Source of the DNA: Amaurobius ferox
Taxonomy: Eukaryota > Arthropoda > Arachnida > Araneae > Amaurobiidae
NCBI GenBank assembly: GCA_951213105.1
Contig: OX578149.1
Location: forward strand, 868,001 to 932,000
Length of the DNA stretch: 64,000 nucleotides
Direction of reading: 5' to 3'
The translations under genes and the position numbers were made by a program. Positions 1-64,000 of this stretch are shown here, piece by piece. Under the pieces are notes generated by a model. The model had not been told where the DNA came from, made no database searches, and saw only the letters and a program-made list of their open reading frames with translations. The stretch's first letter is position 1, and every line of letters starts with the position of its first letter.

Positions 1-109
1 AAACATGTGGGTCCGTAAGTCCTTCCGAGAGGTTGGTGGTAGGGGAAGGAGGGTACGGTTCCTGTGGATCCTCCCCCACTGGGTTCCGGTCTAAATTGGG
101 TGGCACTTC
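1..109 (+). repeat. Dispersed repeat, left copy (cut by window edge)
   Basis: This stretch reappears as a closely similar reverse complement at 63406-63508 near the right end of the window. Both copies contain the blocks GTCCGTAAGTCCTTCCGAGA and CCCCCACTGGGTT, and similarity stops near position 104. The left copy is truncated by the window edge, so its full length is unknown. It runs directly into the stem-loop unit at 110-177, so it may be the body of a longer element ending in that unit. I do not recognise the family. Confidence 0.75.
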
Positions 110-177
110 CCGGCCGTCCAAACAGTTACCTTACACCTTTCTGGTAGGTCGGACGGTTTGGGTCTCAATAACAACAA
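110..177 (+). mobile_element. Stem-loop mini-element, subtype B, or the 3' end of a longer element
   Basis: It begins CCGGCCGTCC and ends with GGTCGGACGGTTTGGGTC followed by a CAA-rich tail. The 5' CCGTCC pairs with the 3' GGACGG. The internal segment (GTTACCTTACACC, then TGGTAGGTCGG) matches the separate insertion at 54673-54723, and the closing stem and 3' end match the subtype A insertions at 45244, 49550, 60320 and 60391. No target-site duplication is visible here, so this copy may be the tail of the repeat at 1-109. Confidence 0.6.
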
Positions 178-232
178 CACACAGACATACACACACACAC
201 ATACACACACACATATATATATATATATATAT
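178..232. repeat. CA/TA microsatellite
   Basis: An imperfect run of CA dinucleotides passes directly into a run of TA dinucleotides. It follows the CAA-rich tail of the preceding element and may have grown from it. Confidence 0.95.
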
Positions 233-819
233 GATACAGAAATTTTAAGCTTTCCCCAATAACGCTCCCTTTTTTTTCCATAATTATTATTCCAAATTCC
301 CATTTCATGTCCAGCACGTATTGCAGCTATATTAAATTCTATCCCACCCCACTAATATTAACAAAGTCTGCAAGCACTTCCGCATTTCCTCGACCCCATC
401 CTATAGGGTCACTGATTTTGACCTCTGCGTAAACTGCTTCCCCATCCCATTCTTCAGTGTGCGCAAACTGCATTGAGATTTCTTGAGAGCTCGGCCGGCC
501 TATGTAACTATATCTGTTTCGAGTGCCATAGAATAGAGTAGATTTTAGGTAACGTGAAATGTCTCTTCCCTGGACTATTATAGAGAATATTATATATATA
601 TATATATATATAATTAAAAATTTTAATTTACTCGTATTATATATACCAGAGATCGATCATTTATTGAAAATGTTCTGTATATCAAAAATGAAAATAAGAT
701 AGTCTAAAGTGAATATTTGATACTAAAAGTGACTATACGACAAGCTTGTCAAATATATATATATATATATATATATTGTTTTTTATACATTTTATGGTTT
801 GGGATTGTTTAGTGTCCAT
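233..819. other. 5' flank of the kinesin gene without recognised genes
   Basis: AT-rich sequence with two pure TA microsatellites at about 590-612 and 753-776. I see no coding similarity, no tRNA and no clear core promoter motif. Short ORFs overlapping the TA tracts encode low-complexity IYIYIY peptides and are artefacts of the repeat. Confidence 0.6.
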
Positions 820-987
820 TCCACATGTCTTTGTTGGAGTGTGCCCACTAGAGCAAAAGCCGACGCGCATAGGGGGCGCTTCACTGCCCAGAGGAGAAGT
901 TGCCATCTCAGGCTGTTGCGTCATCTGTTGTGAAGCGCCGTTCGGAGTGTCATGTCGTCCAAATCGCCGGAAGCCATGCAGGGATAG
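820..987 (+). promoter_or_regulatory. Probable 5' leader of the kinesin gene with an abutting uORF (952-987)
   Basis: This block is visibly richer in G+C than its surroundings and ends at the inferred start codon. An upstream ATG at 952 opens an 11-codon reading frame (MSSKSPEAMQG). Its TAG stop at 985-987 touches the main ATG at 988, giving TAGATG in one frame. That arrangement fits termination and reinitiation control, or simply fixes where the main frame must begin. The transcription start is not visible. The leader assignment is inference from its position upstream of exon 1. Confidence 0.45.
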
Positions 988-1020
988 ATGCCGAATCCTT
1001 CGAGAGAGGAACAATTAACG
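988..1020 (+). CDS. KIF19: Kinesin KIF19-like, exon 1 (start codon)
   Basis: The 11 codons MPNPSREEQLT lead straight into VVVRIRP of exon 2, the position where vertebrate KIF19 has a short hydrophilic N-terminus ending in a QQL-like segment before the first motor strand. The donor at 1021 is GTGAGT. An in-frame TAG at 985-987 sits immediately before the ATG, so the frame cannot start further upstream within this exon. The context of this ATG is weak (T at -3, C at +4). The exon is short and was found by frame and splice-site logic rather than ORF length, so it is less certain than the others. Confidence 0.7.
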
Positions 1021-4000
1021 GTGAGTGACACTTTAACAGTATTTGCTATATCAGCGTCAACAAGAATTGCAAGTCGTCCCGAATGTCTATGAGAAGCGTT
1101 TTTCTAATCCTAAAATGTGGATTATTTTAGTCTTTTTCAATAAAATAGTCCAAGAGAATTTTTTTTTATTTTAATGGACTGAAATAGCTTCCTGTGTCCA
1201 TGTAACAATTTGATTGTGTTTATGTTTGCTTAATGTAAGCCAATTTTTCGCAGCGGCTACAACCCACCTTGAAAGTGTTCGTTCCAGTTTCGAGCTAATC
1301 TTGAGATCCTTCCTCCGTACATCCTACCGTGACTAGCCAGACGAAACAGTTTGACTTGAATTGCTAAACTTAAAAAAATATTTTGAAAAATGTATATTTA
1401 GTTGTAGTTGTAATTCGTTTGCATGCTGGCATGAGTTCGTCTAATTCAAAATAACACTGTAGTGGATGGGGTCGGATGTTGGAAATTGAATAAGCGAAAG
1501 GAGAGCGCGAGATGAACGAAATGGACTTCTAGCCGCGTAAGTGCGAAGATAATAACTTTTGTTCGGAAACGAAATTCAAGTATACAGTGTACAGTCATTC
1601 ACACTATATACTCGATCCGGTTCGTTATTGAACGTCGCCGAATAAGACTCCCCAACTCAACCTATCTTGTGTAGCGGATAGTGATATCGCTGAATGGCAT
1701 CGCCTGCATGGACTGACCCGAAGGTGGCTTCTTAAAAACTGAACTGATTTTGTTTTAAGTTTAATATACACCTTAAATAAATAACCGAGTTTGTTGCTGA
1801 GCGCATCTGGATAAAAATTGCGTGTGTTATACTCCCCCACACCCCCATACTGAAACGATCATTACTGAAGCGATACATTACTGAAACGGTAATTATTTTG
1901 AAAAAATCCGATTTCGACCCAATGCTCGAATAGTGTTTGTTTAGCGGACGTCGTCGATGGAATGATGCGTTTCTCAGATAGGCGTCGAAAGGGGTCTTCT
2001 GAAATGGAACTATGTACCGGATGCGATGCATTTGAATGCTTTCTCAAGTGATAGTGGAGCGAAGTAACCAAGATAATTACTCTATCTGTTTGCTGTATCC
2101 ATAATCCATCTCTTTTCCATATAATTTTAAATAAAATTTGTAAAGGGTGTGGGTCCCTATTTCTAACGTCTAAATTTCATTTCTGAAATCTCTATCCTAC
2201 ATTCTAAAGAAATATAAACAGGAGGGAACCATTAACCGTTGCATTGCTTTTCTCTAATGAATCTGTTGAATATCTAATGAATAAATAGTATTTTTAGCTT
2301 ACGAAATTTCAATCTGCCGTCCTTCATACTGAGTCATATGAATGTGTATAAAACGCTGACACGCAATATTATTAAGATATTGCCTGTTTTGTCTAAGCTA
2401 AAACACTTGATATTAAGAATTCATGATTTTAGTGTGTGCACAGTTTGTATGCAAGATTGACCTGTGGTTCAAACCCTGCTTGCTAGATGCAATGTTTCAC
2501 AAGGCCTTTTTTTAAATTATTATTTCCAAAAGTCAACTGGAGCTAATAAGAACTATTACGTGAACAGAAATAATAATAAGAAAAAAGATACAGCCCCAGA
2601 AGAAAGTGAGAGCGCTCAGGCGGTGCAGAGTCGGGCAGTGGAGAAGGCGAGTCTTGCCCATGACCTTCTGAAGGTCCCAGACTTTGCAAAAAGGGTCGTC
2701 CAATATATGAATTCGATGCAGATGCTTTACTTCGTCAATGAAATGCAATGAAGGCTCTCCTCCTAGGGCAGACTTGTATGTCTGCGAATTCTCACAAGGT
2801 CTTGATTTATCCGCGGACTGCGACGAGAATTTAATTGACGAGAGTCACCATACACAGTATAATAGAAGAAGGAGCAAGTCCTACAGATCTGTAATTGCAG
2901 CTTGATCTGAATGTAGTGTCTGTACTCTGCATCCATCGCTGAAGCTCACTGGATGACCAATGATTGTTGAATGGTGATTAATGATTGTTGAATAGTATTG
3001 GTTAATATTCTTGGCTTCTTTTCGGTTTCAATGAATTCAGTTCAAAAAGCAAAGAACATTTTTTGAGAACCCTAGACAGTCATTACTCACTCACTTAAAA
3101 TGAAAATGCTTTGGAATTTTAAACCCAAACACAGCGTTCTCTTCGACCTTTTCCAATGGAATGCCGAGTTCTCTATGGCGACATTCAAGTGTTCCGCGGT
3201 ACATTTTAATGGCTTTGATTTGGACCTTATCGAGATAGCGACAAAACAATGGACATGTTTTTTGAGAATCACTCGAAAAGCGGAGCAACTAGAAAATCCA
3301 AATTTAGTATGTTCTATATTTTGCCTCTTTGAGATCGAAACCTTATCGGGTTGTGAGTGAGCGCCATTGTGCATAGTGTTACGCGAGAGTTCGTACGATT
3401 GATGAGTGGCGATTGATGAGTGTTAAGAGTATTCTTAAAAAGAAACTTGGCCGGTTTATTTTTCAATTCTCCCAAGTACAAAAACTGACATGTTTTTGAA
3501 AGCTTTTTAACACTTTACAACAGAGTTGAAAAGTGTTCACGACTTGGTTCATTCTGGCCGTTCGCCCGATAATTGCCGTGAGCATGACTTCATCAAAATG
3601 AAATTTTAGTATGTTGTTAAGACTGTCTGTGGGATCTATGGGAATGAATAATATCACCCGATTAGTTTGGGTTGAAAAAGGGAAATACATTCAAGCCTAT
3701 GGGACCTCATTTTTCAAACAAAGTTAAAATTCACAAATGGCTTCAAATGGCACAAATGTCAGAAATATTCGAATTATGCCATAAAATATATAAAAAGAAT
3801 TTCAGCAAAATAGATTCGGTAGTTTTTAAATCACAATTAAAGTAATAATGACACCCATATAATAGGAAGAGATCACGTGACCCACTTCAGAATAAAATAG
3901 GACATCCATATTTTTCCCGACAGTCAAAATCGTTATTTTTAAAGTTCATTTAAATGTACATTGAGTGCTGCATCTGTCCTGAAACCGCTTTATTTTTGCG

Positions 4001-4428
4001 TATTTTATGAGCTAACGCAATGACACTATTTTTGAGTTTAAAGGATCATCCAACTTTGATTATTTATTTCTACAACGAAGCCTCATTTTAATGGATGCAG
4101 AATGTAAACAAGTGATTGTATAAGAATGACTGAATTCTTTTCCAGCGAAATTGTTGAACACTGGAGTCTGGAATAAAAGTGTATGAATGAGATGTTCACT
4201 GCTGTTGCCGATGACGTCATTGGTATGGTTGAGGTTTTTTTTTATGAAGTTTTAAGTTTTCAAGTAAAATAAGGGATTGCAGTTCTATGATCGTTAGAAA
4301 AATATCACCACTGAATGCATCGCATTTTAGAAATGTTTAAATAAAATTGTATTCAGTTGAAAGTGTTTCATAATCAATGCTCTATGCAGGATCGATCTTT
4401 CTTGTTTATTTTATTTTCTGCATTCCAG
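1021..4428 (+). other. Intron 1 of the kinesin gene
   Basis: The donor is GTGAGT at 1021 and the acceptor is TTCCAG ending at 4428. No mobile gene is recognisable. Short ORFs at 2464-2751 and 3087-3374 have no features I recognise. The last 230 bases belong to a dispersed repeat, listed separately. Confidence 0.7.
4190..4428 (+). repeat. Dispersed repeat forming the 3' end of intron 1
   Basis: The stretch just before exon 2 is clearly similar to about 58515-58800. Shared blocks include TTTAAGTTTTCAAGTA, ATGTTTAAATAAAATT and GTGTTTCATAATCAATGCT. The similarity fades as the polypyrimidine tract and exon 2 begin. At 58.5 kb a second, shorter unit with a TCGCATTTTAGA core lies just upstream, so the family may itself be tandem. 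Confidence 0.7.
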
Positions 4429-4509
4429 GTAGTAGTCCGCATTCGACCCCTCTTTGATCATGAGGTGGAAAAAGGAGCCACGAAAATTTCCCGGAAAGCA
4501 GACGAAAAG
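4429..4509 (+). CDS. KIF19: Kinesin KIF19-like, exon 2 (first motor strand)
   Basis: Twenty-seven codons begin VVVRIRPLFDHEVEKGAT and end ADEK. VVVRIRP is the first beta strand of the kinesin motor domain with the conserved RxRP motif. The following E-x-x-x-GAT segment matches KIF19 (ELEEGAT). The acceptor is TTCCAG at 4428 and the donor GTAGGC at 4510. Phase is 0 on both sides, compatible with exons 1 and 3. Confidence 0.88.
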
Positions 4510-4959
4510 GTAGGCCAGAACTCCAAATTTTAATCTAGTTATTGTCCTTATCTTTCTTTGTTCTAACTCATCATACTTGAAAACTCCTATCCTTATAAAC
4601 CTTATATATATGTGAACTCATCCAAAATCATCCTTACTCATCACGTACTTATATACAAATTGAAATTGCTGCATGAGCGCCCTGCATGAACTTTGTTTAT
4701 TCTACATCGTTCCTGGCCTTTCGAAGGGTTAGATGCCCTCAGCAGGAACACGACGAAGTCATACATTGGAGCATTAATCATCAATATAAATAAAGTTGGA
4801 ACTCTGTCAATATGTGTGTCCCATCATAAATTCTTTGCCATCCTCACGGGAGAACAGCTGAACCGAATTGGATGTAATTGGATGGGTGGGCCCACTTAAA
4901 ATTGAGTTTCTGAGACCGGTGGTTATCTAGATATTAATTAAAAACGAGCAATTAAATAT

Positions 4960-6190
4960 TCCATAGCACTACGTAGACGATAAATTTGTTTGAAGAAAAT
5001 GATATGTCGCTTAACATGAAATAAATTTTATCGAAATTGCATATTTGACTGGATTATTATGTCAATTACGGCATTAGGTTTAAAGATTGGGACTATTGAC
5101 TTTGGGATTATTGATATTTTCAATTCATTATGTCATCTGTTTTACTTTCGCAAAAACGGTTGAAACTCATATATTGTAATCTTCTATTAGTACACGGGTA
5201 TATCTTTTAAAATATAATACATTTTAGGACATAATTACGGCCCCCAAGTTTAAAGATAATTGATATTTCGCTTGATCACTCACATCATCTCTTGTATTTT
5301 AGAAGGGATTTTCGAAATTCATATATTGTAGTGCGGGTCATTTTCTACTAATACACGGGTATATCTTCTAATATTCTGAAATATAAGTAGTACGATACAA
5401 TTGCTTTTACTTTGGCATATATTAATTGAATTTCATATTTTTTCCAAATTTGTGTACCATCTCCCGATGGTAATGTTGATAGATTGATAAGGGACCAGAC
5501 TATTTTATTCTTCAGACCTGCCAGTGAAGATAATTTTTGTATATCGAGAACAGAGATTCTTAAACTTCTTTTTAGGAGCAATAATATAAATATTTAATAG
5601 AATGTTTTGAATAATAATGTCATTTAGGAGTTAATAATGTTGTATAGGAGTTTGCACATGATTATTAATTTTATGCCTCTTTATATTATGTATATATTTC
5701 AACGGCTATGTAGTACGGGTAACCTTCTTTTAAATACACAGGTATATTTTCTAATTTACGAGGAATATAAGTAGATTTTCCCATACAATTTTGGCATCCA
5801 TTGCGGCTTTTGCGTTTAAATAATAGGGGAATATTTGATATTTCCATTTTATTATTTTGTCTGTTATTTTGTGGCAAATATATTTGAAATTCATATATTG
5901 CAGACGGATAATCTTCTGCTGTTACACAGGTATATATATATATATATTAACATTCGAGAATGTAAGCAGTACGGGTATCTTCCCGTACTACTGATCTCGA
6001 ATATTGAGCGCTTTTATTTTGGCATATATTGATTGCAGATTTTTTGTAAATTTGTTTACAAGCTGATATTTTGTTTGTCAGATAATTTTGCATAGTAAGA
6101 ACAGAGATTCTTAAATATCTTTTTAGGAGCATATTTTAACAGAATATTTTGATTAACAATGTTGTTTAGTATACTATAGGAATTTGCACC
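4960..6190. repeat. Degenerate repeat region in intron 2
   Basis: A segment at about 5345-5650 recurs at about 5930-6180. Shared blocks include TTTTGGCATATATT-like sequence, GAACAGAGATTCTTAAA and TCTTTTTAGGAGCA. A shorter motif of the form ATATTGTAG followed by ACACGGGTATAT or ACACAGGTATAT appears near 5170, 5320, 5700 and 5900. This looks like an old, diverged tandem array with no coding content that I recognise. Confidence 0.65.
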
Positions 6191-6425
6191 TGATTGCGAG
6201 TTTGAAGTTTATTTATATTATTAAGAGAAACGGGCATGCTGCTAGTAGGAAATCTGAATGCCTTCCAATGAGATGGGAAGCTATACCTGAATGGAAAGCA
6301 GCTTAACCGTACTTGAATGGACAATGAACATTATATGCAAAGATTTAAAGTACTACGCAAGTTTATTTTTAGAGATCTAAATGATCTACTGTTGTTGAGT
6401 CCATCTTTATACAGTATATCTTATA

Positions 6426-6500
6426 CAGGGTGGTCCGGAAGGTGTTGGACACACTTTTAGGGTAGGTCAGGCACACCCAAACAAGCTCCTTTTGTTGTAG
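6426..6500 (-). mobile_element. Possible terminal fragment of a mariner-like element
   Basis: The sequence ACAGGGTGGTCCGGAAGGTG following TATA resembles the terminal inverted repeat of mariner-type elements, which often start with CAGGGTG next to a TA target. No partner terminus is visible, and the sequence to the right (to about 6720) has no readable transposase. This is a weak call from terminal appearance only. Confidence 0.3.
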
Positions 6501-6733
6501 GTCGTAAACACCCTGCTACAGATGCACGAAGAAGAAAAAAGAAAGAAATGATGCAACACGGGTTTATTAGGCATAACAGTCACAAGTATCCATTCCACTT
6601 GTTTATCCTCGTATTAAAGGAGGCGTCCAAGTTCTTGCCATCCTCAGATAGGCATGTGTTAGGCACCGTCGACGAGCCAGGACGATCGCGGACTCGAGCG
6701 ACGAAGTCGGCGTCAGATGTGAGGTAACCCCAC

Positions 6734-7092
6734 AAGCTTTTAAGGTAACTTAAGTAAGGTACTTAGGTAAGCTTTTAAGGTAACTTAAGTAAGGTACTTA
6801 GGTAAGCTTTTAAGGTAACTTAAGTAAGGTACTTAGGTAAGCTTTTAAGGTAACTTAAGTAAGGTACTTAGGTAAGCTTTTAAGGTAACTTAAGTAAGGT
6901 ACTTAGGTAAGCTTTTAAGGTAACTTAAGTAAGGTACTTAGGTAAGCTTTTAAGGTAACTTAAGTAAGGTACTTAGGTAAGCTTTTAAGGTAACTTAAGT
7001 AAGGTACTTAGGTAAGCTTTTAAGGTAACTTAAGTAAGGTACTTAGGTAAGCTTTTAAGGTAACTTAAGTAAGGTAAGCTTTTAAGGTAACC
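6734..7092. repeat. 35-bp minisatellite, about 10 copies
   Basis: Ten unit starts lie exactly 35 bp apart (6734 to 7049). Each unit begins AAGCTTTTAAGGTAACTTAA and ends AAGGTACTTAGGT, and the copies are essentially identical. The last full unit is cut at 27 bp and followed by a partial copy. Each unit junction contains AGGTAAGC, which resembles a 5' splice site. The array ends about 530 bp before exon 3. Its homogeneity points to recent expansion. Confidence 0.97.
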
Positions 7093-7621
7093 CTACAAAA
7101 AGAAATAAATGGGGCAGAGTCCTTCCCGACCGGTCACTCATGCTGGAAAGGTCCGATTGAGATGGGCCACACGGTATTGTATTATTCTTTTAACATTGCA
7201 CTTTACGCAAAAATCGTTCAAAATGAATGCCAAATAATACTTTAATAATAAGTTTATATATACGTTTATTATATACGTTGTTAATAATACGTTTTGAAGT
7301 TATTACAACCCGATTCTGTGATCTCTGATTCGGTCGTTCTCTCTTTCGTGTGGGGGCCGTCTTGATCTCGTTCGACTCCTCGAGTGAATGATATCATTCG
7401 TTCTGCGGGACATTTCTGTGAGCAGCTTTTCGATCTGATCGCCCGAGTGGGGCATTCCATTTCAAAAGGATCCTCCATCGAATGGGCCCACCCTCACTGG
7501 GCGAAACCGACTTATTTCAAGGAATTTCGTTGCTGCCAAAATAGAGACAGGCGTCGAAATGACAGCGCGTACGGTGGGATCTGATCAGCAGACGAAGGTA
7601 ATGCGCTTTTGTTTGTTTCAG

Positions 7622-7726
7622 ATGGTCCTGCTGTCGGAGCCCCCAGCAGCGGACGTCCTTCGAGCGAGACGAGTCCAAGAGAGGAAGTACGTCTTCGACT
7701 GGGCCTTCGACGAGCGCTCTTCGCAG
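7622..7726 (+). CDS. KIF19: Kinesin KIF19-like, exon 3
   Basis: Thirty-five codons. The exon begins MVLLSEPP, continues VLRARRVQERKYVFDWAF and ends DERSSQ. In vertebrate KIF19 the corresponding region reads VVLMDP, then ILRAHRSREKSYLFD and a TQ-ending loop. The FDWAFD-like segment is the conserved strand before the VY...T helix of kinesins. The acceptor is TTTGTTTCAG ending at 7621 and the donor GTATTT at 7727. Phase is 0 on both sides. Confidence 0.9.
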
Positions 7727-8640
7727 GTATTTTGACGCTCAACATTAATATTAGACATCTTTGAAATGATGTAACATTTGCCGTCTGAATGGGAACACAC
7801 CGCGAGGGTCGCCAGTCACCAAAGAGACGTTCGAGTCTGGGAAGTTGAACGTCGAATCCCAACGATCATTAGGACTTGATTTGAGTCCATTCTCGTGATT
7901 CCTTAGAACTGCTTGATGTTTCAACAAACAAAAGTAAACAATAATAATGATATTGATAAGAATTAAGTAAGTATTAAGTTAAATCACTTCTCCAAAAGTT
8001 ATTTCATCAAAATATCGAGATTCCCATTTTTCGTTCTCAAGTGCATTTTCTGAATTTTTCTTTCACGACGCATTCCATTGAGTGGAGTTCCAGAAAATAA
8101 CATGGATACTGTTTGCATCCTTCGACAACTTACTATGTATACGCACTTTGAAGTCTTCCTCGAAATTCATGAAAACTAAAATATCATCCTAGAGTCATAA
8201 TGCTTGTTTTATACGTAACTTGGGTGTCAAAAATGATACGAATAACAAGTACTTTATTAATATATTTCAGCTCTTTATTTCACGTTTTAAAGACCATTTC
8301 GCAAAAAAGGCTCCGTTCTATTTTCCGATTCATGTTAAAATACAGTCCGTATCAGGATAATCCTCAAGGGCAACCTTTTTACAAATTCCATTAAATAGAG
8401 TGGAAAACGCCCCTCATTTCCCGAAAAAAAAAATCTCGAGAGAGAAATGCCTCTTGGAGGATCTTATCCTTTCCGCAGTCAAAAATGACGTCTAAATAAG
8501 CATTTAATGGCCACATCTGTAGTATTTTGTTTTAAATCTTCGCAAAACAGGACCGATCCTTTTTCTTTCTCAAATCGCATTAATATCTAATCCACTCTCG
8601 ACTTATCAACCCAATTCGGTAAAATATAGTTTCATAAAAA
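7727..8640. other. Intronic sequence without recognised features
   Basis: AT-rich. The one forward ORF at 8200-8394 has no recognisable domain, and I see no repeats shared with the rest of the window. Confidence 0.5.
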
Positions 8641-8880
8641 CGAGTTTGGAGCCATTGCGTAAAGAAAGGTTTCAAAAATCACAAGCGAATCAATCGCCTA
8701 CCAAATTTTGGGAAATACGGCCCATTAGTTTTGAGTGAGAGTGGATACATACAAACATCGCAAATCGAATCTAAACGTGTCGAAAAGTCGATTCCAATAT
8801 TTTCCTTATGCATCATCCTGTATGGTAGGGATGGATTTCTACTTTCCCTACCATACAGGAAGGCTAAAGTAAAGAAAATA
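8641..8880. repeat. Dispersed repeat fragment ending in a hairpin
   Basis: TCCTGTATGGTAGGG at about 8817 is repeated as its exact reverse complement at about 8849, separated by a short loop. The hairpin is preceded by TTTTCCTTATGCATCAT and followed by GGAAGGCTAAAGTAAAG. Similar CCTTATGCAT or CCTTATAGAT plus hairpin ends occur at about 18985-19065 and 20095-20135. The family is not recognised. Confidence 0.6.
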
Positions 8881-9084
8881 TATTCAATATATGAGAAAAA
8901 TTGTTAATTTTTTCTATACAGTGAATTTCAGACAGTGCAAATATATCATTGTGTAAACAGAAAAAATAAGTGGATTGTTCTTCTTTATGTTCTGCAAATG
9001 AAAAACTATAGTTGCTTGTGCTATTTACTTTCTACGCAATGCGTTGGGGCCTCTTAAGCACATTTTTATAGCGTGTCTGAACAA

Positions 9085-10130
9085 TATATGTATCCACACT
9101 AACTCAGAAACTGACATTTCATAAAATTGGGTAGGAATGTCCCTTGTGGGCGACCCTGGTGCTGATTAGATTTTGGTACGATAAAAGAACCTGCCTTATT
9201 TTGCGAAGTGACCGGCGAAAATCGTATGTTTCAAAAGAACTAAGAACTCACTGACGAACTTGGGTAGAAAGTGCGCAGATTAGATTCGAGAAAAAAGAGC
9301 CTGCCTCTTTTAGCGAAATGGCTCGCAAATCTAAAATAAAAGACTACGTATGCTTCAATGTATCCATTAAATGCGGAACTTTTGACGATGAAAAAAATAA
9401 GACTAACCCCGTTACACTACTAGGACTAGCCGTTCTCGAGATATTTTAGTTTTTCCCACTTCCGCTTCGTCTCTCTTGAAAATCCGCCCAGTTAAAAATT
9501 AAAACGAAAATGGAATTAAAATTGCAAATTCAAAATTCATTTCAAATAATTCTGCGTGTTTTGTGCAATTAAACTGAATTTCATAAAGTGGAAAATATAA
9601 AGAGAAAATAAATTTGAGTCTTCTTGAATGCGTCATTTTTGTTTCACCTCCAAAACATGGTACAAATCGTAACTCGAATTTTCGATGAATCTACACGTTT
9701 CGAGCAGCCCAGAACACGGAAAAGCTATTTTTAGCGTCTGCGATGTATGTGTCCACTCTAACTCTGAAATGAATGGATCCAATTTCATAATGTTTGGTAG
9801 GTGGGTGACCCTGGTGCTGATTTAGATTTTGCTACGATTTGTGAACAAAAACACATGCATTTTTTTGCGAAATGTAAAAATCGTATGCATCCACTCTAGC
9901 TGAAAAACTGATTTCACAAAATTTGGTAGATAAGTCCCTTTTGGGTTACGTATCTACCAAATGGTGGCAAGATTCGGGAAAAAGAATTTGGTTCTTTGCA
10001 AAATAACCCACAAAAATCGCGAAAATCTAGAATAAAAGGCTACATATGCTTAACTGTATCAATTAAATGCTTGTTGTATGCGTGACAACGGAAAGACCAA
10101 CTCCGTTACTGGACTATCCTCAGAATATTT
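9085..10130. repeat. Degenerate direct duplication
   Basis: The segment 9085-9445 is echoed at about 9740-10125. Shared blocks include GTGACCCTGGTGCTGAT-like sequence, TTTTGCGAA, AATCGTATG, and AAAAGACTAC against AAAAGGCTAC. The copies are well diverged and there is no open reading frame across them. Confidence 0.6.
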
Positions 10131-11700
10131 CGGTTTTTTTAATTTTGAGGGAGTGAAGACGCTTTAGTCGAAAAAACTGTTTAATGAAATTTCTTAAAAT
10201 TCAATAGTTGGGTCCATTAAGAGCTATTTTGATGCCGATTCGATTTGGGCATTATAACTGAGCCTGTTTTGCAAAACGGCCGAAAAGGTTGTGAAAGGTT
10301 GGAAGCTATATTTATGAATGAGCAGTAAACTATCGGCAGCTGGTAGAACGAAGCATTTGCAACCTTCTTCCAACCTTCTGTCTGTTTCAAAAATAAATAT
10401 TGATTTAGAAACTCAATTTCTTAGCGCATCTTATATTTTTGCCGTGCACCACTCTATCAATGCGAAGATATCTCCAGTGAAAGCAAGAAACATGTAAAAA
10501 TCTCTGGCTCGGGCATTCCAAATATTTTGTATGTATTCGTAACCTTAAGCCCATTTCCGTCCAAAGAAGGGACCGTCTTTTACATATTTGGTTCTGTCCA
10601 TTTTTCGTAACGCTCCGAAAGCCGCCAAGCATAACTGTCATTGACATCTCAAAGTAAGCTTCAATGTTATTGACTGTTACCAACTGTCGTCATTGACGAA
10701 GTAACGCGAGTGTGTCAATCGCCAGTGCTTCCGAAATGTTTGCATTTCTCTCAATAGAGCCGCACCCGATCTTGTAAAGTGCCAATTTTGCTTTCAAAGT
10801 ATATATCGGCGGCCCATTTAAAGACACTTTTTGAGTCCAGTTTCGAGTATCATTGAAATGCAAGGGATTGAAAAGCAGCGCATCATTTCCGAGATCCAGA
10901 TACTCGAGTCCCATTGAGCTCGGAGTCTTGAACTGTATTGAGATTGATTGAAGAACATCTTGTGGAATGACCGAATCTACTGTATAGAAAAAACTACATC
11001 GCAGGACGTCAAACTATCAAAGCAGGTATACTCTTATTATTAGGCTCAATTAAAAACGAATACGTAACTGTGAGTACAAATGATTACAAGTGCGTGTTTA
11101 ATAGGGATCTGTAATCTGTGTGTTAGAATGCATAGAGAAACTATTCATGAAACTCTATGAGGTCGCGGGCCGCAAATAAATGCTCCGGAGCCGCTCATGG
11201 CCCGCGTGCAGACGCTGTTTTCTAGAATATTTCCGAAATGGACGTCCAACTTCCAACCGCGTACTTCCAAGGTGACGTTGGCCAGGTCATCGAACGTGCA
11301 GCGATTGTCCATGACTTTTGGGTGGGGCTCAGGAAGTCACGGTATCAAACAGAATCTTTTATTCGAAGAATCGAGGGATGGGCTTCTGAGGAATGAATGA
11401 ATATTTTAAGTGACCCATTTCTTTCATCGATCGATTTCAACGCTGAAAAGTAATTATTTATCTGAATGTCTCGGGTATAAAGCAGATTTTAATAGAATCC
11501 CCAAATTCAAAATTACAATTTTTACAATACAGTTGTTTTTGTTTCGAGATCGCACATACAAACATTATTTCCAGATATTCAACTGTTCTTGAGGTTGTGG
11601 GGGGCCCAATTCATTTCGATTTTGTTCCGATCTAATTTGACAATTCGAAATAGCATCCGCAAAGCAATCTACTTCATATACGAAATAAAATGGCACTTTC
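10131..11700. other. Intronic sequence with unassigned ORFs
   Basis: Two minus-strand ORFs at 10405-10683 (92 aa) and 10690-10914 (74 aa), and a plus ORF at 11197-11400, show no motif that I recognise. Without similarity or conservation data they are best left as unassigned intronic ORFs. Confidence 0.4.
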
Positions 11701-11902
11701 TGTAAGAAATAGGTTATTAGTTGTGCCTAAACCCATGTTGTAGCAGTAGTTATGTTTGGAATGGCAACGGTCCGGTGTTGATGTGTTTGTTTGCGTGCGC
11801 TGTTGCGTCATGTATATTTATTTCTTCGTTTAAATATATAGTTCTGTCTAATAGAGTCGTAATACTTACCACAAACGCCCAACGTCTCTGCTGAAACTAA
11901 CA
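11701..11902 (+). repeat. 5' LTR of the copia element
   Basis: It aligns with the 3' LTR at 17168-17452 through blocks such as TTAGTTGTGCCTAA, CCCATGTTGTA, AATGGCAACGGTCCGGTGTT and GTTCTGTCTAATA. It is about 80 bp shorter. The 3' LTR has extra internal sequence, including a second copy of the AATGGCAAC motif. Confidence 0.88.
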
Positions 11903-12053
11903 GCTTATGGGTGATTTATCTTCGAAACGGTAAGAATTTTCTTTGTTCTATGGTAAATTTATTAAATATTACGGATTATAGTCAGAACTTTGAAATAAAG
12001 AAGAATGGCTGCCACGAGCGAATCCCTAAATGGACGAGAGGTAACGATCATCC

Positions 12054-12766
12054 TTGGACTATTCGTGCCAGAGCAAGCAAGCAGTTTGAGTTGAGAAGGG
12101 ACGCTACGGATCCTGGATTTGGATCCGAAATGACGACTGACGAAAGGAAAATGAATAATCGAGCATTAACTTTTTAATTAACTTTTCTGTTTCTTGTTGT
12201 GGATGATACGTATTAGATGATATTTAGATGATTGGACTATTCGTGCCAGAGCAAGCAAGCAGTTTGAGTTGAGAAGGGACGCTACGGATCCTGGATTTGG
12301 ATCCGAAATGACGACTGACGAAAGGAAAATGAATAATCGAGCATTAACTTTTTAATTAACTTTTCTGTTTCTTGTTGTGGAGGATACGTATTAGATGATA
12401 TTTAGATGATTGGACTATTCGTGCCAGAGCAAGCAAGCAGTTTGAGTTGAGAAGGGACGCTACGGATCCTGGATTTGGATCCGAAATGACGACTGACGAA
12501 GGGAAAATGAATAATCGAGCATTAACTTTTTAATTAACTTTTCTGTTTCTTGTTGTGGATGATACGTATTAGATGATATTTAGATGATTGGACTATTCGT
12601 GCCAGAGCAAGCAAGCAGTTTGAGTTGAGAAGGGACGGTACGGATCCTGGATTTGGATCCGAAATGACGACTGACGAAAGGAAAATGAATAATCGAGCAT
12701 TAACTTTTTAATTAACTTTTCTGTTTCTTGTTGTGGATGATACGTATTAGATGATATTTAGATGAT
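12054..12766 (+). repeat. 178-bp tandem repeat inside copia gag, four copies
   Basis: Four nearly identical units start at 12054, 12232, 12410 and 12588, exactly 178 bp apart. Each contains ATTCGTGCCAGAGCAAGCAA and GGATCCTGGATTTGGATCC. In one frame a unit reads IRARASKQFELRRD and ends in DDERKMNNRALTF-like sequence, which resembles copia gag. A 178-bp unit is not a multiple of three, so the expansion shifts frame and destroys gag. The few differences between copies imply a late duplication. Confidence 0.95.
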
Positions 12767-14647
12767 ACTGAGATGTACATTACCGCCAGAGAAGCATGGA
12801 ATGCGCTTGAAGCAATTCATTCCAAATGTGATTTCTTGTATATTCTATAATTAATACTGCATTTCTTCAATATAAAAAAGAAAAACAATGAAGAGATAAA
12901 AGATTATCTTGGACGTTTAATGGATATTCATCGAAAATGAGCCAGCAGTGGTTACGCTTTTAATGATAAAAAGTGGCATGGGTGATGTTATTGGGTATTC
13001 CAGAGTCCCAATTCTCAATCTTGAACAAGATGAAAAAAGTATAACGACTAAAAAGGTGAAGGCCAGATTTTTGATAGAAGAGAAAAGAGTAAATCGCCGA
13101 GATGAAGAAAAATAAACTGCTGAAGAAACAGATTGCAAGGCTAAGTTAATATAAAAAAGAGTGGAACTAAACATAAGCATTCAAAGCAAATTAAAAGTGA
13201 AAAACTACTCTGGGGCATAAGGGTTTATCCAAAAGAGACTATAACAGAGAAGGAAGACGTGTAAAATGTTTCTGTTGCAATAAATTTGACCATATTGCAA
13301 GAAACTGCCCTGAAGGCTACAACTGTATAGTAAACAGCCATGACGTAAATGAACAAAATGGAAAACATGAAGTAAATAAAGTTGTACATTCAGTATTATC
13401 TGCAAAAAATGGAGCAGTAGAAAATCCATTAGTTTAGTATCTGGAGAGTGGTGCCACAGACCACATGACGTCATACCGAGAAAAAATTTCAAGTTTCAGA
13501 AAAATGGATTTGAGCTTTAAAGTTGCCAACGAAGACGAAATTCGAGTTGAAGGTGTGGGGCATGTTGACATTGAGTTATGTGAAGCAAATGGTGGATTAC
13601 ATGCGCACATGAACAATGTTTTATATGTACCTGGTTTAGACGGAAACCTTTTATCAGATGGTAGAATTGAAGAGCTTGGACTTAAAATACAATTTGTAAT
13701 TAATGAAGCCAGAATTAGCAAGAAAATGGACAGATTTTGGTGACGGCAAAACGCAGTGGCAGACTTTATGCAGTTGAAGAACACCGTAAAGTGGCAAAGT
13801 TCAAAAATTCCATTGATAAATCCTTGTTGCATCGCCGCCTTGGACACCTCCATTATAATGCCATAAAACAATTTAGTGGAGCACAGCGACTGAAGATCCC
13901 CAAGAAACGTGTTCTATCTGTATGATGGGGGAAACGAAGATTCCCAGAAGGTGATGCTACCAGAGCAAAAGAAGTGTTGGAGTGAGTCCACTCTGACGTA
14001 GTTGGAAAAATAGAACCAACATCTACTTTTATTGATGACTGTTCTTGATATACTGTTGTGTATCCAACGAAAGCAAAAAACGATGCCCTTTGTAAATTGG
14101 ATGAATGTAGGCGAATGGTTGAAAACCCCCATAAGCCTCCATAAGCAGGAACGCTGATAAGCGACAACGGCGGTGAGTATGATAGCAAAGAATTTGAAGA
14201 CTATCTACTTAAGCATGGAAGACGGAGACAAGTAGCAGTTCCCCTCAGCGAAACGGCATCGCCGAGTGGATGAATCAGACCTCGTCGGATGTGTCTGCTG
14301 ATCGAATCAGGACTTATAAGAGCTCTATGGGCTGATGCAGTATGTACAGCAAGTTGCATTAGGAACAAGTGTTCCTTCAAATCTATTGTCTGAAATGCTC
14401 CTGAAGCACTATGGGCTGGAAAAGAAGCCTCACTTGATCATTTAAGAGCTGCAAGGCATGGAGTGCCTGAATCGCAGATTCAGACACACTAAATTAGACC
14501 CCAAATCTATTTGCATATGTGTGGGCTATCCAGATGGAATTAAAGACTATAAGTTCTGGAACATGAAGCGTAACACTTTCTGTGAGCCGGAATGTCATTT
14601 TTGAAGAAAATGTATCGTAGAGAAAAGGGATCGCAGTAAATGTATCT
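12767..14647 (+). pseudogene. Copia gag-protease-integrase remnant
   Basis: After the tandem repeat the frame resumes with ITAREAWNALEAIHSKC, typical of copia gag. A CCHC zinc knuckle (CFCCNKFDHIARNC) lies at 13267-13308. The protease follows at about 13438 with LESGATDHMTS, where the usual catalytic Asp of DSGA is Glu. The pre-integrase motif HRRLGHLHYNAIKQF is near 13830. Integrase core pieces are HSDVVG near 13985, ISDNGGEY near 14160 and PQRNGIAEW near 14240, marking the D, D and E catalytic positions. Several stops and frame changes separate these pieces. Confidence 0.85.
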
Positions 14648-15554
14648 GCAGCGTAGAGTCTTGCAATGGGGTCTAGAACTTCACCCCGGTACCGCGCAGC
14701 CGTTGCAGAACCGCCTTTAAAGATGTGCAGCTCTGTGCGATATCCCATTGAAATTCTACCCCACACCATGACGCTGCCACCTCTGAATGCGCGATGTTCG
14801 ATGATGCTCTTTACCTGATTGCGTGTGCTTCCTTCTCTCCATACCCTTACACGCTTGTCTGATTCCAGGGCAAATCTAGACTCGTTCGTAAACACGACGT
14901 TGCACCAATCTGAGACAATCCTATTGACGACACCACTTTAATCTTGCTTCTCTGGTTTGGAACACAAAAATGGGGTACTCGGGCGTACAGTCCCTTCACA
15001 TGGAGTCTTCAGCGCACAGTACTGGCAGATGTTGTCTTACAAGTGCCGCTGCAACCATGGATGTGACAGTTGTGAAGGTCGCTCGTCGATTCCGCTTGGC
15101 TACTATGGCAATATACCGATCATCAGAGAGGGTGGTAACTCTTGGACGACCGAGCACAGGTCTCTAGACAACTGTTTGACTTGTTTGGAATTGTTTCCAT
15201 AATCGAGGAATTACCGAATGATCAAAGCCAAAGAAAATAGCGACATATTTGATTAACTGTCCTGTTTCAATGAGTCCAACAGCATGCCAGCGATCACTAT
15301 CTGTCATTCGTCTTCTTTCAGCCATAGAAACACAAATATCATCAAAAACAATCCTACAAAAGTTATAAACACGTCATATCAGCATTTAAATGCACCTCCT
15401 CAAACCCTTCAAAATGCTGGCGTCTTCAATGACTGCCTAATTAGCGTATATACAGACAGTCAATCATGATTGGTTGTAATATACGATATTTGCATACTGC
15501 CATCTACATCTGCAGCTATTTTCAACCACTCAAATTCAAATACGCTTTTGAAAA
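14648..15554 (-). mobile_element. Nested Tc1-like transposon fragment
   Basis: Read on the minus strand, the fragment begins near 15330 with MAERRMTDSDRWHAVG, then a helix-turn-helix region, RVTTLSDDRYIAIVAKRNRR, the first catalytic aspartate region and GGSVMVWGRISMGYRT. It ends at RLYAAD near 14650, just before the region that would carry the second catalytic Asp. The C-terminal half is missing. It splits the copia pol between integrase and reverse transcriptase. The right boundary near 15554 is approximate because I cannot define the terminal repeat. Confidence 0.8.
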
Positions 15555-17165
15555 ATGAAAATTTGCATTGTGTGCTTAACATATGGAAGTCAGTTTATAA
15601 TTCCATTGGCGAGCATAATAATGAATGAAAATCAAATGTTTAATGTAAACTTGGACTCACCAAGTATGCAATATGTAACATCAACACTTGCAAACACCCC
15701 TGTTAGTGTTTCATACTCTAAAAATGCAATGGCATTAGGTGGTCTATCAACATCAAGATGTTCAAATCGGTTGGCGACAAAGAAGCCAAAGCAAGTGACA
15801 TGCCACATAGGCAATTTTATCAAACGGCAAGATTCTGTAAAAGACATAACAGCGATAGAAGAAGCTCTATCGTCTCCAGAAGTAAATTAATGGGAAATTT
15901 CCATTCAAGAAGAGTTATAAAACTTAAGACGAAATGATACATGGGAAATAGAACTACGACCTGAAGGAAGAAGAATAGTGAAAAGGGTTTCCAGAAGGAA
16001 GTTTGACAAAATGTCAAGGTACAAAGCCAGGCTAGTTGCCCGTGGTTTCACCCAAGTAGAAGAAATTGATTTTAATGACATCTTTTCACCAGTTGTGGAG
16101 ATAAAATCTATTAGGACTTTGCTTGTACTCGCAGTGGAGCGTGGCTGGAAAGTTCACCAGCTGGACATTCCAGCAGCTAACCTAAATGGAGTGTTAAAAG
16201 AGACCGTATACATGGAACTACCTACGATGTGGATGAATATGTCTGCTTGATAAAGAAGAGTCTGTATGGTCTACATCAATCAGTAAGGGAGTGGAATGTT
16301 CTTGAAATCAATCGGGACTAATAAGATGAAAAGCAGATCATGTGTTTATTTCACCAAACAACATGACTTAATTATTGGAGACGATCTCATCATTCTTCCA
16401 AATGATGACCCAATCTTTCAAATCGAAGATAAATGGAGTCTTGAAATTAAAAGTCTGAGGAAGAGTTAACCACATATTACCTATGAAAGCTGAATATCAT
16501 GAATCCCTCGACCCATCAATATACGCAACTGAACTGTTGACCGATTGCAATGTCGCTATGACTGATTGTAAGGGGACCCTGGAAGGAAATTCAGCCGATC
16601 ATCAGATAACAAAGTAATGAACCCTGAAGACACACGCAGAAATCGATAAGCTATTGGAGTGCATCTGTATTTATATTTATATAATTTCATCTCCGGCAGA
16701 CTTGCGTACATGAGCCAGTTCAATGATAAAGGAGATTGGACATATATTACGATATGTAAAGCAGACAAAAGGCTACAGCCTGAGGCAGAAGTGATAGACG
16801 GTCCTTCAGTGGTTATGCTATTCAACAATCTCTTGGAATAGCAAGAAGCAACGATCAACTGCGCTCTCAACAAGCTCGTTCTCGCACCCTATATAAAATT
16901 GGAGCTGGTGAGGTTCATGCCATTGCCACAAACTATACACGTGGACAATCAGGGTGCTATTTATTTAGCGAAAAGTCAGGTGACATCAGAGAGGAACAAG
17001 CATATTTTCCTCTTCGAGAGAAGGTGGAAGCAAATCAACTGATTTTTGAGTACACCCCTATAGGAAGCAATCTTGCAGATATAGTGACAAAGACACTACG
17101 AAGTAAAAAGATGAACGTTCACCTAAATGAAATGGGACTGTATAAAATGAGCTTATTCAAGGGGG
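15555..17165 (+). pseudogene. Copia reverse transcriptase and RNase H remnant
   Basis: The reverse transcriptase begins near 15840 with EEALSSPE and NDTWEI. It continues with the diagnostic ARLVARGFTQVEEIDF and LDIPAANLNGVLKE blocks around 16025-16210. A GDDLII segment near 16380 stands where copia has YVDDLII. RNase H pieces are HVDNQGAIYLAKSQ near 16940 and SNLADIVTKTL near 17070, close to the usual ADIFTK ending of copia pol. Multiple stops and frameshifts show it is dead. Confidence 0.87.
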
Positions 17166-17167
17166 AG

Positions 17168-17452
17168 TGTTAGAAATATGCTGTTAGTTGTGCCTAAGCC
17201 CATGTTGTAATATTAATTATGTTTGTAATGGCAACACCCTTTCTTTTGTTGTCAGAATGGCAACGGTCCGGTGTTTTTTATGTTTGATGGATGTAGCCAA
17301 GCGTTTGTTTTGCATGTTTGTGTGCGATGTTACGCCATGTATTTCTTTTCGTTTAAATCGATTCTGTCTAATATTTTTAAATAGTTCTGTCTAATATAGT
17401 CGTAATGTTTACTATTTACCATAAACACCTATCATCTCTGCTAAAACTAACA
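17168..17452 (+). repeat. 3' LTR of the copia element
   Basis: It starts TGTTAGAAATATGC right after the GGGGGAG purine tract and ends CTAACA. It contains a local duplication around ATTCTGTCTAATA. Partner of the 5' LTR at 11701-11902. Confidence 0.88.
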
Positions 17453-17599
17453 GTTTCGCATTCTAATAATTAGAAACTACTATTTCATTATAGGGTGTCG
17501 ATAGATTACAATTTATAAAGTGTTTTCCATCTGTCGATATCGTAATGAACATTTTGTTGTCTCATTTGGAAAGGGCGGATCTCTTAAATGAATCGTCGC

Positions 17600-20135
17600 C
17601 AAAATGTGAGATTCATTCCTATTCTACGACTCCACTTAACATGCATTCAAAACACACATTATGGACATCCCGTAAATCACTCGCTTTGGAATCAAGAATA
17701 TTCATTTCCCCTAAAGCGACAGGAGTTTTGAATTACATTGAATTTCATCTTGTAAAAGTGTCGGCAAATGGGTCGTCATTATTTACATATTTACACAAAT
17801 GAATAAAGGACTTCTGGCGAACGGTTGGGTGCTAACATATAAAACTATTACAAGATGTATGTTATCTCTCGAATGGAACGAACTAGATCTGAGCGTCCGG
17901 ATAAGACGGGCGACATGAACATCCACGGGTGCCGGCGTCTGCTCGAATGATGTCAACCAAATTGTCGGAAAATATTGCATATGAAAAAGGAACCTATGCA
18001 CCTTTTTCATTTTATGGCTTTTTTTATAAATGGATTTGGAAAATGTGTCATTTCTCAAGAACGTTTCTTGCCAGCGTTCTGAAGTGTGTGTCATTTACTT
18101 TCTAATGAAAAATGAAATATTTTCCTGTGACGTTATTGGGCGTTCTGATTCTGCTTCATGATTCGATTCGATCGTTTCTCGAATCAAGTGTTTTGCGTGA
18201 TTCCACCCACAGACATCACTTGTTCGATTCCAGCCCCATTAATAATGTCTGCGTGGCCTTCCGTACAGATTAGTTTGAAGGACGACGCATCGACCCATTT
18301 TCGCGTCACGAGCTCCAAGGAATCGGGTCAATGGTATCTATTTTAAAATACGCTCTTCCTACTAAAAGTGAATAGATAAAATATTTTCGCCACTTGTTTC
18401 AATATTTTGATTCCAATCACTTTGTGCGTTTGGGGTTTCGACTTGTTCGTTCGCAAACTCTTTTCCGTGCATCGGAATGAGCGCATGGAAGGCTTGTGGC
18501 CGTCTGCGCTTCTGTCTCGTCTCAACCAACAGAACTGTGTTCAACTGTATTCCAGCGAATTTGAAATGGATTCGGTCTTTCCTTAGTGAATTCCAAAAGA
18601 CTTTTACCTTTGGCAAAGACATGCTTTCTTCTTATTTTTCTGCTTCAATTCCCATGACATAAATTCAAACTTGTAGGGCATGCAATCCGAATACAAGCTG
18701 CTTTCGGAATGTATGTTTCCGAATCCGAAGAAGGCGTCGTTCGGTGAAGGTCGCCGTCCTTAAAATGTCTGCAATCAAGTGCGGGAAGATTCTTTCATTT
18801 GCTTAGAAACCAGATTTTCTTGCTTCATTTTAAGAGATCAGTCATTTTGGGGCCCCATATTTTGAATAAATCACTTTTGGCTCATTTGAGCTGTTCATTT
18901 CATATATGTCGAAAGGTGGAGGGCGAAGCTAAGTCGGGCCCTGCATGGACGCACAAACGCCCGATTCAAGTTCAGGTGGTCGTCATAATACTTTCCTTAT
19001 AGATCATACTATGTATGTAGGGATGGTAATATATTATACTGTATACGTAAGGAAAGCCAAAATGTTTAATTACATACGAAAATATTTTTAATATATTAAG
19101 CAAATCCTGTTGCATATTTTTACATTAAGTAAATATATATATTCTAAATAAACTGAAACAATCTCCCAACTTGCATAAATCGTTTGTATTCTGTTGCCGT
19201 TTCTTTAAGTTTTGGCACCTTGCTGTTATATGAAGCACTAACATGCTAAATAGAAAAATCGGCACATGACTTTCCTTGTAGAATGCAATGAATTGACTAC
19301 TTTTACAGTAAAAGAAAATAGGTCATTCTTATAATAGCTGTACTTATATTCTTTCCAAGATATTGAATTTTCGTCAATGAGTCGTTATTTTCATGGATTG
19401 AGCGTCATTTTTATCCATTGGGCGAGTTTTTCGTTAATTTTGCAACATTTAAAAACGTCGCAAAGTTGGCCACATTCCATCCAATTTGTCGTTAAAATCT
19501 CGCCAAGCCTTATGGACGAAGAAATAAGTTATTCTTACAGCAGATAAATGACTATTGGTGTTCAAATACAAACGTATTACTCAAAGTATCTTTTTTCATG
19601 AATGGAACCAGCTAGATCCACGAGAATGATGTCACCCAATGTATCGCATAGTATTACATATGAAAAGTGAACATGTTTTTCAATAGGAAATATATTTTTT
19701 TATTTTATATGACTTTTTGATAACTTTTTTGAAAAATGTGCAATATTTCGAGAACGGTTCATGTTAGCGTTCTAAAATTTATGTCAATCGTTTTCTAATG
19801 AAAAATTACATAAGAAATGTCTATTTGAGTAACTTTATGAGCGGTTTTGATTTTTTGACGATTTTTTCAAAATTTTACTCGAAAGGGGAGTTCTGGACAT
19901 TCGATTGTCTATAAAAACAATAGACTTCCAGTGTTTACGGATTGTAATTTTTGTACCCAATTTTGTTCGAATCGGTTCATTCGTTCGTCAGTTATCGTCT
20001 CCACACACACAGACATCACTTCAAAAATGTTCGATTCGTGATCAGGGATTCTTGAATCGTGCTCTCCCATCGAAAACTCGAATTTTCGACCCGTCACAAT
20101 ACTTTCCTTATGCATTATGTATATAAGGAAAGTAA
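17600..20135. repeat. Two related dispersed-repeat copies (about 17600-18340 and 19580-20135)
   Basis: The two stretches share a block order: GAATGGAAC...AGCTAGATC-type sequence, ATGATGTCA, CATATGAAAA, AGAACG followed by GCCAGCGTTCT or GTTAGCGTTCT, TTTTCTAATGAAAAAT, and ACAGACATCACTT. The second ends with the palindromic CTTTCCTTATGCATTATGTATATAAGGAAAG at 20101-20131, reported here in position only as one hairpin. The interval 18350-19580 between them is AT-rich with a related hairpin end near 18985-19065. I recognise no coding sequence. Confidence 0.6.
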
Positions 20136-20243
20136 AAATATGAAACCGTTTAAAAATTGTAAATTTCATTTAATTTTAATAAGTATTAATTTTAAATTTA
20201 ATTTTCTCTATAAAGCGGACGCAATCCAACAGAAATCCCATTA

Positions 20244-23200
20244 TTAGCAAATCTCTTGAGTCTCTTAGTCTTTCCTATTAGCAATTCTGAGATCTTGGCT
20301 GCTTTGGTGGGGATGTGAATCCAGGAACTCCTATTAAATGCGATGCTGCATAACCATTTTAGATCACGCAGGACTCAATACAAGACTGAATAGCAAAGGC
20401 AATAAAATATTCTGTTCACAAATCTATTTTTAGATGGGAATGTGGATTACCTGAATGCTACTTGTAATATTGGTTTTCCAAATACGATGATGTTAATCCC
20501 ATTTTTCATATCCGACTTGTTGGTTCCTTAGTCCTTCCTATTAGCAAATCTCTTGAGTCTCTTAGTCTTTCCTATTAGCAATTCTGAGATCTTGGCTGCT
20601 TTGGTGGGGATGTGAATCCAGGAACTCCTATTAAATGCGATGCTGCATAACCATTTCAGATCACGCAGGACTCAATACAAGACTGAATAGCAAAGGCAAT
20701 AAAATATTCTGTTCACAAATCTATTTTTAGATGGGAATGTGGATTACCTGAATGCTACTTGTAATATTGGTTTTCCAAAGCCAAACATACGATGATGTTA
20801 ATCCCATTTTTCATATCCGACTTGTTGGTTCCTTAGTCCTTCCTATTAGCAAATCTCTTGAGTCTCTTAGTCTTTCCTATTAGCAATTCTGAGATCTTGG
20901 CTGCTTTGGTGGGGATGTGAATCCAGGAACTCCTATTAAATGCGATGCTGCATAACCATTTCAGATCACGCAGGACTCAATACAAGACTGAATAGCAAAG
21001 GCAATAAAATATTCTGTTCACAAATCTATTTTTAGATGGGAATGTGGATTACCTGAATGCTACTTGTAATATTGGTTTTCCAAAGCCAAACATACGATGA
21101 TGTTAATCCCATTTTTCATATCCGACTTGTTGGTTCCTTAGTCCTTCCTATTAGCAAATCTCTTGAGTCTCTTAGTCTTTCCTATTAGCAATTCTGAGAT
21201 CTTGGCTGCTTTGGTGGGGATGTGAATCCAGGAACTCCTATTAAATGCGATGCTGCATAACCATTTCAGATCACGCAGGACTCAATACAAGACTGAATAG
21301 CAAAGGCAATAAAATATTCTGTTCACAAATCTATTTTTAGATGGGAATGTGGATTACCTGAATGCTACTTGTAATATTGGTTTTCCAAAGCCAAACATAC
21401 GATGATGTTAATCCCATTTTTCATATCCGACTTGTTGGTTCCTTTCCTTCCTATTAGCAAATCTCTTGAGTCTCTTAGTCTTTCCTATTAGCAATTCTGA
21501 GATCTTGGCTGCTTTGGTGGGGATGTGAATCCAGGAACTCCTATTAAATGCGATGCTGCATAACCATTTCAGATCACGCAGGACTCAATACAAGACTGAA
21601 TAGCAAAGGCAATAAAATATTCTGTTCACAAATCTATTTTTAGATGGGAATGTGGATTACCTGAATGCTACTTGTAATATTGGTTTTCCAAAGCCAAACA
21701 TACGATGATGTTAATCCCATTTTTCATATCCGACTTGTTGGTTCCTTAGTCCTTCCTATTAGCAAATCTCTTGAGTCTCTTAGTCTTTCCTATTAGCAAT
21801 TCTGAGATCTTGGCTGCTTTGGTGGGGATGTGAATCCAGGAACTCCTATTAAATGCGATGCTGCATAACCATTTCAGATCACGCAGGACTCAATACAAGA
21901 CTGAATAGCAAAGGCAATAAAATATTCTGTTCACAAATCTATTTTTAGATGGGAATGTGGATTACCTGAATGCTACTTGTAATATTGGTTTTCCAAAGCC
22001 AAACATACGATGATGTTAATCCCATTTTTCATATCCGACTTGTTGGTTCCTTAGTCCTTCCTATTAGCAAATCTCTTGAGTCTCTTAGTCTTTCCTATTA
22101 GCAATTCTGAGATCTTGGCTGCTTTGGTGGGGATGTGAATCCAGGAACTCCTATTAAATGCGATGCTGCATAACCATTTCAGATCACGCAGGACTCAATA
22201 CAAGACTGAATAGCAAAGGCAATAAAATATTCTGTTCACAAATCTATTTTTAGATGGGAATGTGGATTACCTGAATGCTACTTGTAATATTGGTTTTCCA
22301 AAGCCAAACATACGATGATGTTAATCCCATTTTTCATATCCGACTTGTTGGTTCCTTAGTCCTTCCTATTAGCAAATCTCTTGAGTCTCTTAGTCTTTCC
22401 TATTAGCAATTCTGAGATCTTGGCTGCTTTGGTGGGGATGTGAATCCAGGAACTCCTATTAAATGCGATGCTGCATAACCATTTCAGATCACGCAGGACT
22501 CAATACAAGACTGAATAGCAAAGGCAATAAAATATTCTGTTCACAAATCTATTTTTAGATGGGAATGTGGATTACCTGAATGCTACTTGTAATATTGGTT
22601 TTCCAAAGCCAAACATACGATGATGTTAATCCCATTTTTCATATCCGACTTGTTGGTTCCTTAGTCCTTCCTATTAGCAAATCTCTTGAGTCTCTTAGTC
22701 TTTCCTATTAGCAATTCTGAGATCTTGGCTGCTTTGGTGGGGATGTGAATCCAGGAACTCCTATTAAATGCGATGCTGCATAACCATTTCAGATCACGCA
22801 GGACTCAATACAAGACTGAATAGCAAAGGCAATAAAATATTCTGTTCACAAATCTATTTTTAGATGGGAATGTGGATTACCTGAATGCTACTTGTAATAT
22901 TGGTTTTCCAAAGCCAAACATACGATGATGTTAATCCCATTTTTCATATCCGACTTGTTGGTTCCTTAGTCCTTCCTATTAGCAAATCTCTTGAGTCTCT
23001 TAGTCTTTTCTATTAGCAATTCTGAGATCTTGGCTGCTTTGGTGGGGATGTGAATCCAGGAACTCCTATTAAATGCGATGCTGCATAACCATTTCAGATC
23101 ACGCAGGACTCAATACAAGACTGAATAGCAAAGGCAATAAAATATTCTGTTCACAAATCTATTTTTAGATGGGAATGTGGATTACCTGAATGCTACTTGT

Positions 23201-26200
23201 AATATTGGTTTTCCAAAGCCAAACATACGATGATGTTAATCCCATTTTTCATATCCGACTTGTTGGTTCCTTAGTCCTTCCTATTAGCAAATCTCTTGAG
23301 TCTCTTAGTCTTTCCTATTAGCAATTCTGAGATCTTGGCTGCTTTGGTGGGGATGTGAATCCAGGAACTCCTATTAAATGCGATGCTGCATAACCATTTC
23401 AGATCACGCAGGACTCAATACAAGACTGAATAGCAAAGGCAATAATATATTCTGTTCACAAATCTATTTTTAGATGGGAATGTGGATTACCTGAATGCTA
23501 CTTGTAATATTGGTTTTCCAAAGCCAAACATACGATGATGTTAATCCCATTTTTCATATCCGACTTGTTGGTTCCTTAGTCCTTCCTATTAGCAAATCTC
23601 TTGAGTCTCTTAGTCTTTCCTATTAGCAATTCTGAGATCTTGGCTGCTTTGGTGGGGATGTGAATCCAGGAACTCCTATTAAATGCGATGCTGCATAACC
23701 ATTTCAGATCACGCAGGACTCAATACAAGACTGAATAGCAAAGGCAATAAAATATTCTGTTCACAAATCTATTTTTAGATGGGAATGTGGATTACCTGAA
23801 TGCTACTTGTAATATTGGTTTTCCAAAGCCAAACATACGATGATGTTAATCCTATTTTTCATATCCGACTTGTTGGTTCCTTAGTCCTTCCTATTAGCAA
23901 ATCCCTTGAGTCTCTTAGTCTTTCCTATTAGCAATTCTGAGATCTTGGCTGCTTTGGTGGGGATGTGAATCCAGGAACTCCTATTAAATGCGATGCTGCA
24001 TAACCATTTCAGATCACGCAGGACTCAATACAAGACTGAATAGCAAAGGCAATAAAATATTCTGTTCACAAATCTATTTTTAGATGGGAATGTGGATTAC
24101 CTGAATGCTACTTGTAATATTGGTTTTCCAAAGCCAAACATACGATGATGTTAATCCCATTTTTCATATCCGACTTGTTGGTTCCTTAGTCCTTCCTATT
24201 AGCAAATCTTTTGAGTCTCTTAGTCTTTCCTATTAGCAATTCTGAGATCTTGGCTGCTTTGGTGGGGATGTGAATCCAGGAACTCCTATTAAATGCGATG
24301 CTGCATAACCATTTCAGATCACGCAGGACTCAATACAAGACTGAATAGCAAAGGCAATAAAATATTCTGTTCACAAATCTATTTTTAGATGGGAATGTGG
24401 ATTACCTGAATGCTACTTGTAATATTGGTTTTCCAAAGCCAAACATACGATGATGTTAATCCCATTTTTCATATCCGACTTGTTGGTTCCTTAGTCCTTC
24501 CTATTAGCAAATCTCTTGAGTCTCTTAGTCTTTCCTATTAGCAATTCTGAGATCTTGGCTGCTTTGGTGGGGATGTGAATCCAGGAACTCCTATTAAATG
24601 CGATGCTGCATAACCATTTCAGATCACGCAGGACTCAATACAAGACTGAATAGCAAAGGCAATAAAATATTCTGTTCACAAATCTATTTTTAGATGGGAA
24701 TGTGGATTACCTGAATGCTACTTGTAATATTGGTTTTCCAAAGCCAAACATACGATGATGTTAATCCCATTTTTCATATCCGACTTGTTGGTTCCTTAGT
24801 CCTTCCTATTAGCAAATCTCTTGAGTCTCTTAGTCTTTCCTATTAGCAATTCTGAGATCTTGGCTGCTTTGGTGGGGATGTGAATCCAGGAACTCCTATT
24901 AAATGCGATGCTGCATAACCATTTCAGACCACGCAGGACTCAATACAAGACTGAATAGCAAAGGCAATAAAATATTCTGTTCACAAATCTATTTTTAGAT
25001 GGGAATGTGGATTACCTGAATGCTACTTGTAATATTGGTTTTCCAAAGCCAAACATACGATGATGTTAATCCCATTTTTCATATCCGACTTGTTGGTTCC
25101 TTAGTCCTTCCTATTAGCAAATCTCTTGAGTCTCTTAGTCTTTCCTATTAGCAATTCTGAGATCTTGGCTGCTTTGGTGGGGATGTGAATCCAGGAACTC
25201 CTATTAAATGCGATGCTGCATAACCATTTCAGACCACGCAGGACTCAATACAAGACTGAATAGCAAAGGCAATAAAATATTCTGTTCACAAATCTATTTT
25301 TAGATGGGAATGTGGATTACCTGAATGCTACTTGTAATATTGGTTTTCCAAAGCCAAACATACGATGATGTTAATCCCATTTTTCATATCCGACTTGTTG
25401 GTTCCTTAGTCCTTCCTATTAGCAAATCTCTTGAGTCTCTTAGTCTTTCCTATTAGCAATTCTGAGATCTTGGCTGCTTTGGTGGGGATGTGAATCCAGG
25501 AACTCCTATTAAATGCGATGCTGCATAACCATTTCAGATCACGCAGGACTCAATACAAGACTGAATAGCAAAGGCAATAAAATATTCTGTTCACAAATCT
25601 ATTTTTAGATGGGAATGTGGATTACCTGAATGCTACTTGTAATATTGGTTTTCCAAAGCCAAACATACGATGATGTTAATCCCATTTTTCATATCCGACT
25701 TGTTGGTTCCTTAGTCCTTCCTATTAGCAAATCTCTTGAGTCTCTTAGTCTTTCCTATTAGCAATTCTGAGATCTTGGCTGCTTTGGTGGGGATGTGAAT
25801 CCAGGAACTCCTATTAAATGCGATGCTGCATAACCATTTCAGACCACGCAGGACTCAATACAAGACTGAATAGCAAAGGCAATAAAATATTCTGTTCACA
25901 AATCTATTTTTAGATGGGAATGTGGATTACCTGAATGCTACTTGTAATATTGGTTTTCCAAAGCCAAACATACGATGATGTTAATCCCATTTTTCATATC
26001 CGACTTGTTGGTTCCTTATTCCTTCCTATTAGCAAATCTCTTGAGTCTCTTAGTCTTTCCTATTAGCAATTCTGAGATCTTGGCTGCTTTGGTGGGGATG
26101 TGAATCCAGGAACTCCTATTAAATGCGATGCTGCATAACCATTTCAGATCACGCAGGACTCAATACAAGACTGAATAGCAAAGGCAATAAAATATTCTGT

Positions 26201-29200
26201 TCACAAATCTATTTTTAGATGGGAATGTGGATTACCTGAATGCTACTTGTAATATTGGTTTTCCAAAGCCAAACATACGATGATGTTAATCCCATTTTTC
26301 ATATCCGACTTGTTGGTTCCTTAGTCCTTCCTATTAGCAAATCTCTTGAGTCTCTTAGTCTTTCCTATTAGCAATTCTGAGATCTTGGCTGCTTTGGTGG
26401 GGATGTGAATCCAGGAACTCCTATTAAATGCGATGCTGCATAACCATTTCAGATCACGCAGGACTCAATACAAGACTGAATAGCAAAGGCAATAAAAAAT
26501 TCTGTTCACAAATCTATTTTTAGATGGGAATGTGGATTACCTGAATGCTACTTGTAATATTGGTTTTCCAAAGCCAAACATACGATGATGTTAATCCCAT
26601 TTTTCATATCCGACTTGTTGGTTCCTTAGTCCTTCCTATTAGCAAATCTCTTGAGTCTCTTAGTCTTTCCTATTAGCAATTCTGAGATCTTGGCTGCTTT
26701 GGTGGGGATGTGAATCCAGGAACTCCTATTAAATGCGATGCTGCATAACCATTTAAGATCACGCAGGACTCAATACAAGACTGAATAGCAAAGGCAATAA
26801 AATATTCTGTTCACAAATCTATTTTTAGATGGGAATGTGGATTACCTGAATGCTACTTGTAATATTGGTTTTCCAAAGCCAAACATACGATGATGTTAAT
26901 CCCATTTTTCATATCCGACTTGTTGGTTCCTTATTCCTTCCTATTAGCAAATCTCTTGAGTCTCTTAGTCTTTCCTATTAGCAATTCTGAGATCTTGGCT
27001 GCTTTGGTGGGGATGTGAATCCAGGAACTCCTATTAAATGCGATGCTGCATAACCATTTCAGATCACGCAGGACTCAATACAAGACTGAATAGCAAAGGC
27101 AATAAAATATTCTGTTCACAAATCTATTTTTAGATGGGAATGTGGATTACCTGAATGCTACTTGTAATATTGGTTTTCCAAAGCCAAACATACGATGATG
27201 TTAATCCCATTTTTCATATCCGACTTGTTGGTTCCTTAGTCCTTCCTATTAGCAAATCTCTTGAGTCTCTTAGTCTTTCCTATTAGCAATTCTGAGATCT
27301 TGGCTGCTTTGGTGGGGATGTGAATCCAGGAACTCCTATTAAATGCGATGCTGCATAACCATTTCAGATCACGCAGGACTCAATACAAGACTGAATAGCA
27401 AAGGCAATAAAATATTCTGTTCACAAATCTATTTTTAGATGGGAATGTGGATTACCTGAATGCTACTTGTAATATTGGTTTTCCAAAGCCAAACATACGA
27501 TGATGTTAATCCCATTTTTCATATCCGACTTGTTGGTTCCTTAGTCCTTCCTATTAGCAAATCTCTTGAGTCTCTTAGTCTTTCCTATTAGCAATTCTGA
27601 GATCTTGGCTGCTTTGGTGGGGATGTGAATCCAGGAACTCCTATTAAATGCGATGCTGCATAACCATTTCAGATCACGCAGGACTCAATACAAGACTGAA
27701 TAGCAAAGGCAATAAAATATTCTGTTCACAAATCTATTTTTAGATGGGAATGTGGATTACCTGAATGCTACTTGTAATATTGGTTTTCCAAAGCCAAACA
27801 TACGATGATGTTAATCCCATTTTTCATATCCGACTTGTTGGTTCCTTAGTCCTTCCTATTAGCAAATCTCTTGAGTCTCTTAGTCTTTCCTATTAGCAAT
27901 TCTGAGATCTTGGCTGCTTTGGTGGGGATGTGAATCCAGGAACTCCTATTAAATGCGATGCTGCATAACCATTTCAGATCACGCAGGACTCAATACAAGA
28001 CTGAATAGCAAAGGCAATAAAATATTCTGTTCACAAATCTATTTTTAGATGGGAATGTGGATTACCTGAATGCTACTTGTAATATTGGTTTTCCAAAGCC
28101 AAACATACGATGATGTTAATCCCATTTTTCATATCCGACTTGTTGGTTCCTTAGTCCTTCCTATTAGCAAATCTCTTGAGTCTCTTAGTCTTTCCTATTA
28201 GCAATTCTGAGATCTTGGCTGCTTTGGTGGGGATGTGAATCCAGGAACTCCTATTAAATGCGATGCTGCATAACCATTTCAGATCACGCAGGACTCAATA
28301 CAAGACTGAATAGCAAAGGCAATAAAATATTCTGTTCACAAATCTATTTTTAGATGGGAATGTGGATTACCTGAATGCTACTTGTAATATTGGTTTTCCA
28401 AAGCCAAACATACGATGATGTTAATCCCATTTTTCATATCCGACTTGTTGGTTCCTTAGTCCTTCCTATTAGCAAATCCCTTGAGTCTCTTAGTCTTTCC
28501 TATTAGCAATTCTGAGATCTTGGCTGCTTTGGTGGGGATGTGAATCCAGGAACTCCTATTAAATGCGATGCTGCATAACCATTTCAGATCACGCAGGACT
28601 CAATACAAGACTGAATAGCAAAGGCAATAAAATATTCTGTTCACAAATCTATTTTTAGATGGGAATGTGGATTACCTGAATGCTACTTGTAATATTGGTT
28701 TTCCAAAGCCAAACATACGATGATGTTAATCCCATTTTTCATATCCGACTTGTTGGTTCCTTAGTCCTTCCTATTAGCAAATCTTTTGAGTCTCTTAGTC
28801 TTTCCTATTAGCAATTCTGAGATCTTGGCTGCTTTGGTGGGGATGTGAATCCAGGAACTCCTATTAAATGCGATGCTGCATAACCATTTCAGATCACGCA
28901 GGACTCAATACAAGACTGAATAGCAAAGGCAATAAAATATTCTGTTCACAAATCTATTTTTAGATGGGAATGTGGATTACCTGAATGCTACTTGTAATAT
29001 TGGTTTTCCAAAGCCAAACATACGATGATGTTAATCCCATTTTTCATATCCGACTTGTTGGTTCCTTAGTCCTTCCTATTAGCAAATCTCTTGAGTCTCT
29101 TAGTCTTTCCTATTAGCAATTCTGAGATCTTGGCTGCTTTGGTGGGGATGTGAATCCAGGAACTCCTATTAAATGCGATGCTGCATAACCATTTCAGATC

Positions 29201-32200
29201 ACGCAGGACTCAATACAAGACTGAATAGCAAAGGCAATAAAATATTCTGTTCACAAATCTATTTTTAGATGGGAATGTGGATTACCTGAATGCTACTTGT
29301 AATATTGGTTTTCCAAAGCCAAACATACGATGATGTTAATCCCATTTTTCATATCCGACTTGTTGGTTCCTTAGTCCTTCCTATTAGCAAATCTCTTCAG
29401 TCTCTTAGTCTTTCCTATTAGCAATTCTGAGATCTTGGCTGCTTTGGTGGGGATGTGAATCCAGGAACTCCTATTAAATGCGATGCTGCATAACCATTTC
29501 AGACCACGCAGGACTCAATACAAGACTGAATAGCAAAGGCAATAAAATATTCTGTTCACAAATCTATTTTTAGATGGGAATGTGGATTACCTGAATGCTA
29601 CTTGTAATATTGGTTTTCCAAAGCCAAACATACGATGATGTTAATCCCATTTTTCATATCCGACTTGTTGGTTCCTTAGTCCTTCCTATTAGCAAATCTC
29701 TTGAGTCTCTTAGTCTTTCCTATTAGCAATTCTGAGATCTTGGCTGCTTTGGTGGGGATGTGAATCCAGGAACTCCTATTAAATGCGATGCTGCATAACC
29801 ATTTCAGACCACGCAGGACTCAATACAAGACTGAATAGCAAAGGCAATAAAATATTCTGTTCACAAATCTATTTTTAGATGGGAATGTGGATTACCTGAA
29901 TGCTACTTGTAATATTGGTTTTCCAAAGCCAAACATACGATGATGTTAATCCCATTTTTCATATCCGACTTGTTGGTTCCTTAGTCCTTCCAATTAGCAA
30001 ATCTCTTGAGTCTCTTAGTCTTTCCTATTAGCAATTCTGAGATCTTGGCTGCTTTGGTGGGGATGTGAATACAGGAACTCCTATTAAATGCGATGCTGCA
30101 TAACCATTTCAGACCACGCAGGACTCAATACAAGACTGAATAGCAAAGGCAATAAAATATTCTGTTCACAAATCTATTTTTAGATGGGAATGTGGATTAC
30201 CTGAATGCTACTTGTAATATTGGTTTTCCAAAGCCAAACATACGATGATGTTAATCCCATTTTTCATATCCGACTTGTTGGTTCCTTATTCCTTCCTATT
30301 AGCAAATCTCTTGAGTCTCTTAGTCTTTCCTATTAGCAATTCTGAGATCTTGGCTGCTTTGGTGGGGATGTGAATCCAGGAACTCCTATTAAATGCGATG
30401 CTGCATAACCATTTCAGACCACGCAGGACTCAATACAAGACTGAATAGCAAAGGCAATAAAATATTCTGTTCACAAATCTATTTTTAGATGGGAATGTGG
30501 ATTACCTGAATGCTACTTGTAATATTGGTTTTCCAAAGCCAAACATACGATGATGTTAATCCCATTTTTCATATCCGACTTGTTGGTTCCTTAGTCCTTC
30601 CTATTAGCAAATCTCTTGAGTCTCTTAGTCTTTCCTATTAGCAATTCTGAGATCTTGGCTGCTTTGGTGGGGATGTGAATCCAGGAACTCCTATTAAATG
30701 CGATGCTGCATAACCATTTCAGACCACGCAGGACTCAATACAAGACTGAATAGCAAAGGCAATAAAATATTCTGTTCACAAATCTATTTTTAGATGGGAA
30801 TGTGGATTACCTGAATGCTACTTGTAATATTGGTTTTCCAAAGCCAAACATACGATGATGTTAATCCCATTTTTCATATCCGACTTGTTGGTTCCTTATT
30901 CCTTCCTATTAGCAAATCTCTTGAGTCTCTTAGTCTTTCCTATTAGCAATTCTGAGATCTTGGCTGCTTTGGTGGGGATGTGAATCCAGGAACTCCTATT
31001 AAATGCGATGCTGCATAACCATTTCAGACCACGCAGGACTCAATACAAGACTGAATAGCAAAGGCAATAAAATATTCTGTTCACAAATCTATTTTTAGAT
31101 GGGAATGTGGATTACCTGAATGCTACTTGTAATATTGGTTTTCCAAAGCCAAACATACGATGATGTTAATCCCATTTTTCATATCCGACTTGTTGGTTCC
31201 TTAGTCCTTCCTATTAGCAAATCTCTTGAGTCTCTTAGTCTTTCCTATTAGCAATTCTGAGATCTTGGCTGCTTTGGTGGGGATGTGAATCCAGGAACTC
31301 CTATTAAATGCGATGCTGCATAACCATTTCAGACCACGCAGGACTCAATACAAGACTGAATAGCAAAGGCAATAAAATATTCTGTTCACAAATCTATTTT
31401 TAGATGGGAATGTGGATTACCTGAATGCTACTTGTAATATTGGTTTTCCAAAGCCAAACATACGATGATGTTAATCCCATTTTTCATATCCGACTTGTTG
31501 GTTCCTTATTCCTTCCTATTAGCAAATCTCTTGAGTCTCTTAGTCTTTCCTATTAGCAATTCTGAGATCTTGGCTGCTTTGGTGGGGATGTGAATCCAGG
31601 AACTCCTATTAAATGCGATGCTGCATAACCATTTCAGACCACGCAGGACTCAATACAAGACTGAATAGCAAAGGCAATAAAATATTCTGTTCACAAATCT
31701 ATTTTTAGATGGGAATGTGGATTACCTGAATGCTACTTGTAATATTGATTTTCCAAAGCCAAACATACGATGATGTTAATCCCATTTTTCATATCCGACT
31801 TGTTGGTTCCTTAGTCCTTCCTATTAGCAAATCTCTTGAGTCTCTTAGTCTTTCCTATTAGCAATTCTGAGATCTTGGCTGCTTTGGTGGGGATGTGAAT
31901 CCAGGAACTCCTATTAAATGCGATGCTGCATAACCATTTCAGACCACGCAGGACTCAATACAAGACTGAATAGCAAAGGCAATAAAATATTCTGTTCACA
32001 AATCTATTTTTAGATGGGAATGTGGATTACCTGAATGCTACTTGTAATATTGGTTTTCCAAAGCCAAACATACGATGATGTTAATCCCATTTTTCATATC
32101 CGACTTGTTGGTTCCTTAGTCCTTCCTATTAGCAAATCTCTTGAGTCTCTTAGTCTTTCCTATTAGCAATTCTGAGATCTTGGCTGCTTTGGTGGGGATG

Positions 32201-35200
32201 TGAATCCAGGAACTCCTATTAAATGCGATGCTGCATAACCATTTCAGATCACGCAGGACTCAATACAAGACTGAATAGCAAAGGCAATAAAATATTCTGT
32301 TCACAAATCTATTTTTAGATGGGAATGTGGATTACCTGAATGCTACTTGTAATATTGGTTTTCCAAAGCCAAACATACGATGATGTTAATCCCATTTTTC
32401 ATATCCGACTTGTTGGTTCCTTAGTCCTTCCTATTAGCAAATCTCTTGAGTCTCTTAGTCTTTCCTATTAGCAATTCTGAGATCTTGGCTGCTTTGGTGG
32501 GGATGTGAATCCAGGAACTCCTATTAAATGCGATGCTGCATAACCATTTCAGATCACGCAGGACTCAATACAAGACTGAATAGCAAAGGCAATAAAATAT
32601 TCTGTTCACAAATCTATTTTTAGATGGGAATGTGGATTACCTGAATGCTACTTGTAATATTGGTTTTCCAAAGCCAAACATACGATGATGTTAATCCCAT
32701 TTTTCATATCCGACTTGTTGGTTCCTTAGTCCTTCCTATTAGCAAATCTCTTGAGTCTCTTAGTCTTTCCTATTAGCAATTCTGAGATCTTGGCTGCTTT
32801 GGTGGGGATGTGAATCCAGGAACTCCTATTAAATGCGATGCTGCATAACCATTTCAGATCACGCAGGACTCAATACAAGACTGAATAGCAAAGGCAATAA
32901 AATATTCTGTTCACAAATCTATTTTTAGATGGGAATGTGGATTACCTGAATGCTACTTGTAATATTGGTTTTCCAAAGCCAAACATACGATGATGTTAAT
33001 CCCATTTTTCATATCCGACTTGTTGGTTCCTTAGTCCTTCCTATTAGCAAATCTCTTGAGTCTCTTAGTCTTTCCTATTAGCAATTCTGAGATCTTGGCT
33101 GCTTTGGTGGGGATGTGAATCCAGGAACTCCTATTAAATGCGATGCTGCATAACCATTTCAGATCACGCAGGACTCAATACAAGACTGAATAGCAAAGGC
33201 AATAAAATATTCTGTTCACAAATCTATTTTTAGATGGGAATGTGGATTACCTGAATGCTACTTGTAATATTGGTTTTCCAAAGCCAAACATACGATGATG
33301 TTAATCCCATTTTTCATATCCGACTTGTTGGTTCCTTATTCCTTCCTATTAGCAAATCTCTTGAGTCTCTTAGTCTTTCCTATTAGCAATTCTGAGATCT
33401 TGGCTGCTTTGGTGGGGATGTGAATCCAGGAACTCCTATTAAATGCGATGCTGCATAACCATTTCAGATCACGCAGGACTCAATACAAGACTGAATAGCA
33501 AAGGCAATAAAATATTCTGTTCACAAATCTATTTTTAGATGGGAATGTGGATTACCTGAATGCTACTTGTAATATTGGTTTTCCAAAGCCAAACATACGA
33601 TGATGTTAATCCCATTTTTCATATCCGACTTGTTGGTTCCTTAGTCCTTCCTATTAGCAAATCTCTTGAGTCTCTTAGTCTTTCCTATTAGCAATTCTGA
33701 GATCTTGGCTGCTTTGGTGGGGATGTGAATCCAGGAACTCCTATTAAATGCGATGCTGCATAACCATTTCAGATCACGCAGGACTCAATACAAGACTGAA
33801 TAGCAAAGGCAATAAAATATTCTGTTCACAAATCTATTTTTAGATGGGAATGTGGATTACCTGAATGCTACTTGTAATATTGGTTTTCCAAAGCCAAACA
33901 TACGATGATGTTAATCCCATTTTTCATATCCGACTTGTTGGTTCCTTAGTCCTTCCTATTAGCAAATCTCTTGAGTCTCTTAGTCTTTCCTATTAGCAAT
34001 TCTGAGATCTTGGCTGCTTTGGTGGGGATGTGAATCCAGGAACTCCTATTAAATGCGATGCTGCATAACCATTTCAGATCACGCAGGACTCAATACAAGA
34101 CTGAATAGCAAAGGCAATAAAATATTCTGTTCACAAATCTATTTTTAGATGGGAATGTGGATTACCTGAATGCTACTTGTAATATTGGTTTTCCAAAGCC
34201 AAACATACGATGATGTTAATCCCATTTTTCATATCCGACTTGTTGGTTCCTTAGTCCTTCCTATTAGCAAATCTCTTGAGTCTCTTATTCTTTCCTATTA
34301 GCAATTCTGAGTTCTTGGCTGCTTTGGTGGGGATGTGAATCCAGGAACTCCTATTAAATGCGATGCTGCATAACCATTTCAGACCACGCAGGACTCAATA
34401 CAAGACTGAATAGCAAAGGCAATAAAATATTCTGTTCACAAATCTATTTTTAGATGGGAATGTGGATTACCTGAATGCTACTTGTAATATTGGTTTTCCA
34501 AAGCCAAACATACGATGATGTTAATCCCATTTTTCATATCCGACTTGTTGGTTCCTTAGTCCTTCCTATTAGCAAATCTCTTGAGTCTCTTATTCTTTCC
34601 TATTAGCAATTCTGAGATCTTGGCTGCTTTGGTGGGGATGTGAATCCAGGAACTCCTATTAAATGCGATGCTGCATAACCATTTCAGATCACGCAGGACT
34701 CAATACAAGACTGAATAGCAAAGGCAATAAAATATTCTGTTCACAAATCTATTTTTAGATGGGAATGTGGATTACCTGAATGCTACTTGTAATATTGGTT
34801 TTCCAAAGCCAAACATACGATGATGTTAATCCCATTTTTCATATCCGACTTGTTGGTTCCTTAGTCCTTCCTATTAGCAAATCTCTTGAGTCTCTTATTC
34901 TTTCCTATTAGCAATTCTGAGATCTTGGCTGCTTTGGTGGGGATGTGAATCCAGGAACTCCTATTAAATGCGATGCTGCATAACCATTTCAGACCACGCA
35001 GGACTCAATACAAGACTGAATAGCAAAGGCAATAAAATATTCTGTTCACAAATCTATTTTTAGATGGGAATGTGGATTACCTGAATGCTACTTGTAATAT
35101 TGGTTTTCCAAAGCCAAACATACGATGATGTTAATCCCATTTTTCATATCCGACTTGTTGGTTCCTTAGTCCTTCCTATTAGCAAATCTCTTGAGTCTCT

Positions 35201-38200
35201 TAGTCTTTCCTATTAGCAATTCTGAGATCTTGGCTGCTTTGGTGGGGATGTGAATCCAGGAACTCCTATTAAATGTGATGCTGCATAACCATTTCAGACC
35301 ACGCAGGACTCAATACAAGACTGAATAGCAAAGGCAATAAAATATTCTGTTCACAAATCTATTTTTAGATGGGAATGTGGATTACCTGAATGCTACTTGT
35401 AATATTGGTTTTCCAAAGCCAAACATACGATGATGTTAATCCCATTTTTCATATCCGACTTGTTGGTTCTTTAGTCCTTCCTATTAGCAAATCTCTTGAG
35501 TCTCTTAGTCTTTCCTATTAGCAATTCTGAGATCTTGGCTGCTTTGGTGGGGATGTGAATCCAGGAACTCCTATTAAATGCGATGCTGCATAACCATTTC
35601 AGATCACGCAGGACTCAATACAAGACTGAATAGCAAAGGCAATAAAATATTCTGTTCACAAATCTATTTTTAGATGGGAATGTGGATTACCTGAATGCTA
35701 CTTGTAATATTGGTTTTCCAAAGCCAAACATACGATGATGTTAATCCCATTTTTCATATCCGACTTGTTGGTTCCTTAGTCCTTCCTATTAGCAAATCTT
35801 TTGAGTCTCTTAGTCTTTCCTATTAGCAATTCTGAGATCTTGGCTGCTTTGGTGGGGATGTGAATCCAGGAACTCCTATTAAATGCGATGCTGCATAACC
35901 ATTTCAGATCACGCAGGACTCAATACAAGACTGAATAGCAAAGGCAATAAAATATTCTGTTCACAAATCTATTTTTAGATGGGAATGTGGATTACCTGAA
36001 TGCTACTTGTAATATTGGTTTTCCAAAGCCAAACATACGATGATGTTAATCCCATTTTTCAAATCCGACTTGTTGGTTCCTTAGTCCTTCCTATTAGCAA
36101 ATCTCTTGAGTCTCTTATTCTTTCCTATTAGCAATTCTGAGATCTTGGCTGCTTTGGTGGGGATGTGAATCCAGGAACTCCTATTAAATGCGATGCTGCA
36201 TAACCATTTCAGATCACGCAGGACTCAATACAAGACTGAATAGCAAAGGCAATAAAATATTCTGTTCACAAATCTATTTTTAGATGGGAATGTGGATTAC
36301 CTGAATGCTACTTGTAATATTGGTTTTCCAAAGCCAAACATACGATGATGTTAATCCCATTTTTCATATCCGACTTGTTGGTTCCTTAGTCCTTCCTATT
36401 AGCAAATCTTTTGAGTCTCTTAGTCTTTCCTATTACCAATTCTGAGATCTTGGCTGCTTTGGTGGGGATGTGAATCCAGGAACTCCTATTAAATGCGATG
36501 CTGCATAACCATTTCAGATCACGCAGGACTCAATACAAGACTGAATAGCAAAGGCAATAAAATATTCTGTTCACAAATCTATTTTTAGATGGGAATGTGG
36601 ATTACCTGAATGCTACTTGTAATATTGGTTTTCCAAAGCCAAACATACGATGATGTTAATCCCATTTTTCAAATCCGACTTGTTGGTTCCTTAGTCCTTC
36701 CTATTAGCAAATCTCTTGAGTCTCTTATTCTTTCCTATTAGCAATTCTGAGATCTTGGCTGCTTTGGTGGGGATGTGAATCCAGGAACTCCTATTAAATG
36801 CGATGCTGCATAACCATTTCAGACCACGCAGGACTCAATACAAGACTGAATAGCAAAGGCAATAAAATATTCTGTTCACAAATCTATTTTTAGATGGGAA
36901 TGTGGATTACCTGAATGCTACTTGTAATATTGGTTTTCCAAAGCCAAACATACGATGATGTTAATCCCATTTTTCATATCCGACTTGTTGGTTCCTTAGT
37001 CCTTCCTATTAGCAAATCTCTTGAGTCTCTTATTCTTTCCTATTAGCAATTCTGAGATCTTGGCTGCTTTGGTGGGGATGTGAATCCAGGAACTCCTATT
37101 AAATGCGATGCTGCATAACCATTTCAGACCACGCAGGACTCAATACAAGACTGAATAGCAAAGGCAATAAAATATTCTGTTCACAAATCTATTTTTAGAT
37201 GGGAATGTGGATTACCTGAATGCTACTTGTAATATTGGTTTTCCAAAGCCAAACATACGATGATGTTAATCCCATTTTTCATATCCGACTTGTTGGTTCC
37301 TTAGTCCTTCCTATTAGCAAATCTCTTGAGTCTCTTATTCTTTCCTATTAGCAATTCTGAGATCTTGGCTGCATTGGTGGGGATGTGAATCCAGGAACTC
37401 CTATTAAATGCGATGCTGCATAACCATTTCAGACCACGCAGGACTCAATACAAGACTGAATAGCAAAGGCAATAAAATATTCTGTTCACAAATCTATTTT
37501 TAGATGGGAATGTGGATTATCTGAATGCTACTTGTAATATTGGTTTTCCAAAGCCAAACATACGATGATGTTAATCCCATTTTTCATATCCGACTTGTTG
37601 GTTCCTTAGTCCTTCCTATTAGCAAATCTCTTGAGTCTCTTATTCTTTCCTATTAGCAATTCTGAGATCTTGGCTGCTTTGGTGGGGATGTGAATCCAGG
37701 AACTCCTATTAAATGCGATGCTGCATAACCATTTCAGACCACGCAGGACTCAATACAAGACTGAATAGCAAAGGCAATAAAATATTCTGTTCACAAATCT
37801 ATTTTTAGATGGGAATGTGGATTACCTGAATGCTACTTGTAATATTGGTTTTCCAAAGCCAAACATACGATGATGTTAATCCCATTTTTCATATCCGACT
37901 TGTTGGTTCCTTAGTCCTTCCTATTAGCAAATCTCTTGAGTCTCTTAGTCTTTCCTATTAGCAATTCTGAGATCTTGGCTGCTTTGGTGGGGATGTGAAT
38001 CCAGGAACTCCTATTAAATGCGATGCTGCATAACCATTTCAGATCACGCAGGACTCAATACAAGACTGAATAGCAAAGGCAATAAAATATTCTGTTCACA
38101 AATCTATTTTTAGATGGGAATGTGGATTACCTGAATGCTACTTGTAATATTGGTTTTCCAAAGCCAAACATACGATGATGTTAATCCCATTTTTCATATC

Positions 38201-40624
38201 CGACTTGTTGGTTCCTTAGTCCTTCCTATTAGCAAATCTCTTGAGTCTCTTAGTCTTTCCTATTAGCAATTCTGAGATCTTGGCTGCTTTGGTGGGGATG
38301 TGAATCCAGGAACTCCTATTAAATGCGATGCTGCATAACCATTTCAGATCACGCAGGACTCAATACAAGACTGAATAGCAAAGGCAATAAAATATTCTGT
38401 TCACAAATCTATTTTTAGATGGGAATGTGGATTACCTGAATGCTACTTGTAATATTGGTTTTCCAAAGCCAAACATACGATGATGTTAATCCCATTTTTC
38501 ATATCCGACTTGTTGGTTCCTTAGTCCTTCCTATTAGCAAATCTCTTGAGTCTCTTATTCTTTCCTATTAGCAATTCTGAGGTCTTGGCTGCTTTGGTGG
38601 GGATGTGAATCCAGGAACTCCTATTAAATGCGATGCTGCATAACCATTTCAGACCACGCAGGACTCAATACAAGACTGAATAGCAAAGGCAATAAAATAT
38701 TCTGTTCACAAATCTATTTTTAGATGGGAATGTGGATTACCTGAATGCTACTTGTAATATTGGTTTTCCAAAGCCAAACATACGATGATGTTAATCCCAT
38801 TTTTCATATCCGACTTGTTGGTTCCTTAGTCCTTCCTATTAGCAAATCTCTTGAGTCTCTTATTCTTTCCTATTAGCAATTCTGAGATCTTGGCTGCTTT
38901 GGTGGGGATGTGAATCCAGGAACTCCTATTAAATGCGATGCTGCATAACCATTTCAGATCACGCAGGACTCAATACAAGACTGAATAGCAAAGGCAATAA
39001 AATATTCTGTTCACAAATCTATTTTTAGATGGGAATGTGGATTACCTGAATGCTACTTGTAATATTGGTTTTCCAAAGCCAAACATACGATGATGTTAAT
39101 CCCATTTTTCATATCCGACTTGTTGGTTCCTTAGTCCTTCCTATTAGCAAATCTCTTGAGTCTCTTATTCTTTCCTATTAGCAATTCTGAGATCTTGGCT
39201 GCTTTGGTGGGGATGTGAATCCAGGAACTCCTATTAAATGCGATGCTGCATAACCATTTCAGACCACGCAGGACTCAATACAAGACTGAATAGCAAAGGC
39301 AATAAAATATTCTGTTCACAAATCTATTTTTAGATGGGAATGTGGATTACCTGAATGCTACTTGTAATATTGGTTTTCCAAAGCCAAACATACGATGATG
39401 TTAATCCCATTTTTCATATCCGACTTGTTGGTTCCTTAGTCCTTCCTATTAGCAAATCTCTTGAGTCTCTTATTCTTTCCTATTAGCAATTCTGAGATCT
39501 TGGCTGCTTTGGTGGGGATGTGAATCCAGGAACTCCTATTAAATGCGATGCTGCATAACCATTTCAGACCACGCAGGACTCAATACAAGACTGAATAGCA
39601 AAGGCAATAAAATATTCTGTTCACAAATCTATTTTTAGATGGGAATGTGGATTACCTGAATGCTACTTGTAATATTGGTTTTCCAAAGCCAAACATACGA
39701 TGATGTTAATCCCATTTTTCATATCCGACTTGTTGGTTCCTTAGTCCTTCCTATTAGCAAATCTCTTGAGTCTCTTATTCTTTCCTATTAGCAATTCTGA
39801 GATCTTGGCTGCTTTGGTGGGGATGTGAATCCAGGAACTCCTATTAAATGCGATGCTGCATAACCATTTCAGACCACGCAGGACTCAATACAAGACTGAA
39901 TAGCAAAGGCAATAAAATATTCTGTTCACAAATCTATTTTTAGATGGGAATGTGGATTACCTGAATGCTACTTGTAATATTGGTTTTCCAAAGCCAAACA
40001 TACGATGATGTTAATCCCATTTTTCATATCCGACTTGTTGGTTCCTTAGTCCTTCCTATTAGCAAATCTCTTGAGTCTCTTATTCTTTCCTATTAGCAAT
40101 TCTGAGATCTTGGCTGCTTTGGTGGGGATGTGAATCCAGGAACTCCTATTAAATGCGATGCTGCATAACCATTTCAGACCACGCAGGACTCAATACAAGA
40201 CTGAATAGCAAAGGCAATAAAATATTCTGTTCACAAATCTATTTTTAGATGGGAATGTGGATTACCTGAATGCTACTTGTAATATTGGTTTTCCAAAGCC
40301 AAACATACGATGATGTTAATCCCATTTTTCATATCCGACTTGTTGGTTCCTTAGTCCTTCCTATTAGCAAATCTCTTGAGTCTCTTATTCTTTCCTATTA
40401 GCAATTCTGAGATCTTGGCTGCTTTGGTGGGGATGTGAATCCAGGAACTCCTATTAAATTCGATGCTGCATAACCATTTCAGACCACGCAGGACTCAATA
40501 CAAGACTGAATAGCAAAGGCAATAAAATATTCTGTTCACAAATCTATTTTTAGATGGGAATGTGGATTACCTGAATGCTACTTGTAATATTGGTTTTCCA
40601 AAGCCAAACATACGATGATGTTAA
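20244..40624. repeat. 305-bp satellite array, about 67 copies, 20.4 kb
   Basis: Unit starts (TTAGCAAATC) lie at 20244, 20541, 20846, 21151, 21454 and 21759, then every 305 bp exactly up to 40364. The first unit is 297 bp because it lacks AGCCAAAC, and one unit near 21.44 kb is 2 bp short. The last is cut after GATGATGTTAA at 40624. Identity between units is very high, with scattered single-base variants such as AGATCACG/AGACCACG, TTAGTCC/TTATTCC and CTTAGTC/CTTATTC. Stops occur in all six frames, so it is not a coding repeat. Its homogeneity implies recent amplification or ongoing homogenisation. Copy number depends on correct assembly. Confidence 0.99.
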
Positions 40625-41699
40625 GCCGCTGGCGCACAGAAAAAGTTTTACAAAAGAGAAATATGCAATGCTTATAGCATGGCATGAGTGAGTGCTATTG
40701 ATTGTTGCCCAGTAGAAGCGATTTTTTTTTCAACCCATTTCTATTTCAACTGTTGCACACTGCATCCACATACTAGTGGACCATTCCACTCGGAAAGCCA
40801 TCTTCTTTTAAAACCTTCATCTGCCATATCATTTTTTGCATACTTTATCTTTGAAGCTCGTACTTAAGCAATTTCTCAGAATTTCAAGAAGATAGTATAT
40901 GTGTTAACTGATAATGAGACAAAAAAGTGAAACCATTCCGGAAACTCCAAGCATTGCAAACAAATGCAGAAACTAGAAATTATTTTCGTGTTGACAATAA
41001 GATTTTAAAGCCCACCCCCATCCTGAGGAGGAATGCCAGGTTCCTTCACGGATCATACGAACATTTTAAGATGTGGTTTCAAGAGATTTGGAAGCTTGTC
41101 AAAAGCTGTGAAATCTGAGGTGAACTAGTCATTTTTTTTTTATTATTTTAACTTCGTAAAATGCTTTATTGGCCATAATACGAGTATATTTACATTGCAT
41201 ATTGTTTATCTTGCAACTTATGTAAAACAATTATTGTCATTATTTAGAGGATAAATGCTTTAAAAATTGTGGAAAAACACCAGTGTTTGAATTTAAAAAA
41301 TAAATGGACCATGCACAACAAAATTTTATCTTTAGCCGAAGACTGTGATATCTTATTTTATTTTAGTATACAGAAGACAAGAATATTGTGGCACGCACTT
41401 TTTATCTGTGGTCCCACTCCGGCTTTTAATTGGGTCGAAGCATTTTGTGTCATCTTCAAAGTTCAACATAATTAGGATTTAAACGTCATGGTCCCTCTGT
41501 ATTTCGATAAAGCAAAATAATATATATAGAATGATATACCCCCAAAGCAAAATGATATACGCAGAATTCATACCACAATTTCACAGATAAACACTAGAAG
41601 TGAAACTATAAACAAGCTAGTTTAAGTTTTGTAAATGTTATTTATAAGGAGCAATACTCAAAACAGTCATGATGAACTAATTCTACTGCTTTCATACAC
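40625..41699. other. Intronic sequence right of the satellite
   Basis: Similarity to the satellite ends abruptly at GCCGCTGGCGC (40625). The ORFs at 40927-41118 and 41269-41475 have no recognisable features. No target-site duplication of the array edges is visible. Confidence 0.5.
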
Positions 41700-42140
41700 T
41701 AGTAGTTATAAATTGGGGGTTGAGGGCCACTTCGGGGAGGTGCAGCAGGAGGAGAGTCCCTCTTTGGGGAGGGGATTTCCCTCTTTTGGGAGGATCCTCT
41801 CAGAGGGCCTTTAGACCCTCAGGAGGGAAGATACTCTCTGCAGACCCCCGTCTTTTGGGAGGGAGTTTCGTGAGGCGGTGCAGCACCGGATGCCTCTTTC
41901 GAAAGAGGCCTGATGACTCATACCCTCGGAGTGAATTGTCTTGAGAGGGGATGACACTTGACCTGAGGAACTTCGAAAGTGGTTTCAAGGAATGTCGCAA
42001 TCAGCGATTGCACAATCTGGAAATGACGTGTCGCTGACTGCCCTTTCACCGGAAGACGTGTCGCAATCGTCGATTGCACAATCACAGGAGCTCTTAGCAC
42101 ACGTCCTCCCTCGACGCTGGTCAATGACAAAGTGATCGTT
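41700..42140. other. GC-rich, purine-biased island in intron 3
   Basis: This stretch stands out from the AT-rich intron by repeated GGGAGG, CCCTC and CTCTTTTGGGAGG-like blocks. It contains the perfect palindrome GCCTCTTTCGAAAGAGGC near 41891. At about 41998 and 42062 it has two copies of a CGCAATC..CGATTGCACAATC motif. The short ORFs on both strands are Arg/Gly/Ser-rich and look compositional. It may be the body of a SINE whose head is at 42244-42308, but that is a guess. Confidence 0.4.
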
Positions 42141-42308
42141 CTTATCAGCGTGACGTAGTTAAAGCGCCCTCTGGCGAAAGTTGATGAAGTGCTGCCATCT
42201 ATCGGCATTTTTTTCCCAAAAGAATTTAACTTCTCACTTGTCAGATACGGGACTCGAACTCGGAACCATCCGATTACAAGAGTGTCGTCTTACCCGCTAC
42301 GCCCCGGC
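42141..42308 (-). mobile_element. tRNA-derived SINE-like repeat
   Basis: On the minus strand, 42308-42244 looks like a decayed tRNA-Thr (TGT anticodon loop CTTGTAA). It has an A box region GCGTAGCGGGTAAGACG and a B box GAGTTCGAGTCCC. The acceptor strands do not pair, so it is not a functional tRNA. The adjoining body (42141-42243) recurs at 46557-46660, where the tRNA head is missing. Shared blocks include GCGCCCTCTGGCGAAAGTTG and TGCTGCCATCTATCG. Confidence 0.7.
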
Positions 42309-42429
42309 GTTCTTGTCCGTAGACTCTCAGCATCGAAATGATGATTGTGAAAGAAGAGCGAACATAGAATATTTGAACAGATTGAATAGCGATGCATTTT
42401 ACGAAGGGATTTCGGTGCGCTTCAAAACA

Positions 42430-42980
42430 GAATGTTAAGTTACGAACTGAATACGAAATTGCGTTAAGTGGATTTTATATTGCGATTTTTAGCAAATTGA
42501 ATACGGATTTCCAATGAACACAAAAATTGTATTAAGTGGATTCTAACACTACGATTTTTTAGCACATGTTTTTTTTTTAAATGAATTGAATACTCAAGTA
42601 TAGTTACACATTTTCAAAATTGTGTTAAGTGAATAGGATTCAACCTTTTTAAGTGTGTACTTAAAAACATGAATGCAATACTTAGCTAAAATTAAGTGAA
42701 TAAGATTCGACCATTCCAAGTGATATATACCAATGTGATTTTTTAAAAATAAATCTAACTATCGAAATAATTTCGAATGTTTAAAAACAAAAATATAATA
42801 GATTACAAATTTTCAGTGAACACAAAATTGTGTTAAGTGAATAGGATTCAACCCTTTTATGTGTTGTACACTTAAAAACAAATTTAAACTTATAGTGCAA
42901 TATACTTAGATAAAATTGTGTTAAGTGAACAAGATTCGATCCTTTTAAGTGTTGTGTATTTAAAAACACATACAGAATAT
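42430..42980. repeat. Degenerate repeats rich in TTAAGTG
   Basis: A block of the form AATTGTGTTAAGTGAATAGG, ATTCAACCCTTTTAAGTG and ACACTTAAAAACA recurs at least four times with 60-120 bp spacing. The copies are diverged and AT-rich. They contain no ORF beyond a short shadow on the minus strand. Confidence 0.7.
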
Positions 42981-44911
42981 GTTAAAATAGATTTTACGGT
43001 TCTAAATATGAACGGAGTATTTTATGAACTAGCATTTTCACGGATTGCAATACAATTATTTTGGTGAGCTTACTTAAAGTTTGAATATATTTTTAGGTGA
43101 TGCACATATATGTTACACTAAAAATAATTAACAAACACATTGGAACTCACATGCGACGTCTTCGCAGCTTGGCATCCACACTGCAAATGAGTTATAACCA
43201 CGCTATTAAAAAAAATGTGCTTACATATGTGATGTCAGCATTTTGAGCTGTTGCCACCTATTTTTTTTCTTAATGATATATATTTTTTAATAACCGCCTG
43301 GTGCTAACCACTGATTTGCTACACATAATCTGAATAGTGTATGTCATGCATGATTTGATCATTTTTAAAGTGGTGGGTGTAATTTAAATATCGAGGTTTA
43401 GAATTGAACAAGCTAACATTTCCATAAACAATACTAATATGTGTGGATCTTATTTTGAAAAATCTGCTCTGAGAAAGAATATTTTCCATTAATACAGCCC
43501 CCCTCCCCTTCCCCACCACCACATCCATCCATACATACACACAAACAATATTCAAGCCAAGGACTCTCACCCTGAATACATTCCAAATCGGCTCTATAGC
43601 CTATCGTGCTTATCAGTAAACAGATAGTGACCCAAAGTTCATGTTCGCAAAGTGAGAAAATTACAATGTTATTGTTTAAAGCAGATCACATATTTAAATG
43701 AAAAATTTATCAAATTATACAACATTTAAGATCATTAAATGACTATATATATATATATTTTTAAAAACTGTCCTAAAGAAGTATATAATATAACTTACTG
43801 TTTTTAAGGATATGCGATTGTTAACATTGAATTTAAATGAAAGAGTGTGCCTCCGATACAACTACCCTACATTGCAGCAACATTAAAAATATGAAAGATA
43901 TGCAATTAACATCTTAAAAGAAACATGTAATGAGTTTTGATACCTTTATACTAGACATTATTGACATCCACATAAAAATGTCACGATTTCGCGACTGTAG
44001 GTGCATCATAAAACCAACCAGTTCTTATTGAATGACCACATTTGAATATACATATTTAACAACACACAGAAAGTACAGAACTAAACCGAGATCTACAACA
44101 AAATTTTACAGAATAAATCTCAACTTCATAGATTTTTAAGAAACTAGAGTCGAATTTTCACCGATTCTTAGAGATTGAAACACAACATTGTTTATGAATC
44201 TTCATACTTTAGAGAATGGAACATAACTTAGCATTTATTTTGAATGAATAAGAATATTTCATAATTTTAACATTGATTGTAAATTTTATGATTTAAACTC
44301 TGTAAACTGTAAATATCTTTCATTACGAAACTCACACTGTAAACATCTAATATGATTCGAATACATTTATTTTTAATTTTTTTGTATTTTATTTTAAAAA
44401 GCGATATTAGTAAACCTGTTATACTTGAATGTATAGTTACATAACCTACGAGCACAGAGCATTTTAAAATAGAACATGTTAAAAATGAGTTGATGAACGT
44501 AAATAAGGAGTTCAGTTTGATAGATAAAAATCCGTTTAATGAATCTATTATTCATAAAATACACATTAAACATTATTTTGTTGCACATTCAAACAAACAA
44601 GTTAAAATAATTTTCTTATTGCGCATTCATAGTCCTCTGATTTAAATGACTTGAAAAAATTTCGATCATACCAGTGAAAGACTTCTTCACCACGCAGCAA
44701 AACCTACTTTGTTATGTTAATTATGTCAAGATTTAGAAGTACTTATTCAGCCACTCTGTCATACATTTGTAATGGAGTGCTGTAAAGACACTCATGGTAA
44801 CTTTGATCTGCAATTTGACCAACACAGCCAATACATTTGAAAAGTTTCCTTACATGACACATGATGTTGTCATGAATACAAGAGATTAATTGTTCGAATG
44901 CAGAATTTCTC
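42981..44911. other. AT-rich intronic stretch without recognised features
   Basis: Only short AT-rich ORFs and a small TA tract near 43743 are present. The minus ORF at 43319-43570 and those at 44267-44588 lack recognisable motifs. Confidence 0.5.
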
Positions 44912-45838
44912 TCACAAATAAGTGATGGTAGAAAGCTTATAGTGTCCTTTATTTTTAATATTTGAGCAGGAAGCCACTCTATAAATATACTTTCTCAAAG
45001 TTAATGTTGTTAACACACTAATGTTGTTAACACAATTCATTAAACATGCTATTTGATTTTTATTTAAGGTAATATGACACTGCGTTAGACAAAATTTAGA
45101 ATCGTATAATTGAATTATTTTCTGCAAATGCAGTTTTCCGTTGTCATTGAAACAGAACAACTCATTGCGACTGACGAAAGAGGTATCTGCATATAGAACA
45201 TTGAACGACCACAATTTTTGAGAAAATTCACTCCATGTAGCAGCCGTCCGTCCAAATAGTTGCTCTTAGTCCTCTGGACGAGTCGGACGGTCTGGGTCTT
45301 CTACACTCCATGTAGCAGGTGACAGTGTAACGCCTTCATGCGTAGGCTGTAATTCATTTCGCTTGTTAGAGAGATATTTCCATATATACACTTTTAACTT
45401 CCCATGGCGAAGTTTCAAATATACATACACATCAGAACTTAAATGCCAACGACGGAGCGTATCTTGCATAAAATCTGAAGAAGCAGATTCAATCGAAACT
45501 GATTCTGTAGTGGAGGATAACACTCCGCTATGTGTTAGAGCACAAGAAAGCAGATCTTGAGTTGAGTTTTCAATCTCGGTGTGAACTTGTGAATTGACAA
45601 TGGTAGATGTTGCAGGTGGAGTTATGGAAGGCATACGATAAGTCCCTAACCAATCCACAGCAATCTTTTGTGAGGGTGAATTCATCCCATCTGAGACAAT
45701 GTCCACAGATTTTGCTTTTTCTAGGGCAGGAACAGACAACTCCATAGTATTTCCACTAGAAATTATTTCTTCGAGTGATGGCATACTCTGAATTTTAGAC
45801 ATTATTTTTAGATAGTAACACCCAACTACCACATTCAA
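44912..45838 (-). pseudogene. Antisense ORF with a possible PC4-like domain, interrupted by a 60-bp mini-element
   Basis: On the minus strand a frame runs from 45838 down to 44912, 309 codons in all. Its only stop (TAA at 45268-45266) lies inside the mini-element at 45244-45303. The N-terminal 120 residues are Ser/Thr-rich. The segment VYVYLKLRHGKLKVYIWKYL, then THEGVTLSPATWSEF, resembles the strand-strand-GVxLxPxxW pattern of the PC4/p15 coactivator domain. That assignment is tentative. Element plus duplicated target is 75 bp, exactly 25 codons, so frame is kept on both sides. Whether this is a live gene, a retrogene or part of a mobile element cannot be told. Alternative starts exist at 45838 and at the second Met, 36 bp further in. 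Confidence 0.5.
45244..45303 (+). mobile_element. Stem-loop mini-element, subtype A (60 bp)
   Basis: A 60-bp insertion flanked by the perfect 15-bp duplication CACTCCATGTAGCAG (45229-45243 and 45304-45318). It begins CCGTCCGTCC and carries the inner stem GTCC-TCT-GGAC. It then has GAGTC and the closing strand GGACGG, and ends TCTGGGTCTTCTA. A duplication of this length and a directional 3' end suggest target-primed reverse transcription rather than a cut-and-paste transposase. Confidence 0.85.
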
Positions 45839-46405
45839 AGTATAAGATTTAGTTTTAAAACACTAAGACCTTAAAACACTATAAATTTGTCACAGCTATG
45901 AACGAACCGAACCTACCCACGCAATGCCCAAGGTTGAAATGTCTTCTCGGGCCACGTCATAAGTATAACCGCGTGACCTAAATCGAGTGTCGTGTGCAAA
46001 CAAATCACATAAGATATGAAGTGATTAGAACTTGTAATTTTTAATGAATCGTACAACATTAGATTGTGCTAAATGTAATTCTTATCTACATGGGAAAATT
46101 TCTACAGTATTTTATTCATCTTCGAAATCATAGAGTGAAAATATGTACCAAACTTAGTTAAAGTTCCAAATTTTAAATCACATTAACATTAAATACTTCG
46201 AAAAATTTTGTATATTTTTATAACTTTAGGAGATATGTATCGCGCAGAATATACGCGAATAGCAAAAACACGAAAATAACTATGAGGTCTTCATCAGCCC
46301 ACACCCAAACTAGAAATGATCGATATACACACCAATTACAACACTAAGATGATAGCTTATGAGTTCTTATCTAAGATTTCACCTAAAATGACGTCATCTC
46401 TCCAA
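45839..46405. other. Intronic stretch without recognised features
   Basis: AT-rich sequence directly upstream (on the minus strand) of the antisense ORF. No clear promoter motif or repeat is visible. Confidence 0.4.
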
Positions 46406-46526
46406 AGTTCACAAGATTCAAGATGACCATATTTTTTTTTAATTACTTCTTAATTTTTATAATTATTTAAGGGATTTAAAATTTATTAAGGGATTTAAAA
46501 AAAATACGGTCATCTTGTGAACCTTG
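46406..46526. mobile_element. Short inverted-repeat (MITE-like) element
   Basis: CAAGATGACCATATTTTTTT at its left is answered by AAAAAAATACGGTCATCTTG at its right, giving an imperfect hairpin about 120 bp long around an AT-rich loop. The internal GGGATTTAAAA unit is duplicated. Nearby GATGACGTCATC and ATGACGTCATCTTG suggest further related termini. Confidence 0.55.
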
Positions 46527-46556
46527 GACCAATGACGTCATCTTGTGTGACCGTAT

Positions 46557-46660
46557 CTTATCAGCGTGACGTAGTTAAAGCGCCCTCTGGCGAAAGTTGA
46601 TGAAGTGCTGCCATCTATCGACATTTTTTTTTCCAGAAGAATTTAGTTTCTCACTTGTCA
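46557..46660 (-). repeat. Second copy of the SINE body at 42141-42243
   Basis: It shares more than 100 bp with 42141-42243, including CAGCGTGACGTAGTTAAAGC and GCTGCCATCTATCG. The tRNA-like head seen in the first copy is absent. Confidence 0.85.
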
Positions 46661-47335
46661 TGACTGCATCTCACTTGATTTCTCACTTGATATGACTGCA
46701 AGATCAATTATTTTACCCATTGGAATACCAACTTGAGTTTAAACGCACAACGTAATTTAATCGTAAATCACTTGAACAGATACAGATTATTAAACTCATC
46801 TATTACAGAATTTAATAAATGCATGATGCATTTAATTAACGGAACTCGGGAACAATCATATCCCTTCCGCTTTGTCCAGCACTATTATGATGTTTTTTTC
46901 AGAAAATATTGTGATAAAAATTATGTTAATTTATCCGACATCCTGGAATACAACTTAACTCTTACCTAGGATTATTTGATTGTTTCACATCCAGAATGCT
47001 CTATATATTAGACGCGACTTTTTTATGTATGCTTTCCTATCCGAAGTTTATACGCTTTATGCAACTCTTCCATGATTCTCGTCTTGCTGGTTTGTAAAAT
47101 TTTCAATTTTATTGTAATTTTGATCATTTTTATGTTGTCTAGGATTCGGCTATTTTTTCCCCACGGACATGTTCGATTGTTGTTTCGGGCGTGTCTCTGG
47201 GAGCGTTTTCATGAAGTCAAATCTAGCTTCTAACCAGGAAATAGGGGTCGCAATCCCCCTTGACCTTTCTCCAACCCTGTAAACACAATCATTCCACCTA
47301 TATTTTTCATTTTAAATCTTATATATATATATATA
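46661..47335. other. Intronic stretch left of the mariner
   Basis: It holds a 78-aa forward ORF (46733-46969) with no domain I recognise, then AT-rich sequence ending in a TA tract that supplies the mariner target. Confidence 0.4.
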
Positions 47336-48786
47336 GGGTGATCCAAAAGTTCTTGACACATTTTAAAATTGAATATAAACTCAAGTAATTGCCGTACGAA
47401 AGTGAGGTTTGGACTAAAATGCTTTTCACGTTGAAAAGTTTTGGTTAAGCAAATAAAAATTTAGTTCTAAACTTTGGCCATAGATGGCGCTACTTGTTCA
47501 AATGTTTGTATATCTGCGTTTTCTTTCAGATTGGTTTTGACACTGTCACTGAGAAGTAAGAAATGACAACTCCTACCGAAAAATCTCATTGAGTAGGCTC
47601 GTACTTTGAGACTAAATCCATCATTGCAGTTCAAAGGAAGTTTCGTGCCAAGTACAAAAAAACCCCTCCATCTCGAAACAGCATTTTGGACCGGCATAGC
47701 AAATGTTTAGAAACTGGAAGCATTTTGGATTGAAAAAGAAGTGGCCGGCCAAACACATCCGAACAAAATGTTGCGACAAACATTTGTTTCCAGTCCAACC
47801 ACATCAATGAGGAATTCATCACGACAATTAGATATTCCACTTACAACAGTGCATCCAATTCTACATAAAAGATTGAAGTTTCAAGCATACAAAGTGCAGC
47901 TACTGCAAGCTTTACAGCCGAATGACAAGCCGCGCCGTTTGAACTTTGTTATTCAGATGCTTGATCGTATGAAATCGGATGATGAATTCTTACGACGCGT
48001 TCTCTTTATAGACGAACCAACTTTTCGTTTGACTGGAGAGGTCAACAGGCACAACACAAGAATATGGGGATCTGAAAACCTTCATCAGGTTATTAAAAAG
48101 ATCCGCGATAGTCCAAAAATTAACGTGTGGTGCGGCTTAATGTCTGATCGTTTTTCACTAAAACTACAGTCACAAGAGAAGTTTACCTGGATATGGTGCA
48201 AATGTTCGCTGTCCTTCAAGTTTGTCATTTGCATCCTAACATTTTTTGGCAGCAGGATGGTGCACCTCCACATTGGGATAAAGTTGTAAGAGATTATTTG
48301 AATGAGGAGTTTCCTGACCGATGGATTGGACGAGATGGTCCATCGTTATGGCCACCTCGATTTAACCCCTCTTGATTTCTTCTTCTGGGGCTATGTCAAA
48401 GACAAAGTGCACGCTTCCGCTATGGCTGACATTCAAGTACTAAGGACGGGAATCACGCATGTAATCCAGTCTCTTCCGCAACAAATGCTAGCGAACACGT
48501 GGAGGGAAATGGAGTACCGTTTGGATGTGGTTCGAGCTACAAAGGATGCACATATGGATGCACAAAGGATGCATATGCTCTGTAACTACTCGCCTTCAGT
48601 TTTTATGCTGTTTTTGGTATTTTTAAGGTACAGCGCTATTTATGGACAAAGTTTGGAACTAAATTTTTTTTATTTGCTTAACCAAAACTTTTCAACGTGG
48701 AAAGCATTTTAGTCCAAACCTCACTATCGTACGGCAATTACTTGGGTTTATATTTAATTTTAAAATGTGCCAAGGACGTTTTGATC

Positions 48787-48790
<4 letters not shown>
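47336..48790 (+). mobile_element. Mariner element (DD41D, rosa-like) with 140-bp terminal inverted repeats
   Basis: The element is bounded by TA on both sides (47334-47335 and 48791-48792). Its ends are inverted repeats of about 141 and 144 bp (47336-47476 and 48647-48790), starting GGGTGATCCAAAAGTTCTTG and GGGTGATCAAAACGTCCTTG. Inside is one transposase remnant on the + strand. Total length is 1455 bp. The target lies within a TA microsatellite, which extends for 66 bp on the right. Confidence 0.92.
47563..48590 (+). pseudogene. Mariner transposase, frameshifted
   Basis: It begins MTTPTEKSH and carries the N-terminal block SIIAVQRKFRAKYKKTPPSR, then SRQLDIPLTTVHPILHKRL and KVQLLQALQPNDKPRR. 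The catalytic pieces are FIDEPTF (first D), WQQDGAPPH (second D, in another frame) and LTPLDFFFWGYVKDKV (third D). In intact relatives the last two aspartates are 41 residues apart, which defines the DD41D group. At least three frame changes and an early stop after nine codons make it inactive. Confidence 0.88.

Positions 48791-48856
<66 letters not shown>
48791..48856. repeat. TA microsatellite (33 repeats)
   Basis: A pure TA run abutting the right end of the mariner and containing its target duplication. Confidence 0.98.
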
Positions 48857-48857
<1 letters not shown>

Positions 48858-49049
48858 CATATAACAATGAAAAAAACTGAGTATATACCATTGGCATATA
48901 AATGCTCATGTAATGATGAAATATATTCTGTTGCAAAGAAATATATGCACCCATAAGAAATTGAATTACAGCCGCGAAACTCATTATCGTTTGAGGAAAT
49001 ATGCAATATATATTAAAATTTGAAAGAAAGAAAAAAAAACCCATTTTAT

Positions 49050-49770
49050 TAAGAAATGGTGGCAGCAATGGCATTCTAGTAAGCGATAAATTCTTTTTTG
49101 GTAAGTCGGTATTCTGTGCGGCATATTGTCAATTAAGTTGCTTATGTCGCTCTGCAGAAAATTCTGCCACACATATTGCAACTGGTCAGGTAATTCTGAA
49201 AATACTGCAATTGCCAATTCAGAATGTCCCCGCCGTGTTTGTTCTATTGATGTCTCAACACATGGGTGGTCAACGGAGGGACATTGTTAAGAAAGTCGTG
49301 CATGTGTCTTTGAGCGTTGTATTGTTGGTAAGTGGGCATTGGGCAGCTCGACAGCATAGGCAGAACAGTCGACTGCAGAATTTCGCCGACGTACAAGCGA
49401 GCCGCCAGATTGGTTTGCAACACAACTAATGGAGATCAGCTGTTCCACAAGATAGCTCCCCAGACTGTCACATCACGTGTGATGGCCGTGTGCTGCTCGA
49501 CAGGAAATGTAAAATTGAAACGCCGTCAGTTCTCCACACATGTATGCTGCCGGCCGTCCAAATAGTTGCTCAAGTCCTCGGACGGTTTGGGTCTTCAACA
49601 CATGTATGGTATGCTGAGGCTCTGCTACATGTGCCTTCCGATACGTACCACCAGCTTCCCTCAGGCTTACGATGCGACCTCTCTCTAAATCAGACGTATC
49701 GCTGTCAAGTACTTCACAACTTGCAGTATCAAACAGAAAATCCATTTCCAATTGCCCGCGAGTGAGAACA
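49050..49770 (-). pseudogene. Tc1-like transposase remnant, interrupted by a mini-element
   Basis: On the minus strand the N-terminus reads LERGRIVSLREAGGTYRK (near 49690), the first helix-turn-helix of a Tc1 subfamily. After the insertion at 49550 the catalytic core resumes in another frame as VEQHTAITRDVTVWGAI and LYVGEILQSTVLPML. QQYNAQRH follows near 49290, where active relatives have QQDNARPH. The second catalytic Asp is therefore Tyr. The C-terminal piece SDISNLIDNMPHRI is near 49120. A central part between helix-turn-helix and core is deleted. Confidence 0.75.
49550..49597 (+). mobile_element. Stem-loop mini-element, subtype A, shortened
   Basis: It begins CCGGCCGTCC, has the AAATAGTTGCTCAAGTCC segment and ends GGACGGTTTGGGTCTTCA. 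It lacks eight bases (GAGTCGGA or equivalent) between the two GGAC motifs, as expected from slippage between them. The flanks share ACACATGTATG at 49536-49546 and 49598-49608. A small GTAT duplication follows on the right. Confidence 0.78.
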
Positions 49771-49799
49771 TAGCTCGTTACGCTGCGCATTCTCATGTG

Positions 49800-50062
49800 C
49801 TTTGTATGAGCCCTATGACATCATTGGCGTTGAAAGTTCAATGATTTGCATAACTCTTAAAACGGCGTTTGCGTGTTTTGCAACAGAGTGTATTAATAGC
49901 GTGAGATATAATTGACTGAGGGCGACATAAGATAGAGATTATGAAAGAATTGAGTACGTCAATTGGGGAAGTTTAAAATTTCAGTGTGTGTTTGTGGAAA
50001 TACTGGATGCAAATGTGTATCTATCATTGTCAAAATTTGCTTGAAATGTTCTTCTGTTGCAG
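49800..50062. other. 3' end of intron 3
   Basis: Unique sequence leading to a pyrimidine tract and the TTGCAG acceptor of exon 4. No repeat is recognised. Confidence 0.5.
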
Positions 50063-50150
50063 GAGGAAGTGTACAAGAAGACTACAAAAAAGCTAGTGGA
50101 AAATGTGGTCGAAGGTTACAACGGCACGGTCTTCGCGTATGGAGCGACAG
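50063..50150 (+). CDS. KIF19: Kinesin KIF19-like, exon 4 (start of the P-loop)
   Basis: It encodes [20 protein letters not shown] followed by [10 protein letters not shown], with one base of the last Gly codon carried over to exon 5. The VY..T helix and [10 protein letters not shown] strand are hallmark kinesin elements just before the P-loop. The acceptor is TTGCAG ending at 50062 and the donor GTAAGT at 50151. Phase 1 exit matches exon 5. Confidence 0.93.
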
Positions 50151-51083
50151 GTAAGTACTGCCATCTGACAGTGTTTCCGTGTCTTCAGAAAATGACCGCA
50201 GAGCTTTAAATTCCTAAAAAAGGTTTAATGATTGGAATTGAAAACAAGCAAGAAATGCCTCACCCAAGACTGTTTAATATATCTCTATCTCCAACTACTT
50301 GTTTCTGAATGCGGTTCCCTAGAATCTAAACAAAAGTATCGCCCAAATGACCGGTATAAGTTGGAATAAGATTGGAATAGGGAAAGCGCCACATCGCAGT
50401 TAAGACATGAAAAGTACCCGCATGACAGAATGGTACGCGGCCAGTCAAGTTCAACATTCCATAAATGGAAGTAATCTAAACGCTTCTAACTGTGTTCCTT
50501 AACCAACTGGGAAGTACTCGCATATATGGATGGTCGTGTCTGTGATACTGTGTTTCAGGAGTTGACAGACATCCGTGTTAAATACGAATCTCTTTTATAT
50601 TAGCATGTGGTACCAGAGAAGAACAATTGGATCCTTCGCGTAAAGCCTGTCATTTCGAGCTTATACATTAAACTTAATTTTTGTTTATTTATTAATTGGA
50701 TAATTATGTACTACAATTTAAACCCACAAGACCTTCTGCAGGTAAATGTTATCGCATGCTAGGATATACTCTTTTGAATGGACGTCATTCCAAATCAACA
50801 CGGCGCTTGTTGAAATTAGGAAGCTAATCGCATACATTTCGAGCTAGAATGAAACTTGAATTAAGAGTAATATTACAAATTGGAGGAAGCAGCCGGTTAT
50901 TTGAGCTTATTTACCTGAGTCTTTCTCTTTCATTACTTTGATGCAAATGGAAATATTAGTTAAATGTATTTTTTTTTTTTGTCAACCTGGATATGTAACT
51001 TGACTCTAAGGGTTCCATTGCAAATAGTGTTCGTCTTCTTGTGCAATTTTTTCTTGAAATAGTCAACCTGTATATACTAGAAG

Positions 51084-51945
51084 CAGTGGTGTAGTCGTAA
51101 AAAAAAAGGTGGGGGGGACGCTCTTTTTTTGAAGAATTTTAGCCAATACTGTATAATTTCTGTGATTGACATAGGGCTGGGAAGTATCGCGATACAAGTA
51201 TCACCCATGCAAAATGTCTTGAGTAACGACCCTAGTCTCTAAATGTATCGTGGATTTTGTATTGAGATACTTTTTCAATTGTATCCAGTTTTTTTTTCTT
51301 TTTTTCTTCTTCCCAACTCGAACTCTTAACATGTTGATAAAATCAAAAGAATAATAATTATTTTAATTTTATTTAGTTATTTATTAAAAACCAAAAATTG
51401 TGCTCCAAAGCATATGATTCTCAGCTCAAGAAAGAAAAATTAATTAAGATTCCTGCATTTTGAAATGAAATTATCTCAAAGAACTTTCCATAGGGATACT
51501 TTTTCATTGATTACATTGATTACTCATTGAATACATTGATTCATTGATTACATTGATACTTGTCATTGATTTCTCTAATGATTTTTTTAAAGCTTTTTAG
51601 CTTTGGAAAATTTCTAAAATCCGAATGTAAATAAAATGTAAATAACATTTTTTGTCTACAAACGTTTTTTTTTTTCTAAAAAAAAAACGAAAACCGGTTA
51701 TTTTTGTAATAAGCGCGATCCTTATCCATATGTTTTTTCAGAGGAAGAGTGACCAAAGAATAATAATCTGAGGCCATCGGCCAAGCATTCCATCTATGCC
51801 AAGCTGCAGAGGGGTTATATATGTATATATAAATTTTTAAAAAAAGAGCGTCCCCTTACAAAATAAAAAGTGGGGGTACGCTTGAGATCAGGAAAAAAGG
51901 TGGGGGGTCTGCGTCCGCCCGTGTCCCCCCTCGACTACACCCCTG
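51084..51945. mobile_element. Non-autonomous hAT element with 8-bp target duplication
   Basis: The left end CAGTGGTGTAGTCG and the right end CGACTACACCCCTG are imperfect inverted repeats extending into G-runs on the left and C-runs on the right. The element is flanked on both sides by ACTAGAAG (51076-51083 and 51946-51953), the 8-bp duplication expected of hAT. The 862-bp interior has no transposase. It contains the palindrome GTATCGCGATAC near 51185 and AT-rich filler. Confidence 0.87.
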
Positions 51946-52814
51946 ACTAGAAGACGTGCGATACAACGACTATCCGAGGAAATCAATGAACGTCGTGTCC
52001 AGCGCTGGGAAGAACGACAACGTCAAACGTCACAGTGAATCGCAAACGGAACCAACGAATTGAGTGACTGTGGTATTGGAATACGAATAATAAAAGGATG
52101 GAAAAAAAGATTCGCATTTTAATGCCCTCCCCCCTAAAGAAAAAGAATGTCCCCCGATAATTCACCTTTGTTTGAATGTTGATTCATAATGTGTCTCGTT
52201 TTAATTTATTAATTTTGATGATTTTGACTTATGTTATTTCGAAAGATTATAACACTAAGGGCAAAACAAATAGAGCAAATCAGGTATTTACCACGGGCAG
52301 GTGTTACATCAAAGGATTTAAAACTAGAATAAAAAAGGAGCTAGAGTTATATAAAAGCATTATCTGTATCACTGCATAAACAGAGGTCTTGTCTCTCTAT
52401 TAAAGAAAAGCTCGGTGCTCTTTAATCGTCCTTAATCCTTAATCATTAGAGAGATTTTCTGTAAAGGCTAGCGCTGGACTTAATGCAATTTGGCATGATG
52501 ATTCCTTTTATACAATTTTCAAGTGAACATTTTTTGCACTACATTTGTATGAAAATGTCTTTGTTGTATCTTCAAAATCTAATCTTTCATTGTTGAAAAC
52601 GCTGTTGCTACTGCCAAAAAGGTATTATTTACGTTTATTTATAAAAGGTACTACGTTACGACAGTGGCGGATTTCAGGAGGGGCGATCGAGGCGATCGCC
52701 CCCCTCAAACGCCTGACAAATGTCGACGTTTTATCAAATAAATTATAAAATTAAAAAATATATATATATAATTAGGTAGATACTTTGGCCTTGCTCTCCC
52801 TCCCTCAGTTTATC

Positions 52815-53605
52815 CACGAAATTTCGCCCTCATAATAAAAGTAAAAAGAAAGCTCGAGATGCTGTCTCTGATGCAATTACGATTATAAGTGAATGTAAGA
52901 AAAATGTGGAATCCGATTTCGGGAATATATGCAGAGAGGTTGAGGGAATGTGTAATGATCTTGGAATTGAAACAAAAATACCACGTACTGCTGGACGCCA
53001 AGTTCATAGATCAAATGCTCCTAACATAACTCCTGAAGATTATTACAGAATAAATGTTTACTTGCCTTTGTTAAACTCCGTCCAAGAAGACTTAAAAGAC
53101 CGATTGGCACAGGAAAATCTGGATGTCTTCTATTTACAAGATTGAGTACCATCGACTCTTTTAGCGAAAATCAACACGGACGAAGAGGCACTCCTCACAT
53201 CTGGGACAGAGCTAAGCAAGAAGTATCCCAGAATAGCCGAACTGGGAGTGGAAGAAATGAACAGTACACTTCAAGTTGAAGTGATAAACTGGAGAACCAA
53301 ATGGATGCGAAAAAATACCGATACCGGCAGAATACACAAGTCTGCTTTTGAAGCACTACGAAACTGTGATCCTGCAGTGTACCATGTGATGAGTTCTTCT
53401 AACATTACTAATTACTGTAGCAACCACCGAGGGTAACTTCTCAGCACTCAAACGATTGAAGACATGGCTTCGAAACACAATTAGAGGAGATCTGCTAGTG
53501 GGATTGACTTTGTTGCAGGTGCATTATGATATCGCAATTTCACCAGTAACAATTTTAGATCGATTTGCTAAAGAAAATGCAAGAAGACTTGAGCTGATAT
53601 TATAA
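52815..53605 (+). pseudogene. hAT transposase (ZMYM/52K-repressor type), C-terminal part
   Basis: The ORF at its start contains GIETKIPRTAGRQVHRSNAP and ITPEDYYRINVYLPLLNSV, typical of hAT proteins whose C-terminal halves resemble ZMYM1 or the 52-kDa repressor. After a stop the frame continues with SKKYPRIAELG. It ends, after a frameshift, with NFSALKRLKTWLRNTI and LLQVHYDIAISP, the hAT dimerisation region. The N-terminal BED finger and the first catalytic residues are missing. It is inactive. Confidence 0.85.
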
Positions 53606-53728
53606 TGATGATCCTTCCTGGGAGGTTAACGGCGCCAGGGTTTTTAAGAAGGACTCCGTAAGGCTGTTAGGGATAATGATCGATAATAAGCTGAATTGGC
53701 AATTGCATTTGAATAGTGTTATAGGTAC
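53606..53728 (+). pseudogene. Reverse transcriptase scrap of a LINE
   Basis: The frame reads VRLLGIMIDNKLNWQLHL, resembling the VKxLGxxxDxxLxW motif in the C-terminal part of Jockey/CR1-type reverse transcriptases. It begins right after the hAT stop codon and is cut by the foldback element at 53731. Only about 40 codons remain, so the clade is uncertain. Confidence 0.55.
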
Positions 53729-53730
53729 TA

Positions 53731-54294
53731 CCCCTGGCAAAAATTATGGAATCACTTCCATGTTATTTCAATGGGATACGAAGTTCAATACCCTACAATT
53801 TTTGATGCACAGATACCCTGAAAAACCCTTTTTGAGCGAAATTGAAGAACTTTAAACGCTTAACAAAACAAAAAATATTTGAAAAATTTTGCACTTTTCA
53901 TTATTTAATAATTGACGATCAAAAAATGGGAAAAAAGCTAGAGGTTGAAAGAAAAAACTCGTAAAAACTAATTTGGAATAATAAATTTGATCATGGAAAA
54001 TCACAAAGATATAGCTCCTCATGTTTATATGATCAAATTTATTATTCTAAATTAGTTTTTACGAGTTTTTTTTCTTTCTGCCTACAGCTCTTTTCCCATT
54101 TTTTGGTTGTGAATTATTAAATAATGAAAAGTGCAAAATAGTTCAAACATGTTTTATTTTGTTAAGTTTTTAAAGTTCTTCAGTTTCGCTCAAAAAGGGT
54201 TTTTTAGGGTCTCCGTGCATCAAAAGTTGTAGAGCATTGAACTTCGTATCCCATTGAAATAACATGGAAGTGATTCCATCATTTTTGCCAGGGG
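53731..54294. mobile_element. Foldback MITE with Tc1-like termini
   Basis: The two halves (about 53731-53998 and 54030-54294) are nearly perfect reverse complements around a short centre. The element starts CCCCTGGCAAAAATTATGGA and ends with its complement. TA lies on each side (53729-53730 and 54295-54296). It has no ORF of its own. The 564-bp length and TA target fit a Tc1/mariner-mobilised foldback element. Confidence 0.9.
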
Positions 54295-54672
54295 TAGTAA
54301 ACTCGATCAAACCATTGGTCTTTTCTTTTGATGTTTTTGCGTGATGTTTTTGCGTGATGTTTATACGTGATGTTTTTCGCGTAAAAATTATTTGATTCCT
54401 GTGCAGCTAAAAATGTAAAAAAATGGGAAAATGTAAATCAATGTTCAGTGCTTATTAATACCTATATTAACTGCATTTACTCATGTTCATCCTCCTTTTC
54501 TACCGCAGTCTAAGAAAAATATAATTTATTTGTATTGTATTGTATGATAACCATATTTAGTGAATAGAATATAAATGTATGTTTATTTAGTTAATATTCA
54601 GTATTAATCTTCTCATATGGAAATCTCTTACTTGTGTATACTTTTGTGTATACTTAATACAGAATATAATTT

Positions 54673-54723
54673 CGGTTACCTTACACCTTTCTGGTAGGTC
54701 GGACGGTCTGGGTCTCAACAACA
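54673..54723 (+). mobile_element. Stem-loop mini-element, subtype B (51 bp)
   Basis: It is flanked by the perfect 14-bp duplication ACAGAATATAATTT (54659-54672 and 54724-54737). It starts CGGTTACCTTACACC and ends GGACGGTCTGGGTCTCAACA plus CA. Compared with 110-177 it lacks the segment between the first CGG and GTTACC, so the 5' strand of the outer stem is gone. Confidence 0.85.
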
Positions 54724-55626
54724 ACAGAATATAATTTAGTTTCCTGTTTCGACTTCAACAATAAGTTTGTTTCCTTATATAGTCACGTAATTTTTTCCCT
54801 CCAATCTTTATTGTTTTGCTTTGGTCTTAAAAAAAATGATAGGCCGTAAGCTAGAAAGAACTTACTATAAACTTCCGAATTTGTTCTAGTTATTTCAAAA
54901 TTCTCAAATATCCGTATATAGGAAGCCGTTAAGAAAATCCTAAGTGAACAAACCATTTCGATCTACAGATCGCCCCCCTCCCTAAACAAGAGGTCAAAAT
55001 CCGCCACTGCGTTACGAGCAAGTTCTTTGTTTTCCCTGTATAAATATATCTAGAAGCCGTATCGCATAAATAGAAAGTCGGTTAACATAAAACGTCCCCA
55101 GAGGTATGCCTGAAAGAAGAACTGTGTTTCTTCCGCCCCAAACTAACGAATATTTGTAAGTTCCACTCTGCACGACTACTAGTTCAGACCATCAGATAAA
55201 ATATTTGTATCTGGGCTACAAAATGTTGGTTTTGAGTAAAATATAATGGAGCTAGATAGCGCATCAAGCCCAAATTCAGCACTGTTATCAAAGAGAAATG
55301 ACTGACAGTATAATCCAATTTTTAAAACCTTTTTAAGAGAAGTTATTTCTTTATGATTTATTAAACTTTGAAAATCCTTAAGGGTGTCCACTATTGATTC
55401 GGCACTCTACTTTTAGTTTTGCTGTGACGGATGAATTTAAAGCCAGATTCAAAGCGGACTATTGACTTTGTCCCTGTTTAGTTTGTGATGTTCGCAGGTA
55501 ATTTTAGAGAATATAAAAAATTCCGTTTTATGAAAATTTTTTATACTAGTATACTGCAGTGATCAGTTGCAATTGAGTGTTTTTATTAAGTACACGTGCT
55601 TTTGAAAAATTATAAAATAGATTTTA

Positions 55627-55673
<47 letters not shown>

Positions 55674-55901
55674 GGGTGTTCAGAATTAAAACACCCCTAA
55701 TCTGAGCTCTCTATACATCGAACTACTCAGTGTAAAGACTCCAAAATTGTTGAACCTACTATTCAAGACATGGGGAAAGGGATTACACGAAAAAAACATT
55801 AGTTCCAGAAACACCGATAGGTGGCGCTGTACAACAAAAAATATGCTGAAAAGACACAAAATATACGTTTGTAACACATTTTATTCGAACGTACCAAACA
55901 T

Positions 55902-56770
55902 TCATATCTCAAGGACCTTATCGATGCAGGGAATGCTGCTCAATATGGGGTTCTCTTCTTCAAGATGTAAAACCTGCAGTTTGTGGACAGCTTGTTCAAC
56001 TGCGGATCGTAATGGGTCGATTGAGATGCTTCTCACATGCAGAGTGATACTGTCTTTCAAATCTGCCAAGGTTACCAGACGTCCTCGATAAACAAGACTT
56101 TTTAAGTATCCCCACAGCCAAAAATCACAGGGATTAAGATCTGGAGAACGAGATGGCCAGGTTGTCGGAAACGCACGACTAATTACTCTACCATTAGTAA
56201 AATGTTGCCGAAGAAACTGCTGTACACAGAGTCCAATGTGTGGAGGCGCTCCATCTTGCAAAAAGGTAATTGAATCAAGACATTGGTGCTGTTGCAGTTG
56301 GGGTACAACAAAATTTTCGAGCATGTTTGTGTACCTCCTGGCCGTCACGGTGCATGTCACAGGGCCATTGGGAGTAGCCTCTTCGAAAAAGAAAGGTCCA
56401 AGAATGAATGTGGCTGTGAATCCACACCAGACTGTAACTTTCGGTGAGTGAAGTGGAATCTCTTGGAATGTACGAGGGTTTTTCGTGTCCCAAATGCGAC
56501 AGTTATGGGTGTTGACTGTTCCACGTAGATGGAAATGCGCTTCATCGCTCCATAGAATCTGCCATGACCACGATGCATCCACTTCAACTCTAGCCAGAAA
56601 TGTCAATACAAAGGTCAGTCGCTGCTCCCTGTCGATGGTCAGCAAGTGGTGATTGTGACTAATTTTGTACGGGGAAAAATGCACTATGTTTCTCAGTACG
56701 TTCCGCACTGTGCTGTAGGGAACGCGATAAGGCAGAAGGTATGCCGATTCAGAACATTCAGAAGTAATCT
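55902..56770 (-). pseudogene. Mariner-family transposase, left arm
   Basis: The minus-strand frame contains NVLRNIVHFSPYKISHNHHL, WSDEAHFHLRG with the first catalytic Asp, and KVTVWCGF. It continues with LQDGAPPHIG (second Asp) and SPDLNPCDFWLWGYLKSLVY (third Asp). The core is open and all three acidic positions are present. The helix-turn-helix N-terminus is missing, so DNA binding should be lost. The spacing between the last two aspartates is 42 residues. Confidence 0.88.
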
Positions 56771-57411
56771 ATCATGCCACACGCCAAACGTCGTTTTATC
56801 GCCAGTTCTGGTTTATTCTTCATACACCTGCAATTGGAGGGGAAAGACGAATTGTTCAATAAAGAATATTGTTCATAATTTGATTGCATATCAGATTGCG
56901 TAAGAGAATGTCGTTAGATACAGTTGTCTTATCAAAGTATACAGTAGCATTTCAAATACTGGTTTGATTATTTATAAATCAAATAACAATCCGACTAATG
57001 TGGTTTTCAAGTAATACTATTAGAATACATGTATTTAAGAACTTTATGTACTGCATACGGATTGTTTGAAATTAGTTAAAGAAATGTTCGACACACATAC
57101 ATATAATTTATTATTTGAATAAAACGAATTGCAGTACATAAAGTTCTTAAATACATGTATTTTAATAGTATTACTTGAAAACCACATTAGTCGGATTTTG
57201 ATTTATAAATAATCAAACCAGTATTTGAAATGCTTCTGTATACTTTGATAAGACAACTGTATCTAACGACATTCTCTTACGCAATCTGATATGCAATCAA
57301 ATTATGAACAATATTCTTTATTGAACAATTCGTCTTTCCCCTCCAATTGCAGGTGTATGAAGAATAAACCAGAACTGGCGATAAAACGACGTTTGGCGTG
57401 TGGCATGATAG

Positions 57412-58260
57412 ATTACTTCTGAATGTTCTGAATCGGCATACCTTCTGCCTTATCGCGTTCCCTACAGCACAGTGCGGAACGTACTGAGAAACATAGTGCA
57501 TTTTTCCCCGTACAAAATTAGTCACAATCACCACTTGCTGACCATCGACAGGGAGCAGCGACTGACCTTTGTATTGACATTTCTGGCTAGAGTTGAAGTG
57601 GATGCATCGTGGCGATGGCAGATTCTATGGAGCGATGAAGCGCATTTCCATCTACGTGGAACGGTCAACACCCATAACTGTCGCATTTGGGACACGGAAA
57701 ACCCTCGTACCTTCCAAGAGATTACACTTCACTCACCGAAAGTTACAGTCTGGTGTGGATTCACAGCCACATTCATTCTTGGACCTTTCTTTTTCGAAGA
57801 GGCTACTCCCAATAGCCCTGTGACATGCACCGTGACGGCCAGGAGGTATACAAACATGCTCGAAAATTTTGTTGTACCCCAACTGCAACAGCACAAATGT
57901 CTTGATTCAATTACCTTTATGCAAGATGGAGCGCCTCCACACATTGGACTCTGTGTACAGCAGTTTCTTCGGCAACATTTTACTAATGGTAGAGTAATTA
58001 GTTGTGCGTTTCCGACAACCTGGCCATCTTGTTCTCCAGATCTTAATCCCTGTGATTTTTGGCTGTGGGGATACTTAAAAAGTCTTGTTTATCGAGGACG
58101 TCTGGTAACCTTGGCAGATTTGAAAGACAGTATCACTCTACATGTGAGAAGCATCTCAATCGACCCATTACGATCCGCAGTTGAACAAGCTTTCCACAGA
58201 CTGCAGATTTTACATCTTGAAGAAGGGAACCCTATTGAGCAGCATTCCCTGCATCGATAA
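57412..58260 (+). pseudogene. Mariner-family transposase, right arm
   Basis: This is the mirror copy of the left-arm protein, open from after a TAG at 57409 to the TAA ending at 58260 (282 codons). It differs by a few substitutions, for example WRWQILWSDEAHF, and by a different C-terminal tail caused by a small indel. The catalytic aspartates are in WSDEAHF, MQDGAPPH and NPCDFWLWGY. The N-terminal DNA-binding region is missing here too. Confidence 0.88.
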
Positions 58261-58514
58261 GGTCCTTGTGATATGAATGTTTGGTACGCTCGAATAAAAT
58301 GTGTTACAAATGTGTATTTTGTGAGTTTTCAGCATATTTTCTGTTGTGCAGCGCCACCTATCGGTGTTTCTGGAACTATTTTTTTTCGCGTAATCCCTTT
58401 CCCCATGTCTTGAATAGTAGGTTCAACAAATTTGGAGCCTTTACACTGAGTAGTTCGATGTATAGAGAGCTAAGAGTAGGAGTGTTTTAATTCTGACCAC
58501 CCGGTATAATATAT

Positions 58515-58803
58515 TATCGTAGTATTATGATAATTCTAAAATTATTACCGAGGAATGTATCGCATTTTAGAGATGTTTAAACCAGGCAATTTATATTTCA
58601 CTGCCGTCATTTGAATGAAGTTCATTTTTTTCGATGAATGTTTAAGTTTTCAAGTATAATAAATTAATGCAGTATTGTGTTAAGTTTTAATATATTACCG
58701 ATGAATGTTATGCACATTTTAGACATGTTTAAATAAAATTACATTGAAATTGGAAAGTGTTTCATAATCAATGCTTTATGCATGAGTGATTTTTCTTGTA
58801 TAT
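58515..58803 (+). repeat. Dispersed repeat related to the 3' end of intron 1
   Basis: It matches 4190-4428 without any exon following. It comprises a longer unit (about 58630-58800) and a shorter related one (about 58530-58600) sharing the GCATTTTAGA and ATGTTTAAA motifs. Confidence 0.7.
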
Positions 58804-59271
58804 TCATAATCTGGACCAACGCAGTAAAAAAAAAAGTCCATTTTTATCTATTAGGTTCGGAGAAATTGCATTTTTTGTAACGCTTCGATTACCCCAAACG
58901 TAGATGTAATTCACATTATAATAATAATAATAAGCCTTCAAGAAAAGGGTATCGAGTTTCAGCTGTCATAGTCTCAGAGGCCAAATTGTCTGACAACTTG
59001 GCCATTTTTCAGAAAACTACTTTTAAGTCGTTTTGTAAATTAAAAATTCCTATTTTATAGTAGAACAATAGTCTAAATAGGAAAAGTTGCATTGCCAAAA
59101 GGTAATTCTATAGGTATGTGCACTTTTTATTTTTTTAATATTTTGATTAAGAAAAACTGTATTTTGTCGTTAGACTACATGACCATAATGGTTTACTTAG
59201 TGTGGCTAAGTAATGGTTTAGACCCAATGAAAACATATAATGCATTCTAATTATACTTTTTGCATTTCACT
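58804..59271. other. Unrecognised intronic stretch
   Basis: AT-rich sequence with a short ATA/ATT run near 58920. No ORF or repeat is recognised. Confidence 0.4.
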
Positions 59272-60303
59272 TTACAATAACAAACTAATGTTGAGAACCA
59301 AACTCTTGACTGTCTGATTGGGAACTCTTCGAATGATTCTCCGATTCCTCCAGTTCAAAAAGTCGTGATGTATTTGTGGTTCACAAACTAAGGAGCGAAA
59401 TGAGATCGTTGTACTTCTCGTTGGATATTGAAACAGGTTCTTTCTATTTGGCGGCGTGTCAAGAGCGTTGAATTTCAAAGAGCGACCACGTTGTTTCTTC
59501 TGTTTCAAATAGTTTGAAATGTTAGGCTGTGATCAAGTGCATATTTAAATTTCATTTCTTGCTTTCATTCTTCCATTCGAATGCTAAGTTTCGTTTTTTC
59601 CGCTCTTTTCTTTCGAAATGTGAACTTCTGTAATAGCCATTGTAAATTTTTTATATCATCAGTTGTTACACGACGACCATGAAATGCTGACGGTTTCATG
59701 CGGGCGTATTTTATAAGTCCAAGCCACTCCTCTGCTGTGTAAATACATAATACCATTTTCTTTTTTTTCTCTATTTGTGCAAAGTCACTGTCATTTGGTA
59801 AGAAGGAATGTCCCGATTCCATATACTTGTGATCCCAGCATTTTATATTGAGCTTTTCTACCGCTTAAAATGTCATAGACACTATATATTTGTTCCGGTT
59901 CCGTCCATCTGTCGAATCACTGTAAGAAACAACGTGAAGATCTTCAGTTGACAATGCATGACTGAAGATATTTCTCTCTGCACTAGCTCTTCTCTTTGTT
60001 TCATTTTCTAGCCAAATATTCATGGTCTAGGTTATGGATTCCCAGGTTGTCGAGCCATAGCTGCCTCTTGTAGAATACTTTGTTTGTGTTGATGTAGGAA
60101 ATTGGTTGCGTGTTTTCTAAAACAAAGGCAAACGCAATAAATGTGTTCTGTTATTTCCTTCGCTCTGGCGTTGTCAGCACGGAGGCTTTCGCGAGCTAAA
60201 TCTGCTACGCTATGATGATCGTTTCTCAGCTTTATTGTTGCCTCCAAAGTCTGTGGATCCTTAGCTAATTCAGCCGTTTCAATAATGACACTAAAACTAT
60301 TAC
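59272..60303 (-). pseudogene. Remnant of an uncharacterised arthropod repeat-family protein
   Basis: Read on the minus strand, 60303-60032 contains LAKDPQTLEATIKLRNDHHS and LARESLRADNARAKEI. 59822-59565 contains ESGHSFLPNDSDFAQIEKKK followed by GRRVTTDDIKNLQWLL and FTFRKKRAEKTKLSIRMEE. The GHSFLPNDSDFxxIE motif is, to my recollection, typical of a multicopy arthropod protein family probably linked to a transposon. The central DDE-like part expected between the two segments is not readable. A third ORF (59508-59272) may be the C-terminus. The family assignment is from memory and is tentative. Confidence 0.45.
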
Positions 60304-60319
60304 ACATATTGCAGGTACC

Positions 60320-60376
60320 CGGACGTCCAAATAGATACTCAAGTCCTCAGGACGAGTCGGACGGTCTGGGTCTTCA
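60320..60376 (+). mobile_element. Stem-loop mini-element, subtype A (57 bp)
   Basis: It is flanked by the perfect 16-bp duplication ACATATTGCAGGTACC (60304-60319 and 60377-60392). It starts CGGACGTCC, has the inner stem GTCC-TCA-GGAC, then GAGTC, and ends GGACGGTCTGGGTCTTCA. Its right duplication overlaps the start of the next mini-element, so it inserted at the edge of an older copy. Confidence 0.88.
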
Positions 60377-60390
60377 ACATATTGCAGGTA

Positions 60391-60448
60391 CCGGCCGCCC
60401 ATTTTGCTGCTCCGTGTCCTCGGACGAGTCGAACGGCCTGGGCTTTCG
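60391..60448 (+). mobile_element. Stem-loop mini-element, subtype A, older copy
   Basis: It starts CCGGCCGCCC, has the inner stem GTCC-TC-GGAC, then GAGTC, and ends GAACGGCCTGGGCTTTCG. The flanks share TGCAGGTA, with ATT against CAG upstream, so the duplication is decayed. GGCCG at the 5' side pairs with CGGCC at the 3' side, a pairing kept although both strands differ from the other copies. Confidence 0.75.
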
Positions 60449-60479
60449 ACACAGTGCAGGTATCAGTCTTCGGCACATA

Positions 60480-60697
60480 AAACAATACATCTGGAAATGC
60501 CGTTTTAAACAACGTCTAGTACAAGGAAAGCGACCTTTTGCTTGTTGGCCGCTGTTTGGGAATTGCGTCCATAAGCGTGAAGTTACAGAATAGTGTACTT
60601 TGAAGCATTCAGCCACTTCTCCAATAGAATGGCCGGATTCTAACCTGCCCACGGCTAGTCATCGCTGACCATCCTCTAAACGTCTTTTTTGAGACAT
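60480..60697 (-). pseudogene. N-terminal fragment of a Tc1-like transposase
   Basis: The minus-strand frame starts MSQKRRLEDGQR, a stop, then LAVGRLESGHSIGEVAECF and VTSRLWTQFPNSGQ, the paired helix-turn-helix of Tc1 transposases. The catalytic domain is absent. Sequence to its right (60700-60898) has no recognised feature. Confidence 0.72.
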
Positions 60698-60898
60698 ATC
60701 GAATGAAATGGCTATTTCGGATTTTCACTCTAACGGCCGTAGTAGAAGTAAGGACGCACAAAAAGAAACACCCTCTTTTACAAAGACGTCGATTTACGTA
60801 TTGGGCACAGAACCAATTGCTATTATGCACGTGTTTCTATATTTGCATATTGTACTCGAAGTATACAGCAAGTTTCGTCCAATCAAATTCATTCGTGA

Positions 60899-61121
60899 GT
60901 CGACGTGGTGGTCGAACGGTCAAGGCGAGCGTTTCCAGTGATTGATCGGCCGCCACGTTGTGGGTTCGAGTCCCACGTAAGACATGGATGTTGTGGGCGC
61001 AGTGTGTTCCGTCCCCGTCTGGTGCGCCTGGGGTAACGTCCTTGGACGGCTAAATGTTTCACGTTTTCGGCCGTACATAGAGCATAAAGACGTAAGTCTA
61101 GTGCCTGGCCATTGGAAAAAA
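60899..61121 (+). mobile_element. tRNA-derived SINE with A tail and 14-bp target duplication
   Basis: The head has an A-box-like TGGTCGAACGGTCAAGGCG and a B box GTGGGTTCGAGTCCCAC, resembling tRNA-Ser or -Leu. A body of about 120 bp and an A9 tail follow. The perfect duplication AAATTCATTCGTGA flanks it (60885-60898 and 61122-61135). The tRNA acceptor stem does not close, so it is not a tRNA gene. It is in the same orientation as the kinesin gene. Confidence 0.92.
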
Positions 61122-61376
61122 AAATTCATTCGTGATCTGAGAATTTGCATTTCGTGCTTGTCTTTTGATGTACACTCCCCTCCAAAGCACAATGGGATAA
61201 TGGAACCTGACTAGTTAGGGCCTCAAGATTTGAATGACACGCCAGATCCAGTTCTAAAATAGAAATTGCGAATTATCTTTGTTAATAAAGAATATGCTAT
61301 TGAAATAAGAAAATCGAACAAACTGTTAAAATAAAAGCTGTACAAACACGTTACTATTTGAATCTTTTGGTTCCAG

Positions 61377-61507
61377 GTTCCGGAAAGACGCACACGATGG
61401 TGGGTGAGGACGACGATCCGGGGATTATGGTGCGGGCGCTCAAGGACCTCTTCAAGGAGGTGGACACGGAGCACAACATGTACCATGTTTCCATGTCTTA
61501 CCTAGAG
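61377..61507 (+). CDS. KIF19: Kinesin KIF19-like, exon 5 (P-loop and following)
   Basis: With the carried-over base it completes GATGSGKTHTM, the Walker A P-loop that binds ATP phosphate. It continues GEDDDPGIMVRALKDLF and ends YHVSMSYLE. Vertebrate KIF19 has PGIY..TLNDLF and VSMSYLEIYNE at the same places. The P-loop here reads GATGSGKT where human KIF19 has GPTGCGKT, closer to the general kinesin consensus. The acceptor is GGTTCCAG ending at 61376 and the donor GTATCA at 61508. Exit phase is 0. Confidence 0.95.
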
Positions 61508-62247
61508 GTATCATTTCTCTCATCATTCATTTTCTCTTTGCTTTCGTAAAGACCAAACTTTATCAAAACTACTCTCATATTAAAATAGCACTCACTTTAA
61601 AGAAAGCAGCCTCAGCTCCCAAAGGCAGAAAGTGCATAGAAACAACCACATCGTCCGATCTACTCGCAATGGTAAAGTCTCTGTTTGGACGACCGGAATA
61701 GATAGGTCTGGAAGGTATTGAAATGACAGCCTCGCGTTACGCCGACGGAAAGGAGATTTGAAATAAAACTCAAATGAGGAAAAGCTGAGACATGAGAAAT
61801 AGTATAAATAGAGAAAGTGACATAAAAATTAAGATAACTTTATTCAAAATCCCCGAAAATGTGTAGTCAATAATATAATGAAGAAACTTTATAACTGAAA
61901 TCTAACTTCGTTCGGAATTCAACTTTATTAACATTCGATCTAAAAAATGAACTTGAATGAAGAGTGATATTACACATTGGAACAAGTACCCGGTTTCGGA
62001 CTAACCTTATCCATTAAATGGCATTTCATCCAACCGCCTTAAAATGACATTCAAATAAAGCTGGAATTGAGAAGAAAGGAAATAACAAAATGATCCCAGT
62101 TGAAATAAATAAAAACGTCTACGAAAATCGAGCTCAGAGGGAGTGTGGGTAAGAAAAAACGAATTTTTGGTGCTTCATCCACTGCATTCAAATAACTTTA
62201 TGAAAAAATACCCAAATATAATACTTTTTAAAATTGTTCATTTTTAG
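61508..62247 (+). other. Intron 5 of the kinesin gene
   Basis: A 740-bp AT-rich intron from GTATCA to TTTTTAG. No mobile gene is present. A stretch near 61955-62000 is similar to 50850-50900. Confidence 0.85.
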
Positions 62248-62373
62248 ATCTACAACGAGAACATCCGGGACCTATTGAACCCCTCTTCGACTCACCTGGA
62301 GCTCCGAGAAGATTTCAAAGGGAACCACCAGGTGGCCGGGCTCTCTCAGATCGACATCTCGTCTTCCGAAGAG
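62248..62373 (+). CDS. KIF19: Kinesin KIF19-like, exon 6
   Basis: Forty-two codons begin IYNENIRDLLNPSSTHLELR. They continue with EDFKGNHQVAGLSQIDISSSEE. The IYNExIRDLL motif is universal in kinesins, and the NPS...LELRED...QVAG sequence is specific to KIF19-type kinesin-8. The donor GTGACA at 62374 leaves the frame at phase 0. No following exon (expected to carry the NxxSSRSH switch I motif) is seen in the remaining 1.6 kb. Confidence 0.95.
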
Positions 62374-63405
62374 GTGACATTCTTTATTACAATAATGACC
62401 AACGAATCGCTTCTTTTCAACCTTAATTATTTTCTTACACAACGCCTTCCGTATCTGCTTTAAACAAACATTTTCTGCAATTCACCATCCTTGCGCACGT
62501 CCACCGTTGGCAGGAGTTCAAACACTGCCACCATGCTAAAGAAACGAGTGGCCGGAATTGGGGTTTGGTTCGAATTGGGTCATTTTTCAAGATTGGCCGT
62601 TTACGAGATCCACCCAAACTTGTTTCGGATTGCGGCAATAAGCCCAGTCTATGAGCAAAAATAGAGTATTAAAATTGATTTTTTTTCAATTCAAGTACTA
62701 TCATGAGACAGGAATCCGGAATCCATGTGCTAAAAGAGAGTTGAGTTGTTTCCAAAAGAAAGGGATGAAACCTCCACCAGGGAGCAATTGGTGGATACAG
62801 ACAGACATAATTTAGATAGGATAAACAGGAATCATAGATGGAAATTTTTTACTGCAATAAATAAATAGGAGGCAATACTACTATTTACTACAATAAATAG
62901 AATTGAATGAAAGAGTAAGTATGTCACCATTAAGAGGCGCTTCAAGTATAAACGGGATAAAGTTGCATAGTTTTATGAACCCTACTTTCGATTTTTTACT
63001 TTACAATTTTTATTGTTTTATTATTTTTCATACATTATTGATAATGTTATTTTTAATAATATTAAATAATTGAATTTTGATTGGTTGATTGGGGCACACA
63101 ATCCAAACACGCGGTAACACATAAACAACTAATTTACCACCGAAAAATAACACTATGAGACATGAATATGGACACATAATAATAGGACGATGTAAAATAT
63201 ACAGAACCATACAGGAAAAGGATGATACAAAATGAGGGGTAAAATATGATAGAAAAACTCCTTGGATGGAATCCAAGAAAAATAAAAAAAGGCTAAGATG
63301 AGAATCAAAGTCCGTTCGAGTAATATGATGAAGTGTTTCAAACGATGGCGTCTAAATTGGAAAGTGTTTGGCAGCCGTTAGAAGGCTCATGTTCATCTCG
63401 TCACC

Positions 63406-63508
63406 TACCCAATTTAAACCGTAACCCAGTGGGGGAGGCATCCACAGGGACCGTACTCTCCTTCCCCTATCACCAACCTCTCGGAAGGACTTACGGACCC
63501 ACATGTTT
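63406..63508 (-). repeat. Dispersed repeat, right copy
   Basis: Reverse complement of 1-104, with the CCCAGTGGGGGAGG and TCTCGGAAGGACTTACGGAC blocks conserved. The 3' ends of the two copies then diverge: this one does not continue into the stem-loop unit seen at 110-177. Confidence 0.8.
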
Positions 63509-63743
63509 AACGTGATCGTACTCCGCTTGAACACTGCGACAGTTCTTTTGACAGTGCGGGGCGCGCTTCTACCAAAGAATATACATATAAAGAAGGGTAG
63601 CTTCCATTGGGCTAATGTAAACGCGAAATCCGGCGCTTGCGCCATGAGAATTTGACGGAGGGACGAATTTGGCCGAGAAAACAACATTCCGCGGGCGTAA
63701 CGCGTTGCACTTCAGCTTTGTACAAGACTTTGTAGCATAAAAT

Positions 63744-63745
<2 letters not shown>

Positions 63746-63774
<29 letters not shown>
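63746..63774. repeat. Poly-T tract (29 T)
   Basis: A pure T run. It could be the tail of a minus-strand retroposon whose body is 63509-63745, but no target duplication is visible. Confidence 0.9.
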
Positions 63775-63777
<3 letters not shown>

Positions 63778-64000
63778 CGGTATTATAATAGTAATAATAC
63801 TGATGTAATTTCAGTATAGACTATTTTTTTAAAGATTATGCAAAATTGATCACGTTACATATTCCTTTCTCATAAATTTTGTATAACATGATTTGTTAAA
63901 TTTGCAAAACAAACACATTTAGCTTTTTCTTAAATTTAGAAAAAATCGAAAATATTACAGTACTGTATGAGTGAACTGCTTTGCTTTAAATGATTGAGAG

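Follow-up and report, generated by a model that had tools for sequence, protein, structure and literature searches.

Putative headless retroposons of about 60 bp and a SINE family with the same type of 3' hairpin in the spider Amaurobius ferox

Copies in the 64-kb window

The window (the whole 64-kb stretch of DNA that was analysed) contains seven copies of a short element ending in a hairpin and a short tail. Five had been noted from the letters alone, and all five lie at the positions then given. Fuzzy scanning and a covariance model added two, at 110-171 on the plus strand and at 61636-61696 on the minus strand, and the next-ranked match after the seven was at chance level. We number the copies K1 to K7 by position; all features described below, except K7, are on the plus strand.

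K1 (110-171; 76.2 bits with covariance model R1) is the subtype B 3' hairpin and CAA-type tail of a tRNA/5S-type SINE. Part of the SINE body lies upstream of it at 1-109, and the element runs past the start of the window. The GC content of this part is 57%, compared with 38% in 200-2000, and alignment of the 109 nt with the SINE body from other loci scored 105 (shuffled maximum, 13).

K2 (45244-45303), found with the covariance model, is a hairpin-only retroposon of subtype A, which starts at the hairpin base between the two copies of a 15-bp target duplication (45229-45243 and 45304-45318). K3 (49550-49597), found likewise, is also of subtype A and also starts at the hairpin base, with its inner hairpin partly deleted. 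Its duplication (49536-49546 and 49598-49608) is exact over 11 bp and is followed by a small slipped repeat. K4 (54673-54723; covariance model) is a subtype B tail truncated on the 5' side within the internal loop, and its 14-bp duplication is at 54659-54672 and 54724-54737.

K5 (60320-60376; covariance model), another hairpin-only copy of subtype A, and K6 (60391-60448; 62.4 bits), a more diverged subtype A relative, are two insertions at one site. The 5' duplication of K5 (60304-60319) is 15-16 bp long, its last one or two bases being ambiguous with the start of the element. The segment at 60377-60392 is both the 3' duplication of K5 and the 5' duplication of K6, and the 3' duplication of K6 (60449-60462) has diverged, matching exactly over 8 bp, or over 14 bp if 2 mismatches are allowed. 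Exact flanking duplications of 11-16 bp were thus confirmed for four of the five noted copies (45244, 49550, 54673 and 60320). A common start of the four subtype A copies, also proposed in the sequence-only reading, was found at the hairpin base, for 49550 only if the three intervening bases are counted as duplication.

K7 (61636-61696, minus strand; 60.8 bits) is a diverged copy that starts at the hairpin base. One of its outer-stem pairs is changed on both sides, from C-G to U-A. When the flanks of K1 and K7 were compared, no recognisable target duplication was found (matches of 3 and 5 bp). Exact matches of at least 11 bp occurred by chance at 34 of 3,000 random window positions; 18 of the 34 were 44 bp long, and these are very likely tandem repeats.

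The 3' hairpin and its subtypes

The 14-mer at the 3' end, GGACGGTCTGGGTC, had 96,004 exact matches (47,806 + 48,198) in the 3.56-Gb genome, while the reversed 14-mer, used as a control, had 4 (2 + 2). Twenty of the loci that we read came from a list of 100 14-mer matches, of which they were numbers 2 to 21, all on C1; this sample is biased to young copies with an exact 14-mer. The hand catalogue comprises 20 copies of subtype A, 39 of subtype B and 7 of subtype D, with 5'-end offsets and classes judged by eye. K7, L038:9754, L026:7163 and a fragment, L017:410, were omitted as unclassified or chance, and two A copies (L045 and L027), two B copies and three D copies carry no offset measurement.

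The common hairpin consists of a 10-bp outer stem, an AAAYAG-type internal loop, which is asymmetric and of 8 nt, and an inner hairpin. Among 14 tested pairs, 7 were altered on both sides (30 cells, compared with 8.3 ± 3.4 in shuffles), and paired cells amounted to 93.5% in the true register and at most 43.5% when the register was slid. These compensatory changes support conservation of an RNA stem-loop at the 3' end. The count of further pair types was not above that of shuffles (reached by 270 of 500, and by 474 of 500 in the other run), and folding of single copies was not unusual, with z-scores of -1.2 to +0.9 in six of the seven copies. Within the window, the folding energy was -18 kcal/mol for K1, -17.6, -22.1 and -19.7 kcal/mol for the three intact A copies, and -13.1 kcal/mol for K3 with its deletion. 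A and B have the outer stem and the 3' end in common, and paired changes set their inner hairpins apart.

An Rfam search of the whole window at the gathering score gave no match, and the best score of a permissive search restricted to 60250-60500 was 12.1 bits (E = 2). A likeness of AAATAGTTGCTCAAG to the pistol ribozyme, closest-looking in the copy at 49550, was dropped on the lack of an Rfam match, that copy being covered by the gathering-score search only. HDV-like, hammerhead and H/ACA folds were judged by eye and discarded. Exact hairpin patterns had no match in the viral and prokaryote collections; a looser pattern occurred in 8 viral contigs, for which model scores of 8.8-14.2 bits (E of 0.14 or worse) indicated chance.

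In subtype B the hairpin ends an ordinary SINE. A SINE body was present in 27 of the 39 catalogued B copies; the whole element is about 285 bp long (283-287) with a tRNA-like head and about 385 bp (382-385) with a 5S head. The 5S rRNA head scored 100 bits in two copies, L024 and L033. The tRNA-like head was recognised by eye from A/B-box-like sequence, and neither ARAGORN nor Rfam called a tRNA there. We compared the 120 nt upstream of the hairpin with the SINE body in 12 of the 39 B copies, 10 of the 20 A copies, 3 of the 7 D copies and K7; the score was 105-120 in 10 of the 12 B copies. The idea of a family without any head had therefore to be given up for subtype B, which accounts for two of the seven copies in the window.

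For subtype A, in contrast, no SINE body was found in any of the 20 catalogued copies (0/20 against 27/39 in B; Fisher 1.1e-7, a contrast based on the hand-catalogued sample). Upstream scores were 6-10 in 9 of the 10 A copies compared; the tenth scored 42, which we read as its nested neighbour. In the A and D copies compared, the upstream sequence was not the SINE body, and no head with an RNA polymerase III promoter was found. The 5' end lay no more than 1 nt from the hairpin base in 11 of the 18 measurable A copies, inside the hairpin in 5, and upstream in one by 19 nt and in one by about 8 nt; the hairpin base is a mode and not absolute. These data bear out a discrete class of about 60 bp for subtype A. 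A continuous spread of 5' truncations from one long LINE had been named as the pattern that would speak against such a class. On this count the outcome is mixed: a spread was seen in B, down to remnants of a few tens of nucleotides, but it starts from a SINE, and A has some truncated copies but a clear mode. Genome-wide, there were 4,347 exact A 5' halves, and the last six bases of the one SINE body tested preceded the hairpin in 31 of them. This implies that a SINE with an A-type tail, present or past, could be a parent of A.

Target sites and insertion

Target duplications at 28 catalogued sites, which were entered by hand, were 10-15 nt long (14 nt in 12 of the 28), and all began with AC. 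In the flanks of these sites, C was found at -1 in 23, A at -2 in 20, T at -3 in 17 and A at +3 in 22, giving TAC|ACA as the preferred target. Positions -8 to -10 were A-rich, and T was found in 13 of the 28 only at -14. Seven of the 28 sites had been used repeatedly, with two to seven insertions each and one site with seven.

The 3' end was fixed and truncation was on the 5' side, with the exceptions of an inverted pair (L045) and two copies broken at the 3' side (L016 and L029). Duplications were absent in K1, K7 and some further copies. With duplications of variable length, a fixed 3' end and a preferred nick sequence, the elements match retroposons of the target-primed (non-LTR) type. Retroposition with a fixed 3' end, as first proposed for the window copies, is upheld by the duplications at the 28 sites and by the covarying structured 3' end.

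Origin of the hairpin-only copies

No LINE sequence was found upstream of the tail in the copies read, in the window and about 0.30 Mb of other stretches, and no LINE linked to the tail was found among the ORFs scanned with Pfam (10 of 45 listed long ORFs in the stretches read, and 10 window ORFs). Locus L029 has a LINE-type RNase H fragment, cut by the end of the stretch. Since no LINE with the hairpin tail was seen, we only infer the part of a LINE in what follows.

We give a little better than even weight to the explanation that the 60-bp elements are headless retroposons, composed of a 3' recognition hairpin and a short CAACA-type tail as also found on a SINE family, and inserted by target-primed reverse transcription with a LINE enzyme. 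The endonuclease would nick the bottom strand at the preferred target, and the freed 3' end in TGT would pair with ACA in the RNA tail. The reverse transcriptase would recognise the hairpin and copy about 60 nt, ending at the 5' stem base, which is the position of the commonest A 5' end; the duplication would result from a second nick at a distance of about 14 nt. The hairpin does not block copying in general, because B copies usually continue through it into the SINE body with its tRNA-like or 5S head. For this reason we favour an A template RNA that itself begins at the hairpin base, e.g., a processed 3' fragment. Points against this explanation include the A 5' ends that depart from the hairpin base and the 31 body-linked A hairpins; moreover, a headless insertion brings along no promoter, which leaves the origin of new copies unexplained.

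The A copies might instead be extreme 5' truncations of a long element with an A-type tail, either a LINE or a rare SINE, on which reverse transcriptase mostly halts at the hairpin base. This is a real possibility, short of an even chance. LINE 3' stem-loops that are common to SINEs are well described in the part of the literature drawn on here (PMC5135761). Truncations occur throughout the hairpin in both A and B, 31 A hairpins are preceded by the last bases of the SINE body, and one D-type copy reaches 35 nt further upstream with its own duplication. However, the B hairpin was passed in 27 of 39 copies though that of K1 is about as stable as those of the intact A copies; the 10 A copies compared had no upstream sequence in common save for nested-neighbour pairs; and a halt after the full stem has been unwound and copied would be mechanically unexpected. 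A spread of truncations in B, and the outer stem and 3' end it has in common with A, would also fit short copies that are randomly truncated tails of the tRNA/5S SINE, with A as one of its subfamilies. This is very unlikely and already disfavoured by the lack of a SINE body in A, the A mode at the hairpin base, the paired changes that separate the inner hairpins and the small number of body-linked A hairpins. CCGTCC and GGACGG resemble inverted repeats, as in a MITE-like DNA transposon with a terminal inverted repeat; duplications of unequal length (10-15 bp), truncation on the 5' side only and a 3' tail that lies beyond the inverted repeat make this extremely improbable.

Coming back to headless retroposition, the data suggest that a recognition hairpin alone can be copied and inserted at new places. 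A bolder form, which we put forward tentatively and regard as rather doubtful, is that a promoterless hairpin RNA of about 60 nt, cut or released at the stem base, is the successful retroposon itself. It would be the smallest SINE-like element, consisting of the reverse transcriptase recognition hairpin only, with the same nucleotides hit repeatedly over long periods.

LINE copies in general are truncated on one side and have a fixed 3' end. Subtype A departs from such ordinary 5'-truncated copies in the sharp mode of its 5' ends and in having no class of longer copies among those sampled. In Helicoverpa armigera, the tRNA-headed SINE HaSE1 and the 5S-headed chimera HaSE3 have body and 3' tail in common, the tail being that of HaRTE1.1, and truncated HaSE1 copies of 75-356 bp have duplications (PMC3272025). 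Subtype B resembles them in that tRNA- and 5S-headed SINEs share body and tail; the excerpts of that paper describe no tail-only class with a fixed 5' end, and in that species a similarly tailed LINE is known. UnaL2/UnaSINE1, ZfL2 and SART1 need a conserved 3' stem-loop for retrotransposition, in UnaL2 together with a short repeat tail (PMC5135761, in the sections cited). The likeness to these stringent-type pairs lies in the stem-loop and, for UnaL2, the tail; here, however, the stem-loop alone makes up most A insertions, and its structure, with the asymmetric internal loop, is another. Bov-B and Sauria SINE, of the RTE clade, are a case in which SINEs are inserted by a LINE whose cleavage signature is defined, and their duplications start with A (PMC13295347). 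As given in the portion of that paper used, the signature has T before A and T residues about 10 nt upstream, whereas here C mostly precedes and the corresponding region is A-rich; the RTE signature was rejected as a match to the 28 sites. No report of hairpin-only tail elements was found in the open-access literature, and the relevant parts of PMC9191728 and PMC10600911 held nothing further that bears on them.

If hairpin and tail suffice, these copies would represent, in thousands of variants, a minimal substrate used in nature by a LINE reverse transcriptase, with the paired changes marking key bases. The genomic copies could then reveal the recognition requirements of a stringent LINE enzyme, and RNAs of 60 nt could serve to test them. 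Elements this short could easily be overlooked in repeat annotation. The repeated use of sites, including the one with seven insertions, provides a natural map of endonuclease preference.

Copies in the window and in the genome

Re-reading of the window sequence confirmed the five short insertions described in the sequence-only reading (starting at 45244, 49550, 54673, 60320 and 60391, all on the forward strand), with duplications matching their description. Two further copies, at 110-171 (+) and 61636-61696 (-), emerged when the window was scanned by local alignment and with a covariance model. We refer to the seven copies, in order of position, as K1 to K7. In the covariance model they scored 37-81 bits, values that are not independent since the model was trained on these same copies, and the next match scored 7.9 bits (E 5.1); the missing eighth copy is an independent result.

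The window occupies positions 868001-932000 of contig 18 in a genome of 3.56 Gb and 276 contigs. Genome-wide, exact GGACGGTCTGGGTC was found 47,806 + 48,198 times, compared with 2 + 2 when the word was reversed. Run on 21 stretches of 10 kb from contig 1, the covariance model gave 29 matches with E values up to 5, all but one of which had an E of 0.056 or lower; a further 85 kb gave 10 matches with E up to 1, including seven with 1e-6 or lower.

A hairpin supported by covariation

The copies share a fold with a 10-bp outer stem carrying one bulge, an asymmetric internal loop of the AAAYAG type and an inner hairpin in which a 2-3 nt bulge separates a helix of 4 bp from a second one of about 4 bp. 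Support for this fold is covariation, not single-copy energy. The folding energies of the seven window copies were unexceptional (z-scores -1.16, -0.86, -0.87, +0.87, -2.06, -0.41 and -0.07), and the minimum-energy folds of K4, K6 and K7 differ from the shared structure. In a MAFFT alignment of 19 chosen copies, two-sided changes were seen in 7 of 14 tested pairs, in 30 cells compared with 8.3 +/- 3.4 in shuffles, and pairing was 93.5% in register but 43.5% or less once the partner strand was slid; these figures count cells rather than independent events, because the copies are related and include some from which the structure was drawn. The count of further pair types in this alignment was not above the shuffles (270 of 500 reached the observed value). 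The second inner helix was omitted from the 19-copy test because of a one-base alignment shift in shorter copies; in the seven window copies it was 75% paired with two two-sided changes.

The outer stem is CGTCC/GGACG in subtypes A and B and CACAC/GTGTG in subtype D, and the first inner helix is GCTC/GAGT in A, ACCT/AGGT in B and ACCA/TGGT in D.

SINE tails and hairpins without a body

Subtype B forms the 3' end of a SINE, about 285 bp long, whose tRNA-like head contains A- and B-box-like sequences, although no tRNA was called there by ARAGORN or Rfam. In two copies, L024:6400-6777 (-) and L033:1267-1644 (+), the same body and tail follow a 5S rRNA head (100 bits), and the element is longer, at about 385 bp. 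The two forms parallel HaSE1 and HaSE3 of Helicoverpa (PMC3272025). In the window, K1 is of subtype B and runs upstream into a match to the SINE body (score 105 over the 109 nt present; shuffled maximum 13), and K4 is a subtype B copy without the 5' half of the hairpin. Tails are of the GAAGAA type in more diverged SINE copies (L009, L018, L015:226) and CAACAA in others, a possible sign that the tail repeat has changed in the course of time. Two SINE copies (L016:5644-5676 and L029:1015-1047) stop at the same hairpin point and continue into similar unrelated sequence.

In a hand catalogue drawn from the window, from random stretches and from 20 loci that each had a 14-mer at the centre, the SINE body was present in none of 20 subtype A copies and in 27 of 39 subtype B copies (Fisher 1.1e-7). 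The earlier proposal that the elements have no visible tRNA or 5S head holds for the catalogued A copies but not for B. In nine of ten A copies compared, the upstream 120 nt scored 6-10 against the body; the score of 42 in the tenth was read as a truncated SINE nested beside it. Genome-wide, the exact A 5' half occurred 4,347 times (control 0), and in 31 cases (0.7%) it followed CACTTC, the sequence with which the SINE body ends, a count that covers only CACTTC-ending bodies, to which an A parent with another body is invisible. A hairpins linked to the SINE body therefore exist but are rare. The body was absent in subtype D too (seven copies catalogued, three scored against it); one D copy (L009:6238) is extended upstream by 35 nt that again resemble a hairpin.

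The sequence-only reading had the four A copies that it described starting at one place. Among 18 catalogued A copies with a measurable 5' end, 11 began at the hairpin base or no more than 1 nt from it, two began upstream (by 19 nt and about 8 nt) and five inside the hairpin, so the shared start is the commonest one but not universal. At L045, two A hairpin pieces lie in opposite orientation within one target duplication, an arrangement resembling the outcome of twin priming or of a template jump.

Target sites and mode of insertion

Duplications of 10-15 nt were found at 28 sites and started with AC at all of them. The first-nick consensus, from a site list hand-typed from the loci, is TAC|ACA. 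The tail ends in ACA, so on the 3' side the element may supply part of this motif; the 5' duplication copy and upstream flank are host sequence, including the C at -1 in 23 of 28 sites. Tandem elements parted by the same duplication occurred at 7 of the 28: seven elements at L011/L030, four at L037, three at L017 and two each at K5/K6 (60320-60376 and 60391-60448), L033, L039 and L044. The K5 duplications are identical and the outer K6 copy has diverged, so the two seem unequal in age. Chance sharing was estimated at 0.4-17% of copies, depending on the assumed copy number and target-word length; two-fold nesting by itself therefore says little, whereas seven or four insertions at one site would not be expected by chance. 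Such reuse points to strongly preferred targets, in use over a long time.

The duplications, fixed 3' end, 5'-sided truncation, nick motif and conserved hairpin fit target-primed reverse transcription, as the sequence-only reading had suggested, by the enzyme of a putative hairpin-recognising LINE. The ...TGT end of the target would pair with the RNA tail, and the LINE reverse transcriptase would recognise the hairpin. Recognition of a 3' hairpin is likewise described for stringent-type LINE/SINE pairs (PMC5135761). The unusual feature here is subtype A, which contains hardly more than the recognition hairpin. Its 5' ends could result from a reverse transcriptase stopping at the hairpin base, but in the majority of the B copies catalogued the enzyme read on past the hairpin. 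For this reason we favour, only moderately, an A template RNA that itself begins at the hairpin base.

Several other features were seen. The window contains a satellite array (20242-40624) in which a 305-bp unit is repeated 67 times and a shorter array (12054-12766) with a 178-bp unit repeated four times in tandem, both with 99% matches, and a repeat of about 105 bp at 42140-42243 and 46556-46660 with a 75-nt core 99% identical. An ORF at 45269-45862 (-), whose 3' end overlaps into K2, matched Pfam AcMNPV_Ac109 weakly (20 bits, cut-off 25; E 4e-4); a protein search with it returned no homologues, and the match is probably chance or a remnant. Two inverted mariner-like copies (55668-58508; 98% over 1039-bp arms) carry degraded transposase ORFs whose nearest named relatives are in spiders (Trichonephila, Araneus), the best single match being a metagenome protein; these relatives make an arthropod host likely. 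Elsewhere, a LINE-like element is represented by an RNase H fragment cut off at the stretch edge (L029:9270-9998), and a reverse-transcriptase ORF at L023:7064-8173 (28 bits, Pfam cut-off 29.6) appeared Penelope-like by eye.
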